Below, piece by piece: positions 1 through 64,000 of a stretch of DNA of 64,000 bases. The stretch comes from Aridibaculum aurantiacum (GTDB lineage Bacteria > Bacteroidota > Bacteroidia > Chitinophagales > Chitinophagaceae), in the NCBI RefSeq assembly GCF_017355875.1, contig NZ_JAFEWC010000004.1, positions 76,989-140,988 on the forward strand. The letters are read 5' to 3'. The notes beneath the pieces are model-generated. The model made no database searches. It saw only the letters and a list, made by a program, of their open reading frames with translations, and was not told where the DNA came from. Both the position numbers and the translations under genes were made by a program. Within the stretch, counting starts at the first letter, position 1; each line of letters begins with the position of its first letter.

Positions 1-1212
1 CAACGACAACCGCTGCAGTTCAGAAGAAGAGATATCCAGGTATTCTTTTGTCCGTTCCGGATGATGGAGCGCATTAAAACTCTTCATGGCCTCTATCGCC
101 ACGTTCACAGTAGCAATAGGTGTTTTCAGTTCGTGGGTAATGTTGCTGATGAACTCGTTCTTCATTTCGGCCAGCTGCTGCTGCGCTAGTACGTTCCTGT
201 ACATTACTATAAAACTTGCGACAGTAAAAGCAACCAGCAAAATCGAGAGTGCCATCTGCGGGCCGATCTTCCCGAAAAGGTATGGCGTGAAGGAGTTAAA
301 TTGCGCCTGGTAAAAATTAGGTTTCACCATACCAACAGGCACGGGAGAAGTAGCAAGTACAGTGGAGTCAATTATTATCTCATTCTTCTTTTTGTCTTTG
401 TACTTAATGATGTTGAAAGGCACTTTGATGCCTGATTTTGATAATTCTAACTGGTAGGCAGAATCCAATTTAGCCATGGATAGTGTATCAGCAAACGCTG
501 TAGTGGTAAAAATTCTTATCGGCTGAGCTGGCTTCTTTAATACATCTTGTGCCTGGTCATCGCTTTCCTTAAGAGCTATATTGTTTATACGTATGGTGGC
601 TTTTGCAGGTGCTTTTTCAATAGTCTTTATTGGTTCTGGTGGCTGTACTTCCTGCGTATGCTTCATCACAAACCTTGTGATCGTATCGCCGTTAGCACGC
701 ATTTCAAGTATCCGTTTTTGCACCTCCTGTAACAGCGAATCCGAATTTTTCACCAGCGATGAATCTCCCTCCAACCGCCTGTACATTACCCGCATCTGGT
801 TTCCTGGTTCTACATTTCTTTTTGTTATCTGGAAATGAGCAGCCGCAGGTACAGTATCTATCCCCAGTTTCTTTACCTCATTTTGCTGCGGATCTTTTAG
901 CTGAATTATCACCTGGTTTGGTAGCGTGTCACCTTTTTTACCGGAGGCCACAGCCTTCCGTTTCATCACATTGATTGCTTCTACATTAAATAGATTTTCG
1001 CCCGCCTGCTCAAAGAAGCTTGTATCCATTTTAAAATTTGCCACCTGCACTTTGTAAACGGCCTCCCTGAACACCACATCAGCCTCCCGCTGCAATGCGC
1101 TCTTCTCATCATTGTATAGCCTCGATATCCAGTAAACCTGGAAACCGACTATCAGCAGGATGGTAGCCACCATCATTGCCCGTGCTATATGTATCTTTTG
1201 CTGCGCTGTCAT
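1..1212 (-). CDS. Sensor histidine kinase, C-terminal part beyond the window
   Basis: The reading frame is open from an ATG at 1210-1212 to the left edge, giving 404 residues of the N-terminal part. A first membrane segment lies at about residues 9-26 and a second at about 318-338, enclosing a roughly 290-residue extracytoplasmic sensor region. A HisKA dimerisation box follows, with the motif ITHELKTPI and the phospho-acceptor His at about residue 360. The ATP-binding domain must lie outside the window. A -7 box TACATTTG (minus strand, 1222-1229) sits just upstream of the start. This is a membrane two-component kinase; the signal is unknown and no response regulator is visible here. The family call rests on the H-box and topology. 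Confidence 0.9.
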   Translation of the reverse strand, partial: MTAQQKIHIARAMMVATILLIVGFQVYWISRLYNDEKSALQREADVVFREAVYKVQVANFKMDTSFFEQAGENLFNVEAINVMKRKAVASGKKGDTLPNQVIIQLKDPQQNEVKKLGIDTVPAAAHFQITKRNVEPGNQMRVMYRRLEGDSSLVKNSDSLLQEVQKRILEMRANGDTITRFVMKHTQEVQPPEPIKTIEKAPAKATIRINNIALKESDDQAQDVLKKPAQPIRIFTTTAFADTLSMAKLDSAYQLELSKSGIKVPFNIIKYKDKKKNEIIIDSTVLATSPVPVGMVKPNFYQAQFNSFTPYLFGKIGPQMALSILLVAFTVASFIVMYRNVLAQQQLAEMKNEFISNITHELKTPIATVNVAIEAMKSFNALHHPERTKEYLDISSSELQRLSL

Positions 1213-1221
1213 GTACAAAAA

Positions 1222-1229
1222 CAAATGTA
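1222..1229 (-). promoter_or_regulatory. Bacteroidota -7 box for the sensor kinase
   Basis: The minus strand reads TACATTTG, an exact match to TAnnTTTG, 10 nt before the kinase ATG. The -33 element is not clear. Confidence 0.5.
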
Positions 1230-1316
1230 GCCGAAACCAAAAGCATTCACTCCCGCCGTTAACCTTAATTAACCTTGTTGCAACCATACTTAACCCTGCT
1301 GCCATGGCTGCCACTT

Positions 1317-1324
1317 TACATTTG
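1317..1324 (+). promoter_or_regulatory. Bacteroidota -7 box for the GLPGLI gene
   Basis: TACATTTG matches TAnnTTTG and lies 19 nt before the ATG at 1344. Its position favours that ATG over the longer frame beginning at 1275. Confidence 0.5.
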
Positions 1325-1343
1325 CTCAAGAAAATTTTACCGC

Positions 1344-2075
1344 ATGAAAAAGATACTAATTGCTATTACTGCCGTACTCTGCAGCCATACTTTGCTTGCC
1401 CAAGTAAAAGAAGGGACCATTCTTTATGAAAGAAAGATGGATATGCACCGACGCATACAAGATGAGCAAATGAAGGCGATGATGCCACAGTTTCGTACCA
1501 GCAAACACCAGTTGTTGTTTAGCGACAGTGTCTCAATTTATAAAGCTGTGCAGGAAGAAGAAGCTCCGGACCCATTTGCCGATGGCGGCGGCAATAGAGT
1601 TATGTTTAGAATGTCTGCCGGTGAAGGCGAGCAATATCGCAACTTCAGCAATCAACGGTTTATAGAAAGCCGGGAATTGGGTGCTAAAACTTATATCATA
1701 GAAGATACCATACGCCAGCAACCATGGAAGCTAACGGATGAAACAAAAACCATACTGAACTACAGCTGCAAAAAAGCTACACGTAAAACAGAACGCGGTC
1801 AAGAGGTGGAGGCGTGGTATACCGAAGCAATACCTTGCCCTGCCGGACCAGAAGGATTTGCAAGTTTGCCAGGTGCTATACTGCAGCTAAACATCAATAA
1901 TGATGAAATAGTGTATGTGGCTACAGCGGTGTCAGATAAGGTAAATGCTAAAGAACTGAAGGAACCATCTAAGGGTAAAAAGGTAAATCGTGCAGAATTT
2001 GCCAAACTTATGCAAGAAATGTATGGCAGTCCTGGCCAGGGCGGAGGCAACAGGGTAATAAGAATAATGAACTAG
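1344..2075 (+). CDS. GLPGLI family secreted protein
   Basis: The 243-residue product begins with a signal peptide (MKKILIAITAVLCSHTLLAQ). It has the family hallmark near residue 175, here GFASLPGAILQL in place of the usual GLPGLI-LE. GLPGLI proteins (TIGR01200) are exported Bacteroidota proteins of unknown function, often encoded near outer-membrane receptors or two-component genes. The frame is open from 1275, but 1344 gives the signal peptide at the N terminus and a well-placed -7 box. The C terminus is Gly/Asn/Arg rich. It is divergent from the sensor kinase and convergent with the helicase, with which it shares a terminator hairpin. Confidence 0.85.
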   Translation: MKKILIAITAVLCSHTLLAQVKEGTILYERKMDMHRRIQDEQMKAMMPQFRTSKHQLLFSDSVSIYKAVQEEEAPDPFADGGGNRVMFRMSAGEGEQYRNFSNQRFIESRELGAKTYIIEDTIRQQPWKLTDETKTILNYSCKKATRKTERGQEVEAWYTEAIPCPAGPEGFASLPGAILQLNINNDEIVYVATAVSDKVNAKELKEPSKGKKVNRAEFAKLMQEMYGSPGQGGGNRVIRIMN

Positions 2076-2084
2076 TGATTAAAG

Positions 2085-2118
2085 AAAAATGGCAGCCAAT
2101 TCTAAGGCTGCCATTTTT
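2085..2118. terminator. Bidirectional terminator between the GLPGLI gene and the helicase
   Basis: AAAAATGGCAGCC and GGCTGCCATTTTT form a 13-bp stem around an 8-nt loop. Both strands end in a T run, so it can serve both convergent genes. Confidence 0.8.
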
Positions 2119-2122
2119 TAAT

Positions 2123-3505
2123 TTAGCTGGTGGGCTGAGTGGCCTCACCCGGATTGTTTCTTCGTTGACTGTTGTTTTCGCTTTGTCTATTGTTACTGTT
2201 TTGCCTGTTGTTTCCTCCCTGCCTGTTGTTCCCAGCTTGCCTATTGTTTCCACCCTGGCCGCTACCGCCGCCTTGCCTGTTTCCGCCGCCCTGGTTGTTT
2301 CCACCTTGCCGCGGGTTCCGGAACTGCTGGTTAGGTCTCTTGTTTTTTCTGTAAGCAACAGGTTCATAAGCTGGAGCTTCACCAAAATCAGCTGGCACTG
2401 GTGGCTTTTCTACTTCGCCTACCAGTTCTTCTATTCTCTGAAACTTTCGCTGCTCTAGCTCGTTCACAAATGTAATGGCGACACCGTCAGTTTGCGCCCT
2501 TGCAGTACGACCTATCCGGTGCACATAATCTTCGCCATCGTTGGGCACCTCGTAATTTATTACCAGCTCTATATTGTCTATATCTATTCCTCTTGACAAG
2601 ATATCGGTAGCTACCAAAATGCGCAGCCTGCGATTAGCAAATGCTGCCAGCACTTCCTCGCGCCTATCTTGCTCCAGGTCCGAATGTATCTCGTCAACCG
2701 AAAGTTTGGCCGACTTCAATAGCCTCGTCAGGTCTTTTACATTGTGCTTCTTGGAGCAGAATATGAGAACGCTACTGTAGCTGGTGGTAGAAAGTATATG
2801 CTTGATCAGCGGCAGCTTCTGTTTTTCGTACACCACGTAAGCCTGTTGGTGAATAGACTTAGGCGGAGCCGAAACAGCAATGTTGATCTCCACCGGGTTC
2901 TTCAAGATCTTGCGGCTAAGCTCGCGAATACGCGAAGGCATTGTTGCAGAAAAAAGTAGCGTCTGGCGGGTTGCGGGCAGGAATGATATAATCTTCATGA
3001 TATCATCATTGAAGCCCATGTCCATCATCCGGTCTGCTTCGTCCAGCACCAGGAAATCAAGTTTTTGCAGTTTTACATAACCCATAGCCAGGTGGCCAAT
3101 CAGCCTGCCCGGTGTAGAGATAACTATATCCGCACCTTTTGAAAGTGCCTGTTTTTCCTGCACAAAGGATGCTCCGCTTCCACCACCGTACACTGCAATA
3201 TTGCTGATTGGGGTGAAATAAGATAAACCTTCCAGGTTCTGCGATATCTGTATGGCCAGCTCACGTGTAGGAACGATGATAAGTGCATTGATGTGTTCAT
3301 GCTCCGGCATGGAGATGATCTTATGAATGAGCGGCAAAAGAAAAGCTGCCGTTTTACCAGTACCTGTTTGTGCAGAGGCTATTATGTCCTTGCCTTCCAT
3401 GATGTGAGGGATCACCTGTTCTTGTACCGGTGTAGCATCTTCAAATCCTGTATAATAGATGCCTTCTACAAGGCGTTCGTCAAAACCAAATTCAGTAAAC
3501 TTCAA
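2123..3505 (-). CDS. RhlE-like DEAD-box ATP-dependent RNA helicase
   Basis: The 460-residue protein carries the DEAD-box motifs in order: a Q motif (ATPVQEQ, about residue 25), Walker A (AQTGTGKT, about 45-52), PTRELA, TPGR, VLDEADRM, SAT, and the C-terminal HRIGRTAR. It unwinds short RNA duplexes, probably in ribosome assembly or mRNA turnover. The last 75 or so residues are a low-complexity Gly/Asn/Gln/Arg tail with repeated NNRQ and GGGNRQ units, as in RNA-binding tails of this subfamily. A -7 box TATATTTG lies upstream of the start. A specific E. coli-type name is not certain from sequence alone. Confidence 0.93.
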   Translation of the reverse strand: MKFTEFGFDERLVEGIYYTGFEDATPVQEQVIPHIMEGKDIIASAQTGTGKTAAFLLPLIHKIISMPEHEHINALIIVPTRELAIQISQNLEGLSYFTPISNIAVYGGGSGASFVQEKQALSKGADIVISTPGRLIGHLAMGYVKLQKLDFLVLDEADRMMDMGFNDDIMKIISFLPATRQTLLFSATMPSRIRELSRKILKNPVEINIAVSAPPKSIHQQAYVVYEKQKLPLIKHILSTTSYSSVLIFCSKKHNVKDLTRLLKSAKLSVDEIHSDLEQDRREEVLAAFANRRLRILVATDILSRGIDIDNIELVINYEVPNDGEDYVHRIGRTARAQTDGVAITFVNELEQRKFQRIEELVGEVEKPPVPADFGEAPAYEPVAYRKNKRPNQQFRNPRQGGNNQGGGNRQGGGSGQGGNNRQAGNNRQGGNNRQNSNNRQSENNSQRRNNPGEATQPTS

Positions 3506-3524
3506 AATATGTATTTAATAATGC

Positions 3525-3532
3525 CAAATATA
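3525..3532 (-). promoter_or_regulatory. Bacteroidota -7 box for the helicase gene
   Basis: The minus strand reads TATATTTG, an exact TAnnTTTG match, 19 nt before the helicase ATG. It overlaps possible upstream starts of the next plus-strand gene. Confidence 0.5.
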
Positions 3533-3643
3533 CGTATAGAAACACAGGAGCAGAAGGTAAGGCAGAAGGAGCAAGATGTATTTATCAAAGAATTAGCCTA
3601 CACGCATTGGCCTGATTCTTATACCTATCTAAAAAAACAAACA

Positions 3644-3847
3644 ATGAAACCAGTGATGATACGCCTGGACTTGGCAGGAACTACAGTGCATGTAAATGCC
3701 AACCAGATACTTTACTACTATGCAAAACAGCGCGATGACGGGCAGGTAGTGACAGAGCTTTTCTTCACTGAAAAGTTTGGGATAGAGGTGAAAGAGACGC
3801 CTGCTGAAATAGATGGGCTTATTAACGCCAACACGCTGCTAGGGTAG
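3644..3847 (+). CDS. Small conserved-looking hypothetical protein
   Basis: The product is 67 residues from ATG 3644 (MKPVMIRLDLAG...). Its start (MIRLDLAGTTVHVNANQILYYY) loosely recalls small FlbD-like proteins, which have a short beta-rich fold with an N-terminal MIxLT-x-NG and a VNxxxI stretch, but no flagellar genes are present. The frame extends upstream through further ATGs at 3510 and 3522. Those lie on the helicase promoter and add a Lys/Glu-rich segment with no recognisable domain, so I prefer the shorter form. Function unknown; no signal peptide or membrane segment. Confidence 0.55.
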   Translation: MKPVMIRLDLAGTTVHVNANQILYYYAKQRDDGQVVTELFFTEKFGIEVKETPAEIDGLINANTLLG

Positions 3848-3996
3848 AACGAAAATTGCGGCTGATTTCGGGTTTGGATGCTGGATTTCTAATACTGATG
3901 ATGCCTGGTGACCATAAATCTAAAATCCACAATTGCTAAATCTAATATCCTTTGGCATATTTTTTACGCAGGAAAACCTGTACGAAAACTTGAATT

Positions 3997-4356
3997 ATGC
4001 TTGACAAACAAGATGCAGGAGACAAACAAAATTTGTCAAAATCAACCGATGATGACAAATACCTTCCGATAGACCCGGGCCAACAAAGTGAAGTGGGGCT
4101 AAAAATAGAAACACCCATTGTAAAACGCGATGAAGGTATAAGTGAGCAAAGCGCTAAATGGGAAGATGCCCAGGAACGCGGAGGCATAGGTGAGTCTATC
4201 ATTCCTGAAGAAGCAGAACAATACATAAAGGATCCTTCGCCAGAGGAAATGGCTCATGATGATAACAAAGACAAGAAAGACTGGAGCTTTATGAAAGATG
4301 GAGAACGAACGCCTCCTGAAAATAACCCGGAGGATATAAATAACGAAAGCCTGTGA
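3997..4356 (+). CDS. Acidic, hydrophilic hypothetical protein
   Basis: The 119-residue product is almost free of hydrophobic stretches and rich in Asp, Glu, Lys, Asn and Pro, so it is probably largely disordered and cytoplasmic. I do not recognise a family. It resembles in composition, and in a shared MxxKQD start and a W(E/S)-x-M/L-K-x-GE end, the 57-residue product at 40824-40997; this could reflect distant relation or just similar composition. A terminator hairpin overlaps its stop codon, which supports it being a real, separately transcribed gene. Confidence 0.6.
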   Translation: MLDKQDAGDKQNLSKSTDDDKYLPIDPGQQSEVGLKIETPIVKRDEGISEQSAKWEDAQERGGIGESIIPEEAEQYIKDPSPEEMAHDDNKDKKDWSFMKDGERTPPENNPEDINNESL

Positions 4357-4376
4357 TCATCATAGGCTTTTCTTTT
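4346..4376 (+). terminator. Terminator overlapping the stop codon of the acidic protein gene
   Basis: AAAGCCT (4346-4352) pairs with AGGCTTT (4364-4370), followed by TCTTTT. The left arm lies inside the coding region. Confidence 0.6.
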
Positions 4377-4421
4377 ACAGCTATTCCTCCCTTTTCATAT
4401 AAATGTTTACCTTAAGATTAG

Positions 4422-5132
4422 ATGCATTTGATCCAAAACAAACTTGCTATTGTAACAGGCGCCAGCTCGGGCATAGGGAAAGCAATTGCTGCCGCCCTGC
4501 TAGGTGAAGGCACTATAGTAGTGAATGCAGATATTGTTGCTCCACCAGATCCTCCTTCTTTGCCCGGTTATCATTTTGTACCTACCGATGTAACCAACGC
4601 AGCTAGTGTGAACGCGCTGTATAGCAAGGTGCACGAGCTGGGTGTTCCAAGCATCCTTGTTTGTAATGCCGGCAAAGGAATTCATGAGAAGCTGGGTGAG
4701 GGAGACCCGGAAAAGTGGGCACGTGTAATAGACCTGAACATCACCGGCACCCTGCGTATCCTTCGCAGTTTTCTTCCTGCTCTCACCTCTGGTACAGAGC
4801 CTGCCAATATTATTTTCATTTCTTCTATTGCTGCAAAAAGTGCTTACGAATATGGTGGCGTATACGCTGCTACCAAAGCTGCTGTTAATATGATTGCTGA
4901 AACCTTACGCTTAGAAACGAAGGGAAAAGCACGCATAACAGTGATAGCCCCCGGCGTGGTGGACACAGGCTTCTTCAGCAACCTGGAGAGCGGCCAGCTA
5001 GATGTGGAATCTATCGGCCTTGGAGCGCTCGATCCGGCTGAAGTAGCAGAAGCTGTTCTGTATGCAATTTCCCTCAAACCTGCGCAGGTACTGAATTATA
5101 TTGAACTCCGGCCTATCCTCCAAGTGCCTTGA
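4422..5132 (+). CDS. Short-chain dehydrogenase/reductase
   Basis: The 236-residue protein is a classical SDR. It has the nucleotide-binding TGASSGIG near residue 13, NAG near residue 84, a Ser in ISSIAAK and the catalytic YxxxK in YAATKAA near residue 148. It should reduce a carbonyl or oxidise an alcohol with NAD(P)H; the substrate cannot be read from sequence. It opens a co-directional run of sugar-modifying genes, with 60 nt to the next one, and may supply or modify a precursor for that pathway. It might equally be an independent gene. Confidence 0.88.
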   Translation: MHLIQNKLAIVTGASSGIGKAIAAALLGEGTIVVNADIVAPPDPPSLPGYHFVPTDVTNAASVNALYSKVHELGVPSILVCNAGKGIHEKLGEGDPEKWARVIDLNITGTLRILRSFLPALTSGTEPANIIFISSIAAKSAYEYGGVYAATKAAVNMIAETLRLETKGKARITVIAPGVVDTGFFSNLESGQLDVESIGLGALDPAEVAEAVLYAISLKPAQVLNYIELRPILQVP

Positions 5133-5192
5133 TTTACAACGTGGAACGATTTTTTAGAGGTAGTAGAAGAACCTGCTAAACAACCATTATAG

Positions 5193-6311
5193 ATGAGTAA
5201 AAAAATACTGATTACCGGGGGCGCCGGCTTTATTGGATCTCACCTTGCCGACGAACTATTAGAAAAAGGATACCAAGTAAGAGTGCTGGACAACCTGAGT
5301 GAACAGGTTCATGGCAAGAATTGTGAAAGACCCGAATACCTGGACCCTGACGTAGAATTGGTAGTGGGTGATGTGCGCGACCCGGAAAAAGTGAAGCAGG
5401 CGCTAAAAGGAGTAGATGCAGTATATCATTATGCAGCTATGGTGGGTGTAGGTCAGAGTATGTACGAAGTAAAAGAGTACACTGATGTAAATAATATAGG
5501 TACAGCAGTACTCATGGAAGCCCTGATGAACAACCCGGTGGAAAAACTGGTGGTAGCATCAAGCATGAGTATCTATGGCGAAGGTTTGTATAAAGATGCA
5601 TCTGGAGCCATCAAAACTGGGCTGGAGCGTAAACTGGACCAGCTAAAGCAAGGACTATGGGAAGTACGCGACGCAAAAGGAACCGTTCTTAATCCTTTTC
5701 CTACGCCTGAAACAAAACAACCTTGCCTTTCTTCAGTTTATGCTTTGAGCAAATACGACCAGGAGCGCCTTTGCCTGCTGCTGGGTAAAGCATATAACAT
5801 TCCAACTACAGCGCTACGTTTCTTCAATGTATATGGTACAAGGCAAGCCCTTTCAAACCCATACACTGGCGTGTTGGCCATATTTGCTTCCCGCCTGCTC
5901 AATAACAATTCGCCAATGATATTTGAAGACGGCAACCAGAAACGTGATTTTGTGCATGTATCTGATATTGCCCGTGCCTCACGCCTTGCTATGGAAGTTC
6001 CTGAGGCGGATGATGAGGTCTTCAACGTAGGCAGTGGCAATTCATATACTATTACTGAAATAGCTGAACGCATGTCAGCTGTTATGAACAAAGAACATAT
6101 CAAACCACTTATAACAGGTAAATATCGCGTAGGCGATATCAGGCATTGTTATTCTGATATAACCAAGGCAAAAGAAATTCTGGGTTACGAACCACAAATT
6201 ACTTTGGAAAACGGGCTGGAAGAGCTGGCTCAATGGCTGGAAGGACAAACAGCTGAAGACAAGGTAAACGAGGCAAGTAATGAATTAGCTGCCAGGGGAC
6301 TTACTGTTTAA
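5193..6311 (+). CDS. NAD-dependent NDP-sugar epimerase (dTDP-L-rhamnose 4-epimerase-like)
   Basis: This extended SDR of 372 residues has the NAD site GGAGFIGSH near residue 9, a catalytic Ser in ASSMSIYG, the YALSK active-site pair near residue 187, and the FFNVYGTRQ and EDGNQKRDFVHV blocks typical of UDP-galactose and dTDP-rhamnose 4-epimerases. It probably inverts a hydroxyl on a nucleotide-activated hexose in the cytoplasm. The insert between the Ser and Tyr motifs (about residues 135-180) resembles that of dTDP-L-rhamnose 4-epimerases. It lies 20 nt before the fusion gene, as expected for one operon. Confidence 0.88.
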   Translation: MSKKILITGGAGFIGSHLADELLEKGYQVRVLDNLSEQVHGKNCERPEYLDPDVELVVGDVRDPEKVKQALKGVDAVYHYAAMVGVGQSMYEVKEYTDVNNIGTAVLMEALMNNPVEKLVVASSMSIYGEGLYKDASGAIKTGLERKLDQLKQGLWEVRDAKGTVLNPFPTPETKQPCLSSVYALSKYDQERLCLLLGKAYNIPTTALRFFNVYGTRQALSNPYTGVLAIFASRLLNNNSPMIFEDGNQKRDFVHVSDIARASRLAMEVPEADDEVFNVGSGNSYTITEIAERMSAVMNKEHIKPLITGKYRVGDIRHCYSDITKAKEILGYEPQITLENGLEELAQWLEGQTAEDKVNEASNELAARGLTV

Positions 6312-6331
6312 TCCATTAAATCAAAACCCGT

Positions 6332-8398
6332 ATGTTAGACAACACCGTAAACAAAATAAACGGCACCATGCCTGGAAAAGTAGGGGTGGTTCAATGGTTT
6401 CATATAAATCAATACGAAGAAGTGGAGCGTACGCTTGCCGACCTCGACAAGCTTGGAATAAACCTTTTACGCACTAATATATCATGGGCAGATTATCATC
6501 GTCCAAACGGCAAAGAGTGGTATGACTGGCTGTTCAAGACAATTGGCAACAAAGTAGAGATCCTGCCTTGTATCCTGTATACACCGCCATCCATTGCCGT
6601 TAAACCTAAATCATCTGCTCCTCCGCAAAATCCACGTGATTATGCGGATTTTGTAGATAGGATCATCAGCGAATACGGCCAGTATTTCACTTATGTAGAG
6701 CTTTGGAACGAGCCTAATAATACTGCCGAATACGACTTTACAATAGATCCTGATTGGGACATCTTTTGTACCATGATTGGCGCAGCTGCTAATTGGGCTA
6801 AACAATGCGGCAAGAAAACCGTCCTCGGCGGCATGAGCCCTATCGATCCAAACTGGATGCAACAGATGTTTCGCAAAAACCTGATGCAATACATTGATGT
6901 GGTAGGTGTACATGGTTTCCCTGATGTATTTGATTACAACTGGGAAGGATGGCAGCCCGAACTACAGAAGATACAGCGTGTGCTTGACGAGAATAATTGT
7001 AAAGCAGAACTTTGGATAACAGAAGCCGGTTTTTCTACATGGCAAAAGAACGAGAAGAAGCAGATGAAGGAATTTATTTCCGCTGCAGAAGCTGGTGCGC
7101 CTCGTATGTACTGGTACGGCTTGCGTGATCTTTCTCCAGAAATGGCTGCTGTAGACCGCTTCCATTTAGACGAACGCGAATATTATTTCGGAATGCAACA
7201 TGCCGATGGCTCTGCTAAGTTGCTGTTCACCATGCTGGCTGCTAAGGGTATTGAAGGCCTGAAGAAGTACCAGTGGATGACAGAACATATCGTAGGCAAG
7301 CCTCCAGAAGAAAAATATACATTAATAACAGGCGGTGCCGGTTTTGTAGGTACCAACGTGGCTGATAAAATTTTATCATCCGGCAAGCCAGTTATGGTTC
7401 TTGATAATCTATCGCGTGCCGGTGTTCAGAACAACCTTTTCTGGCTAAAAGAAAAGCATGGCGACAAGCTGCAGATCATGGTTGCTGATATACGCGATCG
7501 TGCCTCAGTGACCGCGGCTGTACAAGGTGCCGATATGGTTTTCCATTTTGCAGCGCAGGTGGCGGTTACATCCAGCCTTACAGATCCTTTCCATGATTTT
7601 GAAGTGAATGCACAAGGCACGCTCAACCTGCTGGAAGCCATCCGCCGTTCAGCACATCAACCGCCAATTGTATTTACCTCTACCAATAAAGTGTACGGCG
7701 ACCTGCACGACCTGGGCATCATTATGAACGGTACCCGCTACCACCCGGAGAACCTGCACTTCCGTAAGCATGGTATAAGCGAAGAAAGAATACTTGACTT
7801 CCACAGCCCTTATGGTTGTACAAAGGGTGTAGCCGATCAATACATTTTAGACTACGCAAGAACCTTTGGACTTAAGACTGTCGTATTCCGCATGAGCTGT
7901 ATTTACGGTCCACACCAGTTTGGAACAGAAGACCAGGGATGGGTGGCGCACTTCCTCATCCAGGCGCTAAAAGGCAAGCCGATCACTTTGTACGGCGATG
8001 GCAAACAAGTACGAGATATCCTGTTTGTTGAAGACCTGGTGAACGCATTCCTGCTGGCACAGGAAAACATCGACAGCATAACCGGCAACGCGTTCAATAT
8101 GGGTGGTGGTGTAGAAAATACCATTAGCCTGTTGGAACTGGTAGACCTGATAGGAACAATCTCTGGCAAAAAACCAGAAGTGAAGTTCGACGATTGGAGA
8201 CCAAGCGACCAGAAGTATTATGTGTCTGACTTCAACAAGTTTACAAAAGCAACCGGGTGGACACCAGCCTTTAGCACTACAGAAGGTATCAAACGTTTGT
8301 ACGACTGGCTGCAGGAAAATGCAGACGTTCCGCGCAAAGCCAAAGCACCCGTTAAGAAATTACATAACCCTTCAACCAAACTTACCGTAGTTAAATGA
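6332..8398 (+). CDS. Fusion of a clan GH-A-like glycosidase domain and a CDP-paratose 2-epimerase-like SDR
   Basis: The 688-residue protein joins two enzymes. Residues 15-320 look like a TIM-barrel glycoside hydrolase: ELWNEPN puts a possible acid/base Glu at about 127, and WITEAGFS puts a possible nucleophile Glu at about 231. Residues 329-670 form an extended SDR with GGAGFVGTN (334-342), Y494-x3-K498, and the blocks FRMSCIYGPHQFG and EDQGWVAHF seen in CDP-paratose (tyvelose) 2-epimerases. There is no signal peptide, so both halves act in the cytoplasm, where a glycosidase is unexpected. The frame is uninterrupted and the linker is short. The stop overlaps the next start (ATGA). The substrate of either half is unknown. 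Confidence 0.85.
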   Translation: MLDNTVNKINGTMPGKVGVVQWFHINQYEEVERTLADLDKLGINLLRTNISWADYHRPNGKEWYDWLFKTIGNKVEILPCILYTPPSIAVKPKSSAPPQNPRDYADFVDRIISEYGQYFTYVELWNEPNNTAEYDFTIDPDWDIFCTMIGAAANWAKQCGKKTVLGGMSPIDPNWMQQMFRKNLMQYIDVVGVHGFPDVFDYNWEGWQPELQKIQRVLDENNCKAELWITEAGFSTWQKNEKKQMKEFISAAEAGAPRMYWYGLRDLSPEMAAVDRFHLDEREYYFGMQHADGSAKLLFTMLAAKGIEGLKKYQWMTEHIVGKPPEEKYTLITGGAGFVGTNVADKILSSGKPVMVLDNLSRAGVQNNLFWLKEKHGDKLQIMVADIRDRASVTAAVQGADMVFHFAAQVAVTSSLTDPFHDFEVNAQGTLNLLEAIRRSAHQPPIVFTSTNKVYGDLHDLGIIMNGTRYHPENLHFRKHGISEERILDFHSPYGCTKGVADQYILDYARTFGLKTVVFRMSCIYGPHQFGTEDQGWVAHFLIQALKGKPITLYGDGKQVRDILFVEDLVNAFLLAQENIDSITGNAFNMGGGVENTISLLELVDLIGTISGKKPEVKFDDWRPSDQKYYVSDFNKFTKATGWTPAFSTTEGIKRLYDWLQENADVPRKAKAPVKKLHNPSTKLTVVK

Positions 8399-9348
8399 TT
8401 GCTGCTGTTTTAACCAACCCCGGATCCTTTGAATTAAAAACAACCGCTAAGCCTGCCATACAACCCAATGAAGTACTTGTACAGGTAGCTGGTTGTGGCA
8501 TCTGCGCATCCAGCCTTCCGTTATGGGAGGGAAGAGAATGGTTTCAATATCCTGTTGCTCCCGGCAGTCCCGGTCACGAAGGCTGGGGCCTGGTAGAAGC
8601 CATAGGCGACGAGGTGCGTACAGTAAAGACCGGTGATCATGTTGCCTTTCTTTCCGGTCATGCCTATGCAGAATATGATGTTACCAATGAGAATTCACTT
8701 GTAAAACTTCCAGCTTCCTTACAGGGCAAACCTTTTCCTGGTGAGCCTTTGGGATGTGCCATGAATATCTTTGAGCGCAGCGATATAAAAGCCGGTGACA
8801 CCGTTGCTGTTATTGGAATTGGTTTTCTTGGTGCGCTGCTTTGCCAGCTGGCAAAACATGCAGGCGCCAAAGTCATTGCTATTTCACGCCGGCAATATTC
8901 GTTGGATTATGCAAAACAATATGGAGCTGATGAGCTCATTCCTTTAACTGCCACTTGGGAGGTTTCTAACAAAATATCCGAACTAACTGGTGGTGCTTTT
9001 TGCGACCGCGTTATAGAGGCTACCGGCAAACAGGAAGCCATTGATGTAGCTACCGAAATAGTAAGCGAAGGTGGTCGCCTCATCATAGCTGGTTACCACC
9101 AGGATGGTCTGCGCCAGGTAAACATGCAAAAGTGGAACTGGAAGGGGATTGATGTGATCAACGCACATGAGCGTAAACCTGAACGCTACCTGCACGGTAT
9201 GCAACAGGCTGTTACCGCGGTAGAAAATGGCGTCATTCAACCTGGTGCACTTTACACAGATCTACTATCAATGGATCAACTGGCGGAGGGTTTCAAAAAA
9301 ACTTCTGCACGACCCGACGGTTTCATGAAAGCAATCATTACGCTGTAG
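8395..9348 (+). CDS. Zinc-type medium-chain dehydrogenase
   Basis: The 317-residue MDR protein has the N-terminal catalytic fold with GCGICASS, followed by GHEGWG, the usual zinc-ligand region, and a Rossmann motif GIGFLGALL near residue 141. The structural-zinc lobe of classical alcohol dehydrogenases appears to be missing, which fits the short length. It probably oxidises or reduces a sugar or polyol hydroxyl with NAD(P). Its ATG overlaps the stop of the fusion gene by 4 nt, so translation is likely coupled. A dehydrogenase followed by a Gfo/Idh oxidoreductase suggests a redox step on an activated sugar. Confidence 0.87.
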   Translation: MIAAVLTNPGSFELKTTAKPAIQPNEVLVQVAGCGICASSLPLWEGREWFQYPVAPGSPGHEGWGLVEAIGDEVRTVKTGDHVAFLSGHAYAEYDVTNENSLVKLPASLQGKPFPGEPLGCAMNIFERSDIKAGDTVAVIGIGFLGALLCQLAKHAGAKVIAISRRQYSLDYAKQYGADELIPLTATWEVSNKISELTGGAFCDRVIEATGKQEAIDVATEIVSEGGRLIIAGYHQDGLRQVNMQKWNWKGIDVINAHERKPERYLHGMQQAVTAVENGVIQPGALYTDLLSMDQLAEGFKKTSARPDGFMKAIITL

Positions 9349-9461
9349 AACCACGATTGCAGTAATTGGAAGGATTGCTAGGAAACGTGATGATTAGTTC
9401 ACACATCTTTCAATCCTAACACGGTTGTTGAGATCAGCTAATAATTCTTTACTCAGCATCC

Positions 9462-9480
9462 TTGCGTCGCACACTTGTAC
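9462..9480 (+). repeat. Dispersed 19-bp intergenic repeat, copy 1
   Basis: TTGCGTCGCACACTTGTAC occurs here, 42 nt before the oxidoreductase ATG, and again at 29087-29105. Both copies are intergenic and identical over 19 bp. Confidence 0.6.
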
Positions 9481-9522
9481 AGCATATCTTATATCAGCAG
9501 AAACAAACCTAAATCATCCTAC

Positions 9523-10584
9523 ATGTCGACTGCAACCTTATTTGAACCAAACATAACTGAAAGCGAAAATGTAGTTGCTTCAGTACCTGCAGCAACTGCC
9601 AAACCCAAACTAGCCTTTGTGGGCGTAGGCTGGATTGGCCGCAACCGCTTGCAAGCCGCTGTAGATAGTGGGCTTGCTGAAGTAACACTCATCTCCGATC
9701 CTTCTGAACAATGTTTGGAAGAAGCAGGCAAAATTGTTCCCGGCTGCAAGACAACACAATCTTTTGAAGAGATACTGGCTGATCCTGCAGTGGACGCTGT
9801 AGTTATAGCCACACCTAGTGCATTACACAAGCAGCAGGCAGTACAGGCGTTTGAACATAACAAAGCTGTTTTCTGCCAGAAGCCATTAGGCAGAGACGGC
9901 ACAGAAGTACACGCCGTAGTATGGGCCGCAACCAAAGCAAACAGATTATTAGGCGCCGATTTTTCGTACCGCTACACTGCAGCATGGCAAGCCATCCTGC
10001 CCATACTTCATTCCGGTGAACTAGGCAACATCTTCTCTGTTGATCTCACTTTTCATAATGCCTATGGCCCTGATAAGCCATGGTTCTACAATATGAATCA
10101 ATCAGGCGGTGGTTGTGTACTCGATCTTGGTATTCACCTGGTGGACCTGATGCTTGTAGGACTACAATTTCCTGCTGTAGATAAAGTAGACAGCAGGCTG
10201 TATGCTAAGGGTACACCTGTTAAAGGAAAAAATGAAGTAGAGGATTTTGCTGCTGTTACCATGGACCTTGCTAATGGCACGGTTGCTAAACTCAACTGTT
10301 CATGGAACCTGCAGGCAGGACAGGAAGCTGTGATAGAAGCAACCTTCTATGGCACCAATGGTGGCGTAACGATGCGCAACATCAATGGCTCATTTTACGA
10401 CTTTGAAGCCGCTCGTTTTTGGGGTACCAAAACAGAAGTTTTAGCCTCGCCCCCTGATGCATGGGGAGGAAGAGCCCTTGTAAAATGGATAGAACAACTT
10501 TCATCAAGCAATGCTTTTAATGAGCAGGCAAAAGAATATTTACAATCAGCAGAAATACTAGACAGGATATATGGAAGAAAATAA
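9523..10584 (+). CDS. Gfo/Idh/MocA family oxidoreductase
   Basis: The 353-residue product starts at the first ATG in the frame; the upstream extension would need a TTG at 9475 inside a dispersed repeat. About 24 variable residues precede the Rossmann motif GVGWIGRNR. The usual EKP block appears as CQKPLGR, with Gln replacing Glu, and is followed by the GGGCVLDLGIHLVDL block with the catalytic-region His. The family performs NAD(P)-dependent oxidation or reduction of sugars and NDP-sugars. It overlaps the next gene by 14 nt. The Glu-to-Gln change is worth noting but does not by itself imply inactivity. Confidence 0.87.
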   Translation: MSTATLFEPNITESENVVASVPAATAKPKLAFVGVGWIGRNRLQAAVDSGLAEVTLISDPSEQCLEEAGKIVPGCKTTQSFEEILADPAVDAVVIATPSALHKQQAVQAFEHNKAVFCQKPLGRDGTEVHAVVWAATKANRLLGADFSYRYTAAWQAILPILHSGELGNIFSVDLTFHNAYGPDKPWFYNMNQSGGGCVLDLGIHLVDLMLVGLQFPAVDKVDSRLYAKGTPVKGKNEVEDFAAVTMDLANGTVAKLNCSWNLQAGQEAVIEATFYGTNGGVTMRNINGSFYDFEAARFWGTKTEVLASPPDAWGGRALVKWIEQLSSSNAFNEQAKEYLQSAEILDRIYGRK

Positions 10585-11689
10585 ACCAATCAAGGTATTG
10601 ATGACCGCCGACACCGTTGGCGGCGTGTGGACGTACAGCATGGAATTATGTAAAGCCTTAGCTCCTCACAATGTGCAGGTAGCATTGGTAACCACAGGTG
10701 CGCGCCTGGCGCCATGGCAGTGGGATGAGGTGATTGCCTTGAGCAATGTAAAAGTGTATGAGACGGATTACCTGCTGGAATGGATGGAGAACCCGTGGCG
10801 CGATATAGACGAAAGCGGTGATTACCTGCTCCAGTTGGAAAACGATTTACAGCCTGATATCATTCACCTGAATTGTTATGCTTATGGATCTTTAGCATGG
10901 AAAGCGCCAGTTGTTATGGTAGCTCATTCCGATGTTTATTCATGGTTCATTTCAGTAAAAAATGATGATCCGCCAGCTGAGTGGAACGAATACTTCTTCA
11001 GGGTAAAAAGTGGATTAGAAAAAGCAACCCTGGTGGTAGCTCCATCCAGTGCTATGATGGATTTTGTTACCAATATCTACGCGCCTCAAACAAACAAGCA
11101 GGTCATCTACAATGCACGGCAGCCGCAGCTTTTTAGCAGGGCGCAAAAGCAAGAGACCATCTTTAGCATGGGTCGCATTTGGGATGAAGCTAAGAATGTA
11201 AAGCTGTTGGTACAGGCGGCAAAAAACATCAACTACCCGATAAAGATTGCTGGTGAAGCTGCTTTTGAACATAATGTAACGGATGTATACAACCCGCATG
11301 TAGAGTACCTGGGTAAGCTTAACAGCACCGATATTTCTAAAGCGCTTTCTACAGCATCTATATATGTTCTGCCGGCGAAGTATGAACCATTTGGTCTGTC
11401 TGCATTAGAAGCCGCTCTTTCTGGTTGTGCACTGGTGCTGGGAGATATTCCTTCACTGCGGGAAGTATGGCAGGACAATGCCGTATATGTGCCAACTGAT
11501 AATGAAGAAGCATTGGCTGATTGCATCAACAATCTTATGAGCAACAAAATGCTTTTAGAAGAATATGCTTCTAAAGCATTTGCACATGCGCAACAGTTCA
11601 CTCCTGCTGCTATGGCCCGGCAATATATGCAGGTTTACCAGCAACATATACAACTACATCAATCAACAGAAGCAAAAGCTGCATCATGA
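10571..11689 (+). CDS. GT4-type glycosyltransferase
   Basis: The 372-residue protein has the two-Rossmann GT-B pattern. The N-terminal domain opens with MTADTVGGVWTYSMELCKAL, a glycine-rich start common in GT4 enzymes. The C-terminal donor domain has SMGRIWDEAKN and the EX7E-like KYEPFGLSALEAALSGC near residue 275. It should transfer a sugar from a nucleotide donor to a growing glycan on the cytoplasmic face of the inner membrane. Both ends overlap neighbours, by 14 nt upstream and 4 nt downstream, so it is firmly inside the operon. Confidence 0.9.
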   Translation: MEENKPIKVLMTADTVGGVWTYSMELCKALAPHNVQVALVTTGARLAPWQWDEVIALSNVKVYETDYLLEWMENPWRDIDESGDYLLQLENDLQPDIIHLNCYAYGSLAWKAPVVMVAHSDVYSWFISVKNDDPPAEWNEYFFRVKSGLEKATLVVAPSSAMMDFVTNIYAPQTNKQVIYNARQPQLFSRAQKQETIFSMGRIWDEAKNVKLLVQAAKNINYPIKIAGEAAFEHNVTDVYNPHVEYLGKLNSTDISKALSTASIYVLPAKYEPFGLSALEAALSGCALVLGDIPSLREVWQDNAVYVPTDNEEALADCINNLMSNKMLLEEYASKAFAHAQQFTPAAMARQYMQVYQQHIQLHQSTEAKAAS

Positions 11690-12801
11690 ACATAGTAATG
11701 TTTTACCACTCGCTACTAAGCGATTGGAACCATGGTAATGCACACTTCCTGCGTGGAGTGGCAACAGAACTAGTAGAAAGAGGCAACGATGTAAAGATCT
11801 ACGAGCCAAAGAATGGCTGGAGCCTTGCCAATTTGGTCAACGATTATTGTGAAGAGGTGATACAGGAGTTTCATCAACACTACCCGCTCATAAATAGTAT
11901 AGCCTACGATCCTGCTACCATCAACCTTGATGAAGTACTTGGTGATGCTGATCTTGTGATTGTTCACGAGTGGAGTGATCATGCGCTGGTGAAATCAATA
12001 GGTGAGGCAAAACAGAAGCACAACTTCAAGCTGCTCTTCCACGATACACACCATCGTGCTGTATCCGAAAGAGAAAGTATGAAAGCATATGATCTTACCC
12101 ATTTTGATGGCGTACTCGCTTATGGTGAAGTAATACGCAAAATCTACCTGGAGCAGGGCTGGACAAAGAAGGCATGGACATGGCACGAAGCTGCTGATAC
12201 CAATGTTTTTAAACCCTTGGCCTCTGATGGTTACGAAGGTGATTTTGTATGGATAGGCAACTGGGGCGATGATGAACGCACCAAGGAGCTGCATGAATTT
12301 ATTATTGAGCCAATAAAAGAGCTGAAGCTAAAGGCTAAGATATATGGCGTTCGCTATCCTGATCATGCACTGCAGGCACTTGCCGATGCAGGCATTGAGT
12401 ATGGTGGCTGGCTGCCCAATTTTAAAGCACCAGAGGTATTTTCTAAATATCGTTTTACTGCGCATGTACCGCGGAGGCCTTATGTAGAGTCTCTGCCGGG
12501 CATTCCTACCATCCGCCCGTTTGAAGCTATGGCTTGTGGTATACCTATGATCTCTGCTCCGTGGAATGATGTAGAAAACCTCTTCACGCCTGGTGTTGAT
12601 TTTCTTACTGCTACCAACAAAGCGGAAATGATCAGTCACATAAAAAGTATTTTGTCAGACGATGCACAGGTAGAGGAGCTGACAAGCCATGCTTTACAAA
12701 CTATACAGAAACGCCATACCTGCGCTCATCGTGTAGATGAACTGTATGCAATATGCGAAGAGCTAAACGTGAACAATATTTCAACACTTACAACTGCATA
12801 A
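11686..12801 (+). CDS. CgeB-like glycosyltransferase, paralogue 1
   Basis: The 371-residue protein resembles CgeB/COG4641 glycosyltransferases of GT-B fold. It opens with MNIVMFYHSLLSDWNHGNAHFLRG and ends with the donor-domain block RPFEAMACGIPMISAPW near residue 275. It has no signal peptide or membrane segment. Its mid-region (FHDTHHRAVSE) differs from the two following paralogues, so it is the most divergent of the three. It overlaps the previous gene (ATGA) and lies 3 nt before the next. Acceptor and donor are unknown. Confidence 0.85.
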   Translation: MNIVMFYHSLLSDWNHGNAHFLRGVATELVERGNDVKIYEPKNGWSLANLVNDYCEEVIQEFHQHYPLINSIAYDPATINLDEVLGDADLVIVHEWSDHALVKSIGEAKQKHNFKLLFHDTHHRAVSERESMKAYDLTHFDGVLAYGEVIRKIYLEQGWTKKAWTWHEAADTNVFKPLASDGYEGDFVWIGNWGDDERTKELHEFIIEPIKELKLKAKIYGVRYPDHALQALADAGIEYGGWLPNFKAPEVFSKYRFTAHVPRRPYVESLPGIPTIRPFEAMACGIPMISAPWNDVENLFTPGVDFLTATNKAEMISHIKSILSDDAQVEELTSHALQTIQKRHTCAHRVDELYAICEELNVNNISTLTTA

Positions 12802-12804
12802 CCT

Positions 12805-13887
12805 ATGAAATTTGCATTCTTCGGATCGAGCCTTGTATCAGCTTATTGGAATGGTGCAGCCACTTATTACCGCGGCATCATCAGGGCCATGAATGAAAGA
12901 GGCCACAGCATTACCTTCTACGAACCTGATGCTTACGATCGTCAAAAAAACCGCGACATAGACGATCCATCATGGGCAACTATAAAGGTGTACCAGCCGC
13001 AGGAGGAAGAAGTATACAAGGCGCTGGAAGATGCAATGCATGCAGATGTTATTATCAAAACAAGTGGTGTAGGTGTAAATGATGAGCTGTTGGAGAAAGA
13101 AGTAGCTGCACTTCGATTAAAGAATAAGATCGTCATCTTCTGGGATGTGGATGCACCTGCTACACTGGATCGTGTGATGTACAATGACAATGACTACTTC
13201 GCAGAACTGATACCGCAGTACGATATGATACTTACCTATGGTGGAGGCGATCCTGTAGTGAATGCATACAAGTCATTAGGTGCAAAAAATTGCTTTCCTA
13301 TTTATAACGCACTAGATCCATCTACGCATCACCCGGTTGATAAAGAAGAGCGTTTTGCTGGTGACCTGGCTTTTCTTGGAAATCGTTTACCTGATAGAGA
13401 AAAACGTGTAGAAGATTTCTTTTTACAAGTGGCAGAACAACTGCCATCGCAACGTTTTATTTTAGGCGGAAATGGCTGGCACGACAAGCCGATGTCATCC
13501 AACATCAACTACATAGGTCATGTGTATACCAAAGATCACAATGCGCTGAATTGCTCACCAAAAGCTGTATTGAACATTAGCCGCGATAGTATGGCGAAAT
13601 ACGGTTTCTCTCCAGCCACACGTGTGTTTGAAGCAGCGGGAGCCGGCGCATGTATCATTACTGATTATTGGATAGGTATTGATTTCTTTTTTGAACCAGG
13701 AAAAGAAATACTGGTGGCAACTAGTGGTGATGATGTGCGTGATATCATTTCTCATTTAACTGAAGAAAAAGCAAAGGAGATAGGACAGGCGGCACTCAAG
13801 AAGGTACTGGAAAAGCATACCTACACACACCGTGCAGAGGAGCTGGATAAGATCTTTGCAAGAGAATTCACAACTGCAGGAGTGTAG
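12805..13887 (+). CDS. CgeB-like glycosyltransferase, paralogue 2
   Basis: The 360-residue protein shares the family start (SSLVSAYWNGAATYYRG) and the C-terminal block TRVFEAAGAGACIITDYW. A central DVDAPATLDRV and LIPQYDMILTYGGG pairs closely with paralogue 3 (DIDTPVTLAKL and LIPQYNIYLSFTGG), so these two likely arose by duplication. In other GT-B families the Glu of the FEA block contacts the nucleotide sugar. It is a cytoplasmic glycan-assembly enzyme by context. The gap after it (114 nt) is the largest within the glycosyltransferase run. Confidence 0.85.
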   Translation: MKFAFFGSSLVSAYWNGAATYYRGIIRAMNERGHSITFYEPDAYDRQKNRDIDDPSWATIKVYQPQEEEVYKALEDAMHADVIIKTSGVGVNDELLEKEVAALRLKNKIVIFWDVDAPATLDRVMYNDNDYFAELIPQYDMILTYGGGDPVVNAYKSLGAKNCFPIYNALDPSTHHPVDKEERFAGDLAFLGNRLPDREKRVEDFFLQVAEQLPSQRFILGGNGWHDKPMSSNINYIGHVYTKDHNALNCSPKAVLNISRDSMAKYGFSPATRVFEAAGAGACIITDYWIGIDFFFEPGKEILVATSGDDVRDIISHLTEEKAKEIGQAALKKVLEKHTYTHRAEELDKIFAREFTTAGV

Positions 13888-14001
13888 GTGGGAATCATCA
13901 AACCCCAAAGGTCACGAAAGAGCATAAAGTTTTTTTGATGACTTTGAATGTTGACATGAAATCGGCTTTTTTATTTTTCATTTTTCATTTTTCATTTTAT
14001 A

Positions 14002-15108
14002 ATGAACATCGTAATACTTGGGCTATCCATAACTTCTTCCTGGGGAAATGGCCATGCTACCACCTTTCGTGGTCTTGTAAGAGAACTACATAAAAAAGGT
14101 CATGACGTTACTTTTCTTGAACGTGATATGCCTTGGTATGCCTCTAACAGGGATATGCCCAATCCGCCATTTGGTAAAACCATTTTATACAATAGCCTTG
14201 ATGAAATAAAGGTGAAGTATGAAACAGCGGTACAGCAGGCGGATCTTGTTATTGTGGGATCGTATGTACCCGAAGGAGTACAGGTAGGACAATGGGTAGT
14301 AGATACTGCAGAAGGTGTAACTGCATTCTATGATATTGATACGCCGGTTACGCTGGCCAAGCTTGAAAAAGGAGATTACGAATACCTGCACCCGGACCTC
14401 ATTCCGCAGTACAATATCTACCTGTCATTTACCGGCGGACCTACACTAACCAAATTAGAAGAAGTGTATGGCTCACCTATGGCGCGGCCTTTCTACTGTT
14501 CATTTGATCCTGAATTGTATTATCCTGAAGAGCAGGAAATGCAGTGGGACCTTGGTTACCTTGGCACCTATAGCGATGACCGCCAACCTCCTCTGGACAA
14601 GCTGATGACGGATGCTGCCAGGTGTTTAACTGATCAACGTTTTGTAGTTGCAGGACCGCAATATCCTTCCACCATTGATTGGCCACAAAACGTAGAACGC
14701 ATAGAGCACCTGCCACCAGCAGCGCATCGCAAGTTTTACAATAGCCAGCGGTTTACCATGAACATCACACGAGCTGATATGATCAAAGCAGGTTATTCAC
14801 CAAGTGTTCGTTTGTTTGAAGCTGCAGCTTGTGGTACGCCTATCATCAGCGATGTATGGGATGGAATAGAAACCATTTTTGAAGCTGGCACTGAAATTTT
14901 GTTAGCATCTTCGGCAGCAGATACCATAAAGTACTTAACAGAGATTAGTGATGAACAACGTAAGGCAATTGGTGAGAATGCACGAAGAAAAGTACTTCAA
15001 CTGCATACTGCTGAACACAGGGCAACTGAATTAGAAATCTATTACAAAGAAGCAATATGCCAACAGCAGGTACAGCCGTCTCAACAGAGAAACTTAGAAG
15101 CAAAGTAG
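14002..15108 (+). CDS. CgeB-like glycosyltransferase, paralogue 3
   Basis: The 368-residue protein has the same plan: GLSITSSWGNGHATTFRG at the N terminus, the DIDTP block near residue 113, and SVRLFEAAACGTPIISDVW near residue 270. It is closest to paralogue 2. The upstream gap carries three TTTTTCAT units directly before the ATG and no evident Shine-Dalgarno sequence. Its 3' end overlaps the methyltransferase gene by 52 nt in another frame. Three consecutive related transferases suggest consecutive or alternative sugar additions to one acceptor. Confidence 0.86.
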   Translation: MNIVILGLSITSSWGNGHATTFRGLVRELHKKGHDVTFLERDMPWYASNRDMPNPPFGKTILYNSLDEIKVKYETAVQQADLVIVGSYVPEGVQVGQWVVDTAEGVTAFYDIDTPVTLAKLEKGDYEYLHPDLIPQYNIYLSFTGGPTLTKLEEVYGSPMARPFYCSFDPELYYPEEQEMQWDLGYLGTYSDDRQPPLDKLMTDAARCLTDQRFVVAGPQYPSTIDWPQNVERIEHLPPAAHRKFYNSQRFTMNITRADMIKAGYSPSVRLFEAAACGTPIISDVWDGIETIFEAGTEILLASSAADTIKYLTEISDEQRKAIGENARRKVLQLHTAEHRATELEIYYKEAICQQQVQPSQQRNLEAK

Positions 15109-15884
15109 AATCATTAAAGCCTTGGTTTCATAATCTTCATTTACCTGGTGGCATACAAACTGCACCGGGTCATTACTTCGGCGACTTCCCAAAATTTAAG
15201 TGGGACCAGGTAAAGGACAGCATTCCTCAAAACCTGGACGGCATGACTGCTTTGGACATTGGTTGTAATGCTGGTTTCTATTCATTTGAATTGGCTAAAA
15301 GAGGTGCAACTGTTCTTGGTATTGATCTCGATCCGCATTATTTAAAGCAGGCAAAATGGGCCGCTAAAACATTAGGATTAGAAGACAAAGTAAAGTTCAG
15401 GCAAATGCAGGTGTATGATCTTGCAAAGCTGAAAAGGAGCTTCGATATCATAATCTTTATGGGTGTGTTCTATCACCTTCGCTACCCAATGCTGGCGCTT
15501 GATATAGTGGCTCAAAAGGTAAAGAAGATGATGGTGTTTCAAACGCTTACCATGCCTGGCGATGATATTGTTTATGAAGAGAACATAGAAGTAACGCAAC
15601 GTAACAAAATGCTGAAACAAGGATGGCCGAAAATGGCATTTATTGAAAGCAAATTTGCCGGTGATGTTACTAACTGGTTTACACCTAACCATGCATGTAT
15701 ACTGGCTATGCTACGCACCTGTGGCATGAAGGTAACTTCTATGCCTGGTCATGAAATATACATTGCGCAACCAGACGATGCTTTTACCAATGTTGCCAAA
15801 ACATGGAACCACTCAGAATACCTCTCGGCCATTGGACAGGATTACACAGAGCTTTTAGATGTTAAAGTGAAAAGAAAGGAATAA
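15057..15884 (+). CDS. SAM-dependent methyltransferase of a glycan locus (TIGR04290-like)
   Basis: The 275-residue class I methyltransferase has the SAM motif ALDIGCNAGFYS near residue 66, GIDLDPHYLKQA, and IIFMGVFYHLRYP. The N-terminal stretch PWFHNLHLPGGIQTAPGH resembles the Rta_06860/TIGR04290 group and, more distantly, CmoB-type enzymes. It probably methylates a sugar or the glycan end rather than tRNA, judging by its neighbours. The 52-nt overlap with the glycosyltransferase frame indicates tight coupling. The family assignment is from memory and should be checked by profile search. Confidence 0.82.
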   Translation: MPTAGTAVSTEKLRSKVESLKPWFHNLHLPGGIQTAPGHYFGDFPKFKWDQVKDSIPQNLDGMTALDIGCNAGFYSFELAKRGATVLGIDLDPHYLKQAKWAAKTLGLEDKVKFRQMQVYDLAKLKRSFDIIIFMGVFYHLRYPMLALDIVAQKVKKMMVFQTLTMPGDDIVYEENIEVTQRNKMLKQGWPKMAFIESKFAGDVTNWFTPNHACILAMLRTCGMKVTSMPGHEIYIAQPDDAFTNVAKTWNHSEYLSAIGQDYTELLDVKVKRKE

Positions 15885-15915
15885 CCCTTGGTTAGGTTTT
15901 TGCCAACAGCTTCCA

Positions 15916-16485
15916 ATGAAGTTGTTGGTTTCTATATTCCTGTTATTCTTACTCTCTTGCAACCAGCAAGAAGAGCCACGAATAGCTATCACAGATACAT
16001 TTGACACCACTCCGTCAGAAGATACCATCAAGGAAGATCTGTATATACCTGACGAGAAGACAATCAGGACAGGAAATACCACTCCCGCCGAAGTAGTTGA
16101 GTTTGCCAAAACACTGATTGGAACACCTTATCAGTATGCATCTAACGATCCGGCTAAAGGTTTTGATTGTTCTGGTTTCATACACTATGTTTTCAGCCAT
16201 TTTCATATACAGGTACCACGTTCTTCAGTTGGTTTTACCAATGTAGAATACGAAGTGCCGCTGGCGGATGCAAAGCCAGGTGATCTCATCCTTTTCACCG
16301 GCACGGACTCTTCAGTGCACGAAGTAGGACATATGGGATTGATCACTTCGGGTGGTACAGAAAAGGCATTTATCCATTCTACTTCAGGCAAAGCGCACGG
16401 TGTTACCATCACTCCGCTGAATGATTATTACATGAGCAGGTTTGTGAAAGTTATCCGCATTTTTAAGCAGAACGATTCGCTGTAG
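15916..16485 (+). CDS. NlpC/P60 family lipoprotein peptidase
   Basis: The 189-residue product has a lipoprotein signal (LFLLFLLSC) and an NlpC/P60 domain with catalytic Cys in GFDCSGFIHYVF near residue 80 and catalytic His in VGHMGLIT near residue 137. Such enzymes cleave peptide bonds in peptidoglycan stem peptides in the periplasm. It follows the methyltransferase by 31 nt and may be the last gene of the glycan operon, perhaps helping insertion or anchoring of the product, but that link is only positional. Confidence 0.9.
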   Translation: MKLLVSIFLLFLLSCNQQEEPRIAITDTFDTTPSEDTIKEDLYIPDEKTIRTGNTTPAEVVEFAKTLIGTPYQYASNDPAKGFDCSGFIHYVFSHFHIQVPRSSVGFTNVEYEVPLADAKPGDLILFTGTDSSVHEVGHMGLITSGGTEKAFIHSTSGKAHGVTITPLNDYYMSRFVKVIRIFKQNDSL

Positions 16486-16778
16486 AATTGCACTTACGTG
16501 ATAGTGAAAAACTATTGCTTCCAAACCTACTTTTCCACATTACAATAGAAGTATAACCAGCGTTGGTTGCAATAGAAATTTTTATACAACCTAATCCTGT
16601 AGCGGGTTTAGAAGAAAATCAAGCAGTTATAGATGAGCTCTCTTTAAGTTAGCTTATTCAGCAGATTTTTTTTAATATTTCTTTGCACAATGTGCATTAT
16701 TAATGTTTGTTTTTTATGCAACACATCCCCTAAATTGGATGTCTTAAGAGTATATAGAACTGACACAATTCTTTGCAT

Positions 16779-17273
16779 ATGGAAATAGATTTTTACATTG
16801 ACCATCTTTCTACTACCGACGTCAACCATTGGTATTCTGAAGAGTTTATAGTGAGTAGCCTTGTTCGATTTTTGAAGGAGAATGGATACAAAATTCATAA
16901 GGACAAAGCAGTAGACAGAAGCGAAAAAGTGGTGATTGCTTCTAAGTATTTTACCAAAGAAGTGATAGAGATAAAGGGTTTTCCTGCTAAAGCGGTACAA
17001 ACAGGTTCATCACAAAAATCTACCAATTCAACTGCACAGGCAAAACACTGGTTTAGCGATGCATTGTTCAGCTCGTTTGTAAACTTTGGCAAATACTACT
17101 CTAATGAAAATGCTGAGATAGCGATGGCGTTGCCAAATGCTGAAAGATATAGAGCAATCATTGAGAAAGTACAGGATTACTTCACCATCAACAATCTTCA
17201 CTTTAAGATCTACCTCGTAAACGAGGATGGCCAGGTAGAAGTATCTAACCTAAACGAAAACATGCGTAAATAG
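16779..17273 (+). CDS. Hypothetical protein, possibly PD-(D/E)XK nuclease fold
   Basis: The 164-residue product starts at ATG 16779; a TTG two codons earlier is less likely. It has the layout of a small restriction-endonuclease-like protein: an N-terminal helix with a Glu (SEEFIVSSLVRFLKENGY), then a strand pair ending EVIEIKGFP with the E-x-K doublet near residue 68, then QAKHWFSDALFSSF. Many poorly described Mrr-like proteins look like this. I do not see an unmistakable catalytic Asp. It stands alone, with a 293-nt upstream gap and its own terminator. Confidence 0.6.
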   Translation: MEIDFYIDHLSTTDVNHWYSEEFIVSSLVRFLKENGYKIHKDKAVDRSEKVVIASKYFTKEVIEIKGFPAKAVQTGSSQKSTNSTAQAKHWFSDALFSSFVNFGKYYSNENAEIAMALPNAERYRAIIEKVQDYFTINNLHFKIYLVNEDGQVEVSNLNENMRK

Positions 17274-17291
17274 GCAATATTTAGAATGTGT

Positions 17292-17326
17292 AAAAAGCCT
17301 TTATGCTCTTGCATTAGGGCTTTTTT
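17292..17326 (+). terminator. Terminator after the nuclease-like gene
   Basis: AAAAAGCC (17292-17299) pairs with GGCTTTTT (17318-17325), followed by T-rich sequence, 19 nt past the stop codon. Confidence 0.65.
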
Positions 17327-17404
17327 ATTTTCAGCATATTCACATTCCTCTCTGAATGATTGGCTGGCATTATTTTGAAGTAGTTTCAACAATCATTTTA
17401 GCTT

Positions 17405-18232
17405 ATGCCAAATCGCGGAACAGTAATCCTGGTATCTATTGTAGCAGTTGTTAGCAGCATGTATTCATGTACGCGCCATCCCTACTATGCTACCAACAAA
17501 CAGTATAAACAGCAGGCAAAAGAACTGGCACAACAGATACGACAAGAGCCAGCTTTGATTTCCGGGCAGCAACCTGCACCAGCGTATTGGGTGGGAACTA
17601 CTAATTTCAATTTGCGCAAACCCAACATCGTTGTTCTGCATCACACTGCACAAAATAGTTGCGAGCAAACGCTGAAGACGTTCACACTTACAAGTACACA
17701 GGTAAGTGCGCATTATGTTATTTGCCGCGATGGAACAATACATCAAATGCTGAATGATTACTTACGTGCATGGCATGGAGGAGTAGGAAAATGGGGTAGT
17801 GTAACCGATATCAATTCATCCTCAATCGGTATAGAACTCGACAACAATGGAACGGAGCCTTTCCCGGAAGTCCAGATCAATAGTCTGCTGGTGTTGCTTG
17901 ACACACTGAAGCGCAGGCACAACATACCTGCAGCCAATTTTATTGGTCATGCTGATATAGCGCCCACACGCAAAGTTGATCCAAGTATCCTGTTTCCATG
18001 GCAGACGCTGGCAAAGCGCGGCTTTGGCTTATGGTATGATGAGACAAAAGATACCATTCCCGCCAATTTTGACCACCTCCTGGCGCTTAAAGTTATTGGG
18101 TATGATTTAAAAGACAGCACAGCAGCTATTATGGCCTTTAAACGTAAATATTTCGCGATGGAGCGTACACCACCCACTTTCAGTGAACAGGAGAAGCGAC
18201 TGTTGTACAGTGTCATGCGAAAAGCTCTGTAA
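17405..18232 (+). CDS. N-acetylmuramoyl-L-alanine amidase lipoprotein (Amidase_2)
   Basis: The 275-residue protein has a lipoprotein-like N terminus (VVSSMYSC) and an AmpD/PGRP-type domain. Zinc ligands fit the His in VVLHHTAQ near residue 78, the His in NFIGHADIAPTRKVDP near residue 180 and the following Asp region. It hydrolyses the bond between MurNAc and L-Ala in peptidoglycan, probably in the periplasm for wall recycling or daughter-cell separation. The C-terminal 60 residues (peptidoglycan-binding-like helices) are typical of Bacteroidota members. It is convergent with the META gene with only 3 nt between stops. Confidence 0.9.
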   Translation: MPNRGTVILVSIVAVVSSMYSCTRHPYYATNKQYKQQAKELAQQIRQEPALISGQQPAPAYWVGTTNFNLRKPNIVVLHHTAQNSCEQTLKTFTLTSTQVSAHYVICRDGTIHQMLNDYLRAWHGGVGKWGSVTDINSSSIGIELDNNGTEPFPEVQINSLLVLLDTLKRRHNIPAANFIGHADIAPTRKVDPSILFPWQTLAKRGFGLWYDETKDTIPANFDHLLALKVIGYDLKDSTAAIMAFKRKYFAMERTPPTFSEQEKRLLYSVMRKAL

Positions 18233-18235
18233 CCA

Positions 18236-18718
18236 CTATATCGGCCTTCTTTTAAAAATCATCTTTACCGTATCCAGCTGGCGCAGGTGCAGCGCAGTGT
18301 CGTTAATGGAATAATTATTTACACGTAAAAGATTATCAAGAAACACCTGCTCTTTATAAGCGCCTGTACAAGCCATTTTTGTGGTCATAATTTCATTATC
18401 AAAAGTTATGGAGGCACCGCGTACCAGGAAGCGGCCACTTATTGTATTGCAGCCTGTATTGCCGTAGAAAGCAGCCGAGTCTACATCCAGGTGAAGGATA
18501 GGCACCTTATTCCAGTTGCTCGCATGTCCAGGCATAGCAGTAAGTTGCCACTCACCTGATAATACAGATGGTTTACGCGCCGTATCACGCTGTTCGCTAT
18601 TGATGGCTGTAGTAGGAGTATCCAAGGCTTCGGCGCCAACTGAAGTGGTATTATTTTCTGAAGTACTACAGGTAGTAAAGAAGATACCAAATGCTACCGT
18701 AAACAATAGACTTTTCAT
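18236..18718 (-). CDS. META domain lipoprotein (HslJ-like)
   Basis: The 160-residue product from ATG 18718 has a lipobox (FGIFFTTC) and a META domain with SGEWQLTAM, FYGNTGCNTISGRF and MTTKMACTGAYKEQ. The domain occurs in HslJ and in secreted proteins of unclear role, often linked to stress or motility. The longer frame to 18778 adds 20 residues that would bury the signal, so the shorter start is preferred. It probably sits in the outer membrane or periplasm. Confidence 0.85.
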   Translation of the reverse strand: MKSLLFTVAFGIFFTTCSTSENNTTSVGAEALDTPTTAINSEQRDTARKPSVLSGEWQLTAMPGHASNWNKVPILHLDVDSAAFYGNTGCNTISGRFLVRGASITFDNEIMTTKMACTGAYKEQVFLDNLLRVNNYSINDTALHLRQLDTVKMIFKRRPI

Positions 18719-18865
18719 ATCCCCAGATTTTTTAAAAGCGCCACAATTTTTTTGCCATAGGGTCAGCTTCATATTCAAATAAGCTTTAGCATTTACTACA
18801 ACTAGTGTAGCTCACATCGAGAATTCCACTGACGGATGACAGGTTGTAGTTCAACAACAAAAAAC

Positions 18866-18873
18866 TAGTTTTG
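18866..18873 (+). promoter_or_regulatory. Bacteroidota -7 box for hbd
   Basis: TAGTTTTG matches TAnnTTTG and lies 8 nt before the ATG, implying a very short leader. Confidence 0.45.
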
Positions 18874-18881
18874 CCGCCACT

Positions 18882-19733
18882 ATGGCAACAACAATTTGCA
18901 TTTGTGGTGCAGGCACTATGGGGAGCGGAATAGCACAGGTAGCTGCTCAAAAAGGTTTCACCACCATCTTGTTTGACGTAAGCAACGAAATGGTTCAAAA
19001 GGCAAGGCTGGCTTTAGAGACTACGCTTACTGCACTTGAAACAAAGGGAAAGATAGCGGAAGGAGATAAAGACAGCATTATTGGCCGCATCACGTTCACA
19101 AGCAATGTAGATGACTGCAAAGCTGATGTTATCATAGAAGCTATCGTTGAAAAGCTGGAGGCTAAAGTCGATCTATTCAACAAGCTATCGTCTATCAATT
19201 CTCCTGCTACTATTTATGCTACCAACACATCTTCTTTACCTATAGGTGAAATTGCTGCTGCAGTGCCGGAACGTTCGCATGTGGCAGGTCTTCATTTCTT
19301 TAATCCTGCACCGCTTATGAAGCTGGTGGAAGTTGTTGCCGGGAAAGATACTTCACCGCAAGTGGTAGAGCAATTGGTAGAACTGGCAAAACAATTGGAT
19401 AAAACTCCTGTAGTTTGTAAAGATGCTCCGGGTTTTATAGTGAACCGCGTTGCACGTCATTATTATCTTGAAGCAATGAAACTGGTGGAGCTGGGAGTTG
19501 CTGATCACGAAACCATTGATAAAGTATTGGAAGCTGCAGGCTTCAAAATGGGTCCATTCAAGCTAATGGATATGATAGGCATGGACATCAACTATGGCGT
19601 TAGCAATATTGTTTGGAATGCATTGGGTAAACCTGCCCGTCTTACACCGTCGCCTTTACAAAAAGCAAAAGTGAATAATGGTGAACTAGGAAGAAAAACA
19701 GGCAAGGGATTTTATAATTATGAGAAGCAATAA
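18882..19733 (+). CDS. hbd: 3-hydroxybutyryl-CoA dehydrogenase
   Basis: The 283-residue length and motifs match the family: NAD site GAGTMGSGIAQ near residue 8, the HFFNPAPLMKLVEVV block with the catalytic His near residue 137, and CKDAPGFIVNR in the C-terminal dimerisation domain. It interconverts 3-hydroxyacyl-CoA and 3-oxoacyl-CoA with NAD(P) in butanoate or fatty-acid metabolism. An SDR gene follows after 28 nt in the same direction. Confidence 0.93.
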   Translation: MATTICICGAGTMGSGIAQVAAQKGFTTILFDVSNEMVQKARLALETTLTALETKGKIAEGDKDSIIGRITFTSNVDDCKADVIIEAIVEKLEAKVDLFNKLSSINSPATIYATNTSSLPIGEIAAAVPERSHVAGLHFFNPAPLMKLVEVVAGKDTSPQVVEQLVELAKQLDKTPVVCKDAPGFIVNRVARHYYLEAMKLVELGVADHETIDKVLEAAGFKMGPFKLMDMIGMDINYGVSNIVWNALGKPARLTPSPLQKAKVNNGELGRKTGKGFYNYEKQ

Positions 19734-19761
19734 GTAACCGCGTAGGTACAGCTAGAAAGAT

Positions 19762-20769
19762 ATGCAGCATACAGAACAAAATCATTCACCAACATCCGTT
19801 TTTGTAACGGGAAGCACCGGCCTTGTTGGCTCCCACCTGGTTGCTGCATTGGTTGGTAAAGGATACAATGTGTCTGCATTATATAGAAAAGAAATACCTG
19901 TAGTACCACACCAAGAAAAGGTAAGGTGGATACAAGGAGATATACTGGATGTGATCTCACTGGAAGAAGCAATGCAAGGTGTGGATCATGTATATCATTG
20001 CGCAGCTGTTGTTTCCTTCAGCCCAAAGGATGTAGACCAACTTTTTAAAATAAACATAGAAGGCACTGCCAATGTAGTGAATGCAGCGGTTGCCAATAAT
20101 GTAAAGAAGCTTGGTTATGTAAGCTCAGTAGCCGCTCTTGGAAGAACACCTAATGTAGAGGAGATAAATGAAACCATGAACTGGAGCGAAGAGACCAGCA
20201 ACAGTAATTATGGTAAGAGTAAGTTTCATGCAGAAATGGAGGTGTGGCGCGGAATAGGAGAAGGACTACCTGCTGTTATCATCAATCCGTCTATTATACT
20301 CGGCGCCGGTGATTGGAACAGTGGATCTACCAAACTTTTTAAAACTGCTTATGATGAATTTGGCTGGTACAGCGAAGGAACAACAGGCTTTGTAGATGTA
20401 GCAGATGTGGTGGATGCATTCATACAACTAGTAGAAAGTGATGTGAGTGCACAACGTTTTATTATCAGTGCAGAGAACATCACGTACCAGGAGCTATTCA
20501 CCATAATGGCAAAATGCTTTGGCAAAAAACCGCCGCATAAAAAAGTTACTCCATTGCTGGCATCACTGGTATGGAGACTGGATGCTTTAAAAGCTATGTT
20601 CACTGGTAACAAACCATTAATAACAAAAGAAACTGCAGTAGCAGCACAAGCCACTGTTAAGTACAACAATAGTAAGATCAACCAGTACCTGCACAACTTT
20701 AACTACAAACCTTTAGAAGAAAGCATTGAAGCTATCTGCAAATCGTTGATCAAGAAATACAACCTGTAG
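19762..20769 (+). CDS. NAD-dependent epimerase/reductase (extended SDR)
   Basis: The 335-residue protein has the NAD site VTGSTGLVGSHL near residue 15, YVSSVAALG with the active-site Ser, and YGKSK as the YxxxK pair near residue 152. It resembles dihydroflavonol reductase-like or 3-beta-HSD-like SDRs common in Bacteroidota. The substrate is unknown. It is co-directional with hbd. Its stop codon directly abuts the stop of lpxD on the other strand, with no spacer between them. Confidence 0.87.
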   Translation: MQHTEQNHSPTSVFVTGSTGLVGSHLVAALVGKGYNVSALYRKEIPVVPHQEKVRWIQGDILDVISLEEAMQGVDHVYHCAAVVSFSPKDVDQLFKINIEGTANVVNAAVANNVKKLGYVSSVAALGRTPNVEEINETMNWSEETSNSNYGKSKFHAEMEVWRGIGEGLPAVIINPSIILGAGDWNSGSTKLFKTAYDEFGWYSEGTTGFVDVADVVDAFIQLVESDVSAQRFIISAENITYQELFTIMAKCFGKKPPHKKVTPLLASLVWRLDALKAMFTGNKPLITKETAVAAQATVKYNNSKINQYLHNFNYKPLEESIEAICKSLIKKYNL

Positions 20770-21720
20770 CTACTTCGTCTCCATTACCTTCTTCCATAGC
20801 TCTGGAATTCTTTTCACCCATACCAGTTCTTTCTTCTTTGAAAGAGCATCTTCTACAGGACTTCCAAAGTAGACTTTACCTGCTTCCAGGTCGCTACCAA
20901 CACCACTTTGTGCCAGCACGGTTACGTTCTCATGTATAGTAAGTGTTTTACTTACTCCTACCTGCCCCCATAGCGTTACACCATCTTTCAAAGTAGTACC
21001 GCCTGCTATAGCCACCTGCGCAGCAAACAAGCAGTTCTTACCTATCACTACATCATGACCTATATGCACCTGGTTGTCCATTTTTGTTCCTGCACCAATG
21101 CGTGTATCAGCCGTTACACCTCTATCTATTGTACAACCTGCTCCTATCTCTACATAATCTTCTATCACTACATGTCCGCAGCTCTCCATGCGCTTATACC
21201 ATACATCGCGATTCTTCTTTGTGTTGTAGTAAAATCCATCGCTGCCAATTACACTGCCTGCTTGTATCACTACATTATCACCAATCTCTGTATAAGGATT
21301 GATGGTAACATTTGGATGTATGATGCAGTTCTTTCCTATAATAACATCATTACCTATATAAACATTCGGCATCACTACAGTGCCTTCACCAATGACAGCA
21401 GATTCGCTTATAGGTGTAGCTGATGCTTTGAATGGACGATAATGCCTTACTATCTTAAGATAAGCTTCAAAAGGCTCTGGAACTACCAGCAATGTTTTGC
21501 CTTCAGGTACAGTTACATCCTTTGTATTTATGATGATGTAAGTAGCATTGCTATGTAGCGACTTGTTGTAGTATTTCGGATGATCAACAAAGCAAAGATC
21601 ACCTTGTTCTACACGATGAATCTCGTTGATACCTGTAGCCATTGCACTACCATCGCCAACAAGTTCAGCATCTAAAAAATCAGCTAGCCATTCAAGCGAA
21701 ACAGGTGTAGGAAACTTCAT
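20770..21720 (-). CDS. lpxD: UDP-3-O-acylglucosamine N-acyltransferase
   Basis: The 316-residue protein has an N-terminal uridine-binding-like domain (to about residue 105) and a left-handed beta-helix of hexapeptide repeats (about 110-285), with IHPNVTINPYTEIGDNVVI and the catalytic-region HIGHDVVIGKN. It N-acylates UDP-3-O-acylglucosamine in lipid A synthesis in the cytoplasm. I use the ATG at 21720, since a -7 box TACCTTTG lies 19 nt upstream; the longer frame to 21741 would overlap it. It is separate from the usual lpx cluster, and Bacteroidota often have a second lpxD, so this could be that copy. Confidence 0.9.
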   Translation of the reverse strand: MKFPTPVSLEWLADFLDAELVGDGSAMATGINEIHRVEQGDLCFVDHPKYYNKSLHSNATYIIINTKDVTVPEGKTLLVVPEPFEAYLKIVRHYRPFKASATPISESAVIGEGTVVMPNVYIGNDVIIGKNCIIHPNVTINPYTEIGDNVVIQAGSVIGSDGFYYNTKKNRDVWYKRMESCGHVVIEDYVEIGAGCTIDRGVTADTRIGAGTKMDNQVHIGHDVVIGKNCLFAAQVAIAGGTTLKDGVTLWGQVGVSKTLTIHENVTVLAQSGVGSDLEAGKVYFGSPVEDALSKKKELVWVKRIPELWKKVMETK

Positions 21721-21738
21721 GAGAAAATTGTTTGCTTG

Positions 21739-21746
21739 CAAAGGTA
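21739..21746 (-). promoter_or_regulatory. Bacteroidota -7 box for lpxD
   Basis: The minus strand reads TACCTTTG, an exact TAnnTTTG match, 18 nt before the ATG at 21720. Confidence 0.55.
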
Positions 21747-22240
21747 ATATTGATCTTCACCCGGCAAGATTCATTTTCAATTCGGGCATTACTACAAGCA
21801 CAGAAAGAAACTGAGAGGCTATGTTTTATGTTTCAAGTAAGTACCGATAGAACTATGATGCTGATCAAGCAACATCTCGCAAATGCAGTAGTCATGCATG
21901 TTTCAGCATTTGAGCTATCAATATACTTGATACATCATTCTATAGGTTGATCATGTTTACTTCAATAAGTAGTCTGTAGAATGTCTGTAGATAGCAGGAC
22001 ATCTAGTGATGCTGTGATCATCAATTTTTAAAATACTACATCGGCTGAAACTATGATGAATAAAGGGTTTCAGCCTCATCCTGGTAACAAAGCCCTGGTA
22101 GATAATTCAGTTTTTCTTCTTCATGCAAATGATAACATCGTGCATAGATTGCTTATCCTTATTAACAACGATATGAAAAATGTGAATAAAATAGTTCAGG
22201 ATTTTTTTTGTGTTAGAGAAAACTATTTTTAATATTGTGT
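21747..22240. other. Long non-coding stretch upstream of the pseudouridine synthase gene
   Basis: No convincing gene lies here. A 9-bp stem at 22043-22051 and 22067-22075 (GGCTGAAAC / GTTTCAGCC) is the only clear structure. The right end carries T-rich sequence that may hold a promoter for the small RNA candidate that follows. Confidence 0.5.
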
Positions 22241-22312
22241 AGGGAATTTTACGTCCCTGTACTTACTAACCCATCCATATACAAAAGCTCGGTTTTCAAC
22301 CGGGCTTTTTTC
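22241..22312 (+). ncRNA. Candidate small RNA or leader ending in an intrinsic terminator
   Basis: Two hairpins occur in order: AGGGA / TCCCT at 22241-22258, then AAGCTCGGTT / AACCGGGCTT at about 22284-22304 followed by a T run. The terminator ends directly before the ATG of the next gene and no gene lies upstream on this strand for 1.5 kb. This suggests a short transcript, or an attenuator for the pseudouridine synthase. The 5' end is not determinable. Confidence 0.4.
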
Positions 22313-22900
22313 ATGTATATGCACTACTACTTTATCATCTATAAACCATTCCAGGTACTCTCACAATTCACTTCGCAAGAAGCAAAAACAACACTTGCTG
22401 ATGTATTCAAAGTACCCAAAGATGTATACCCTGTTGGACGTTTGGATTATGATAGTGAAGGCTTGTTGATCTTGTCAAATGATGCATCACTCAACCAGCG
22501 TTTGCTGCATCCCAAGCATAAGCATGAGCGTGAATATTGGGTGCAGGTAGATGGTGCATTTACATTAGAAGCCTTGCAAAAAATACAGGCAGGCGTAACC
22601 ATTAGTATAGATGGTAAACAACATCGCACGCTACCATGTAAAGCTTACATTTTTACTGATGCACCATTGGTACCTGAACGAGATCCGCCTATCCGTTTCA
22701 GGAAGAATATACCTACCAGTTGGATACGAATCACACTTCACGAAGGGAAGAACAGGCAGGTAAGAAAGATGACTGCAGCTGTTGGTTTTCCTACGCTCAG
22801 GCTTATCAGGCATAGGATAGAAAGCATAACCATTGACGGGATGAAACCAGGAGACATAAAACAATACACACAACAGGAGATAATGAAGTTGCTGTTCTAG
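22313..22900 (+). CDS. RluE-like rRNA large-subunit pseudouridine synthase
   Basis: The 195-residue product is a small RsuA/RluB/E-type synthase. It has YYFIIYKPFQVLSQF near the start, the catalytic-Asp motif GRLDYDSEGLLILSND near residue 42, and the C-terminal TLHEGKNRQVRKM and PTLRLIRHRI blocks. It isomerises a uridine in 23S rRNA (RluE targets U2457 in E. coli; the exact site here is unproven). No S4 domain is present, as expected for RluE. ATG 22313 and ATG 22319 are both possible; the frame upstream runs through a terminator hairpin and is rejected. Confidence 0.87.
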   Translation: MYMHYYFIIYKPFQVLSQFTSQEAKTTLADVFKVPKDVYPVGRLDYDSEGLLILSNDASLNQRLLHPKHKHEREYWVQVDGAFTLEALQKIQAGVTISIDGKQHRTLPCKAYIFTDAPLVPERDPPIRFRKNIPTSWIRITLHEGKNRQVRKMTAAVGFPTLRLIRHRIESITIDGMKPGDIKQYTQQEIMKLLF

Positions 22901-23107
22901 GTTCTGTTATTCTTCTTTGCAGAAAATAATTTTTTGTAACTGAAGTTTTAGCTACAGGATGGCACTAGTTATTCTTCCACCTATAACAGGTACGCCTCCA
23001 ACGAAATAGGTAGTTAACGTCTATAGCGCAAAGCATCTCAAATGAAAATATTAGGGTTTAAAAAAGTATAAATTTTCTATACCGCTTCCTTTACTCATAA
23101 TACATGT

Positions 23108-23115
23108 TACTTTTG
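23108..23115 (+). promoter_or_regulatory. Bacteroidota -7 box for the cupin-like gene
   Basis: TACTTTTG matches TAnnTTTG, 17 nt before the ATG at 23133. The -33 region is weak. Confidence 0.45.
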
Positions 23116-23132
23116 TTGAAACCTTTGGCAGC

Positions 23133-24014
23133 ATGCAATTACAACCCGTTGATGTTGTAAAAAACATCTCACCCGACACCTTCAGATCTGCATATTATTC
23201 TCCTAAAAAACCGCTGGTTATAAAGGATCTTTCAAAGCAGTGGCCGGCATACAGCAAGTGGAACTGGGACCATTTTAAAACGCTTGTTGGCGAGAAGAAA
23301 GTAGCTCTTTACAACAACGTGAAGAGCGATGCATATACTCCTATCAACACGGCAGATGACTATAAAACATTTGGTGAGTACATAGACATGATAACCACCG
23401 GACCTGCAGCGTGGAGGATCTTTCTTTTCAACATTTTCGACCATGCACCAGAGCTTACAAATGACTTTACATGGCCTGAAGACCTGATGAAAGGTTTTGT
23501 AAAGAAATACCCGATGCTGTTTGTTGGTGGCAAGTCAAGCATCACGCACATGCATTTCGATATCGATCTTTCGCATATACTGCATACGCAGTTCGTAGGA
23601 AGAAAACGCGTTTTGTTGTTTCCTTACGAAGAGCAACACAAGCTATACAGGAAGCCATTTGAAGTACTTAGCATGGCTGACTTTTCTAACTACTACCAAA
23701 ACAACGGCACACCTAACTATACTGAGTTTCCTGCACTAAAACAGGCGAAAGGTTACGAAGTAATACTAGAGCACGGAGATACTTTGTTCATGCCTGCAGG
23801 ATATTGGCATCATATGGAATACCTGGATAGTGGCTTTGCCATGAGCCTGCGCGCTATGCAGTCTAGCCTATCCGGAAAAATGCACGGTGTATGGAACCTG
23901 TTTGGTATGCGGGGAATTGATACAGTGATGAAGAAAACTGCTCCCATACAATGGTACAACTGGAAGAAAAAGAAGATATACAAAAAGGCAAATGAAGCCC
24001 TTGCACAATCTTAA
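23133..24014 (+). CDS. JmjC/cupin-like 2-oxoglutarate-type hydroxylase
   Basis: The 293-residue protein matches the cupin_8/JmjC pattern: PLVIKDLSKQWPAYSKWNWDHF near residue 28, then THMHFDIDLSHILHTQ with a His-x-Asp iron pair near residue 137, then GDTLFMPAGYWHHM with the distal His near residue 220. The family uses Fe(II) and 2-oxoglutarate to hydroxylate a protein or small-molecule substrate; none can be named here. It is a single gene ending at a strong terminator shared with korB. Confidence 0.85.
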   Translation: MQLQPVDVVKNISPDTFRSAYYSPKKPLVIKDLSKQWPAYSKWNWDHFKTLVGEKKVALYNNVKSDAYTPINTADDYKTFGEYIDMITTGPAAWRIFLFNIFDHAPELTNDFTWPEDLMKGFVKKYPMLFVGGKSSITHMHFDIDLSHILHTQFVGRKRVLLFPYEEQHKLYRKPFEVLSMADFSNYYQNNGTPNYTEFPALKQAKGYEVILEHGDTLFMPAGYWHHMEYLDSGFAMSLRAMQSSLSGKMHGVWNLFGMRGIDTVMKKTAPIQWYNWKKKKIYKKANEALAQS

Positions 24015-24025
24015 GTTTATAAATG

Positions 24026-24055
24026 AAAAGACCCGCCTTTACAAGCGGGTCTTTT
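24026..24055. terminator. Bidirectional terminator between the cupin-like gene and korB
   Basis: AAAAGACCCGC and GCGGGTCTTTT form an 11-bp stem with an 8-nt loop, with T runs on both strands, between convergent genes. Confidence 0.85.
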
Positions 24056-24073
24056 AGTTATACATCATTTCAA

Positions 24074-25114
24074 TTAATTGATCTCCCAAACCTCCTTACC
24101 ACGCAGTAGTTTATCCAGGTCACCTTCGCCTTTGGTAGCAATGGTTTCCTCTATCTGCATCTGCATCACATCCTCGTAGCACGCCCTGTCGTTTTCGTAG
24201 AACACGCCAAAAGGTCTTGGATAGTGACCACCAGATTTCTGTGGATCATCAAACATACGCACCAGTATCTGTGCTTTATAAAAATCACGTTCGTCGTGTA
24301 CCCATAGGTCATCAGCGGTTACACCATTTCCTAGCTCAACCACCACTGGCTGAAAGCCATCCAGCTTAATACCCTTGTTTTGCGTAGCACCAAAGATCAA
24401 TGGCTTGCCATGCTCAAGAAACAGCACTTCTTCAGGCTTGCTTGATTTCTCAGTGAATATTTCAAATGCACCATCATTAAAGATGTTACAGTTCTGGTAG
24501 ATCTCAAGAAAAGAAGCACCTCTATGTTGGTGGCTGCGGGTAAGCATTGTTTGCAGGTGCTTTGGATCACGGTCCATGCTGCGTGCTATGAAAGTTCCAT
24601 CAGCGCCCAATGCTAAAGCAAGTGGATTAAAGGGATGATCGATACTTCCGTATGGAGTGCTTTTAGTTACCTTATTTGATTCGCTGGTAGGTGAATACTG
24701 TCCCTTGGTAAGGCCATAGATCTGGTTGTTGAACATCAGGACGTTCACATCAAAGTTTCTGCGCAGCAAATGGATAGTATGATTTCCACCAATGCTTAAG
24801 CTATCGCCATCACCGGTTACTATCCAAACACTCAGCTCAGGCCTGCTTGCTTTTAACCCACTGGCTATCGCTGTAGCACGACCATGAATGCTATGCATTC
24901 CGTACGTATTCATATAGTATGGGAAACGGCTGCTACAGCCAATTCCGCTAATGATGACAATATTTTCTTTAGGAACACCAATCCCAGGCATTATCTTCTG
25001 AACCTGTGCAAGTATTGAGTAATCGCCGCAACCCGGGCACCAGCGCACTTCCTGGTCTGTTGCAAAGTCTTTAGCCGTAAGGGTTGTAGGAGCAATTTGT
25101 GTTATCGTAGACAT
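24074..25114 (-). CDS. korB: 2-oxoacid:ferredoxin oxidoreductase, beta subunit
   Basis: The 346-residue protein has RWCPGCGDYSIL near residue 24, GIGCSSRFPYY, and the thiamine-diphosphate site GDGDSLSIGGNH near residue 100 followed by NNQIYGLTKGQYSPTS. It pairs with an alpha subunit to convert 2-oxoglutarate, or another 2-oxoacid, and CoA to acyl-CoA with reduced ferredoxin. The alpha gene normally adjoins it, but here the upstream neighbour is a divergent haloperoxidase-like gene. The partner must lie elsewhere. The substrate is inferred from overall similarity only. Confidence 0.88.
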   Translation of the reverse strand: MSTITQIAPTTLTAKDFATDQEVRWCPGCGDYSILAQVQKIMPGIGVPKENIVIISGIGCSSRFPYYMNTYGMHSIHGRATAIASGLKASRPELSVWIVTGDGDSLSIGGNHTIHLLRRNFDVNVLMFNNQIYGLTKGQYSPTSESNKVTKSTPYGSIDHPFNPLALALGADGTFIARSMDRDPKHLQTMLTRSHQHRGASFLEIYQNCNIFNDGAFEIFTEKSSKPEEVLFLEHGKPLIFGATQNKGIKLDGFQPVVVELGNGVTADDLWVHDERDFYKAQILVRMFDDPQKSGGHYPRPFGVFYENDRACYEDVMQMQIEETIATKGEGDLDKLLRGKEVWEIN

Positions 25115-25274
25115 CTAATAAATTCAATTGAAGTACAAATTTCTTATAAATAAATTATCTGCAGGTGCTTTTATATTTTTTTAGCTAAGTATATGCATTT
25201 GAACATCCATTACAATTGTAAAGCAGCCATTTAGATGGTTTTTGAGTCATTGAAGTCTCTGAAACTAAGATTAT

Positions 25275-26588
25275 ATGTTAAGGATTTTCCTGGCAATCAC
25301 TGCCCTCTGCTTATTTCTGTCCAGTTGTAGAAAGTACGATGACGTAGTACCAAGCCAGCCAGCTGCATCAGAATTTTCATCAACTGTAGCTATAGAATGG
25401 ATGGAACAATATCGCCAGGCGGTAAAAAATGAAGGACTTAATCCTCCACGTGCTTCCAGATTTTATGCTTATGCTGGTATTGCTTTGTACGAAGCGGTAC
25501 TACCAGGTATTCCAGGTAATAGGTCTGTAGAAGGACAAGTTCCATTGTTGGCTAATCTTCCTAAAATAGCTTCTTTTACCAGGTTACAATACAACATTGC
25601 TTTAAACGAGGCAATGTACAGGGTGGCAAAAGGACTTTTGCCAAATGCCAGCGCGGCTACCAAAAATCAACTGGATGCTTTGTACAAGAAGTACAACGAT
25701 CAGCTGAATACGCAGGTGCATGAAACGGTAAAAAATGATTCACGCGAGTTTGGTTATATGGTAGCGCAATCAGTTCTGAACCGTGCCAACAAAGATGGTA
25801 TGGCTGAAACTACCAGCATGGTCTATACAGTTCCAGGTAGAACCTCAAACGCTGCTAACTGGGCTCCTACAGGCGCTGTTCTTAACCCATTAGAGCCTTT
25901 TTGGGGTAAGGTAAAATGTTTTGCCATGCTTAGCAGTAGCGAGTGCGAAGAAGCACAGGCTATTCCCTTTAGCAGCACTCCGGGATCTGCTTTTTACAAC
26001 CAGGCGGTAGAAGTATACCAGGTATCTCAAAATCTAACACAAGATCAAAGGAACATTGCCCAGTGGTGGGCTGATGGCGCTGGCACACCTACACCTCCGG
26101 GACACTGGGTAGGTATAGCCAATCAACTAGCAAAAGAAAAGAACCTGCCTTTAGCCAAAACAGCTGAAATGCACCTGATGCTGGGTATTGGTCTTGCTGA
26201 TGCATTCATATCATGTTGGGATGCGAAGTACAAGTACAACCTGCTACGCCCACAAACATATATCCGCGACTACTTACCAGGTGCTTCTTCATGGTCTTCT
26301 TTTATTTCAACACCACCTTTCCCAGAGTATCCCTCAGGGCATTCAGTTTCGTCAGGCGCAGCGGCAGAAATACTTACCGGCTTCTTCGGAAATATCTCTT
26401 TTACCGATAAAACCAATACTAGCATGGGGCTGCCTGCACGCACTTATAATTCATTGCGTGATGCAGCTAACGAAGCGGCTATGTCAAGGCTTTACGGCGG
26501 TATACACTACAGGGAAGGAAACGAGAATGGCGTAAAACAAGGTAAAACAGTAGGGGAAGTAGTTTTCAAGAACATCAAGCTGAAATAG
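25275..26588 (+). CDS. Vanadium-dependent haloperoxidase / PAP2-like lipoprotein
   Basis: The 437-residue product has a lipoprotein signal (LFLSSC) and a C-terminal acid phosphatase/vanadium haloperoxidase domain. The conserved blocks are YKYNLLRPQTYIRDY (Lys and Arg ligands, near residue 320), PEYPSGHSVSSGAAA (near 355) and SRLYGGIHYREGNENG (Arg and His, near 410). The fold binds phosphate or vanadate. The enzyme may be a surface phosphatase or a haloperoxidase; sequence alone does not decide. A strong terminator follows. Confidence 0.88.
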   Translation: MLRIFLAITALCLFLSSCRKYDDVVPSQPAASEFSSTVAIEWMEQYRQAVKNEGLNPPRASRFYAYAGIALYEAVLPGIPGNRSVEGQVPLLANLPKIASFTRLQYNIALNEAMYRVAKGLLPNASAATKNQLDALYKKYNDQLNTQVHETVKNDSREFGYMVAQSVLNRANKDGMAETTSMVYTVPGRTSNAANWAPTGAVLNPLEPFWGKVKCFAMLSSSECEEAQAIPFSSTPGSAFYNQAVEVYQVSQNLTQDQRNIAQWWADGAGTPTPPGHWVGIANQLAKEKNLPLAKTAEMHLMLGIGLADAFISCWDAKYKYNLLRPQTYIRDYLPGASSWSSFISTPPFPEYPSGHSVSSGAAAEILTGFFGNISFTDKTNTSMGLPARTYNSLRDAANEAAMSRLYGGIHYREGNENGVKQGKTVGEVVFKNIKLK

Positions 26589-26607
26589 TAGCGCAACAAT
26601 AGCTTTT

Positions 26608-26651
26608 AAAAGAAGAGGAGCAGCACCTGGTAGTGTTGCTCCTCTTCTTTT
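26608..26651. terminator. Strong bidirectional terminator
   Basis: A 19-bp stem (26608-26626 with 26633-26651), one G-T pair, and a 6-nt loop separates the haloperoxidase-like gene from the convergent CMD gene. Confidence 0.85.
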
Positions 26652-26672
26652 ATAGAGTGAGCCACTCTGAAA

Positions 26673-27038
26673 TCAAATTTCTCTTGTTGTCTCCGAAGCA
26701 TCTTGCAATTCTTCCCAATACTCTGCCGCACGGCGTGTGTGTGGAATAACAATAGTTCCGCCAACAATATTAGCCACGGCAAATATCTCGTACATCTGTT
26801 CGGTGGTAACGCCCAGCTCATAGCTTTTGCCTAAATGATATTTGATGCAATCATCGCAACGAAGTACCATACTAGCCACCAGCCCCAGCATCTCTTTCGT
26901 TTTCTTATCCAATGCACCTTCGTCGTATGTATTTGTATCCAGGTTCCACAGGCGCTTCATCACCAGGTTGTTTTTGCCTAGTATCACCTCGTTCATGCGT
27001 TCTCTATAGTCGTTGAACTCCTCTACCAGTTTGCTCAT
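26673..27038 (-). CDS. Carboxymuconolactone decarboxylase/AhpD-like protein
   Basis: The 121-residue protein has the AhpD-type redox motif LRCDDCIKYHLGKSYELG near residue 60 (Cys-x2-Cys-x3-His) and GGTIVIPHTRRAAEYWEE. Proteins of this size often act as peroxiredoxin-like thiol reductases rather than true decarboxylases. The start at 27038 is supported by a -7 box TATCTTTG (minus strand, 27057-27064); the longer frame to 27059 would run into it. Confidence 0.87.
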   Translation of the reverse strand: MSKLVEEFNDYRERMNEVILGKNNLVMKRLWNLDTNTYDEGALDKKTKEMLGLVASMVLRCDDCIKYHLGKSYELGVTTEQMYEIFAVANIVGGTIVIPHTRRAAEYWEELQDASETTREI

Positions 27039-27056
27039 ATTGTAAAATTTAGACTG

Positions 27057-27064
27057 CAAAGATA
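27057..27064 (-). promoter_or_regulatory. Bacteroidota -7 box for the CMD gene
   Basis: The minus strand reads TATCTTTG, an exact TAnnTTTG match, 18 nt before the ATG. Confidence 0.5.
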
Positions 27065-27138
27065 GAGCGATGAAAGAACCATGATTTACAAGATGAGGAA
27101 GATTAAGAAATTGCAGGACAGAAGCTGCTTGTAAAACA

Positions 27139-27167
27139 AAAGACCCTGGATGATCACCAGGGCCTTT
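27139..27167 (-). terminator. Terminator of the acyl-CoA dehydrogenase gene
   Basis: On the minus strand an 11-bp stem (AAAGGCCCTGG / CCAGGGTCTTT, one G-T) is followed by TTGTTTT, 21 nt past the stop. Confidence 0.7.
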
Positions 27168-27187
27168 AAAAATGTATTGAATGTGGA

Positions 27188-28981
27188 CTAGTATGGATAC
27201 CTGCCGTCGCTGATCAACTTAGCAGCTATTCTTCTTCTTGCATCTTTGGTATTGTATGCTTCCACTTTAGTGAAACGCTTAATACCTAGTAGCATCATTC
27301 GCTGTTCATCGCCGCTGGCAAATGCATTCACAGCGTCTTTACCATACTTATTTATCTTATCAGCAGCATCTGTCAAGTATACTTTCATCATGTCCATTTC
27401 GTACTGGATAGCTGCTTCACCCTTGCTTTCAGCCAGCTTCATGACCCGCAACAGTGCGCTTTCAGCATTGAAGGTTTCAATTGCCATATCAGCAATATTC
27501 ATCAGTATCTCCTGCTCGTGCTCTATCTGCATCATCAGCTTTTGAACAGCAGCACCGGCTGTCATCAATATGGCTTTCTTGAAGTTGGCTATAGCTTTCA
27601 GTTCTTTTGAGAAAGCTTCCTCTTCTCCACTTCCAAAATCAGGTATGCTCATCAGCTCCTTCTGCACACTCATAGCAGGACCCATCAGGTCAAGCCTGCC
27701 TTTCATTGCGCGCTTCAGTACCATATCTACAGTAAGTAAACGATTGATCTCGTTGGTGCCTTCGTATATCCTGTTGATGCGGCTATCGCGGTAGGCTTTG
27801 CTAATAATGTATTCATCGCTATAGCCATTGCCACCATGTATCTGTACGCCTTCATCCACTACAAAGTCCAGCACCTCGCTGCCATAGACTTTCAGCATGG
27901 CACATTCTATAGCAAATTCTTCCGCTGCACCTAGCAATGCTTCGTTGAAAGGCTTGCCACTGTTCACCAATTCTGTTTCCTTATCATCTATCCATTTTGC
28001 TGTTCTGTAGAGTGCAGTTTCACAAACCCATGTCTGGATAGCCATCTCAGCCAGCTTGTGCTGTATAGCTCCAAAGTTGCTGATCGGCTGCTTGAACTGT
28101 TCACGGGTAAGTGCATATTCTATGGAGGTATTCAATGCTCTTCTTGAACCACCCAAAGCCGCAGCACACAATTTCAACCTGCCAATGTTCAAAATATTAA
28201 ATGCAATGATGTGCCCTTTGCCAATTTCACCGAGCACATTTTCTACCGGTACTTTGGCATCTTGGAAGTACAGCTGAACAGTAGAAGATCCTTTGATGCC
28301 CATCTTATGTTCTTCAGGTCCATTAGTAAATCCTTCTGTGCCTCTTTCTACAATGAATGCGGTGAACTGGTTACCATCTACTTTAGCAAATACGGTGTAA
28401 ACATCCGCAAAGCCTCCATTGGTGATCCAAACTTTCTGACCATTCAGCAGGTAGTGCTTACCATCTTCAGATAAACGGGCTGTTGTTTTTGCGCCCAGGG
28501 CATCACTTCCACTATTCGGTTCTGTTAATCCATATGCACCTTTCCATTCTCCTGTAGCAAGCTTGGGCACATACTTCTGCTTTTGCTCTTCAGTACCAAA
28601 ATATAATATGGGCAACGTACCAATACCTGTATGCGCAGAAACAGCAACTGAAAAAGAGAAACCGCCACCCAGTCCTTCGTTCACCAAAGTAGAGGTAATG
28701 AAATCTTTTCCTAATCCACCAAGGTCTTCAGGCATTGAAACACCCAGCAAACCTTGCTCACCGGCTTTGGCAACCAACGAAGGCATCAGACCTTCTTCCA
28801 ATTGATCTATGCGATCAAGTACCGGTATCACTTCATTCTCAAGAAAAGAAAGACACATTTCTTTTACCATCTTTTGCTCTTCATTGAAATCTTCAGGTAT
28901 GAAGGTTTCAAACGGCGAAGCTTCTTTTATAAGCCACTCACCGCCTTTCAGGCTTTGGGCATTTTGCGTGCTAGTGCTCAT
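27188..28981 (-). CDS. Acyl-CoA dehydrogenase (VLCAD-like, long form)
   Basis: The 597-residue protein has the acyl-CoA dehydrogenase N- and middle domains, with GAYGLTEPNSGSDALG (FAD contact) near residue 155 and VWITNGGFADVY. The C-terminal domain has QIHGGNGYSDEYIISKAYRDSRINRIYEGTNEIN, whose final Glu-Gly-Thr-Asn-Glu block carries the likely catalytic base. A further C-terminal region of about 150 residues matches the longer VLCAD/ACAD9-type forms. It catalyses the first step of fatty acid beta-oxidation, passing electrons to ETF. A MarR regulator gene lies 227 nt upstream on the same strand and may control it. Confidence 0.92.
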   Translation of the reverse strand: MSTSTQNAQSLKGGEWLIKEASPFETFIPEDFNEEQKMVKEMCLSFLENEVIPVLDRIDQLEEGLMPSLVAKAGEQGLLGVSMPEDLGGLGKDFITSTLVNEGLGGGFSFSVAVSAHTGIGTLPILYFGTEEQKQKYVPKLATGEWKGAYGLTEPNSGSDALGAKTTARLSEDGKHYLLNGQKVWITNGGFADVYTVFAKVDGNQFTAFIVERGTEGFTNGPEEHKMGIKGSSTVQLYFQDAKVPVENVLGEIGKGHIIAFNILNIGRLKLCAAALGGSRRALNTSIEYALTREQFKQPISNFGAIQHKLAEMAIQTWVCETALYRTAKWIDDKETELVNSGKPFNEALLGAAEEFAIECAMLKVYGSEVLDFVVDEGVQIHGGNGYSDEYIISKAYRDSRINRIYEGTNEINRLLTVDMVLKRAMKGRLDLMGPAMSVQKELMSIPDFGSGEEEAFSKELKAIANFKKAILMTAGAAVQKLMMQIEHEQEILMNIADMAIETFNAESALLRVMKLAESKGEAAIQYEMDMMKVYLTDAADKINKYGKDAVNAFASGDEQRMMLLGIKRFTKVEAYNTKDARRRIAAKLISDGRYPY

Positions 28982-29086
28982 GATTATATTTTTTGAAGTT
29001 GTTTGCTATAAGTTTTCGCTTGCTCTCAGCAGCTATAGTTGTAGATGGTTTTTATTGAACCGGCAGTGCCTCTCTCTTCATCATCG

Positions 29087-29105
29087 TTGCGTCGCACACT
29101 TGTAC
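29087..29105 (+). repeat. Dispersed 19-bp intergenic repeat, copy 2
   Basis: Identical over 19 bp to 9462-9480 (TTGCGTCGCACACTTGTAC). It lies in the 227-nt gap between the MarR and acyl-CoA dehydrogenase genes. Confidence 0.6.
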
Positions 29106-29208
29106 TGCAAAACGCTCTTCTGCCACCAGCGTGGTCCTTATCCATTCTAAGAAGACCAGCATCTCCACATCCAACATCCCCAAATCAGAAATCAGACATC
29201 ATCCCATC

Positions 29209-29649
29209 CTATTTTAGGTTGTCATATACCTTCTGCAATACAGCTTTACACATTTCAATATTCGCTTTACTTACACCTTCCAGCGCCTCATTCAGCGTTT
29301 GATTAGCCATCTCCAGTGTTACTTCCTGCAGCTCGTTCGCTTTATCTGTTAGGTATATCAGGTTAATCCTTCTGTCATCAGAAGAGGCTACACGCTTTAC
29401 CAATTGCAGCTTCTCAAGATTATCAACCAGCCTAGTTATGCTCGGCTTATCCCTGAACGTACGCAGGCAAAGCTCTTGCTGGCTCAAACCGTCTTCTTTC
29501 CACAGGTGGTACAATACGCTCCACTGCTCTATGGTTATGTCAATGTTCGCCTGTTTGAAATTTTTCTGTAATCTCCGTGCTAGTGCTGTAGAAGCCATAC
29601 CAGTTATAAAGCTGTATAGCTCTCCTCGCTTAAATTGGTTGTTTGACAT
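29209..29649 (-). CDS. MarR family transcriptional regulator
   Basis: The 146-residue product has the MarR winged helix: WSVLYHLWKEDGLSQQELCLRTFRDKPSITRLVDNLEKLQLVKRV (residues about 40-85, with the recognition helix in KPSITRLVDNLE), then the wing with SSDDRRINLIYLT. Such regulators usually repress their own gene and a neighbour and release DNA on binding an aromatic or lipid-like ligand. The start at 29649 is chosen because a -7 box and an inverted repeat lie just upstream. The downstream acyl-CoA dehydrogenase is a candidate target. Confidence 0.9.
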   Translation of the reverse strand: MSNNQFKRGELYSFITGMASTALARRLQKNFKQANIDITIEQWSVLYHLWKEDGLSQQELCLRTFRDKPSITRLVDNLEKLQLVKRVASSDDRRINLIYLTDKANELQEVTLEMANQTLNEALEGVSKANIEMCKAVLQKVYDNLK

Positions 29650-29654
29650 ATAGT

Positions 29655-29668
29655 TAGTTATGCAACTA
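29655..29668. promoter_or_regulatory. Probable MarR operator
   Basis: TAGTT-ATGC-AACTA is an inverted repeat with perfect 5-bp arms, lying between the -7 box (29671-29678) and the marR-type start. This is a position suited to autorepression. Confidence 0.45.
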
Positions 29669-29670
29669 TT

Positions 29671-29678
29671 CAAATATA
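29671..29678 (-). promoter_or_regulatory. Bacteroidota -7 box for the MarR gene
   Basis: The minus strand reads TATATTTG, an exact TAnnTTTG match, 21 nt before the ATG. Confidence 0.5.
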
Positions 29679-29836
29679 ATGATCTTTTACCTGTACTTCC
29701 ATTACATTATTGATAAAAAAATAGTTCGTTCTCGTCAGCTACTTTCCAAGATGGTGCCAAAAAGCTTCATCATCTTCATTGATCTTTATGCTTCTTGTTT
29801 TTTAATCAGGTATAATTTTCGTTACCAAGTTCAGGC

Positions 29837-30652
29837 ATGAATAGTTTTTACATTCAACATACGCATTCAGATTTTCACTACCGCAAGTATGGAAGTGGTC
29901 AAAAGCTGGTGTTTGCTTTTCATGGCTATGGCCGCGATAGTTATACTTTTTACTTTCTTGAAAAACATCTTGGAAAAACGCATACTATCATTGCTATTGA
30001 TCTACCATTTCATGGTCTTACAGAATGGGATAAGGAGCTGACGTTTCACCCGGAGTACCTGGTACAGGTAATACAAGAAATAAGAAAACAGCAGGACAAA
30101 CTGAACGAACAATTTGTACTGATGGGCTTTAGCATGGGAGGAAGAATTGCACTGCACCTGGCGCAGATCATGCACAAGCATGTAGACAGGCTGGTACTGG
30201 TAGCGCCCGATGGATTGAAAGTAAACTTCTGGCACTGGCTGGCTACACGAACATGGGGAGGAAACAAGCTGATGCACCATACTATCAATCATCCGCAGTG
30301 GCTGCAGAAAACGCTTGGCTTTGCCGAACGTACAGGCATGATAACAAAAAGCATTGCAGGCTTTGTTCACTATTATGTAGATGACGAGGAGCAACGGCTT
30401 ATACTATTTCGCCGCTGGACCACCATGCGAAAGTTTGTACCTAACCTAACCAAACTAAAGCGGCTTATAAAGAAGCAAAAGATGCAGGTGAGAATGTTGT
30501 TTGGTAAACACGACAAGGTTATTTTATACACCGGCGGACAGCATTTCATACAAGGCATAGAAGACCTTGCAAGAGTGCGCATCATTGAGTCGGGACACAA
30601 CCTGCTACACGAGTTTCATGGCAGGCAGATAGCAAGCATGTTCACTGATTAA
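29837..30652 (+). CDS. Alpha/beta hydrolase
   Basis: The 271-residue protein has an HGYGRDS oxyanion-region motif near residue 30, the nucleophile elbow GFSMGGRIALH near residue 98, an Asp in LFGKHDKVI near residue 225 and the catalytic His in ESGHNLLHEF near residue 255. There is no signal peptide, so it is cytoplasmic. The substrate is unknown. The GT2 gene follows after 9 nt, so the two are probably co-transcribed, which might link the hydrolase to lipid or glycan metabolism. Confidence 0.87.
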   Translation: MNSFYIQHTHSDFHYRKYGSGQKLVFAFHGYGRDSYTFYFLEKHLGKTHTIIAIDLPFHGLTEWDKELTFHPEYLVQVIQEIRKQQDKLNEQFVLMGFSMGGRIALHLAQIMHKHVDRLVLVAPDGLKVNFWHWLATRTWGGNKLMHHTINHPQWLQKTLGFAERTGMITKSIAGFVHYYVDDEEQRLILFRRWTTMRKFVPNLTKLKRLIKKQKMQVRMLFGKHDKVILYTGGQHFIQGIEDLARVRIIESGHNLLHEFHGRQIASMFTD

Positions 30653-30661
30653 TTCTTTTCT

Positions 30662-31822
30662 TTGCCGCACATGGTGCTAATTATCATTCTTATCATTGCT
30701 GCTGTTTTTACTATAGGTTATGCTGTACTGATAGAAACATACCGGCGCTGGTTCTTACAAGTTCCGCTGTTCCGGGCACACCAGCAGCACGTACCGAGAA
30801 CTTCTTTTTCAGTTATTATTCCTGCACGAAATGAAGAAGAGCAAATTGAAGCATGCTTGCTTTCTGTATTACAACAAAACTATCCTTCACCACTTTTTGA
30901 AGTGATACTGGTTGATGATCACTCTACTGATAATACTGCTGCCATAGCTACATCTCTGCAGCATCAGTATCCTAATCTTAAGGTGCTAAAGCTTGCTGAA
31001 CTACTGGACCAGAAGTCGCTAAACAGTTATAAGAAAAAAGCTATTGATACGGCAATTCAATATTCTTCAAAAGAATGGATAGTAACAACCGACGCAGATT
31101 GTATAGTTCATACCAATTGGCTTAAAACGTTGGATGCATTTATACAGCAGCAGCAACCGGTGTTTGTGGCGGCACCTGTTGCATTTACCAATACAGGTTC
31201 ATTTGTGTCCCGTTTCCAGTTTCTTGATTTTATGAGCCTGCAAGGCATAACTGCGGCTGCGGTGCATAAGAAGTTTCACAGCATGTGCAATGGAGCAAAC
31301 CTTGCTTACAGTAAAAAAGCATTTTATGAAGTGGGCGGCTTTAAAGGCATTGACACCATAGCCAGTGGTGACGATATGTTACTCATGCACAAGATCTACA
31401 AAAAGCATCCTTCACAAGTAGGTTTTCTTCTATCAAAAGAAGCCATAGTAGAAACCGCTCCTATGCATACATGGAGCGCCTTCTTCAACCAAAGAATCAG
31501 GTGGGCCAGCAAAGCAGATAAGTTTGATGACAAACGAATATTTAGCGTGCTGCTGTTCATCTACCTGTACAACTTCTTCTTTCTTGCATTACTTGTTATG
31601 AGCCTTTGGTGGCAGGTAATGCTGTTAGTATGGCTGGCACTTATTGCTTTAAAAACTTTGGTAGAACTGCGCCTTGTGATTCCTGTAGCCCGCTTCTTCA
31701 ATGCTATGCCTTTGCTCTGGTGGTTCCCGGTGATGCAGCCGTTTCACATTGGCTATACCATCATTGCTGGTTGGCTGGGTAAATTTGGAAAATACACCTG
31801 GAAAGGAAGAAGCGTGAAATAA
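30662..31822 (+). CDS. Membrane glycosyltransferase family 2
   Basis: The 386-residue protein has an N-terminal membrane segment, a GT-A domain with SVIIPARNEEEQIEACL near residue 46, VDDHSTDNT, the DxD-like TTDADC near residue 145, GGDDML-type block (ASGDDMLLMHK) and QRIRWASK near residue 279, and then three or four C-terminal membrane helices. This is the processive or dolichol-like GT2 layout, adding a sugar to a lipid-linked acceptor or polymer. It converges on the O-antigen-ligase-like gene with 2 nt between stops, which suggests a shared surface-glycan role. Confidence 0.9.
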   Translation: MPHMVLIIILIIAAVFTIGYAVLIETYRRWFLQVPLFRAHQQHVPRTSFSVIIPARNEEEQIEACLLSVLQQNYPSPLFEVILVDDHSTDNTAAIATSLQHQYPNLKVLKLAELLDQKSLNSYKKKAIDTAIQYSSKEWIVTTDADCIVHTNWLKTLDAFIQQQQPVFVAAPVAFTNTGSFVSRFQFLDFMSLQGITAAAVHKKFHSMCNGANLAYSKKAFYEVGGFKGIDTIASGDDMLLMHKIYKKHPSQVGFLLSKEAIVETAPMHTWSAFFNQRIRWASKADKFDDKRIFSVLLFIYLYNFFFLALLVMSLWWQVMLLVWLALIALKTLVELRLVIPVARFFNAMPLLWWFPVMQPFHIGYTIIAGWLGKFGKYTWKGRSVK

Positions 31823-31824
31823 TG

Positions 31825-33255
31825 CTACACCGGCTGCTTATGAAGCTTTGACTGCAATACAATGATGAACCCAAGGCTGAGCCAAAATAAACTTCCTATT
31901 TTATCTGTCTCCAAAAGATCACTGGAGAGCAATAAGCTCCCTATCATGGTCAATGATACTCCAATGGCTAATGACAGGTTTTTATAAACCTGCCGCCGGT
32001 GTCGATGATATAATTTTTCGCAATGAAGCAGCATGCTGTAGAATAGAAGTAAGAATATTACGAGCCCGGGAACACCTTGCTCAACAAGCGTAAGCAGAAA
32101 ATAATTATGAACCGTTGAGTGTTCAGGATTTTCACTTACCCATGTACGGAATTGGGTTATTGTATAGCGCTTATAGTTCTGGTAGAATGTATTTGGACCA
32201 AAACCAACTATTGGTTTATCAGGAACCATATTAGCCGCAGCTACCCACCTATAAAATCGTTCTGCATTGGATACATCTTTCAGTTGCACTGTAGCAGATA
32301 AGTGTTCACCAATATCTTCATGAAAAACGGTAGTATTAAAATCGTGTGCGAAGCGCAGGTAGTTATTGTCTTTCACCAGCCAGGCAGACGCAGCTATCAA
32401 TGCAGCAAGAGCCAAAATCAAAACATGCTTTAGCCATTTAAAATAAAGAATAACAGCGGCGGCTCCGCCAAAAAATAAAGCTAACCATGCACCACGAGCA
32501 TATGCGAAAACAACTCCTGCCATAGCTATCGTTAAAGCTAGATTCCATATTATTCTATGCTGCTGTTTAGCTGCAGACCGCATCACAAACGCCAGTGGCA
32601 GCAGGCAAACCAGCATTGCTGAATAGTTAACATGGTTTCGGAAAAATGGAGATAGCGTGTACTTGATACCTTCGAATGAGAAGCCATACAAAGCATGTCG
32701 TGCTATTGACTGAACCACCACAAACAACATCGGCAAAAGCAACAGGTAAGCTAACAGCTTTAGCCGTCTATTACTCCAATTGATCATTGAAGGAAGAATA
32801 ACAAACGGAACAATGAACCATGTTTTTGCAAGTAGAAACTTTATACTTAGCCATGTATTGGTAGAATAAAAACAACATGTGGCGATCCATAGCAGGTGGA
32901 TTATTAGTAAGAAAAACAATGGGTGCTGTAAAACAGCAGCAGGGAATTTTTTAGGTGAATGAAAAAATAAAAGTATAGCTGCAGCAGTCAACAGCATCAT
33001 TAGCGGTTCATCAGGAAAATCAATACCCAGTGAAGGTGTGAAATTATATTCAGTAGAAAGTGGAAGCAGGAAGATGAGCAGGTAGAACAGCCAATGTGTT
33101 TTATTAACCACAACATACCACACCGGCTTAGCCACTACATAAGCAAAAGGTAAAAGTAGAAACAGCGGCTGTTCCTTTAAAAAAGCTACAACCATTGCCG
33201 CAATGAATATTGCTGCGGCTATCATGAACTTCTTATGCAACGACAGCTGAAGCAT
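31825..33255 (-). CDS. O-antigen ligase/polymerase-like membrane protein
   Basis: The 476-residue protein has about 11 or 12 membrane helices and the Wzy_C signature in a periplasmic loop: ENPEHSTVHNYFLLTLVEQGVPGL near residue 385, including the conserved His-Asn. Such proteins ligate or polymerise lipid-linked glycans at the periplasmic face of the inner membrane. Its start overlaps the stop of the Wzz-like gene (ATGA), so the two form an operon. Ligase and polymerase cannot be told apart by sequence alone. Confidence 0.88.
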   Translation of the reverse strand: MLQLSLHKKFMIAAAIFIAAMVVAFLKEQPLFLLLPFAYVVAKPVWYVVVNKTHWLFYLLIFLLPLSTEYNFTPSLGIDFPDEPLMMLLTAAAILLFFHSPKKFPAAVLQHPLFFLLIIHLLWIATCCFYSTNTWLSIKFLLAKTWFIVPFVILPSMINWSNRRLKLLAYLLLLPMLFVVVQSIARHALYGFSFEGIKYTLSPFFRNHVNYSAMLVCLLPLAFVMRSAAKQQHRIIWNLALTIAMAGVVFAYARGAWLALFFGGAAAVILYFKWLKHVLILALAALIAASAWLVKDNNYLRFAHDFNTTVFHEDIGEHLSATVQLKDVSNAERFYRWVAAANMVPDKPIVGFGPNTFYQNYKRYTITQFRTWVSENPEHSTVHNYFLLTLVEQGVPGLVIFLLLFYSMLLHCEKLYHRHRRQVYKNLSLAIGVSLTMIGSLLLSSDLLETDKIGSLFWLSLGFIIVLQSKLHKQPV

Positions 33256-34124
33256 CAGCTAGACCATTTACGATCGTACACCACTGCGGCGATAACAGCG
33301 AAAGCAAGAGAAGCTAAAAACACTGCTACCAGCACATCTCCTTTGCGCGGCTTATGATGTGTAACAGCTGGAGACGCATGCTGCATAACAACTAACGCTG
33401 CAGGTTGATTATCTATAGCCAATTGGTATTCGTTAGATGCTTTGTATAGCTGTTGTAGTTGCTCTACAAGCGCTGCACGCTTGCTTAATAAAGCAATTTG
33501 TGCTCCCTCTGTACGGCCAGTGCGTATCATGTTTTCCAAAGCAACTAGTTCCAACTCTTCTTTTTCAATACGTGTTTGTAAAGCAGTTAGTGATGAAGCA
33601 TATTCTTTTCGCCAGGAGCGTTCTGCTGTAGAGGCTATCAATTCTACCATCCTGTTGGCGATGTTAGAAGACAGGTGACGGTCTTTGGTAGTAACCGAGA
33701 TATACAATTCGTTGTTCTCTGTCTTAAGCAGTTTTACATCATCCTGCAGTGCCTTTACAGCAGCCTTCTCAGCACCTCGTGTATCACTTACTTCATAATA
33801 ATCTTCCAGTTTAAACTGCTCTACCAACTGCTGGTATACAGTATCCATACTTGCTATGCCCAACAATCTTCCGAGATCATCGCCATTGCCATAAGGCGAA
33901 TACAGGTGCTGTACATTGTTATTAAGTAACCTCGATTTATCAGCAAGAGCAGGATTGGTAGCTACAATTACAGCTTCTGATTTGTAATATTTAGGGAGAA
34001 CAAAAAACAACAGCAATGCTGCCAGCAGCACCACAACAGCAACGAAAGTAGCAATGATTTTACGGTGGCGAATTATAACCTGCCATACGCCAGCCAGGTT
34101 GAACTCCGATGAGGGTTGAGACAT
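33255..34124 (-). CDS. Wzz-like chain-length determinant protein
   Basis: The 289-residue protein has a membrane segment at about residues 22-42, a periplasmic region with a coiled coil at about 165-215, and a second membrane segment near 265-283. This is the Wzz/PCP layout with no tyrosine-kinase domain. It controls polysaccharide chain length or export. It is followed, with overlapping codons, by the O-antigen-ligase-like gene, which supports a polymerisation role. Confidence 0.85.
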   Translation of the reverse strand: MSQPSSEFNLAGVWQVIIRHRKIIATFVAVVVLLAALLLFFVLPKYYKSEAVIVATNPALADKSRLLNNNVQHLYSPYGNGDDLGRLLGIASMDTVYQQLVEQFKLEDYYEVSDTRGAEKAAVKALQDDVKLLKTENNELYISVTTKDRHLSSNIANRMVELIASTAERSWRKEYASSLTALQTRIEKEELELVALENMIRTGRTEGAQIALLSKRAALVEQLQQLYKASNEYQLAIDNQPAALVVMQHASPAVTHHKPRKGDVLVAVFLASLAFAVIAAVVYDRKWSS

Positions 34125-34147
34125 AATACTATAATTGATGAAGATAG

Positions 34148-34618
34148 TTACTGGTTGGTAACCACTACATTTCTGTTGAAGCTTTCTTCAAGCGAGATAA
34201 ATGTTTCGGTTCGTTCTATGCCTTTTATCTTTTGCAGTTCATCGTGCAACACATGGCGCAGCTGGTTGATATCTTTACAAACAATTTCAGCAAACATGCT
34301 ATAATTGCCCGTGGTATAATTTAACCGCACGATCTGCGGGATCTTCGTCAGCTCTTTTACAACAACGTCGTACAACGAACTTTTCTCGAGGTAGATACCT
34401 ATGAAGGCAATCACATCGTAGCCTAAAAGCTTCAGGTCTACATTGAGACGTGTACCTTTAACGATGCCCATTTCCTGTAGCTTTTTAATGCGCACATGAA
34501 TGGTACCGCCCGAAACATACAGTTTCTTTCCAAGGTCAGCATAAGAAATCTCGGCTGTTTCCATCATTTCATAAATGATCTGGTAGTCGAGTTTGTCAAG
34601 ATTAAATTTAGCAGCCAT
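34148..34618 (-). CDS. Lrp/AsnC family transcriptional regulator
   Basis: The 156-residue protein has an N-terminal helix-turn-helix (DKLDYQIIYEMMETAEISYADLGKKLYVSGGTIHVRIKKLQE, residues about 7-50) and a C-terminal RAM domain with the GNYSMFAEIVC strand. Lrp-type regulators respond to amino acids. It lies 23 nt upstream of the Wzz-like gene on the same strand and might be its operon partner, but it is also the gene next to the tRNA-like RNA array on the other strand. Confidence 0.9.
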   Translation of the reverse strand: MAAKFNLDKLDYQIIYEMMETAEISYADLGKKLYVSGGTIHVRIKKLQEMGIVKGTRLNVDLKLLGYDVIAFIGIYLEKSSLYDVVVKELTKIPQIVRLNYTTGNYSMFAEIVCKDINQLRHVLHDELQKIKGIERTETFISLEESFNRNVVVTNQ

Positions 34619-34760
34619 TTCAAAAACCTTTATTTGATAAATTTCATCATCAGAAGCAAATATTTGATGATTTTCTAAACTTTCAAAATATTTATTGAAT
34701 TATTTCTTCTATTTCAGCTGTTCAGCCTAACATTGCAATACAAAGTTCTTATACAAACAC
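34619..34760. other. Leader region of the tRNA-like array
   Basis: AT-rich sequence without a gene. The three RNA units are each preceded by a similar GTTCTT...A(C/T)A segment just before the acceptor stem, but I cannot point to a clear promoter. Confidence 0.4.
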
Positions 34761-34931
34761 TGTGGGGTGATGAAATTTTTGGCAGACATGCCCTCTTGTC
34801 TCGGGGGTGAGGATAACAGGATAAACTAAGCGTAGAGCCGACTGGAACTTGCGTTCGGCCGACCAGGGTTGACCACTAAACTTTGCGCCATTGCTAACTG
34901 CCTCGTGGAGGTTCGATCCCTCCCCCTACAG
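34761..34931 (+). ncRNA. tRNA-like RNA with a giant variable region, unit 1
   Basis: The unit folds as a tRNA at its ends. The acceptor is TGTGGGG with CCCTACA (34924-34930), giving 7 bp with one G-T. The D arm is ATG...CAT with GG in the loop. The anticodon-like arm is CCCTC-TTGTCTC-GGGGG (34791-34807). The T arm is GGAGG-TTCGATC-CCTCC (34907-34923). The variable region (34808-34906) is 99 nt, against about 24 at most in ordinary tRNAs. It contains TGAGG...CCTCG closing pairs and an internal stem (GCCGA / TCGGC). The triplet at positions 34-36 would be GTC, but position 37 is a pyrimidine, so decoding is doubtful. No complete CCA is encoded. Confidence 0.75.
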
Positions 34932-34937
34932 CAAATT

Positions 34938-35002
34938 GATTTTAGATTTAAAGATTGCGGATTGAAGATTTACTCTCAATCTTAAATCATCAATCTAAAA
35001 TC
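34938..35002. repeat. AT-rich inverted repeat between units 1 and 2
   Basis: GATTTTAGATT (34938-34948) pairs with AATCTAAAATC (34992-35002), with a second internal 11-bp stem containing one mismatch. The spacer after unit 2 (35191-35255) is nearly identical. Confidence 0.7.
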
Positions 35003-35021
35003 TACAATGTTCTTTAAATAC

Positions 35022-35184
35022 TGTGGAGTGATGAAATTTTTGGCAGACATGCCCTCTTGTCTCGGGGGTGAGGATTATAGGATAAACGAAGCGTAATGCC
35101 TTTCGAAAGAAAGACTGGGGTTGACCACCGCTACATTGCACTTTGGCTAACTACCTCGTGAAGGTTCGAGCCCTTCTTCCACAG
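35022..35184 (+). ncRNA. tRNA-like RNA with a giant variable region, unit 2
   Basis: Same architecture as unit 1, 163 nt. The first 50 or so bases after the acceptor are identical to unit 1, while the acceptor and T stems change in compensating ways. The acceptor is TGTGGAG with TTCCACA (7 bp, one G-T) and the T arm is GAAGG-TTCGAGC-CCTTC (35160-35176). The variable region (35069-35159) is 91 nt and holds a CTTTC-GAAA-GAAAG hairpin with a GNRA loop, flanked by GTAATG / CATTGC pairing. The compensating differences argue for a selected RNA fold. Confidence 0.75.
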
Positions 35185-35190
35185 CAAATT

Positions 35191-35255
35191 GATTTTAGAT
35201 TTCGTGATTGCGGATTGCAGATTTACTCTCAATCTTAAATCATCAATCTAAAATC
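35191..35255. repeat. AT-rich inverted repeat between units 2 and 3
   Basis: GATTTTAGATT (35191-35201) pairs with AATCTAAAATC (35245-35255). It is a near copy of the spacer after unit 1. Confidence 0.7.
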
Positions 35256-35274
35256 TACAATGTTCTTTACATAC

Positions 35275-35436
35275 TGTGGAGTGATGAAATTTTTGGCAGA
35301 CATGCCCTCTTGTCTCGGGGGTGAGGATCATAGGATAAACGAAGCGTAATGCTTTCCGTAAGGAAGACTGGGGTTGACCACCACACATTGCACTTTGGCT
35401 AACTACCTCGTGAAGGTTCGAGCCCTTCTTCCACAG
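35275..35436 (+). ncRNA. tRNA-like RNA with a giant variable region, unit 3
   Basis: 162 nt, closest to unit 2. Acceptor and T arm are identical to unit 2. The variable region (35322-35411) is 90 nt and its internal hairpin has changed to TTTCC-GTAA-GGAAG, again closed by a GNRA loop but with different stem bases. The GGATAAACGAAGCG and GGGGTTGACCAC segments are conserved among the units. A different AT-rich hairpin and then an intrinsic terminator follow, marking the end of the transcript on this strand. Confidence 0.75.
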
Positions 35437-35461
35437 CAACAGCTATTTGGAAATTTTGAGA

Positions 35462-35503
35462 TTTTGTGATTTTGAGATTTTATTCAATCTCAAAATCACA
35501 AAA
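35462..35503. repeat. Perfect 18-bp hairpin after unit 3
   Basis: Bases 35462-35479 and 35486-35503 are exact reverse complements around a 6-nt loop. It takes the place that the AT-rich spacers have after units 1 and 2, but with different sequence. Confidence 0.75.
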
Positions 35504-35535
35504 TTCCAAGATCAGCAATTACCTCTTGTTTTCTT

Positions 35536-35575
35536 AGCCCGTAACTTCTCATGTGTGTTAGTTGCGGGCTTTTTT
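35536..35575 (+). terminator. Intrinsic terminator of the tRNA-like array
   Basis: AGCCCGTAACT (35536-35546) pairs with AGTTGCGGGCT (35560-35570), one wobble, followed by TTTTT. There is no gene between the array and this hairpin, so it most likely ends the array transcript. Confidence 0.75.
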
Positions 35576-35739
35576 GTGCTTCCAATGTTTTAGTCAACTC
35601 TACTTGTAACTCCTGTATTGCATTTACTTACTGCTATTTTAAGTCTTCTTCCTGTTCTTACAGAACCACACGGCATAAGATTTTTATTATATGAACCTTT
35701 CCGACCCATCACCTTTCTTAGTTCATAAATCTATACCTT

Positions 35740-36360
35740 ATGGAACCAGCAGTACCTGGATTTGTGCTTCACCGTGATTTCATTACCCCTTCAATGGAAG
35801 AGGACCTGATGAAGGAAATAGACAGCCAGCCATGGGTGGTTGACTATGACCGCAGGCTGCAATACTATGGCTACAGGAATGAACTGGAAAAGCCATATGA
35901 CCTGGTAGCGTTTCCTGTTCGCATGCCTCCACTGATCCAACAACTATCAGAGCAGATAGTGGAACAGGGTATCGTGGTTGTACAGCCAGACCAGGTAATT
36001 ATTAATGAATATCTACCCGGCCAAGGTATCAGGCCGCACAAGGACAGGAACTACTTTGAAAACCAGATCTGCGGTATCAACCTGGGAAGCGGTTGTATAA
36101 TGCGATTTTTAAAAGGTACAGATGTGGTAGATGTAGAGGTGCCGAGGCGTTCGTTGTATGTAATGCAGGATGAGGTACGGTACAAATGGAAACACGCCAT
36201 ACCTCCCAGGAAGAAAGACGTAATTGACGGCAACGTGCAACATAGAGACAGAAGGTGGTCGATCACTTACCGCAAGGTGAAAGAGAAAAAGGTGAAGCCA
36301 CTTAATCCTGAGGGTAAGGTAGCTGGAATGCTGAGAGAGATCTACGGCATCAACGTCTAA
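35740..36360 (+). CDS. alkB: AlkB-like Fe(II)/2-oxoglutarate dioxygenase
   Basis: The 206-residue protein has the AlkB core: N-E-Y-L-P-G-x-G-I at residues 89-97, iron ligands H100-x-D102 (RPHKDRNYF) and H152 (WKHAIPP), and the C-terminal RRWSITYR (171-178), whose arginines hold 2-oxoglutarate and the substrate. It oxidatively removes alkyl groups from bases of DNA or RNA. It is preceded by 165 nt of non-coding sequence after the array terminator and followed, 73 nt later, by the HMUDK-like gene. A conventional repair role is the simplest reading; tRNA-directed AlkB homologues also exist. Confidence 0.9.
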   Translation: MEPAVPGFVLHRDFITPSMEEDLMKEIDSQPWVVDYDRRLQYYGYRNELEKPYDLVAFPVRMPPLIQQLSEQIVEQGIVVVQPDQVIINEYLPGQGIRPHKDRNYFENQICGINLGSGCIMRFLKGTDVVDVEVPRRSLYVMQDEVRYKWKHAIPPRKKDVIDGNVQHRDRRWSITYRKVKEKKVKPLNPEGKVAGMLREIYGINV

Positions 36361-36391
36361 TAATCCCGGAAGTGCACACTTCGATAAAAGT

Positions 36392-36399
36392 TATTTTTG
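36392..36399 (+). promoter_or_regulatory. Bacteroidota -7 box for the HMUDK_hel-like gene
   Basis: TATTTTTG matches TAnnTTTG, 34 nt before the ATG at 36434, so this gene may have its own promoter besides read-through from alkB. Confidence 0.45.
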
Positions 36400-36433
36400 C
36401 CACCACCAGCCTCATTGTAAGTAAAAGTATCCG

Positions 36434-37411
36434 ATGAAAGCCAGGGACGAAACTTACCAGTACTACTTCTATTTCATCCAGGAGAGAATGAAGATCTTTT
36501 GGAGGAGGTTTGAAGGTTTGGAGAGTGATTTGACTGATGATCCTATTCTTGCTCAATATAAATTTACCAATGTTTATCGTGTGCTGGACAGGGTGAGCCA
36601 ATACCTGGTAAGACATGTTATTTCAGAAAAAGAACAGCAATATCCTGGCGTAGATAACCTGCTTAGGATTATCGTTTTTAAGATCTTCAACAACATCTCC
36701 ACATGGGAATATCTCGAAAGCCGACTTGGTGAAATAAGCATCAAAACATTTGATGTTGACAGGATAACTGCTTTGCTCGACGAGCGGATAAAACAGGTGG
36801 CCATCTTCAGTCCTGCTTACATGATGACGGGCTCTCATGCTAAGTATAACATGTATGCGAGAAAGCATGAGAAATGGTTGCGAATGGTAGAGAAAGAGCT
36901 ACTACAAGGTAAAGGCTTTGAAAAAATTATTGCAGCAAAGTCTTTGGAACAAGTATACAATATCCTGTTGCAATGTTCTTTTATTGGTGAGTTCTTAGCA
37001 TACCAATATGCAATTGATTTTAATTATTCATCTGTTATCAACTTCAGCGAGAACTCGTTTGTAAAAGCAGGCATAGGTGCCATACGAGGAATTAAAAAAT
37101 GTTTCTCCGGTATAGGTCATTTTACATTCGAGGATTGTATCAGGTACACCCAGGATAACTTTGAAAAGCATCAACAGCAATACGGTTTCACAGACTTCAA
37201 AAACTTATTCGGTCGACCACCACAACTGATCGATCTGCAGAATTGCTTTTGCGAAACGGACAAATACCTACGAGTTAAGATGCCTGGCTTATTAGTTGGA
37301 AATGTACGGATCAAACAAAAGTTTGACAGGCCGAAGGGGAGGATATCATTTTACTTTCCAGAAAAATGGAGATTAAATAAATTCATTGATCAAAATACTC
37401 AAGGCCAATAA
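36434..37411 (+). CDS. HMUDK_hel / alpha-glutamyl-putrescinyl-thymine pyrophosphorylase-like protein
   Basis: The 325-residue protein matches my recollection of the 5-hmdU DNA kinase helical-domain / aGPT-pyrophosphorylase group. Diagnostic blocks are FWRRFEGLESDLTDDPIL and YKFTNVYRVLDRVSQYL (residues 20-58), FKIFNNISTWEYLE, GEFLAYQYAIDFNYS (about 190), GIGAIRGIKKCF and RPPQLIDLQNCFCETDKY (about 260-280). These proteins have a DNA-glycosylase-related helical fold and act in phage pathways that hypermodify thymine in DNA. A cellular copy without an obvious phage context is unusual. No kinase P-loop is visible, so it may be the helical domain alone. The role here is unknown. Confidence 0.8.
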   Translation: MKARDETYQYYFYFIQERMKIFWRRFEGLESDLTDDPILAQYKFTNVYRVLDRVSQYLVRHVISEKEQQYPGVDNLLRIIVFKIFNNISTWEYLESRLGEISIKTFDVDRITALLDERIKQVAIFSPAYMMTGSHAKYNMYARKHEKWLRMVEKELLQGKGFEKIIAAKSLEQVYNILLQCSFIGEFLAYQYAIDFNYSSVINFSENSFVKAGIGAIRGIKKCFSGIGHFTFEDCIRYTQDNFEKHQQQYGFTDFKNLFGRPPQLIDLQNCFCETDKYLRVKMPGLLVGNVRIKQKFDRPKGRISFYFPEKWRLNKFIDQNTQGQ

Positions 37412-37524
37412 GTACTTCACATAGAAGAAATTAAGGCAGCTGAAATATTTCCAGAGATTGAAAAATTTGTTGATTGACAAGCACACAATCCCTACATCTC
37501 TAAATCAGCAATCACCAATTGCTT

Positions 37525-38811
37525 CTACCTTATTCTTACTTCTACACCATTGGCATAATTCTCTGCTTCATGCTGCAGGTACCTCAGAAAATTTTCTTCA
37601 TTGGTGAACAACAGGCTGCTCATTTCCCAACCAGCTACAAACCTGAAAGTAGCAGGAGTTGAAGTGAGAGGCATCAAAACCGTATATGTATTAAGAATAT
37701 CACTTCCTGCATTGGGTGTAGCAGCAGCATTTAAAAACTGGTTGCGAGGAACCATGATAGCAAGCCCCAGTTGATCGTTGTTATCACTCTGCACGCCATA
37801 GGTGTAAAGCACTTTTACCAAGCCTACATCCACCTGCTTTAGCTGCAGGTTTTTCAGGTTTACTATGCCGGCTACCAACTGCGTTCCAGCAGGTGCATTG
37901 GTTACTGTTACTTTACTTTCATAGTAATATTTTCCTCCCCATATGCTTATTTCTTCAGTTACATCTACAGGAGCAATGCCTGGCAATACACGCCAATTTC
38001 TATAGTGCATTCTCAGGATCGCACGCACAGGTCCATCAGCTACTTTTTCATATGTTATGGTTCCCACATTAGCGCCACCTATCCGTACTAGTGTATCCTT
38101 ATTAGCAAGCGGTATTTTCAATGCCAATGATCCTGCTCCAAGAGATTTACCTACGGCCAATATATCCATCCCCCAATCAGCGTATTTGTGATAGCTGTTA
38201 GACGGATCCGTTCCAACGGTATCCATCAACATAGCAGGGGTCCGCTTACCAAAAATGTCTTTGATGTTTCGCGTGTCCATATACACCCTGAAAGCAACTT
38301 TATCATTTTCCCATGCTGGTCCTTCTGTTAAATACGGCGGTAATTTTTGCTTGGTGAAATCAGTAGGTGCAGTATTTCCTGGCACCGTAACAGAGTCCAG
38401 CTGAGGACCAAAAGAATTGCCATTGACTTTTTTGCGCATGCGTACATGTGCCCTTGCCACTCCACCTGCAGGCGGAGGTGTGGTGGAAGAAATTCTTACC
38501 GATGTCTTCTCGCCCGGCTCCACCTTATATAGAAATGCCACTTCATCCCACATGCCATCTTTATCCAGGTCATCCTGCTGCACTGCTACAGGCTTTCCTT
38601 CTCTATCTGTAACTGTTACATACCTGCCTTCCTGCAACTTGCCGGTTTTCTCTTCTATAGCTGCACGCGAAAGAACAACCAACTCGTCTGCTCTTTCTGA
38701 TGAAGATGTATTCTTAAGTGTAACTATATAATTTCTTTCTGCTCTTCTTGTACTGCTGCATCCTGCAATTAAAGCAACTACAGTTATAGCTAAAATTGTT
38801 TTACATGTCAT
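37525..38811 (-). CDS. DUF4861 family lipoprotein
   Basis: The 428-residue product has a lipoprotein signal (VALIAGC) and matches the DUF4861 pattern, with DLDKDGMWDEVAFLY near residue 83 and ENDKVAFRVYMDTRNIKDIFGKR near residue 170. The family is found in Bacteroidota, often near polysaccharide-degradation genes, and has no proven activity. The repeated beta-rich segments suggest a galactose-mutarotase-like fold. It stands alone here; no SusCD pair is visible. Confidence 0.85.
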   Translation of the reverse strand: MTCKTILAITVVALIAGCSSTRRAERNYIVTLKNTSSSERADELVVLSRAAIEEKTGKLQEGRYVTVTDREGKPVAVQQDDLDKDGMWDEVAFLYKVEPGEKTSVRISSTTPPPAGGVARAHVRMRKKVNGNSFGPQLDSVTVPGNTAPTDFTKQKLPPYLTEGPAWENDKVAFRVYMDTRNIKDIFGKRTPAMLMDTVGTDPSNSYHKYADWGMDILAVGKSLGAGSLALKIPLANKDTLVRIGGANVGTITYEKVADGPVRAILRMHYRNWRVLPGIAPVDVTEEISIWGGKYYYESKVTVTNAPAGTQLVAGIVNLKNLQLKQVDVGLVKVLYTYGVQSDNNDQLGLAIMVPRNQFLNAAATPNAGSDILNTYTVLMPLTSTPATFRFVAGWEMSSLLFTNEENFLRYLQHEAENYANGVEVRIR

Positions 38812-38984
38812 AGGAAGAAGGTTAGAATTATTATGCCATGCAAGATAAAAACTTACATCATGCAGGTGTGGCTGTTGCTTATTTCATAAGAAATTGAATC
38901 ATCAAAACAACAACAAGATGTCTCCACGCATAGATGGCAAATCCACACCAACACTTCCTTCAGGTTTTAATTACCTTCACTTAC

Positions 38985-39728
38985 ATGAAGATTGATCTTA
39001 CAGCCATACCTACACAACCACCTAAGGGTTATGTAAAAAGTGAAACGAAAGCAGAGCTTCGTAAGCTGGTGGAGGAACTGGATGAACTGCAAAATTTACT
39101 GTATGCAGAAGGCAAACATGCTGTGCTTATCATCATACAAGGATTAGATGCCAGTGGAAAAGATGGAGCTATAAAAAATGTTTTTGGAACGCTTAATCCA
39201 CAAGGGTTGAAGGTGCAGTCGTTTAAAGCTCCTACACGCGAAGAGCTTTCGCATGATTTTTTGTGGCGTATACATAAGCACACGCCAGCTAAAGGAATGA
39301 TCCATGTGTTCAACCGATCTCACTACGAGGACATCCTCATTACGCGTGTTCACCAAATGATAGATGACACTACTGCTAAGAAAAGGATAGATGCTATCAA
39401 TGATTTTGAACAGCTGCTGTTGGATAATGGCACACACATCCTGAAGTTTTACCTGCACGTATCGCAGCAGGAACAACATAAGCGGTTACAGGAAAGAATA
39501 GATGATCCTCGAAAGCATTGGAAATATGATGAAGCGGATTTCAAAGAGTCGAAGCAGTGGGATAATTACATGAAAGCTTATGCTGATTGTTTTGAACATT
39601 GTAATGTAGTTCCCTGGACTGTAGTGCCTGCAGATGAGAACAGGTACAAGGAATACGTGATTGCAAAAGCACTGTTTGAATTGTTGTCTTCACTCAATAT
39701 GAAGTACCCGGAACTAAAGAAGATGTAG
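38985..39728 (+). CDS. ppk2: Polyphosphate kinase 2 family protein
   Basis: The 247-residue product from ATG 38985 has Walker A GLDASGKDGAIKN near residue 48, a lid region with FNRSHYEDILITRVH near residue 110, and DDPRKHWKYDEADFKE. PPK2 enzymes use polyphosphate to phosphorylate nucleoside mono- or diphosphates. The frame runs upstream to 38934, but those residues do not fit the family and the ATG at 38985 does. A GreA/B-like gene follows in the same direction after 30 nt. Confidence 0.92.
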   Translation: MKIDLTAIPTQPPKGYVKSETKAELRKLVEELDELQNLLYAEGKHAVLIIIQGLDASGKDGAIKNVFGTLNPQGLKVQSFKAPTREELSHDFLWRIHKHTPAKGMIHVFNRSHYEDILITRVHQMIDDTTAKKRIDAINDFEQLLLDNGTHILKFYLHVSQQEQHKRLQERIDDPRKHWKYDEADFKESKQWDNYMKAYADCFEHCNVVPWTVVPADENRYKEYVIAKALFELLSSLNMKYPELKKM

Positions 39729-39758
39729 CTCCATCTCAACCGCTTTTAGAAATAGATT

Positions 39759-40208
39759 ATGACGTTGAAAGAACAGGTATCCCAGCAGTGTTGTGAACAG
39801 GTAGAAATAAAAATGAATGTGCTGGAGAAGACCCTGCACGACCTGCGTGAAAGCGCCGCCAATGAAACAAAAAGTACAGCAGGCGATAAACATGAAACCG
39901 CACTGGCAATGCTGCAGATAGAACAGGAAAATACCAGCAGGCAATTGCAGGAAGTATTAAACCAAAAACTTGTACTGGAAAGAATAAACTTACATGTTCA
40001 ACCCATTCAAGTGGTACAGGGCAGTCTTGTTAAAACCAACAAGGGATACTTTTTTTTATCTATCGCATTGGGTAAAGTGAAAGCTGGAGATAATATGGTC
40101 ATTGCTTTATCTCCACAATCACCTTTAGGAGCCAAACTACTTGGAAAAAAAGTGAATGACATGGTGGAAATGAATGGAGTGAAGTATTTGATTGAAGAGA
40201 TTGCTTAA
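39759..40208 (+). CDS. GreA/GreB C-terminal-like protein with a coiled coil
   Basis: The 149-residue protein has a helical N terminus (about residues 1-75, likely coiled coil) and a C-terminal domain with LSPQSPLGAKLLGKKVNDMVEMNG, the signature of the GreA/GreB FKBP-like domain that contacts RNA polymerase. The acidic tip residues of true Gre factors are not evident. It may bind RNA polymerase in the secondary channel, as related Bacteroidota proteins are thought to do. It follows ppk2 by 30 nt. Assignment is by the C-terminal motif. Confidence 0.7.
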   Translation: MTLKEQVSQQCCEQVEIKMNVLEKTLHDLRESAANETKSTAGDKHETALAMLQIEQENTSRQLQEVLNQKLVLERINLHVQPIQVVQGSLVKTNKGYFFLSIALGKVKAGDNMVIALSPQSPLGAKLLGKKVNDMVEMNGVKYLIEEIA

Positions 40209-40269
40209 CCTTCCTCCTGTTTTAATTTCCTCTATTCCCCTCGCTTCTCATGGACTTCCTCTTATTGTA

Positions 40270-40746
40270 TCAAACTGGCTGCTCTAAATCCTTGTGCATG
40301 TAAACCACGCCTGGCAATGGATTATCATAATATGCTGTTGTTTCTGTAAAGCCGAACTTCCTGTACAGGCGAATCGCTGCTACCAGCCTTTGCAGTGTAT
40401 CCAGCACCATACGATGATAATGTTTTGCGGTAGCATCTTGTAGTATTACTTGTACCAGCGCCTCTCCTATGCCATGCTTCCTGAATGAAGGGCGCACATA
40501 CATTCGCTTCATTTCACAAACTTGTTCATCCAGTTGTTGCAGGGCAATACAACCTGCAGCGTCACCATTCAAGAATGCTATAAACAAACTGCCATGCGGC
40601 GGGCCGTACTTCTTCAGTGGTTCAGCTAACTCACTATCAAATGTTTGAAAGCTAAGGTTCTCATTTAGCTCAGCTGCATATTCGTTGAACAATGTTTGTA
40701 CAAGTACAAGTTCTGTTTTATCCTCTATTCTTTTTATCTCCAGCAT
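40270..40746 (-). CDS. GNAT family N-acetyltransferase
   Basis: The 158-residue protein has the GNAT acetyl-CoA site RKHGIGEALVQVIL (Q/RxxGxG/A) near residue 88, and the following strand-helix with LDTLQRLVAAIRLYRKFGF. It transfers an acetyl group to an unknown amine. A -7 box TAACTTTG precedes the ATG by 4 nt on the minus strand, suggesting a nearly leaderless transcript. Confidence 0.9.
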   Translation of the reverse strand: MLEIKRIEDKTELVLVQTLFNEYAAELNENLSFQTFDSELAEPLKKYGPPHGSLFIAFLNGDAAGCIALQQLDEQVCEMKRMYVRPSFRKHGIGEALVQVILQDATAKHYHRMVLDTLQRLVAAIRLYRKFGFTETTAYYDNPLPGVVYMHKDLEQPV

Positions 40747-40750
40747 TAGC

Positions 40751-40758
40751 CAAAGTTA
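40751..40758 (-). promoter_or_regulatory. Bacteroidota -7 box for the GNAT gene
   Basis: The minus strand reads TAACTTTG, a TAnnTTTG match, directly upstream of the ATG at 40746. Confidence 0.4.
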
Positions 40759-40823
40759 TAGCACAAGCTAAAGCCACAATGCCAGCTGGCACAACATTAG
40801 AAGCATGTAGGTAAACATGTTTT

Positions 40824-40997
40824 ATGGAAGAGAAACAAGATCCGAATCTTTCTTCGCCTCAAGAATCAAATACCACCAAGCATATCAACTTTAGGGAAGC
40901 GGAAGAAAATGCAGCAGCTGATGGTGAAAAAGGTAATGGTGACGAAGCCGCACCGGAAGTAAAGAAACAATGGGAAGACCTGCGGAAAGGAGAATAG
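40824..40997 (+). CDS. Small acidic hypothetical protein
   Basis: The 57-residue product (MEEKQDPNLSSPQESN... ending KQWEDLRKGE) is hydrophilic and probably disordered. It shares composition and terminal patterns with the 119-residue product at 3997-4356. No family is recognised. It is divergent from the GNAT gene and followed by a 13-bp inverted repeat. The frame is clean and the codon use is like its neighbours, but length alone leaves doubt. Confidence 0.5.
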   Translation: MEEKQDPNLSSPQESNTTKHINFREAEENAAADGEKGNGDEAAPEVKKQWEDLRKGE

Positions 40998-41030
40998 AAG
41001 TTGTTTTATTTAAATAATGCAGAATGGGTA

Positions 41031-41067
41031 ATACCATAGCACGCAGAAGATAATCGTGCTATGGTAT
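41031..41067. repeat. 13-bp perfect inverted repeat between convergent genes
   Basis: ATACCATAGCACG and CGTGCTATGGTAT flank an 11-nt loop. There is no T run on either side, so it is not a classical terminator, although it sits where one would be expected. Confidence 0.6.
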
Positions 41068-41080
41068 CACCTGCTTGCTG

Positions 41081-43480
41081 TTAATCTTCACATCCTATAG
41101 GTGCACCGGGAGGAATAACTACATGTTGTGTAGTCTTCGCTTTTTCAGGAGACTTCATCCGCTGTTGTGCAAGTGCCAGGTGTCCCTTATAATTTCCTGT
41201 TGCTGTTTTTTTCTTGGCCTCAATAAATGAATTAAGCTCAGCCAGTGCCTGGTTGATTACAGACTGTGTAGCAAAAGAAGCTTTCTCATCTTGCGATAAG
41301 GCAAGCAGGTAAGTAAGCAGAACCTGCTCGGTTTGTTGCTGCACCAGCTCTTCCATTCCTGAACGACGTGGTGCCTTCCATGTTTTATTTACCAGGTGCT
41401 GTATCACTTCAGCGGCAGACAGTTCAGATTGCGCTTGTGACAACCTGTTTACCCGCTCCGTTACCAGTAGAAATGAAAGAGGCAGATCAGCAGCAGTTTC
41501 TGCAGGTGCCAATGCATCAAAGGCGAGGCCTGTACGTTTGCGAAACAACTCATTGCTAAAACTATATCCTGCCGGACGCGGTGGAATAAGATCAATGATA
41601 CGCTGCGGCACCAATAGCACTTTAGGATCAAGTGCGTCAGTTACAGCATTCAATGCATTTAATTGCTCTGCTTTGGAAACAGGCTTCGTCACCAGTTGAT
41701 TATCGCCACGCAGAGCATACGTGTAATTCAATCCTCCTACCAGTTTGGTAACGGCCTCCAACTGGTAGCGGTGGTACAGGTAAATAGGTACCAGTACATC
41801 TTCTAAAAAAGCCATAGGCGTGCCGCTGCGGATGTTATTCACGCCAAAATTATTTAGTGCCTTTGCCCGCACTTTCAGCACATTTTTTAGTTCATCTACA
41901 GGGCTGGCTGCATTATCCCAAAGGTGGGCTGTAGGATGTATACCTGCAGCTGCACGTGCATCGCGATCAGCTATAAACTGGTAACCTTTGGCCGAAGCAT
42001 CCTGTAAGATTTTATTGAGCATAGCAGCTTCATTGGTGCCGGCAGGAAAATCGCGATAGCCATAGTTGATAGCTATTTTATCCCAGTCACCTATTCCTTT
42101 TGCATATGCCTCTGACAAATCAATCTGTCCACTGCTGGTAAGCTTTACATACGGTGCGGGATAATCCATCACACTTGCACGATCTGTAACACTGGCTGCA
42201 TAATTATGCTGCAGCCCCAGCGTATGCCCTATTTCATGTGCTGACAGTTGCTCAAGCCTGTCTAATGCCATACGTAGCATTTTATCATCAGCAGGTACTC
42301 CATTTTCAAAAGGTGCAAGCAGCCCCTGCGCGATCAGGTAATCCTGCCGCACACGCAGTGAGCCAAGTGTAACATTACCTTTTATGATCTCTCCTGTACG
42401 TGGATCTACCACCGACGCGCCATACGACCAGCCGCGGGTAGAACGGTGAACCCAGTTGATCATGTTGTAACGAATGTCCATAGGATCGGCATCTTCCGGC
42501 AGCACCTGCACCTGGAAAGCATTGATAAAGCCGGCTGCTTCAAATGCCTGGTTCCACCATTTTGCTCCATTCAACAAGGCTGTTCTTATAGGTTCAGGTG
42601 TGCCATTATCCAGGTAATAAATGATTGGCTTTACCGCTTCACTTCTTGCAGCCGCTGGATCTTTCTTTTGCAGCCGGTGACGTACGATGAAATATTTTTC
42701 TATCGGCTCACTTACGGGTGTACTGTAGTCGTAGTAAGAAGTAGCAATGAAACTACTGCGTGGATCAAAAGCACGTGGTGTATAATTATTATCGGGTAGT
42801 TGTACAAAAGAATGATGCATGCGAAGCGTGATTGCATCCGGAGATGGCGTAACAGCATTCACAAAATTTCCTGTTTCTCCATCATTGTTCACTAAGGTGA
42901 TGCTGGCTTCAAGCTCGGTATTGAGTGGAAAATTTTTACTCTGCGGCAGGTACATAGAAGAGCGTGTCTTGTCAAACGAATAGTTTCCCTGGCGCATTCT
43001 GCGCAGTGTATTTCCGATCTTCAGTGCATCGCGCAATAGGAAGTCTGTAGCATCTACCAGCACGCTACCAGCTGTTTCAGCTTCTATGGTAAATCCCCAA
43101 ATGGTTGACTGCGCAAACGACTGCTCTACGGCACGCTGTTCAGCAGGGTTTTTGCTAAGGGCACGGTAGCGAAAATTTGGCTGCACCATCAGCAGTTTAC
43201 GGCCCACTCTTTTAAACTGTACAATCTTTTCATCATCAAGCCTTCCGCGGTCTGCGCCTACGTCGTTAGAACCCAATCCTGCAGGCAGAGAAGTTACATA
43301 CAGCACCTGGCTATCAACTTTGTTGACCTCTAACCAAACCTTACCTGTTGCTTCCTCCCAATAAAAATTCAGGAAGCCTTCATGCCGGGTCATATCTTTT
43401 GTTTTATCCTGGATAGAAGGCAACTTTTGAGCAAATGAAATGATAGGAAAAAGAAGCAGTGCAATGAGTAAGCTGTACAT
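41081..43480 (-). CDS. Secreted zinc-dependent metalloprotease (DUF5117/DUF4953-like)
   Basis: The 799-residue product from ATG 43480 has a signal peptide (SLLIALLLFPIISFAQ) and, after long N-terminal domains, the metzincin-type site HEIGHTLGLQH near residue 415. The N-terminal half has PNFRYRALSKNPAEQRAVEQ and MYLPQSKNFPLNTE-like blocks of the DUF5117 group. These are large exported peptidases of Bacteroidota, substrate unknown. The frame to 43522 would bury the signal peptide. The C terminus does not show a clear T9SS sorting domain. Confidence 0.88.
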   Translation of the reverse strand: MYSLLIALLLFPIISFAQKLPSIQDKTKDMTRHEGFLNFYWEEATGKVWLEVNKVDSQVLYVTSLPAGLGSNDVGADRGRLDDEKIVQFKRVGRKLLMVQPNFRYRALSKNPAEQRAVEQSFAQSTIWGFTIEAETAGSVLVDATDFLLRDALKIGNTLRRMRQGNYSFDKTRSSMYLPQSKNFPLNTELEASITLVNNDGETGNFVNAVTPSPDAITLRMHHSFVQLPDNNYTPRAFDPRSSFIATSYYDYSTPVSEPIEKYFIVRHRLQKKDPAAARSEAVKPIIYYLDNGTPEPIRTALLNGAKWWNQAFEAAGFINAFQVQVLPEDADPMDIRYNMINWVHRSTRGWSYGASVVDPRTGEIIKGNVTLGSLRVRQDYLIAQGLLAPFENGVPADDKMLRMALDRLEQLSAHEIGHTLGLQHNYAASVTDRASVMDYPAPYVKLTSSGQIDLSEAYAKGIGDWDKIAINYGYRDFPAGTNEAAMLNKILQDASAKGYQFIADRDARAAAGIHPTAHLWDNAASPVDELKNVLKVRAKALNNFGVNNIRSGTPMAFLEDVLVPIYLYHRYQLEAVTKLVGGLNYTYALRGDNQLVTKPVSKAEQLNALNAVTDALDPKVLLVPQRIIDLIPPRPAGYSFSNELFRKRTGLAFDALAPAETAADLPLSFLLVTERVNRLSQAQSELSAAEVIQHLVNKTWKAPRRSGMEELVQQQTEQVLLTYLLALSQDEKASFATQSVINQALAELNSFIEAKKKTATGNYKGHLALAQQRMKSPEKAKTTQHVVIPPGAPIGCED

Positions 43481-43648
43481 GAGCAGTTGTTTTGGTACAA
43501 TGTAAAAAAGTTTCAAACACAAAACCTTATTTGTAGGAAGCCTAAAACCTATTTAAACCAGGATTGCTCAAAGGACATGAAGAAGCACCAAGATCATTAA
43601 AAGTAAATTCCATGTTCAGCCTTGGCCTGTTCCTTGAATAGGTTAGGC

Positions 43649-44530
43649 ATGCAGGAGAACATCTTCATTTTGCCGGATAAACGTCAGCTAGGTTATGCTG
43701 TGTATGGACCTGTGAACGGACAGCCGGTGTTGTATTTTCACGGCACGCCTAGTTCGAGGTTAGAACCGATGTTGTTACTTGGATATAACAAGGATATAGA
43801 TGTTTTGACGAACCGCTACAACCTCCGGCTTATTGCTATCGACAGGCCAGGTATGGGTCTTTCTACTTATGATCCTAACGGTTCTTTTGCATCGTGCGCT
43901 GCAGATGCAGTTGCTTTATTAGATCATCTAAACATCGATACATTCAAGATCCTCTGCTGGTCAGGTGGAGGCTCGTTCACATTATCTACATCCTATCATT
44001 ATCCTAATCGCGTATTAAGTGCACATATCATTTGTGGCTTCACACGCAGCTTTGCTGATCCTGGGGTATTTGCTAATATGGGCGGTAACAAATATTACTT
44101 TGGTGCGGCAAGATTTACTCCCCGCATAATGCAGTTCATTATGAACTATGTTGGAAAGAAGACGCCTGATCGTCCATTACCGCATTGGCTTTCGCAGCTC
44201 AAGCCTGTTGACCTTAACCTGATGAAAGACCTCCGTGCATTCCGGCAGCTAAGCAAGGTTACACTGAATGAAGCGTGCAGGGTAAACAGTAAAGGCCTCG
44301 TACATGAAGCACGGCTGTACTATGGAGACACTGGTTATTCGCTTGGTAAAATTCAACCACCAGTTCACTACTGGTGGGGAACAGATGATAATGTAGTTAC
44401 CAAAGTGCATGCAACTTCAGTAGAGCAGCAGGTACCTAATAATACCATGCATTACCGGCAGGGAGAAGCTCACTTGTCGCTTTATGTAAATTATATAGAA
44501 GAGATACTGAAGGTGCTTGCTGAGGCGTGA
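43649..44530 (+). CDS. Alpha/beta hydrolase
   Basis: The 293-residue product starts at the first ATG (43649; the frame is open from a TTG at 43622). It has an HGTPSSRLE oxyanion motif near residue 31, IDRPGMGLS, and the nucleophile region LCWSGGGSFTLS, with the Ser near residue 104 in S-G-G-G rather than G-x-S-x-G. A His in GEAHLSLYV near residue 278 completes the triad. The proline iminopeptidase/haloalkane-type core is clear, the substrate is not. The modified elbow (W-S-G-G) occurs in other hydrolases of this type. Confidence 0.85.
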   Translation: MQENIFILPDKRQLGYAVYGPVNGQPVLYFHGTPSSRLEPMLLLGYNKDIDVLTNRYNLRLIAIDRPGMGLSTYDPNGSFASCAADAVALLDHLNIDTFKILCWSGGGSFTLSTSYHYPNRVLSAHIICGFTRSFADPGVFANMGGNKYYFGAARFTPRIMQFIMNYVGKKTPDRPLPHWLSQLKPVDLNLMKDLRAFRQLSKVTLNEACRVNSKGLVHEARLYYGDTGYSLGKIQPPVHYWWGTDDNVVTKVHATSVEQQVPNNTMHYRQGEAHLSLYVNYIEEILKVLAEA

Positions 44531-44600
44531 AAACAATAATCTCCTTTTTACCAACATTTCCAGCAAAGCATATGGCTACCAGCCGCGCTGCCTGCGGCTA

Positions 44601-44608
44601 TATTTTTG
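44601..44608 (+). promoter_or_regulatory. Bacteroidota -7 box for the hypothetical gene at 44629
   Basis: TATTTTTG matches TAnnTTTG, 20 nt before the ATG at 44629. Confidence 0.5.
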
Positions 44609-44628
44609 CATATTGTTTCTTACAAAAA

Positions 44629-45180
44629 ATGGCTATGGATATAAATCAGCAACAACTGGAAATGAATGTTAACCTGCACTCGCTCAGGCCTGAGTTTCTT
44701 AACAGGGAGTTGCACTACATCATTGCTTCTGACGAAAACAATTTCCGTTTTGTATCATGGGACCAGGAGCCATCTGGCAGCGAAATGAAATTCTACTGTT
44801 TCCTGGTGGAAAAAGAATTGCACATACCTGCAGGTAATGTGACACTTAAAGAAAGTTATATACTGGACACTAAGCCAATGTACCCGTTGATAAGCAATGC
44901 TGAAGATTTCATTGTTACCATAAAAAGCATGGACAAGGGTGCCACTAAATGTGTAAGAAAATTTGCTGATGATGACATTGACAATATTCAAAAAGAACTG
45001 CAGGCAGCATATGGCAATGTTGAGCAACATATGGTAAAGAGCCCCGAGTTTCAACACCTGCTGCTCGTGCTCGATAATGTAGAGATTTCAATATCTGCTA
45101 CCATGGTATACTTCAAGCAAAAAGTGCAGTTTACCGAACAGCATTACCAGCACATAAAAGAAGAGGCACAGCAACAGTAA
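44629..45180 (+). CDS. Hypothetical protein
   Basis: The 183-residue product (from ATG 44629, or 44635) has no signal peptide or membrane segment and no family I recognise. It is a mixed alpha/beta-looking cytoplasmic protein with a helical middle (KFADDDIDNIQKELQAAYG). The frame extends upstream to 44527, but a -7 box lies inside that extension, so the shorter form is preferred. Confidence 0.65.
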   Translation: MAMDINQQQLEMNVNLHSLRPEFLNRELHYIIASDENNFRFVSWDQEPSGSEMKFYCFLVEKELHIPAGNVTLKESYILDTKPMYPLISNAEDFIVTIKSMDKGATKCVRKFADDDIDNIQKELQAAYGNVEQHMVKSPEFQHLLLVLDNVEISISATMVYFKQKVQFTEQHYQHIKEEAQQQ

Positions 45181-45210
45181 CCTTCACCGTTATCACCTGC
45201 GCATACACCC

Positions 45211-45218
45211 TATTTTTG
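45211..45218 (+). promoter_or_regulatory. Bacteroidota -7 box immediately before a start codon
   Basis: TATTTTTG ends 4 nt before the ATG at 45223, which predicts a transcription start at or near the ATG. Confidence 0.45.
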
Positions 45219-45222
45219 CCGC

Positions 45223-45624
45223 ATGATAGATGCAAATGAATTACGTATTGGCAACTATATTTTACACAAAGCAAGTGTAAGGATACTGCCGGTGAAATGT
45301 ACGCTTCAACATTTTGAGCTGCTGGCAAAAGGGCAGGCGAAAGATATGTTTCCAATAACGTTTAAACCTGATATTCTGCAGAAGTGCGGGTTCATTGAAA
45401 ACAAGAAATATTATCAATACCCTGAGGTGAGAGAGTATGTGCTTACGCTTCCTGTGCTGGGCAATAATAAGAACGAGATCTATGCCTATATCAACAGCAA
45501 CAACCAGGCTTATGCACGTGCTACAGTCAATGATCTTGTTATTAGCAACAACATCCACCACCTGCACCAGCTGCAAAATCTTTATCACGCTTTAGTAGGC
45601 ACTGAATTGGATATAACATTGTGA
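45223..45624 (+). CDS. Hypothetical protein with phage-associated ELRIGN / HQLQNLY pattern
   Basis: The 133-residue product starts MIDANELRIGNYI and ends LHQLQNLYHALVGTELDI, a pairing I recall from small Bacteroidota proteins often found in phages and mobile elements. No function is known to me. It lies 3 nt before the aldo/keto reductase gene and may be co-transcribed with it. No other phage gene is nearby. Confidence 0.65.
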   Translation: MIDANELRIGNYILHKASVRILPVKCTLQHFELLAKGQAKDMFPITFKPDILQKCGFIENKKYYQYPEVREYVLTLPVLGNNKNEIYAYINSNNQAYARATVNDLVISNNIHHLHQLQNLYHALVGTELDITL

Positions 45625-45627
45625 TGT

Positions 45628-46521
45628 ATGGAATACAAGCAACTTGGAAAATCAGGATTAAAGATCAGCCGTACTGGATTTGGCTGTATGTCGCTGCAAC
45701 CAACGCAGCACAATGTGCAATACCTGGTGGATGAAGCCATCAGTAATGGCATTAACTATTTTGATACCGCTGACCTGTACGATAAAGGACTGAATGAAGA
45801 GATTATAGGAAAAGCAATCAAAGGTCAACGGGAGAAAGTGGTTGTTGCTACTAAAGTTGGAAACCAATGGCGCCCCGATGACAGTGGCTGGGACTGGAAC
45901 CCGCGCAAGTCATACATCTTACAAGCAATAGATGAAAGCCTGCGCAGGTTGCAAACAGATTATATTGACCTTTACCAACTGCATGGTGGTACCATTGATG
46001 ATCCCATTGATGAAACAATAGAAGCTTTTGAAATACTGAAGCAGCAGGGGAAGATCAGGTACTACGGCATATCATCTATTCGTCCGAATGTGATAAGAGA
46101 ATATGTGAGGCGCTCAAACATCAGTAGCGTGATGATGCAGTTTAGCCTGCTGGACCAGCGCCCGCTTGAAACATGCCTGCCGCTATTACAGAACAACAAC
46201 ATAGGCGTATTGGCGCGGGGAAGTGTGGCCGGTGGTTTATTGGTTGATAAGCCTGCCAAAGCTTACCTGGATCATTCAATAGAAGAAGTGTTAGCAGCAC
46301 AACAGGCTGTGCAACAGAGTTCACCAGGTAGTCGGTCTGCTGCGCATACAGCCATTCAGTATGTACTTCATCATGCAGCAGTTACAGCTGCTGTTGTTGG
46401 TATAAGAACACAAAAACAATTGCAGGATGCACTTGCCGCATCAGCGTTTTCACTTTCAGCAGAAGAAGTACAAACATTACAACAAGCCATTCCTGCAAAA
46501 TTTTACAAGGACCACCGGTAG
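45628..46521 (+). CDS. Aldo/keto reductase
   Basis: The 297-residue TIM-barrel reductase has FDTADLYDKGLNEEIIGKAI (catalytic Asp and Tyr, near residue 48), ATKVG with the catalytic Lys near residue 76, and LYQLHGG with the His near residue 117. The catalytic tetrad is intact. It reduces aldehydes or ketones with NADPH; the substrate is not predictable. It follows the small hypothetical gene by 3 nt. Confidence 0.92.
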   Translation: MEYKQLGKSGLKISRTGFGCMSLQPTQHNVQYLVDEAISNGINYFDTADLYDKGLNEEIIGKAIKGQREKVVVATKVGNQWRPDDSGWDWNPRKSYILQAIDESLRRLQTDYIDLYQLHGGTIDDPIDETIEAFEILKQQGKIRYYGISSIRPNVIREYVRRSNISSVMMQFSLLDQRPLETCLPLLQNNNIGVLARGSVAGGLLVDKPAKAYLDHSIEEVLAAQQAVQQSSPGSRSAAHTAIQYVLHHAAVTAAVVGIRTQKQLQDALAASAFSLSAEEVQTLQQAIPAKFYKDHR

Positions 46522-46624
46522 AAGAGAATGCAAAACATTGATGAGATCCACCCTAATTTACCAGCTGGTGATGTTCAAATGTTTACCGCATAACAATCTT
46601 AATGTGCTGGTATTTTATCAACCC

Positions 46625-46632
46625 TATTTTTG
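46625..46632 (+). promoter_or_regulatory. Bacteroidota -7 box for the ankyrin gene
   Basis: TATTTTTG matches TAnnTTTG, 24 nt before the ATG at 46657. Confidence 0.5.
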
Positions 46633-46656
46633 CAGCAGTAACTGAACCGTATAACT

Positions 46657-47160
46657 ATGATGGCCGACCAAACTGACATTTTTGATGCATGCCGCCGTGG
46701 CGATGTAGAGCTGGTGGAGAAGATATATGAACGCAATCCTGATATCATACATGTAGAGGATTTCAAAGGTTTCACTCCTCTTATCATTGCAGTGTATAAT
46801 AACCAACCTGCAGTGGTTGACTTTTTATTAAGTAAAGGCGCAAGAGCCGAAATGCAAGACCAGGCCGGCAACACGGCATTGATGGGTGTGTGCTTTAGAG
46901 GATATATAGATATCGCTAAAAAATTACTGGATGTAGGTGCAGAGGTAAACCAAAGGAATTACCAGGGAGCTACAGCACTTACATTCGCCGCCACTTTTGG
47001 TCATTTAGAAATAGCCGAATTGCTGTTGCAAAAAGGAGCCGATATGACCATTCCAGATAGTCGTGGTAAGAGTGCTTTTGATCATGCCATCATACAAGAA
47101 AATGAAGACATGATAAAACTGTTGCAACGGTACCAGGAAGCCGATCATGATAATCAATAA
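46657..47160 (+). CDS. Ankyrin repeat protein
   Basis: The 167-residue protein consists of about four ankyrin repeats from residue 5 on, with the typical GFTPLIIAVYNNQPAVVDFLLSKGA, GNTALMGVCFRGYIDIAKKLLDVGA and GATALTFAATFGHLEIAELLLQKGA units. There is no signal peptide, so it is likely a cytoplasmic protein-binding scaffold. Small Bacteroidota ankyrin proteins are sometimes paired with catalase genes; none is visible here. Confidence 0.92.
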   Translation: MMADQTDIFDACRRGDVELVEKIYERNPDIIHVEDFKGFTPLIIAVYNNQPAVVDFLLSKGARAEMQDQAGNTALMGVCFRGYIDIAKKLLDVGAEVNQRNYQGATALTFAATFGHLEIAELLLQKGADMTIPDSRGKSAFDHAIIQENEDMIKLLQRYQEADHDNQ

Positions 47161-47255
47161 GAACATCTATACCTGTTTCTATCAAAGGAAGAAATCAACT
47201 GGTCTTGACATTAGCAACATTCAAACTGCCTATACTTTCCAAAGCAGGTTGTAAT

Positions 47256-47708
47256 TTAACTATTGCCATAAGCCGCAATAACAGCCAGAAGCAACACAAT
47301 AGCCACACCACAAAGTATAAGCGATATAGTGCCTAATGTGCGACCCATTCTTGCATTGCGTACATCTGTGGCACCCTCCCGTATTGCTGATGTGCCAGTG
47401 GTGATAGCAAGTATACCTAAAGGCAAAGAGGCAAAACCTGCCAAAGGAAGTAAAAACATTACTCCCAACGAGACTAAGGCAAATACGCCCAACACCACAG
47501 AGGTGCCTGCTTTTCTATTAGCCCTCTCCACATCCTGCGAATTGTTCTTCTTTTTAAAAAGATCGAATAACCGCTGAACGAGTGATCTATGCTGATCATT
47601 GGAAGATATGGTTGTTGGTGTTACATCTAAAGCCACACTGGTGGTAGTTGCGGCGTTGGTTGTGAATGTTTGCATGCTTACTAGGAGGAGAATTACTATT
47701 CGGTACAT
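47256..47708 (-). CDS. Secreted/membrane hypothetical protein, DUF4190-like
   Basis: The 150-residue product has an N-terminal signal-like segment and two C-terminal membrane helices (about residues 67-100 and 120-147) joined by a loop with AIREGATDVRNARMGRTLG, the pattern of DUF4190-type proteins. The function is unknown. A 29-bp perfect palindrome lies 20 nt upstream of the ATG and may be its operator or leader hairpin. Confidence 0.7.
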   Translation of the reverse strand: MYRIVILLLVSMQTFTTNAATTTSVALDVTPTTISSNDQHRSLVQRLFDLFKKKNNSQDVERANRKAGTSVVLGVFALVSLGVMFLLPLAGFASLPLGILAITTGTSAIREGATDVRNARMGRTLGTISLILCGVAIVLLLAVIAAYGNS

Positions 47709-47728
47709 AGCTGTTGTTTTAGTTTTTC

Positions 47729-47757
47729 ACTACGGTAGTTTTAAAAACTACCGTAGT
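47729..47757. promoter_or_regulatory. 29-bp perfect palindrome upstream of the DUF4190-like gene
   Basis: ACTACGGTAGTTTT, one central A, then AAAACTACCGTAGT: both 14-bp arms match exactly. No T run follows on either strand. It could be a dimeric repressor site or a stable leader hairpin. Confidence 0.55.
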
Positions 47758-47892
47758 ATCACTCTTCCATCAATGTACAATGGAAACAACAGAAATGCAA
47801 TGGCCAAAAATTGGAAAAGCAAAAAATTGTGGTGTAAATTGTAAACCTGCAAAACTTATAACAACCAGAATTAGCAATACCTGTCCCACTGC

Positions 47893-48345
47893 ATGAACAA
47901 CCCGGACCTGCATAAACTACAGCTAAAGATCGTCAGGGTGAAGATTCACATAGTTATGTCTCTGCTAGCAATAGCCGCAATACTTGCTGGGTTCATTTAC
48001 CAGGATGACGGACAGCCAGAAGTGAAACAGACATATTGCGCTACCGTTTCACCAGATTATCCAATAAGTAGAAACGATGCAGGTAGGGCGTTATTCAGCT
48101 CCAATTGTGCCAGTTGTCATGCCATACACAAAGACCTTACAGGACCTGCCTTAGAGAACTTTGATGATAGAATGTCAATGGATTTTTTCCGGCTGTTTCT
48201 TCGTAATCCCCAGAAAGCATACAAACAAGATTTCTATATACGCGCACTAGCAGAGAAATTCAATGGCGGAGAGCATATACCATTCAAACTCGCCAAAGCA
48301 GAGATTGACAGTTTAGCAGCCTACATCATCGAGTCCAGCAGATGA
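47893..48345 (+). CDS. Membrane-anchored c-type cytochrome
   Basis: The 150-residue protein has an N-terminal membrane helix (about residues 18-36) and a single haem site CASCH near residue 75 (SNCASCHAIHKDLTGPAL). The C-terminal helix AEIDSLAAYIIES is typical of small class I cytochromes. The distal ligand is probably a Met in the following segment (DDRMSMDFF), which I cannot confirm. It would carry electrons in the periplasm, anchored to the inner membrane. Confidence 0.87.
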   Translation: MNNPDLHKLQLKIVRVKIHIVMSLLAIAAILAGFIYQDDGQPEVKQTYCATVSPDYPISRNDAGRALFSSNCASCHAIHKDLTGPALENFDDRMSMDFFRLFLRNPQKAYKQDFYIRALAEKFNGGEHIPFKLAKAEIDSLAAYIIESSR

Positions 48346-48362
48346 TGATGTATTAGAAGAAA

Positions 48363-49454
48363 CTATGTCCAGTACAAGATCTTTGCTGCAGGAAACCGCC
48401 TGCCTATCTCCTGGTAAAAAAACCGCTTCATCTGTAGCATTACATCAGCTGGATATACATATTTGCTGCCGCCAAACTTGTTGCGCTTTACTGCCCGTTG
48501 TGCTTCATCAAGGTCAAGACTTGTGTTTGGATACCATCCCAACAGCACCTCTTTAGAGCCGGGCGTAAAACGATGGGTGATCAACTCGAAAGTAAGATCG
48601 GTAGGGAAATCTAGCTTTTGCTCCAGCCTGTCCAGCAGCTTAATATACTCTTCCTGCCAGTTTTCGATAGCCATGATAGGAGCAAGTACTACACCTATAG
48701 GATAAGCGCCGCCGCCTGCTTCTTTTGGCAGCGCCAGTTTGCGCAGTGCAGCCAGTCTTGCTTCAAGTGGCGAAGTGCCTCCTTCCAACCTGCGCGACAC
48801 AGGTTCTGCATTTAGACTTATACGCCAGCGGGTGTGGCCATTGTGTTCTATGTCAAGTAAAGGATCTACCGCATCAAACTTTGTAACAAACCTAAGATGC
48901 GCCTCCGGCTTCTGTCCAAAGAAACGAATGGTCTCTTCCAGGCTACCGGTAAGATGCTCAATACTCAGCGGATCAGTATAACAGCTGGCTTCAAAAGAAG
49001 TGATCTTATTTGCCTGCATATACCGCTCATTATTTTTAAGAATAAGCGGCAGGTTGGCAAATACACGTACCGCCGGTGGGCCTTGCAAGCTGCCGGCCAG
49101 GTAACAATATTGGCAATGTGCAGGACATCCTTCCGCCAGGTGAAACTGGAAATCTGCTGATGGCGGAATGGGCCTTAGCTTGAATGCGGAAGGCGGCGCA
49201 TTAACTATGGCAAGTGTATTCTTAGCCAGCTTATACGTTTCGCGTTCAGTTTCGCCGCGTAAACCGGTAACCCTGTTGTTCTTCATTATTTCTATTGGCA
49301 ATCCAAGCCGCTGTACCCGCTCGTACACCTGCTGACCAAAGGGTTGCTCAAGCGCTTCCGGTACAAATACCACTCGTTTTGGCATCCAAAGTTTAGGATG
49401 CTTTACTGTTGTTTCTGCTGTATTGATTGGAGGAAATTCTACTTCTGTTTGCAT
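48363..49454 (-). CDS. Spore photoproduct lyase-like radical SAM protein
   Basis: The 363-residue protein has the radical-SAM cluster C110-x3-C114-x2-C117 (GCPAHCQYCYLAG) and, 41 residues later, C158 in EASCYTDPLSIEHL. That spacing is close to the 43 residues between the last cluster Cys and the H-donor Cys 141 in Bacillus SplB. The C terminus (LTFELITHRFTPGSK) fits SplB-family proteins. In spore formers the enzyme reverses the 5-thyminyl-dihydrothymine photolesion. In this non-spore-forming lineage the substrate is unknown. It neighbours MtfA-like peptidase on the same strand. Confidence 0.88.
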   Translation of the reverse strand: MQTEVEFPPINTAETTVKHPKLWMPKRVVFVPEALEQPFGQQVYERVQRLGLPIEIMKNNRVTGLRGETERETYKLAKNTLAIVNAPPSAFKLRPIPPSADFQFHLAEGCPAHCQYCYLAGSLQGPPAVRVFANLPLILKNNERYMQANKITSFEASCYTDPLSIEHLTGSLEETIRFFGQKPEAHLRFVTKFDAVDPLLDIEHNGHTRWRISLNAEPVSRRLEGGTSPLEARLAALRKLALPKEAGGGAYPIGVVLAPIMAIENWQEEYIKLLDRLEQKLDFPTDLTFELITHRFTPGSKEVLLGWYPNTSLDLDEAQRAVKRNKFGGSKYVYPADVMLQMKRFFYQEIGRRFPAAKILYWT

Positions 49455-49526
49455 GCCTATACAACACAATTCATGCTCCTGAAGTTGCAGTTTGACAGGC
49501 TGTCATAGATAATAAATAGTTAATGC

Positions 49527-50345
49527 TTATGCCTGTTCTACCTGCTGATTTTTGCTGGTTTCATCATCTTCTTTATGCCTGAAGATCTTTGTCAGCAAAC
49601 GGTATAATTCAGGATGATTTTGCTGTAACAGTTCCGGCTGCTCGAAAAAATATTCAGAAGCAACAGCAAAAAATTCTGCCTGGTTGGTGGCACCATAAGG
49701 ATCAATATCTGACTGCTCATCGTGTATCTGCTGTATCTTATACTGCATCAGGCTGAGCCACGGCAAAACATACTGCTGGTCTACCAAAGAACGGGGCACA
49801 CCGTCTACTGCTCCGTCTGTTTTATCAATTAAATGAACAAATTCATGGATGCCTGTATTGGTTTTGCTTTCAGAATTCATAAAGCCATAGCGCAGGTCAG
49901 GCTTCGAAAGGATCATCATGTTTTGATATGGTCCATCACCCACCACACCGGCTCGTGTTCTTTCTTCTCCTTCCTGGTTAAATTCATGATCGAAACTACC
50001 CGGGTACAGCAGCACTTCGTTCAGGTTCATGTACTCCCAGTTATGAAAATTGAATATGGGAATGATGGCACTGGCCGCAATAAATAGCTGGTCTATACGC
50101 TCCACCTCAGTATTCACTCCTGTGATCTTGACATTAGAAAGAAAATGCACCATCCGCTGCTCAAACTCCTGTTGCAGTTCTGCACTCAATTTTCGGTAAA
50201 AAGAAACGTACTGACATAGCAGCATCCTGTCACTTTCCTGCAAGGGAGGAAAAGGCTTTAGTGGCCTCCTTCTATAGCGAATGATGATATATAGAATAGC
50301 TAAAGCGCCTACCGATGAAACTATAATGGCTACCCGTTCTATCAT
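49527..50345 (-). CDS. mtfA: MtfA-like zinc peptidase (M90)
   Basis: The 272-residue protein has a short N-terminal membrane helix and an M90 domain with the zinc site HEFVHLID in GIHEFVHLIDKTDGAVDGVP near residue 165, plus a downstream NQAEFFAVASEYFFEQP block that supplies the third ligand Glu. In E. coli MtfA affects the Mlc glucose regulator; no Mlc is seen here. The family is well spread in Bacteroidota. Confidence 0.87.
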   Translation of the reverse strand: MIERVAIIVSSVGALAILYIIIRYRRRPLKPFPPLQESDRMLLCQYVSFYRKLSAELQQEFEQRMVHFLSNVKITGVNTEVERIDQLFIAASAIIPIFNFHNWEYMNLNEVLLYPGSFDHEFNQEGEERTRAGVVGDGPYQNMMILSKPDLRYGFMNSESKTNTGIHEFVHLIDKTDGAVDGVPRSLVDQQYVLPWLSLMQYKIQQIHDEQSDIDPYGATNQAEFFAVASEYFFEQPELLQQNHPELYRLLTKIFRHKEDDETSKNQQVEQA

Positions 50346-50401
50346 CGGGTGAAAGTAGAAGAAAAATCAGAAGCGGAATAATGCCTCAGATTAAGCATAC
50401 A

Positions 50402-50923
50402 TCAAAAGCTAAAGCTTGCATCCTTTTTTGGGTTATCCAGTTTGGTGCTCTGGCGCTTGCCATTCATCATTACATGGATTATGTTTATCTGCTCTTTAGT
50501 AAGATCATAAAGAATGGAATTACTTACCGCAATCTTTTTTGACGGTGCCAGGTCAGTTACTTCAAAATAACAATACACCGATTCCTTATCCTTTTCAAAA
50601 CCAACAAACTTCAGTTGTACAGGCTTACCTTCTATTTGAAGGCTTAGTCTTCGTTGAATATAATCTTGTATCACCCGGTTATTCTGTTCCTGCAATTTTG
50701 CATTGCCCAGGTCAACAGCGGTTTTATAATTGTGCTTCAATACCTCTTCCATATCATCTACAAACATCTTACAGCTAATTTCCATGGAACGGCTTTGGGC
50801 ATTGTAGTTCATCTCTGTTACGCTTACGTAAAAAGGATGATATACGGTGCTGTTTGCCGTAGTACAAAGAAGAAACACACCCACCACGCAAGCCACCAAA
50901 TACTTATTTAACAAGAAGGACAT
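50402..50923 (-). CDS. DUF6702 family secreted protein
   Basis: The 173-residue product from ATG 50923 has a signal peptide (LVACVVGVFLLCTTANS) and the pattern HPFYVSVTEMNYN, MEISCKMFVDDMEEVL and SVYCYFEVTD of the DUF6702 family. Its function is unknown. It is divergent from the HupE/UreJ gene, 69 nt away, and the trio with HupE/UreJ and M1 peptidase genes recurs in Bacteroidota as far as I recall. Confidence 0.82.
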   Translation of the reverse strand: MSFLLNKYLVACVVGVFLLCTTANSTVYHPFYVSVTEMNYNAQSRSMEISCKMFVDDMEEVLKHNYKTAVDLGNAKLQEQNNRVIQDYIQRRLSLQIEGKPVQLKFVGFEKDKESVYCYFEVTDLAPSKKIAVSNSILYDLTKEQINIIHVMMNGKRQSTKLDNPKKDASFSF

Positions 50924-50992
50924 CAAAAAAAGTTTTCAATACAAAACTCTGGTTTATTTTCAACCGAAGTTTAAACAGGAGATATTTAACAA

Positions 50993-51571
50993 ATGAGTGA
51001 TTTCGGGTTTTACTTTTCCCTCGGATGGGAACACATCATTAGCTTGGATGCTTTAGATCACCAACTTTTTGTGATAGCACTTACTGTATTGTATACTCTG
51101 AAGGACTGGAAGAAAGTGCTGATTTTAGTTACTGCTTTCACCATTGGTCATTCCATCACGCTTGCCCTTAGTACGCTTGATATCATTGCTCTGCCAACGG
51201 AACTGGTGGAGTTCTTGATACCACTTACGATTTCTATTACAGCGTTATTCAATATCATCAAGCGAAAGCCTTCAGTTAAGACGGTACAGGTAAATTATTT
51301 ATTTGCACTATTTTTTGGGTTGATACATGGACTTGGTTTTGCAAATACACTAAAGTTCATGTTGGCAAAAGGGCAAGCTTTGGGCACATCGTTGCTTGCT
51401 TTCAACCTTGGGCTGGAGGTTGGGCAGGTGATTGTAGTCGTTTTGCTACTCTTGCTTACCCATCTTATCCTTAGTTATACCAAAGTACAACAGAGAACAT
51501 GGATCATTTTCATATCTTCCATAGTCCTTGTTGTTTCTTTAAAATTAGTTTTGGAAAGGTTATCATTTTAA
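50993..51571 (+). CDS. HupE/UreJ family membrane protein
   Basis: The 192-residue protein has about five or six membrane helices and the HupE/UreJ_2 pattern: GWEHIISLDALDHQLFVIAL near the start, TAFTIGHSITLALS, and FGLIHGLGFANTL. The histidine-rich membrane motifs suggest metal (nickel or cobalt) transport or binding. It precedes the M1 peptidase gene by 15 nt, so the two form an operon. Confidence 0.87.
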   Translation: MSDFGFYFSLGWEHIISLDALDHQLFVIALTVLYTLKDWKKVLILVTAFTIGHSITLALSTLDIIALPTELVEFLIPLTISITALFNIIKRKPSVKTVQVNYLFALFFGLIHGLGFANTLKFMLAKGQALGTSLLAFNLGLEVGQVIVVVLLLLLTHLILSYTKVQQRTWIIFISSIVLVVSLKLVLERLSF

Positions 51572-51586
51572 ACATACACACTACAG

Positions 51587-53941
51587 ATGAGAAGAACATT
51601 CTTGAGTTTTCTTTCAGGGTTCATCATTTTATCAGCTGGTGCACAAAACATTCAAAACAACCCCGGCTCCAACCACGGGAACAAGTTTGAACAGTTGGGT
51701 ACCATCTTATCTACGCCTAATGAATACCGCACAGCCAGCGGGGCCCCGGGTAATAAATACTGGCAACAGCGCTGCGACTACGACATCAAAGCAACGCTTG
51801 ATGAAAAGAACCTGCGACTTATAGGAAGTGAAACACTTACCTACTACAACAATTCTCCTGATCCGCTTTCTTACCTATGGTTGCAGCTGGATGAGAATGA
51901 GCATAGCTCTACAAAAAATGCGAACTACCAGACCAGCAATTCAATGCGGTCAGTAGCAACTACCCGCACATTGGAAGGTATGGCGGATACTAAAAAAGAC
52001 AATGGTTTTGGTGTAAACATCACCCGCATTCGCGATGCACAGGGTAAGCCTATCCCGTACGTGGTAAACAAGACCATGATGCGTGTAGACCTGCCTGCTC
52101 CACTGAAGCCTGGTCAAAAGCTGGTTTTCTCCATCGACTGGAACTATAACATTCCTGACCGTATGGTACAGGGTGGACGCGGTGGATATGAATATTTTGC
52201 CGATACCAAAGATTACCTGTTCACTATTGCGCAGTGGTTTCCACGTATGTGCGTGTACAGCGACTTCCAGGGATGGCAGAACCACCAGTTTACCGGCCGC
52301 GGCGAGTTTGCCTTAACCTTCGGAAATTACAAAGTACAAATGACCGTTCCTGCTGACCACGTTGTTGGTTCTACAGGTGAATGTCAAAACTACCAGCAGG
52401 TACTTACGCCACAGCAGCTGGCGCGTTGGCAACGTGCACAAACAACCAAAGAGCCAATTGAGATTGTAACGCTGGACGAAGCAAAGCAGCGTGAGCAGAA
52501 GAAATCTACTGGTACCAAAACATGGATCTTCACGGCTAAAGATGTACGTGACTTTGCATGGACCTCTTCACGCAAGTATGTGTGGGATGCTATGCCTATC
52601 AATATTGAAGGAAAGAAAGTGATGTGCATGAGCTTTTATGGCAAAGAAGCCTATGGCCTGTATCGTCCTTATTCTACCAAAGTAGTAGCACATACTATTA
52701 AAACTTATTCTCACTTCAGCATTCCTTACCCTTACCCTGTGGCACAGAGTGTAGAGGCGAGCAATGGTATGGAGTACCCAATGATCTGCTTTAACTATGG
52801 CAGAACAGAAAAAGATGGCACTTATACTGAGCAGGTGAAGAATGGTATGATTGGCGTTGTTATCCACGAAGTAGGTCACAACTTCTTCCCTATGATCATT
52901 AACAGCGATGAGCGCCAGTGGTCGTGGATGGATGAAGGACTGAATACATTTGTAGAATACCTGACCGAGGAAATGTTTGATAACAAGTTTCCTAGCCGTC
53001 GTGGGCCAGCCTGGACCATTGTAGATTATATGAGACTTCCAAAGGACCAGCTGGAGCCTATCATGACCAATTCTGAGAACATCATACAATTTGGACCAAA
53101 CGCTTATTCAAAGCCTGCTACAGGTTTAAATATTTTGCGCGAAACGATCATGGGCCGCGAGTTGTTTGACTATGCCTTCCAGCAGTATTGCCGCCGTTGG
53201 GCATTCAAGCACCCTACGCCTGCAGATTTCTTCCGCACCATGGAAGATGCCAGTGGCGAAGATCTTGACTGGTTTTGGCGTGGATGGTTCTATAGTACAG
53301 ATGTAACAGATATCTCTCTTGATACTGTACGCTTCATGATACCGGAATTGAATGCCACACCACGTACACGCGATACAACGGCTACTGTTGCACGCCCAAT
53401 GATTCCTGGTTTTGACGATATTTCAAAAATCCGCAACCGCGAAGACAAGAGCATCCGCTTCCAGACTGATGTTGATACTACTCTTCGCGACTTTTACTGG
53501 TACTACAGCCGCGGCCTAAAGAAGGTGGATACCAGCAGGTTCCCTGTTACAGTTGGTGGTGCGCTGGAAGCACTGGACGAAGAAAGCAAGCAGCAGTTCC
53601 GCAACAAATACTTCTACGAGCTGACCTTCTCGAACAAAGGCGGTCTTGTAATGCCGATCATTATAGAATGGACCTATAAAGACGGAACAAAAGAAGTAGA
53701 ACGTATCCCTGCACAAGTGTGGAGACACAATGAAAAGCAGGTGGTAAAATCTTTCATGAAGGACAAAGAAGTTTCTGCTATACAGATAGATCCACTACGC
53801 GAAACTGCTGATATTGACCACACCAACAATATTTGGGGAGCTATCACAACGCCTCCAAGTCGTTTCCAGGTGTTTAAACAAAAGCAGGAAGGTCGTGGAC
53901 AATCATCTGGCCGCAATCCAATGCAGAGCGAGATTAAGTAG
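51587..53941 (+). CDS. M1 family aminopeptidase-like metallopeptidase, secreted
   Basis: The 784-residue product has a signal peptide (SFLSGFIILSAGAQ) and an M1 domain with the zinc site HEVGHNFFP near residue 425 and the third ligand Glu 19 residues on, in MDEGLNTFVEY. The GAMEN-type motif appears as EASNGMEYP near residue 388. It hydrolyses peptides outside the inner membrane. It is the second gene of the HupE/UreJ operon and ends at a strong terminator. Confidence 0.9.
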   Translation: MRRTFLSFLSGFIILSAGAQNIQNNPGSNHGNKFEQLGTILSTPNEYRTASGAPGNKYWQQRCDYDIKATLDEKNLRLIGSETLTYYNNSPDPLSYLWLQLDENEHSSTKNANYQTSNSMRSVATTRTLEGMADTKKDNGFGVNITRIRDAQGKPIPYVVNKTMMRVDLPAPLKPGQKLVFSIDWNYNIPDRMVQGGRGGYEYFADTKDYLFTIAQWFPRMCVYSDFQGWQNHQFTGRGEFALTFGNYKVQMTVPADHVVGSTGECQNYQQVLTPQQLARWQRAQTTKEPIEIVTLDEAKQREQKKSTGTKTWIFTAKDVRDFAWTSSRKYVWDAMPINIEGKKVMCMSFYGKEAYGLYRPYSTKVVAHTIKTYSHFSIPYPYPVAQSVEASNGMEYPMICFNYGRTEKDGTYTEQVKNGMIGVVIHEVGHNFFPMIINSDERQWSWMDEGLNTFVEYLTEEMFDNKFPSRRGPAWTIVDYMRLPKDQLEPIMTNSENIIQFGPNAYSKPATGLNILRETIMGRELFDYAFQQYCRRWAFKHPTPADFFRTMEDASGEDLDWFWRGWFYSTDVTDISLDTVRFMIPELNATPRTRDTTATVARPMIPGFDDISKIRNREDKSIRFQTDVDTTLRDFYWYYSRGLKKVDTSRFPVTVGGALEALDEESKQQFRNKYFYELTFSNKGGLVMPIIIEWTYKDGTKEVERIPAQVWRHNEKQVVKSFMKDKEVSAIQIDPLRETADIDHTNNIWGAITTPPSRFQVFKQKQEGRGQSSGRNPMQSEIK

Positions 53942-53961
53942 CTGTAACGCTTCAAGTTTAT

Positions 53962-53993
53962 AAAGCTCCTGCCCCAGCGGCAGGAGCTTTTTT
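53962..53993 (+). terminator. Terminator of the M1 peptidase gene
   Basis: AAAGCTCCTGCC pairs with GGCAGGAGCTTT over 12 bp with a short loop, followed by TTTTT. Confidence 0.85.
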
Positions 53994-54086
53994 GTTTTTA
54001 AAAAATGTTTAAAACCAGCCGTAGGATAAAATAAGCCGCTATACGCGCCGTTATGGTCTAGCCTGCCATTGCAGGCATCCATTCTT

Positions 54087-54635
54087 ATGACGGCCTTCGG
54101 TAAACATCTTTTACTTCTTGCAGCAGTTGCCCTTGCCTGGGTAAATGCTGGTGCGCAATCATCCAACCGCTATACCGGGAGTGCACTTTCTGCAGCAGAG
54201 GCGTCAAAGATTTTAGAACATCACAACCAGGCAAGAAAGGAAGTAGGCGTGCAGCCGCTTGAGTGGAGCACATCCATGTCTTCCTATGCACAGGAATGGG
54301 CAAACTATCTTGCGGCAACCAAGGGCTGCGATCTTATTCACAGGCAAAGAGCTGGTGAAGATGGGAAGAAATATGGTGAGAACCTGTTCTGGGGAAGCTC
54401 CACCAGGTCGTACCAGCCTTCGGATGCATCAAATGCCTGGTACAGCGAAAAAGGTAGCTACGTGTACGACCAGCTGGCCAACAACAACTGGAATACCACC
54501 GGCCACTACACACAAATGATCTGGAAAGGCAGCAGGGAAATAGGTGTGGGTGTAGCCTACTGCGCTGGCGGAGGATTGATAGTAGTTGCCAATTATTATC
54601 CTGCAGGAAACGTGATATCCCAATACCCGTATTAG
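54087..54635 (+). CDS. Secreted CAP-domain protein
   Basis: The 182-residue product from ATG 54087 has a signal peptide (LLLLAAVALAWVNAGAQ) and a CAP/SCP domain with HNQARKEVGVQPLEW near residue 48, YGENLFWG near 95, GHYTQMIWKGSREIGVGVAYC near 138 and VANYYPAGN at the end. The CAP cavity His and Glu residues are present. The family includes secreted proteins of varied roles in bacteria, some binding lipids or peptides. It is a single gene here. Confidence 0.93.
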   Translation: MTAFGKHLLLLAAVALAWVNAGAQSSNRYTGSALSAAEASKILEHHNQARKEVGVQPLEWSTSMSSYAQEWANYLAATKGCDLIHRQRAGEDGKKYGENLFWGSSTRSYQPSDASNAWYSEKGSYVYDQLANNNWNTTGHYTQMIWKGSREIGVGVAYCAGGGLIVVANYYPAGNVISQYPY

Positions 54636-54823
54636 TTGCTGCAGCTATTGACGTAATCATTTCTTCGCTGTATTATGTAGTAGCCTGTGTAGCACCACCT
54701 CACCTACAAATCTTCCTTCATGAGCTACTTATTGCAGCAGATCCTCAGAAGCTGCTTTAGATGTTTTTGAATATGCTTTCAATAAAGTTCAGCAGAAAAA
54801 ATATTGATGACCACCATGATTGA

Positions 54824-55588
54824 TCAGCTGCGTAAATAAGATGCCCCATTCACATCCACTATTCCGCCTGTCATAAATTCTACTCCATCGCTAGCCATCA
54901 TGGCTACTACCCGGGCTACTTCTTCCGCGGTGGCTACCCGGTTCATGGGGCTCTGCTGCCGTACCTTTTCACCAGCCTCACTTTCCAGGTAAGCTGCGGC
55001 CATATCTGTTTCTACAAAACCCGGCGCTACAGCTCCAACCACAATATTATACTTACCAAGTGCTACAGCTAGTGATTGTGTCAAAGCATTTAATCCTGCT
55101 TTGCTGGCTCCATAGGCCGGATGATCCGGCTCCCCACGAAATGCACCACGCGAAGAGATATTGATGATCTTACCGTACTGCTGTTGTATCATCTGTTGTG
55201 CAACTATAAAACAGAGATTACTCACTCCCACCAGGTTTGTCGATATGGTTTCAGCCCACACCTTCTGCCACACCTCGTAGCTCACTTCTGCTATTTTATG
55301 TTCTAAAAAAACACCCGCATTGTTTACCAGTACATCCAGCCTGTGGTATTGATCCATCACCTGTTTATAAACAGCTTGTATGGCAGCGGCATCAGCTATA
55401 TCCAGCTGGTACATGTTGTGCTTTCCCGGGCGCAACATTGCCAGCGTTTGCGCTGCCTCCTTTTCATTGCTTTTGTAGGTGATGATGACCTTAGCACCAA
55501 GATCTGAAAACAGCTTAGCACACGCTCTGCCTATACCTCTTGAGCCACCTGTAACCAGCACATTCTTGTTTGTAAAATCCATTATCAT
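54824..55588 (-). CDS. SDR family reductase (FabG-like)
   Basis: The 254-residue protein has VTGGSRGIGRAC near residue 11, NNAG near residue 90, the catalytic Ser in ISSRGAFRG and YGASK near residue 158, then APGFVETDM. The motifs fit 3-oxoacyl-reductase-type SDRs, but such proteins reduce many substrates. The start could be this ATG or one two codons on (55582). It lies alone, with a 187-nt gap downstream and a 228-nt gap upstream. Confidence 0.88.
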   Translation of the reverse strand: MIMDFTNKNVLVTGGSRGIGRACAKLFSDLGAKVIITYKSNEKEAAQTLAMLRPGKHNMYQLDIADAAAIQAVYKQVMDQYHRLDVLVNNAGVFLEHKIAEVSYEVWQKVWAETISTNLVGVSNLCFIVAQQMIQQQYGKIINISSRGAFRGEPDHPAYGASKAGLNALTQSLAVALGKYNIVVGAVAPGFVETDMAAAYLESEAGEKVRQQSPMNRVATAEEVARVVAMMASDGVEFMTGGIVDVNGASYLRS

Positions 55589-55816
55589 AGCCTTCTAAAT
55601 TAATTCATTGCTTGCTGCACAGCTAACTATATCTAGTTCTTCTTTAGCTAAAACATATCCTATTCAAAACAAGATTTCTACCTAAACCAAATGGATAAAG
55701 AAAGCGCCACCTTGTTCAAATCATTTACTTGTTAAAGCCTTGCTAAACCAGCCGCTGCTGCTCATTGCCTTTATGTAAAACTTCTGCCTGAATCATCCAA
55801 AGCAAAACTTCTATTT

Positions 55817-56995
55817 ATGAAACTGCTGCTCACCACCCTCGCTGCCATGTGCACATTTGGCACATACCAACTCACAAAAAATTCTGCCGACACCACTGAG
55901 GTTACTTCATCAAAACAGGAGATAATCCAGGCAAAGAAACCAGCATCATCATCCAAAATACAAGTGGCCATCCTGCTGGATGTAAGCAACAGTATGGACG
56001 GCCTGATCGACCAGGCAAAGTCGCAACTATGGAATATGGTAAATACAGTAGGTAAGGCTACTTGCGAAGGTGAAACACCGGCCATAGAGATAGCGCTGTA
56101 TGAATATGGCCGCAGTAGCAACAACCAGCGCGATGGCTACATCAAAAAGGTCAGCCCTTTTACTAAAGACCTTGACCAACTATCGGAAGAACTTTTTAAA
56201 TTAACCACCAATGGCGGCGATGAATACTGCAGCCATGTTATCTACATCTCGCTGCAGCAGCTTAATTGGGACACCGCAGCAAACACGTACAAAGTGATCT
56301 TCATTGCCGGAAACGAAGACTTCAACCAGGGATCAGTTACTTGGTCAACAGCCTGTGCAGAGGCAAAACGTAAGGGTGTAACTGTAAATACGATCTACTG
56401 TGGCGACCGTGCACAAGGCATGCGTGAGCATTGGAACCTTGGCAGCGAGTGTGGCAATGGCAGCTATACCAACATCAACCAGAATGCAAAGCTGGAAGAC
56501 ATTCGCACTCCCTACGACAGTATGCTCTTTGTGCTGAACGACAAGTTGAACGTAACTTATATTGGATATGGTACTATGGGTGAGTCTAAAGCTGCCAAAC
56601 AGGTAATGATGGACAAGGCAAATAAATCTGTAAGTGCAAACACAATGGCCGCCCGTGTTTCAGTAAAAGGAAAAGCAAATCTTTACAAGAACGAGGAATG
56701 GGACCTGGTAGATGCAACAGCTAAAGATCCGGCAATAATAGAAAAAGTTGACATGAAGAGTTTACCTGCTGAATACAAGAATAAAACAAAGGAAGAGGTA
56801 AAGCAGCTGATTCAGCAGAAAGGCATAGAGCGCGGTAAACTTCAAAACCAGATTGCTGCGTTAAGTGCACAACGTGAAGCCTACATAGCCGCAGAACGTA
56901 AGAAGAATGCAACTAAGGCAGAAGCAACACTGGAAACAGAAGTGGAGCGTGTGATAAAGCAACAAGTGCGCAGGTATAACATGATCATTGAGTAA
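55817..56995 (+). CDS. von Willebrand factor A-like domain protein
   Basis: The 392-residue product has an N-terminal hydrophobic segment that may be a signal peptide and a vWA domain from about residue 55. The MIDAS motif is seen as LLDVSNSMDGLIDQAKSQ (Asp-x-Ser-x-Ser), with a later Thr-Gly-type region (TTNGGDEYC near 135). The C-terminal 90 residues are coiled-coil rich (QIAALSAQREAYIAAERKK). It may bind metal-dependent partners at the envelope; no enzymatic role is evident. A terminator follows. Confidence 0.87.
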   Translation: MKLLLTTLAAMCTFGTYQLTKNSADTTEVTSSKQEIIQAKKPASSSKIQVAILLDVSNSMDGLIDQAKSQLWNMVNTVGKATCEGETPAIEIALYEYGRSSNNQRDGYIKKVSPFTKDLDQLSEELFKLTTNGGDEYCSHVIYISLQQLNWDTAANTYKVIFIAGNEDFNQGSVTWSTACAEAKRKGVTVNTIYCGDRAQGMREHWNLGSECGNGSYTNINQNAKLEDIRTPYDSMLFVLNDKLNVTYIGYGTMGESKAAKQVMMDKANKSVSANTMAARVSVKGKANLYKNEEWDLVDATAKDPAIIEKVDMKSLPAEYKNKTKEEVKQLIQQKGIERGKLQNQIAALSAQREAYIAAERKKNATKAEATLETEVERVIKQQVRRYNMIIE

Positions 56996-57011
56996 AGAAA
57001 TGAATGCAAAC

Positions 57012-57041
57012 AAAAGAGGCGGAGCTAATACCGCCTCTTTT
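57012..57041. terminator. Bidirectional terminator after the vWA gene
   Basis: AAAAGAGGCGG pairs with CCGCCTCTTTT around an 8-nt loop, with T runs on both strands, between the vWA gene and the convergent asparaginase-like gene. Confidence 0.85.
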
Positions 57042-57063
57042 TATTTATCTAGTGCAGAGATAT

Positions 57064-57549
57064 CTATAAAGCTTCAAATAAACCGGTAGCCTTATTCTTT
57101 CTTACCGTACCTGCTTTAAAGTACCTGCCATTCATGGCTACATAAACGCCATTGGCCAGCGCCTGCACAAAGGCCATAGCGCCACCAAGATTGAATAATC
57201 CATCGGAGCTACCAAACTTGTAAGGGATCATTGCGCCGGTAAGTACAATCGTTTTTCCCTGCACAACCTCCTGGAGAAAGCTAGCTGTATTAGTCATAGT
57301 ATCCGTTCCGTGGGTAATGATGATCTTATCTTCAGCAGAAGCAATACAGGCATCTGCAATAGCCTGCCGGTGCTCATCCGTCATCTCCAGGCTGTCTATC
57401 ATCATCAGCGACTGCACCTGTACATCTACCACACATCTTCCCAACTTCAGCATCTCCGGCAAGTGCGTGTCCTTGAAAAACAGCTGGCCATTCAACTCGT
57501 TATACTCTTTGTCGAACGTGCCGCCAGTAATGATGATCCGTATGCTCAT
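57064..57549 (-). CDS. Short asparaginase-domain protein
   Basis: The 161-residue protein contains only the N-terminal asparaginase domain, with the first active-site Thr in IITGGTFDKEY near residue 8, the second in THGTDTMTNTA near residue 80, and the Lys region in VLTGAMIPYKFG. Full asparaginases are about 330 residues, but single-domain homologues of this size exist in many bacteria. The C-terminal dimerisation domain is absent, not frameshifted, as nothing in the following sequence encodes it. The frame extends upstream to 57597, but those residues do not fit. Confidence 0.85.
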   Translation of the reverse strand: MSIRIIITGGTFDKEYNELNGQLFFKDTHLPEMLKLGRCVVDVQVQSLMMIDSLEMTDEHRQAIADACIASAEDKIIITHGTDTMTNTASFLQEVVQGKTIVLTGAMIPYKFGSSDGLFNLGGAMAFVQALANGVYVAMNGRYFKAGTVRKNKATGLFEAL

Positions 57550-57817
57550 AATCAGGATTTGAAATGCAAAGATGAGGCAGAATGGTGGTTGATGCAAAAG
57601 CAGCTGGTTTGGACGTTGGTTTAGAACGCAGATGACGCGGGTGGTTAAGATTGAGTTTTAATTGCTTTAGGATTTGCATGGCCTCTTTTAAAGAAATAGG
57701 AACGTATATGATTTGGGATTCAAAGATGTAATATGATGTCTTAGCACTTGCGTGGCTTGCAGCCGATGTAGTTTTTTGGAGTGGCACACTTTTATCTCTG
57801 GTAAACGAAAGACAGCC

Positions 57818-58012
57818 ATGAAAACATTAATCTACATACTCTTCATCATTTGCCTTGCTGCCTGCGGAAGGCCAATAGATGTAACCTCGCGACCTAATGC
57901 ACACACCGCCACAAGCGGAACTTTAGGATCAGCAAAATTCAATAATCAACTTCCTGCAGGAACAATGGATACATTAGCTCGTAATGTACCACGCACAGAT
58001 ACACTTCCGTAA
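57818..58012 (+). CDS. Small lipoprotein, hypothetical
   Basis: The 64-residue product has a lipoprotein signal (IYILFIICLAAC) from ATG 57818 and a mature part rich in Thr, Asn and Pro with no recognised domain. It precedes the DUF3089 gene in the same direction after 94 nt. Confidence 0.6.
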   Translation: MKTLIYILFIICLAACGRPIDVTSRPNAHTATSGTLGSAKFNNQLPAGTMDTLARNVPRTDTLP

Positions 58013-58106
58013 GAAGCGTTAATCTTACAGCTCCAGTTGAAGAAGAGATTACTATTTCTTTTCTTTTAACACAGGTGGACAGGCAAAGGCTTTATTTTAG
58101 TTGACT

Positions 58107-59159
58107 ATGAAAAAGTTCGCCGGCCTGTTTATTATTACTTGCTTGTTTTCAGCTGCTTCACCTGCTCAACCTGCCTTAGCGCAAAGCCAGCAAAATAAAC
58201 AGCAGGCTACTGCTGATGCTGGCGCTCCTGATTATTCTAATTTAAAATATTGGGCTTCGCATCCACGCAAGCGCGATACTGGTGATAGTATTCCTTCATT
58301 TTTAAAGAACGAGAAACGCGATACGCTTGCAGATGTATTCTTTCTCCATCCTACAACCTATACACAACGTATGGAAGAAGGGAAATGGAATGCTGATGTA
58401 AACGATGAGTGGCTTAATCTACACACTGACAACAGGACGATCTTAAACCAGGCGACTATTTTCAATGGCAGCTGCCGCGTATTTGCACCTCGTTACCGCC
58501 AGGTTCACCTGCGTACATTTTTTACTTTCAATAACCCTGCTGCTGCTACTGCATTCGATGTAGCTTATGAAGACCTGAAGCAGGCATTTCTATATTATTT
58601 ACAGCATCACAACAATGGCCGACCTATATTAATAGCAGCTCATAGCCAGGGGAGTTTGCACGCTATCAGGTTGCTGAAAGAATTCTTTGATGGCAAGCCT
58701 CTACAAAAGCAATTGGTATGTGCATACGTAGTTGGGTGGCAAATAAAACCTACTGATCTTAAAACAATTCCTCTTGGTCAATCTGCTGATGCAACAGGTT
58801 GTATAGTAGGCTGGAGAGCTTATAAAAAAGGAACCAGTGATTTTTTAGTACAAACAGAAAATGGTAATGGGATGGTAGTAAATCCACTTACCTGGACCAC
58901 CTTAGATGCGTGGGCACCCGCATCCTTACATAAGGGAATGGTTGATAAAAGATTTAACTCACTTGCTCCTGTTACTATAAGTGCAGGTATCGATCCAAAG
59001 CTGAAAATACTTGGAGTGGAAGTTAGTGGCAGTGCTGAAGGCATAGGTAGCAATACAAATTATCATGTGGCTGATTACAACCTCTTTTACATGAATGTGC
59101 GGGAAAATGTAAAAACAAGAGTTGATGCTTATTTAAAAAAGAATATGCAGAAAAAATAA
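58107..59159 (+). CDS. DUF3089 family alpha/beta hydrolase, secreted
   Basis: The 350-residue product from ATG 58107 has a signal peptide and the DUF3089 pattern: DVFFLHPTTYTQR near residue 80, AFDVAYEDLKQAFLYYLQHHNNGRP near 155 and the nucleophile elbow AAHSQGSLHA near residue 185. The catalytic His is probably in NYHVADYNLFY near residue 320. The family is predicted to be hydrolytic, with unknown substrate. The N-terminal part after the signal is rich in Gln and Ala. Confidence 0.85.
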   Translation: MKKFAGLFIITCLFSAASPAQPALAQSQQNKQQATADAGAPDYSNLKYWASHPRKRDTGDSIPSFLKNEKRDTLADVFFLHPTTYTQRMEEGKWNADVNDEWLNLHTDNRTILNQATIFNGSCRVFAPRYRQVHLRTFFTFNNPAAATAFDVAYEDLKQAFLYYLQHHNNGRPILIAAHSQGSLHAIRLLKEFFDGKPLQKQLVCAYVVGWQIKPTDLKTIPLGQSADATGCIVGWRAYKKGTSDFLVQTENGNGMVVNPLTWTTLDAWAPASLHKGMVDKRFNSLAPVTISAGIDPKLKILGVEVSGSAEGIGSNTNYHVADYNLFYMNVRENVKTRVDAYLKKNMQKK

Positions 59160-59442
59160 ATCGTGTTGTTCCTACTGCTGCTGATGATGATTAGAAAAAA
59201 TCACTGCATCATCAGAGTATTTATTTCAGCTTATTCTTCTTTTTTAGCAACAATTGGTGCATGACATGTTGAATTAATTTCACATGAACTTAGCAATATG
59301 CATTCTTCAAAATTGTCCTGGTAAACCTTATGAATTGAATTTCAGGTAAAATCTTCTTTATGTGAAACCCAGTATTGGCGCGGGTTCCAGGAAAATGCAG
59401 CTGGCATACTATTGTATCTACTTTCCTCATAAATCTAATATT

Positions 59443-59586
59443 ATGAAAAAGGATACGAATTGGCTGGAGGGGCTAATAGAACAGATATTGGAGCAGAATA
59501 ATGCATTAAGTAAATACCTCGTTATACTTCTGGTTTTATTTATTGGGGCCGGAAGTTTATATGTTCTTTTGAATACTACTGGATAG
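59443..59586 (+). CDS. Small single-pass membrane protein, hypothetical
   Basis: The 47-residue product from ATG 59443 has an acidic amphipathic helix (NWLEGLIEQILEQNNALSK) and one membrane helix (YLVILLVLFIGAGSLYVLL). The frame runs upstream to a GTG at 59362, but the ATG gives a compact, plausible small membrane protein. A 14-bp terminator hairpin lies 41 nt past the stop, suggesting a separate transcript. No family is recognised. Confidence 0.5.
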   Translation: MKKDTNWLEGLIEQILEQNNALSKYLVILLVLFIGAGSLYVLLNTTG

Positions 59587-59627
59587 CAGCAAAGGGTGTT
59601 AGTAGAAGTTGTATTTGTAGATATTGC

Positions 59628-59672
59628 AGTTGTTGTTGGTCTGTACGATCAACAACAACTCCAGTAGTTTTT
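59628..59672 (+). terminator. Terminator after the small membrane-protein gene
   Basis: A 14-bp stem (59628-59641 with 59647-59660, one G-T) around TGTAC is followed 7 nt later by TTTTTT. Confidence 0.65.
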
Positions 59673-59692
59673 TCATTTATGATTTTTTTTTC

Positions 59693-61096
59693 CTAATTAT
59701 CTCCACCTGAGTCCTGCACATATTTCTTTCTGAAAAAATAATACATCGGTATTCCTGTAGACATTAATATCAATCCCATTGCAGCTTCACGTGGCCTGCT
59801 GAAAAATGTATTGAACACAAGTCCTATACAGAACAACACTACAATCGCCGGTACGATTGGATAACCCCAAACTTTATAAGGCCGTGGAGCATCCGGCATT
59901 TTTTTCCGCAGAATAAATACACCTAACGTGGTAGCGCCATAATATATAAATACTGCAAAAATGATCATATCGGTCAGTTGATCGAAAGTGCCTGACAGCA
60001 CCAATACACATGCCCATATACATTGGTAAAGCAGCGAGTTAGCTGGTGCTTTTTTCTCATTCAGTTTTTCTACGCTTTTAAAAAATAGGCCTTCACGCGC
60101 CATGGCAAAATAGGGACGGCTGCTTGCAAGAATAGTAGCATTGGTACAGCCCAACGTAGTGATAAGAATAAGTATGGAAATGAATAAGCCACCGCCTTGT
60201 CCCCAGAAACTCCTTACAGCTTCTATGGCCGCAATCTGGTTACCACTGGTATACACGCCTTGCAATGCATCCACAGGCAGCAGCGACAGGTAAGTAGCAT
60301 TTACCAACAAGTAAATGCTTATTACAACCAGCACACCTATTGTAATGCCTCGCGGAATGTTACGTTTCGCATCTTTTATCTCTCCACCTATATATCCAAT
60401 AGCAGCCCAACCCTGGTATGCCCAAAATGCCGCAAGCATGGCTGTGAAAACGCTGCTGGTAGAAACGGTAGATCCATCAAGTGTTTGTAGTGAGATCCTG
60501 CTAAGGTCGGAGCGGCCACTACTAAGACCAAAGATGATAATGGTAAATATGCCTGCAAATACCAGCAGTAGTATTGCTGTACTTACACCTGCTCCTGTTT
60601 TTACACCATGAGTATTTATCCAGGTGAGAAGGATGATGAGTGTTATGGCTATGAGTTTAACCTCGAAGTACGCGAAAGGAAAAAATACCTCACCGATAGA
60701 AACTTCAGACATAGAAGCTAAAACAGGCGGTAACTGGATAATGCTCTGCAGCGATTCAGCAAAAACATAAGCCAGCGATGAGATGGCTGCCGTTTGTATA
60801 ACCGTGAAAAGTGACCAGCCAAACAGGAAGGCGAAAAACCGGTTGTAAATTTTTTTATAATAGGCAAACTCGCCACCTGTATCAGCTAAAAGCCCTGCCA
60901 CCTCTGCATTACACAAGGCACCAAACAAACTGATAATGCCGGCAATGATCCAGCAGACAAGTACCCACCCCGACGACTGAAGCTCTGCAGCCATGGGTGC
61001 TACTTTTTTATACACGCCTGAGCCAATGATGTTGCCTATCACCACTACCACCACGAGTTGTAAGCCAAGCGACCTGCTAAGATTGGATGCACTCAT
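59693..61096 (-). CDS. APC family amino acid permease
   Basis: The 467-residue protein has about 12 membrane helices. The first helix carries GNIIGSGVYKKVAPMA, the substrate-binding glycine-rich motif of APC/LAT transporters, and the loop after helix 6 has GWAAIGYIGGEIKDAKRNIPRGI, the consensus region. It likely imports or exchanges amino acids. The closest class appears to be L-type/serine-threonine exchangers, but the substrate cannot be fixed. Confidence 0.9.
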   Translation of the reverse strand: MSASNLSRSLGLQLVVVVVIGNIIGSGVYKKVAPMAAELQSSGWVLVCWIIAGIISLFGALCNAEVAGLLADTGGEFAYYKKIYNRFFAFLFGWSLFTVIQTAAISSLAYVFAESLQSIIQLPPVLASMSEVSIGEVFFPFAYFEVKLIAITLIILLTWINTHGVKTGAGVSTAILLLVFAGIFTIIIFGLSSGRSDLSRISLQTLDGSTVSTSSVFTAMLAAFWAYQGWAAIGYIGGEIKDAKRNIPRGITIGVLVVISIYLLVNATYLSLLPVDALQGVYTSGNQIAAIEAVRSFWGQGGGLFISILILITTLGCTNATILASSRPYFAMAREGLFFKSVEKLNEKKAPANSLLYQCIWACVLVLSGTFDQLTDMIIFAVFIYYGATTLGVFILRKKMPDAPRPYKVWGYPIVPAIVVLFCIGLVFNTFFSRPREAAMGLILMSTGIPMYYFFRKKYVQDSGGDN

Positions 61097-61248
61097 ATTG
61101 CTGTTTGGCTGACAAGCTAATTAAGAAAACATTATTAACCACAACATCTTTTCTCCTATTGAATGGTTCCAAAACTACCAAGTTGACCGAAGCAACTGCT
61201 TGCTTTTACCGTTCATGTTAATCTTTAATATGAAAATATAAGTCCGCC

Positions 61249-61256
61249 TAATTTTG
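61249..61256 (+). promoter_or_regulatory. Bacteroidota -7 box for the beta-barrel receptor gene
   Basis: TAATTTTG matches TAnnTTTG, 31 nt before the ATG at 61288. Confidence 0.5.
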
Positions 61257-61287
61257 CCGCGCCTTTTAGTACACACACCTTTTATAT

Positions 61288-63726
61288 ATGCACCCATCTT
61301 CCCGTTCTTTTAATAGAACAACCCTTAAGCGTAGTTTACTTGCTTCTTACACGTTCCTGTTGTTATCAATTTTTACTGGATCTTTTGCTCAGCAGCGTAC
61401 CGTTACCATTTCTGTAGTTGATAATACCAAACAAGCTGTTCCTTTTGCTACAACCAAAGCACTACTTGCCTCAGATACACTAATGGTTGTACAGAAAGTT
61501 ACTGATAGTACAGGCGTGGCTCGTTTCCAGCTTCAGCAAGGAGCGCAGTATATACTGCGTGCTACTTCTGTAAACTTCCTGGAAGCGGAGAAAAAGATAG
61601 TGGTAACAGGTGACAACAGGTTTAGTATTTCCCTTTCGCCAGCTGCATCTACACTTGGTGGTGTAGTGGTTACTGCCAGCAGGCCGCTCATGCGACAGGA
61701 AGATGACAAGACAATTGTAGACCCTGAAGCACTTGCTGTAAGCAGCACCAATGCCTACGAGATCCTGGAGAAAACGCCGGGCTTATTTGTAGACCAGGAT
61801 GGTAATGTATACCTGAGCAGTACAACACCTGCACGTATCTACATCAATGGCAGGGAGCAGCGGATGAGCGCACAGGACCTGGCAACCATGCTGAAGAGTT
61901 TGCCTCCTAACTCTATTCAAAACATTGAGATATTACGTACACCTTCTGCACGGTACGATGCAAGTGGTGGTGGTGGTATAGTGAACGTGGTGCTGAAAAA
62001 AGGGGTACGCATTGGATTGACAGGAAGTGTGAATGCCGGCTTCAATCAGGGGCGGTATGGCAACCAGTTTGCGGGATTGAACCTGAACAACAGCAGTGGC
62101 AAACTGAGCAGTTATATCAACCTGCAGTACACACGTCGGAAGTCGTATGATAATATCATCACCAATCGACTTTTCGCTGCTGATTCTTTGCTTAGTCAAA
62201 ATGCCAATACCGTTTATCCGGGTAGTAGTTTTTATATAGGTGGCGGATTGGGATACGAGATCAACAAGAAATGGGAGATCAGCTACGATGGCCGTCTTAG
62301 CCTGAACCGTTTTGATAATGCTACCATCAACAGCTCGCAGATAAATAAGATTAGCAATGGACAGTTGATCACATCGAACCTTGCTAACGTAAATAATACA
62401 GGTACCAATTCAACTATTTCCCAAGCTATATCTACAAAGTACAAGATCGATAGTCTTGGCTCGGAGTGGACCAATGACTTCTCTTACACAGGTACGCCAG
62501 GCAGTAGTCACCAGGACTTTGGGACTTTCTTCAATCAACCTGCTAGGGAACCTTTCTTAGGTGCTGGTGACATCAACACGCGCTTCAACTTTTTTAGCGC
62601 CGCCAGTAATGTGCTTTGGAAGCTGCCAAAAAAACTAACATTGGAAGCTGGTGTTAAATCAACGGTTGCCAGCTTTAGAAATACTACGGATTTCTTCAGG
62701 CAAATAAACGGCAACATGTTGCCAGATGCTGTTCGTACTGCGGCTTACCGTTACAATGAGAACATCAATGCTGCATTTTTACAAGGCTCCAAAACAATAG
62801 CTGGTATAACCCTGAAAGTGGGAACAAGGCTGGAGAATACAAACATGCAAGGTAACCAGATGGTGCCCAAGGATACCTCTTTCAATATCCATCGCACCGA
62901 CCTTTTTCCTTATGTGTATATCAGCCGCAACCTGATGACCATAATGAGCTATGAGCTGAGGGCTTACCTGGTGTACCGACGCACTATCAGCCGCCCTGGA
63001 TACGAGCTGCTCAATCCATTTCCGCGGTTCATAGACCAGTACATGTTTGAAACAGGAAACCCTTCTTTGCGGCCGCAGTTCACGCAGAATTACGAGGCCA
63101 ACATCTCTGTGAATGAGCGTCCCATTTTTGCGTTAGGTGTAAATGAAACAAAAGACATTTTTACAAACGTGATATACCAGGCTGACACCAGCAGGAGCCT
63201 TGCTTACCGCACCTACGACAACTTGGGCACCAACAAAGAAACTTACTTCAGGTTGATAGGTGCCATTCCGCCGGGTAAACGATATTTTATAGTAGTAGGC
63301 GGACAGTACAACCATAACTTCTATAATGGCCGCTACGAAAACAGCCCGCTGCAGTTTAAGCGCGGAAGCTGGTCAATCTTTAGTTACCAGACCTTGCGCA
63401 TCACGCCTAATACACAGTTTGTGTTGAATGGTTTTGCGCGCTTCAATGGGCAATTGCAGTTCTACGAACTCAGCTCCTTTGGCGCACTTAATCTTAGCAT
63501 CAACCAGCAGTTCCTGAAAAAGAAGTTGATGGTGTCTTTAAGTGCTACTGATGTATTCTTTACCAACAACAATAACTTCAGTCTGCAGCAAGGGACCGTA
63601 AATGCCACCGGCTACCGTGAAAGTGATACGCGCCGCTTTGGGCTGAACATCCGCTACAACTTTGGTTTACGTAAAAAAGAAGAAAATAACTTCCTGAATA
63701 TTGAAAGCCCGGAGAAAGCTCAATAG
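61288..63726 (+). CDS. Outer-membrane beta-barrel receptor (TonB-dependent type)
   Basis: The 812-residue product has a signal peptide (residues about 15-35), a CarboxypepD-reg-like domain (residues 36-125), a plug domain with NAYEILEKTPGLFVDQDGNVYLSS and GGGGIVNVVLK, and a long C-terminal beta-barrel of the type annotated outer_membrane_beta-barrel_3. It is probably an outer-membrane transporter, perhaps TonB-driven, or a ligand-binding protein, but no SusD partner is adjacent. The C terminus does not end in a classical aromatic residue. A strong bidirectional terminator follows. Confidence 0.88.
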   Translation: MHPSSRSFNRTTLKRSLLASYTFLLLSIFTGSFAQQRTVTISVVDNTKQAVPFATTKALLASDTLMVVQKVTDSTGVARFQLQQGAQYILRATSVNFLEAEKKIVVTGDNRFSISLSPAASTLGGVVVTASRPLMRQEDDKTIVDPEALAVSSTNAYEILEKTPGLFVDQDGNVYLSSTTPARIYINGREQRMSAQDLATMLKSLPPNSIQNIEILRTPSARYDASGGGGIVNVVLKKGVRIGLTGSVNAGFNQGRYGNQFAGLNLNNSSGKLSSYINLQYTRRKSYDNIITNRLFAADSLLSQNANTVYPGSSFYIGGGLGYEINKKWEISYDGRLSLNRFDNATINSSQINKISNGQLITSNLANVNNTGTNSTISQAISTKYKIDSLGSEWTNDFSYTGTPGSSHQDFGTFFNQPAREPFLGAGDINTRFNFFSAASNVLWKLPKKLTLEAGVKSTVASFRNTTDFFRQINGNMLPDAVRTAAYRYNENINAAFLQGSKTIAGITLKVGTRLENTNMQGNQMVPKDTSFNIHRTDLFPYVYISRNLMTIMSYELRAYLVYRRTISRPGYELLNPFPRFIDQYMFETGNPSLRPQFTQNYEANISVNERPIFALGVNETKDIFTNVIYQADTSRSLAYRTYDNLGTNKETYFRLIGAIPPGKRYFIVVGGQYNHNFYNGRYENSPLQFKRGSWSIFSYQTLRITPNTQFVLNGFARFNGQLQFYELSSFGALNLSINQQFLKKKLMVSLSATDVFFTNNNNFSLQQGTVNATGYRESDTRRFGLNIRYNFGLRKKEENNFLNIESPEKAQ

Positions 63727-63742
63727 AGAAATAAACATCAAT

Positions 63743-63774
63743 AAAAAAACCACCCTGGACTGGGTGGTTTTTTT
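63743..63774. terminator. Bidirectional terminator after the receptor gene
   Basis: A 13-bp stem, AAAAAAACCACCC with GGGTGGTTTTTTT, has T runs on both strands and lies between convergent genes. Confidence 0.85.
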
Positions 63775-63791
63775 ATTTAGAGCGAACGAGT

Positions 63792-64000
63792 TTATTTAGC
63801 CTCGTTAGCTATCCTTACTTGTTCTAACCTTTTTACATAGGTCTCTATCCAGTTCTTATAAGTTCCTGTAGACTTAGCATTTCCATATTGTTTTCCTTGC
63901 AGCCTGTCTACTACATCGTAATTAAAAGTGAAGCTGGGCGCCATCCTCGACATGCCCATATTCACAGCTTCAGTGTACCTGACGGTAGTGCGAAACATGT
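63792..64000 (-). CDS. C-terminal part of an unidentified protein, continues beyond the window
   Basis: The frame is open from the right edge to a TAA at 63792-63794 and gives the last 68 residues, ending KRLEQVRIANEAK. It contains SRMAPSFTFNYDVVDR and looks soluble and helical at its end. I do not recognise the family. The ATG at 63996-63998 is probably internal. The terminator at 63743-63774 lies just downstream, consistent with a true gene end. Confidence 0.6.
   Translation of the reverse strand, partial: MFRTTVRYTEAVNMGMSRMAPSFTFNYDVVDRLQGKQYGNAKSTGTYKNWIETYVKRLEQVRIANEAK

Follow-up and report, generated by a model that had tools for sequence, protein, structure and literature searches.

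What would a bacterium use a tRNA-shaped RNA for, if not for decoding? The question is raised by the window analysed here, a stretch of 64,000 nucleotides from Aridibaculum aurantiacum, in which three tRNA-like units follow one another on the forward strand, divergent from the gene of a regulator of the Lrp/AsnC family (Table 1). Our analysis indicates that they belong to a widespread, tRNA-derived RNA class that none of the searches carried out here could name and that is well supported as a class. Its function has to be inferred. The reading that we prefer, and in which we have moderate confidence, is that of a dedicated carrier RNA, controlled by AsnC and not used in decoding, on which asparagine would be made by AspRS and GatCAB; both the charging and the amidation are inferences.

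Three units, their fold and their distribution

In each of the units the acceptor is of 7 bp, and the D stem, of 3 bp, closes a loop containing GG. A 5-bp stem carries the anticodon loop TTGTCTC, and the 3' half has a 5-bp T stem with TTCGA, followed by a G. The CCA end is not encoded after this G73 in the window units. By subtraction, the variable regions of units 1, 2 and 3 measure 99, 91 and 90 nt. A preliminary description of this DNA had proposed precisely this, three tandem tRNA-like units with variable regions of 90–99 nt, and both its coordinates and its arms were borne out, as were the compensating changes that it had noticed in the acceptor and T stems between unit 1 and units 2 and 3. 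Its estimate, a variable region at least four times as long as the usual maximum, is roughly correct for the three window units; the family also has shorter members, with whole RNAs down to 109 nt. A DNA search located only these three copies in the 4.86-Mb genome of the host. The two spacers are similar long hairpins, possibly processing signals. A terminator-like hairpin might mark the end of an array transcript, although a simple terminator scan, which permits loops of 3–8 only, listed none after unit 3; transcription of the array is itself an inference.

Table 1. Positions of the features of the array in the window, and of examples of a second tRNA-like family on phage contigs.
Feature	Position	Strand	Details
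AsnC-type (Lrp/AsnC family) regulator	34148-34618	-	156 aa; gene and RNA array divergent
-7-like promoter element TAACATTG	34728-34735	+	precedes the array; no TTG at the corresponding spacing
tRNA-like RNA unit 1	34761-34931	+	171 nt; covariance-model score 138.8 bits
Unit 1, loop TTGTCTC	34796-34802	+	
Unit 1, GUC	34798-34800	+	
Unit 1, variable domain	34808-34906	+	
Inter-unit spacer 1, long hairpin	34932-35021	+	90 nt; z = -4.89, 0/200 shuffles as stable
tRNA-like RNA unit 2	35022-35184	+	163 nt; 138.1 bits
Unit 2, variable domain	35069-35159	+	
Inter-unit spacer 2, long hairpin	35185-35274	+	90 nt; z = -6.22, 0/200 shuffles as stable
tRNA-like RNA unit 3	35275-35436	+	162 nt; 138.1 bits
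Unit 3, variable domain	35322-35411	+	
Terminator-like hairpin then T run, possible end of array transcript	35536-35575	+	35530-35580: -17.6 kcal/mol, z = -4.80, 0/200 shuffles as stable
Second phage family, contig L034	4343-4706		
Second phage family, contig L041	1409-1512, 1224-1347		
Second phage family, contig L056	5274-5435		
Second phage family, contig L069	1311-1403		
Second phage family, contig L076	5808-5915		
Second phage family, contig L083	6000-6120		

ARAGORN found 0 tRNAs in the window and Rfam 0 gathering matches, without any RF00005 or RF00023 call; even at E ≤ 10 the region 34700-35500 gave no tRNA match, just weak unrelated ones, and neither program called a tmRNA for the window units. 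The earlier statement that no named family has this layout therefore stands as far as Rfam and ARAGORN are concerned, and we did not recognise any earlier description of the RNA in the open-licence PMC literature, among the matches listed. Like tmRNA, the RNA combines a tRNA-like end with a large extra domain, and some phage stretches contain both, but it differs from tmRNA in having D and anticodon arms and in carrying the extra domain in the variable arm. An intron-containing tRNA was also considered and could be ruled out, since the extra domain has covarying helices of its own and the anticodon arm is intact.

The folding energy of the single sequences lends no support to the structure (z = +0.73, -0.39 and -0.03 for units 1–3), and the evidence for a selected fold, which had also been proposed beforehand, is comparative. 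As had been suggested, a covariance model was built and used to search for homologues, and members of the family were found across Bacteroidota. This model, R1, has 148 positions and 34 pairs and derives from 56 host and phage units. Over these 56 units, 25 of the 34 consensus pairs show two-sided compensatory change, and 96.8% of the pairing cells are paired versus a shuffled mean of 79.4%, a value of 96.8% being reached in 0/500 shuffles. With the partner strand slid, 42–57% of the cells pair, and the covariation score was 0.533 vs 0.185. The structure was derived from the MAFFT alignment, which had itself been made without being fitted to it.

The canonical tRNA features are present in the family (cloverleaf stems of 7/3/5/5, U8, T loop TTCGA), and its core is of the tRNA-Leu type. 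With tRNA-Leu, a class II tRNA, the RNA shares the 3-bp D stem, A14 and a long variable arm, but it differs in its G73, GUC and U1:A72, in its non-decoding loop and in a variable arm about 2 to 6 times longer. This arm begins with a 5-bp stem, followed by 3 pairs and an internal loop that is asymmetric; beyond these come a covarying helix and the terminal loop, which contains GGGTTGACCAC. A relaxed form of this motif is present in 99 of the 120 host units, and an extra side hairpin is found in many units from hosts of the window's family. The size of the whole RNA is 109–199 nt in hosts (n=120) and 117–169 nt in phages (n=54).

A DNA search with unit 2 at E ≤ 0.1 gave matches in 38 of 59 genomes, the genome of origin included, two of the 38 matching at E > 0.01 only. 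The R1 scores fall in two groups, one of about 65–153 bits that corresponds to the family and another of 60 bits or less made up of 81–86-nt matches, which are taken as ordinary tRNA-Leu from their size and, for such matches on phage contigs, also from ARAGORN. There is an R1 match at E < 1e-15 in 103 of the 147 genomes of the window's family; at 1e-15 the figures were 53 of 296 for the class and 40 of 394 for the phylum (these sets overlap). Of the 40 phylum genomes, three belong to other classes, and two of these have three closely spaced copies. A pattern scan over named genomes gave at least 120 loci. The 80 matches listed were all labelled Bacteroidota and included the genera Chitinophaga, Segetibacter, Ferruginibacter, Dyadobacter, Cyclobacterium, Pedobacter and Algoriphagus, and also Saprospiraceae. 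The matches include strains of Dyadobacter fermentans and Chitinophaga pinensis. As the scan pattern contains the anticodon, these loci were left out of the counts of base conservation given below. The RNA family is thus widespread but patchy in Bacteroidota, a conserved class that escapes Rfam 15 and ARAGORN.

The AsnC-type neighbour

The regulator facing the array has the Pfam domain PF01037 (E=5.5e-16) together with an AsnC-type HTH. Its best NCBIfam model is PRK11179 AsnC, with 155.9 bits, under the cut-off of 227 for that model, and its best solved structure is E. coli AsnC (2cg4, E=1.1e-31), with 41% identity to E. coli AsnC over 145 aa. At all 20 loci of the window's family (19 relatives plus the window) the array is located directly upstream of the AsnC gene and divergent from it, the next commonest neighbour cluster appearing at 14 of the 21 loci compared. 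AsnC is absent beside the RNA at L108, the one compared locus from another family. In larger sets, which may share species, an AsnC homologue is divergently adjacent in most cases (61 of 85 model-found loci, window included, and 85 of 120 named loci); none was found in any other orientation across both sets, and there was none within the fetched flank at 24/85 and 35/120 loci. We also considered whether the host copies stem from mobile elements or prophages; this is not supported for the window's family, where the AsnC-facing place is constant.

In the window's family, an AsnC orthologue (75–92% identity) was detected in 14/14 genomes with the RNA vs 1/14 without it. The exception, G062, has kept AsnC facing a gene of a neighbour cluster that we take to be trmB-like, with no RNA between them. 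At this apparent empty site (L509, G062:C324:7000-12000) about 116 bp separate asnC from the next divergent gene, and its AsnC is 77% identical to that of the window, yet there is no RNA.

The gene that asnC faces in E. coli is asnA, for asparagine synthetase A. The likeness is that there too an AsnC-type regulator faces an asparagine-making gene, the position of asnA being held here by the RNA array. A promoter pattern of Bacteroidota type (TTG-N18..22-TANN[AT]TTG), sought within 110 nt upstream of the RNA and chosen after looking at some of the sequences, appears in 68 of 141 intergenic regions, versus a shuffled mean of 3.1 (maximum 11) and 9 for the antisense. That AsnC controls the RNA in response to asparagine supply is inferred, without binding data.

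Invariant bases and the distribution of GatB

The base counts rest on 120 units of hosts, which the covariance model located at 96 loci and which were not de-duplicated. GUC at 34–36, C38, G73, U1:A72, G2:C71, U8 and G9 were each observed in 120/120 units. The rule for decoding tRNAs, U33 and a purine at 37, is not met by the family, as position 33 is T in 90, C in 26 and G in 4 (not T in 30/120) and position 37 is T in 115, G in 4 and C in 1 (a pyrimidine in 116/120). The pyrimidine at 37 had already led the preliminary description to doubt a normal decoding tRNA, a doubt that these counts reinforce. G10 is not kept, the 10:25 pair being A-U in 98/120. Among 54 phage units, 47 of them distinct, GUC was found in 53, U1:A72 in 51 and G73 in 52, with A replacing C at position 38 in seven. 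R1 was trained on GUC members, so that distant members with another anticodon could be missed; the positions beside GUC do vary.

PMC9976931 gives bacterial aspartate identity as G73, G10, G34, U35, C36 and C38, and describes G1-C72 and G2-C71 as strictly conserved in bacterial tRNA-Asp. The RNA meets this set at G34 U35 C36, C38, G73 and G2:C71, as tRNA-Asp does, and departs from it at G10, mostly replaced by A10, and at G1:C72, replaced by U1:A72, besides having a class II body and a pyrimidine at 37. U1-A72 is the pair recognised by bacterial GatCAB, according to PMC4206432. In the host, the ordinary tRNA-Asp has GUC with G1:C72, and tRNA-Asn has U1:A72. The RNA, having both GUC and U1:A72, joins the aspartate anticodon to the amidation mark, which neither of these two tRNAs does.

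An odd but working tRNA-Asp, reading GAC and GAU codons, would also have GUC and G73 in all 120 host units. We regard it as quite improbable, with C or G at position 33 in 30/120 units, a pyrimidine at 37 in 116/120 and an ordinary tRNA-Asp(GUC) in the same genome; moreover, U1:A72 could let GatCAB yield Asn at Asp codons.

Under the carrier reading that we prefer, an RNA derived from tRNA-Leu would be loaded with aspartate by the ordinary AspRS, reading GUC, C38 and G73, after which GatCAB, reading the U1:A72 that real tRNA-Asp lacks, would convert the aspartate to asparagine on the RNA. Both steps are inferred from the identity bases and from the co-occurrence described below. Since the RNA has the anticodon of tRNA-Asp, a discriminating AspRS of the ordinary kind would suffice. 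In the ribosome, a GUC RNA loaded with Asn would place Asn at Asp codons; the anticodon loop, with a pyrimidine at 37 in most units and a position 33 that is not always U, would together with the large variable arm bar it from there, an exclusion that we infer from positions 33 and 37. The asparagine would then be released from the RNA, again by inference, and the facing AsnC-type regulator would tune the amount of RNA to the asparagine supply. Several features count against the carrier reading. G10 is lost and G1:C72 replaced, both of them aspartate-tRNA features, and, since the tRNA-Asn of the host has U1:A72, GatCAB could act there if the AspRS were non-discriminating. The D loops of the family, of class II type and longer still in many phages, weigh neither way; the rule that GatCAB substrates have a D loop without extra bases comes from other phyla.

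A tRNA-dependent synthesis of asparagine, in which a non-discriminating AspRS and GatCAB act on tRNA-Asn, is described for Bdellovibrio, Deinococcus and Thermus in PMC4206432. The situation here would be alike in the two enzymes (by inference), in the presence of GatB beside AsnRS and GlnRS and in the U1:A72 of the RNA. However, the carrier in that route is the decoding tRNA-Asn and the AspRS must be non-discriminating, whereas a separate RNA with the aspartate anticodon could be loaded by an ordinary AspRS, leaving decoding untouched.

Because U1:A72 points to GatCAB, co-occurrence of the RNA with GatB, the only GatCAB subunit searched, was predicted before the search. The genomes, 40 with the RNA and 40 without it, were picked from the R1 tables before any GatB result. 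GatB was observed in 40/40 genomes with the RNA vs 6/40 without it (Fisher p=1.7e-16), and within the window's family in 27/27 vs 2/33. AsnRS was over the cut-off in 79 of the 80 genomes, including all 40 with the RNA, and GlnRS was present in 72 (37/40 with and 35/40 without the RNA). When only genomes having both AsnRS and GlnRS are considered, GatB appears in 37/37 with the RNA vs 2/34 without it (p=3.5e-18), so that in those 37 there is no obvious usual job for GatCAB. These p-values ignore shared ancestry. GlnRS is missing in four of the six RNA-free genomes with GatB, which can explain their GatCAB; the other two (G069 and G146) have GatB, GlnRS and AsnRS and are unexplained, although a diverged RNA could have been missed there given the strict filters with which R1 was run. 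In one same-genus pair both traits differ together, G019 having RNA and GatB and G133 neither, and in another (G066/G146) the RNA alone differs. The passed prediction supports the carrier role without demonstrating it, and this role remains an inference.

Three genomes with the RNA, G042, G463 and G800, have no GlnRS, and in them GatCAB may serve both tRNA-Gln and the RNA. One of them also has, beside a normal AsnRS, an AsnRS-like open frame of 346 aa (G463:C2:595933-596853) that at 167.9 bits falls below the cut-off.

Binding alone would yield the same invariant bases and the same co-occurrence. The RNA could then be a regulator or decoy that binds AspRS, GatCAB or both, switched on by AsnC to restrain charging or amidation, and the conserved variable arm, with the relaxed GGGTTGACCAC motif in 99/120 units, looks like a further binding site. 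We consider this unlikely, if not to be dismissed. Among genomes having AsnRS and GlnRS, those without the RNA hardly ever have GatB (2/34), and GatCAB would then be kept just for inhibition; besides, G73 and a paired acceptor stem are retained throughout.

AsnB was tried as a linked partner and rejected, as it was over the cut-off in 34/40 genomes with the RNA vs 37/40 without it (p=0.48), a lack of association that argues against the RNA being generally the sole source of asparagine. In the genome of the window, three of the four AsnB-like genes are located among polysaccharide genes and one is not. With AsnB-family genes in 34 of the 40 genomes that have the RNA, no need for free asparagine is apparent, and the loaded RNA might instead donate its Asn or Asp elsewhere, for example to a lipid, peptide or precursor of the cell wall. 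Aminoacyl-tRNAs have established non-ribosomal uses, which counts in favour of such a donor. It still seems improbable to us, because besides AsnC there is no constant neighbour (the next cluster reaches 14/21 loci), although a transferase encoded elsewhere is not excluded.

Phage copies and the meaning of the family

With a pattern free of the anticodon, consisting of the variable loop and the T arm, 53 IMG/VR contigs were retrieved. R1 exceeds 100 bits in 52 of them (one cut by contig end), and in the remaining contig, L044, it gives 76 bits with a broken anticodon part. The phage nature of L050 and L040 is confirmed by portal and terminase large subunit genes, and that of L034 by a phage DNA polymerase; of the 10 proteins scanned, three, encoded by L045 and L070, did not match any PHROG. 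Searching a collection of isolated phages with four unit queries gave a single match, at 75% identity, in the 636-kb uncultured phage record LR756504.1. GatB was found in 14 records of the phage collection, and the labels of the ten listed name other hosts, no host or human faecal phages. The phages would carry the RNA as an auxiliary metabolic RNA, a use that is inferred.

ARAGORN was run on 53 phage stretches (50 of the 53 pattern contigs and three others), and at least one tRNA or tmRNA gene was called in 39. It called tmRNAs in these stretches but never the RNA units described here. A tmRNA gene, with varied tag peptides, is found in 18 of the 53 stretches with or near the RNA (e.g. L035, L043, L045, L047, L048, L051 and L052). 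The frequent vicinity of tRNA and tmRNA genes is what could be expected of anticodon-nuclease decoys or of attachment sites for integrating elements. We find this reading of the phage and host copies hardly credible, as it leaves unexplained the link with GatB and AsnC and the invariant U1:A72, and host copies keep a constant AsnC-facing place in 20/20 loci of the window's family.

The loop after GGGTTGACCAC is present in 27 of 28 phage representatives, and in 25 of these 27 it contains a perfect palindrome of at least 8 nt (shuffled mean 3.6, maximum 11). The palindromes have many sequences, e.g. GTTGCAAC, AGCCGGCT, GCTAGCTAGC and GCTGCAGC. A palindrome of this kind was also found in 13 of 18 long phage D loops (mean 2.0, maximum 8), and in a control stretch in 0/28. 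Not all the cases are independent, since related phages share some. As a gapless palindrome cannot close fully as a hairpin, it is most simply read as a site of contact between two copies, which suggests that the phage copies may dimerise through these self-complementary loops, the dimers themselves being inferred. ROOL and GOLLD are homo-oligomeric RNAs; as regards such multimers, the palindromic loops of the phage copies are the only sign here. In the variable loops of hosts, palindromes of at least 8 nt appear in 7/47 (shuffled mean 3.8, maximum 10) and of at least 6 nt in 14/47 (shuffled mean 14.0). Host loops are thus not clearly enriched, and dimerisation is proposed for the phage copies only.

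The phage contigs contain a second tRNA-like family (examples in Table 1). Its 5' part, with an AGTCAGG acceptor and a Leu-type D arm, is nearly constant; its 3' part is formed by a T arm, CCTGACT and usually A, and the hypervariable insert between the two lacks a normal anticodon arm. The whole RNAs are mostly of about 84–165 nt. The 5' part was detected in at least 120 IMG/VR contigs and the strict 3' pattern at 67 of the 117 places examined. This second family looks like a natural tRNA scaffold with a variable cargo.

Taken at its broadest, the proposal is that of a new metabolic RNA, a tRNA-shaped cofactor outside translation that would act as an asparagine scaffold in many Bacteroidota and their phages, at the place of asnA and under AsnC, and whose phage form would di- or polymerise by palindromic contacts of the D loop and the variable loop. 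In this full form we advance it only tentatively, as possible rather than probable. According to PMC4206432, GatCAB persists in many bacteria that have both AsnRS and GlnRS (its Table 2 gives 67 genera), a puzzle to which the carrier reading offers an answer; Bacteroidetes are named there among the 18 without Asn synthetase. With a candidate RNA, one transcript and two purified enzymes would be enough to put the puzzle of the retained GatCAB to the test. Independently of its role, the RNA is a widespread and strongly conserved class, carried by phages as well, that Rfam 15 and ARAGORN miss. If the carrier reading is true, a tRNA derivative would have been recruited as a dedicated cofactor of amino acid biosynthesis, with changes in its own anticodon loop that bar it from decoding.
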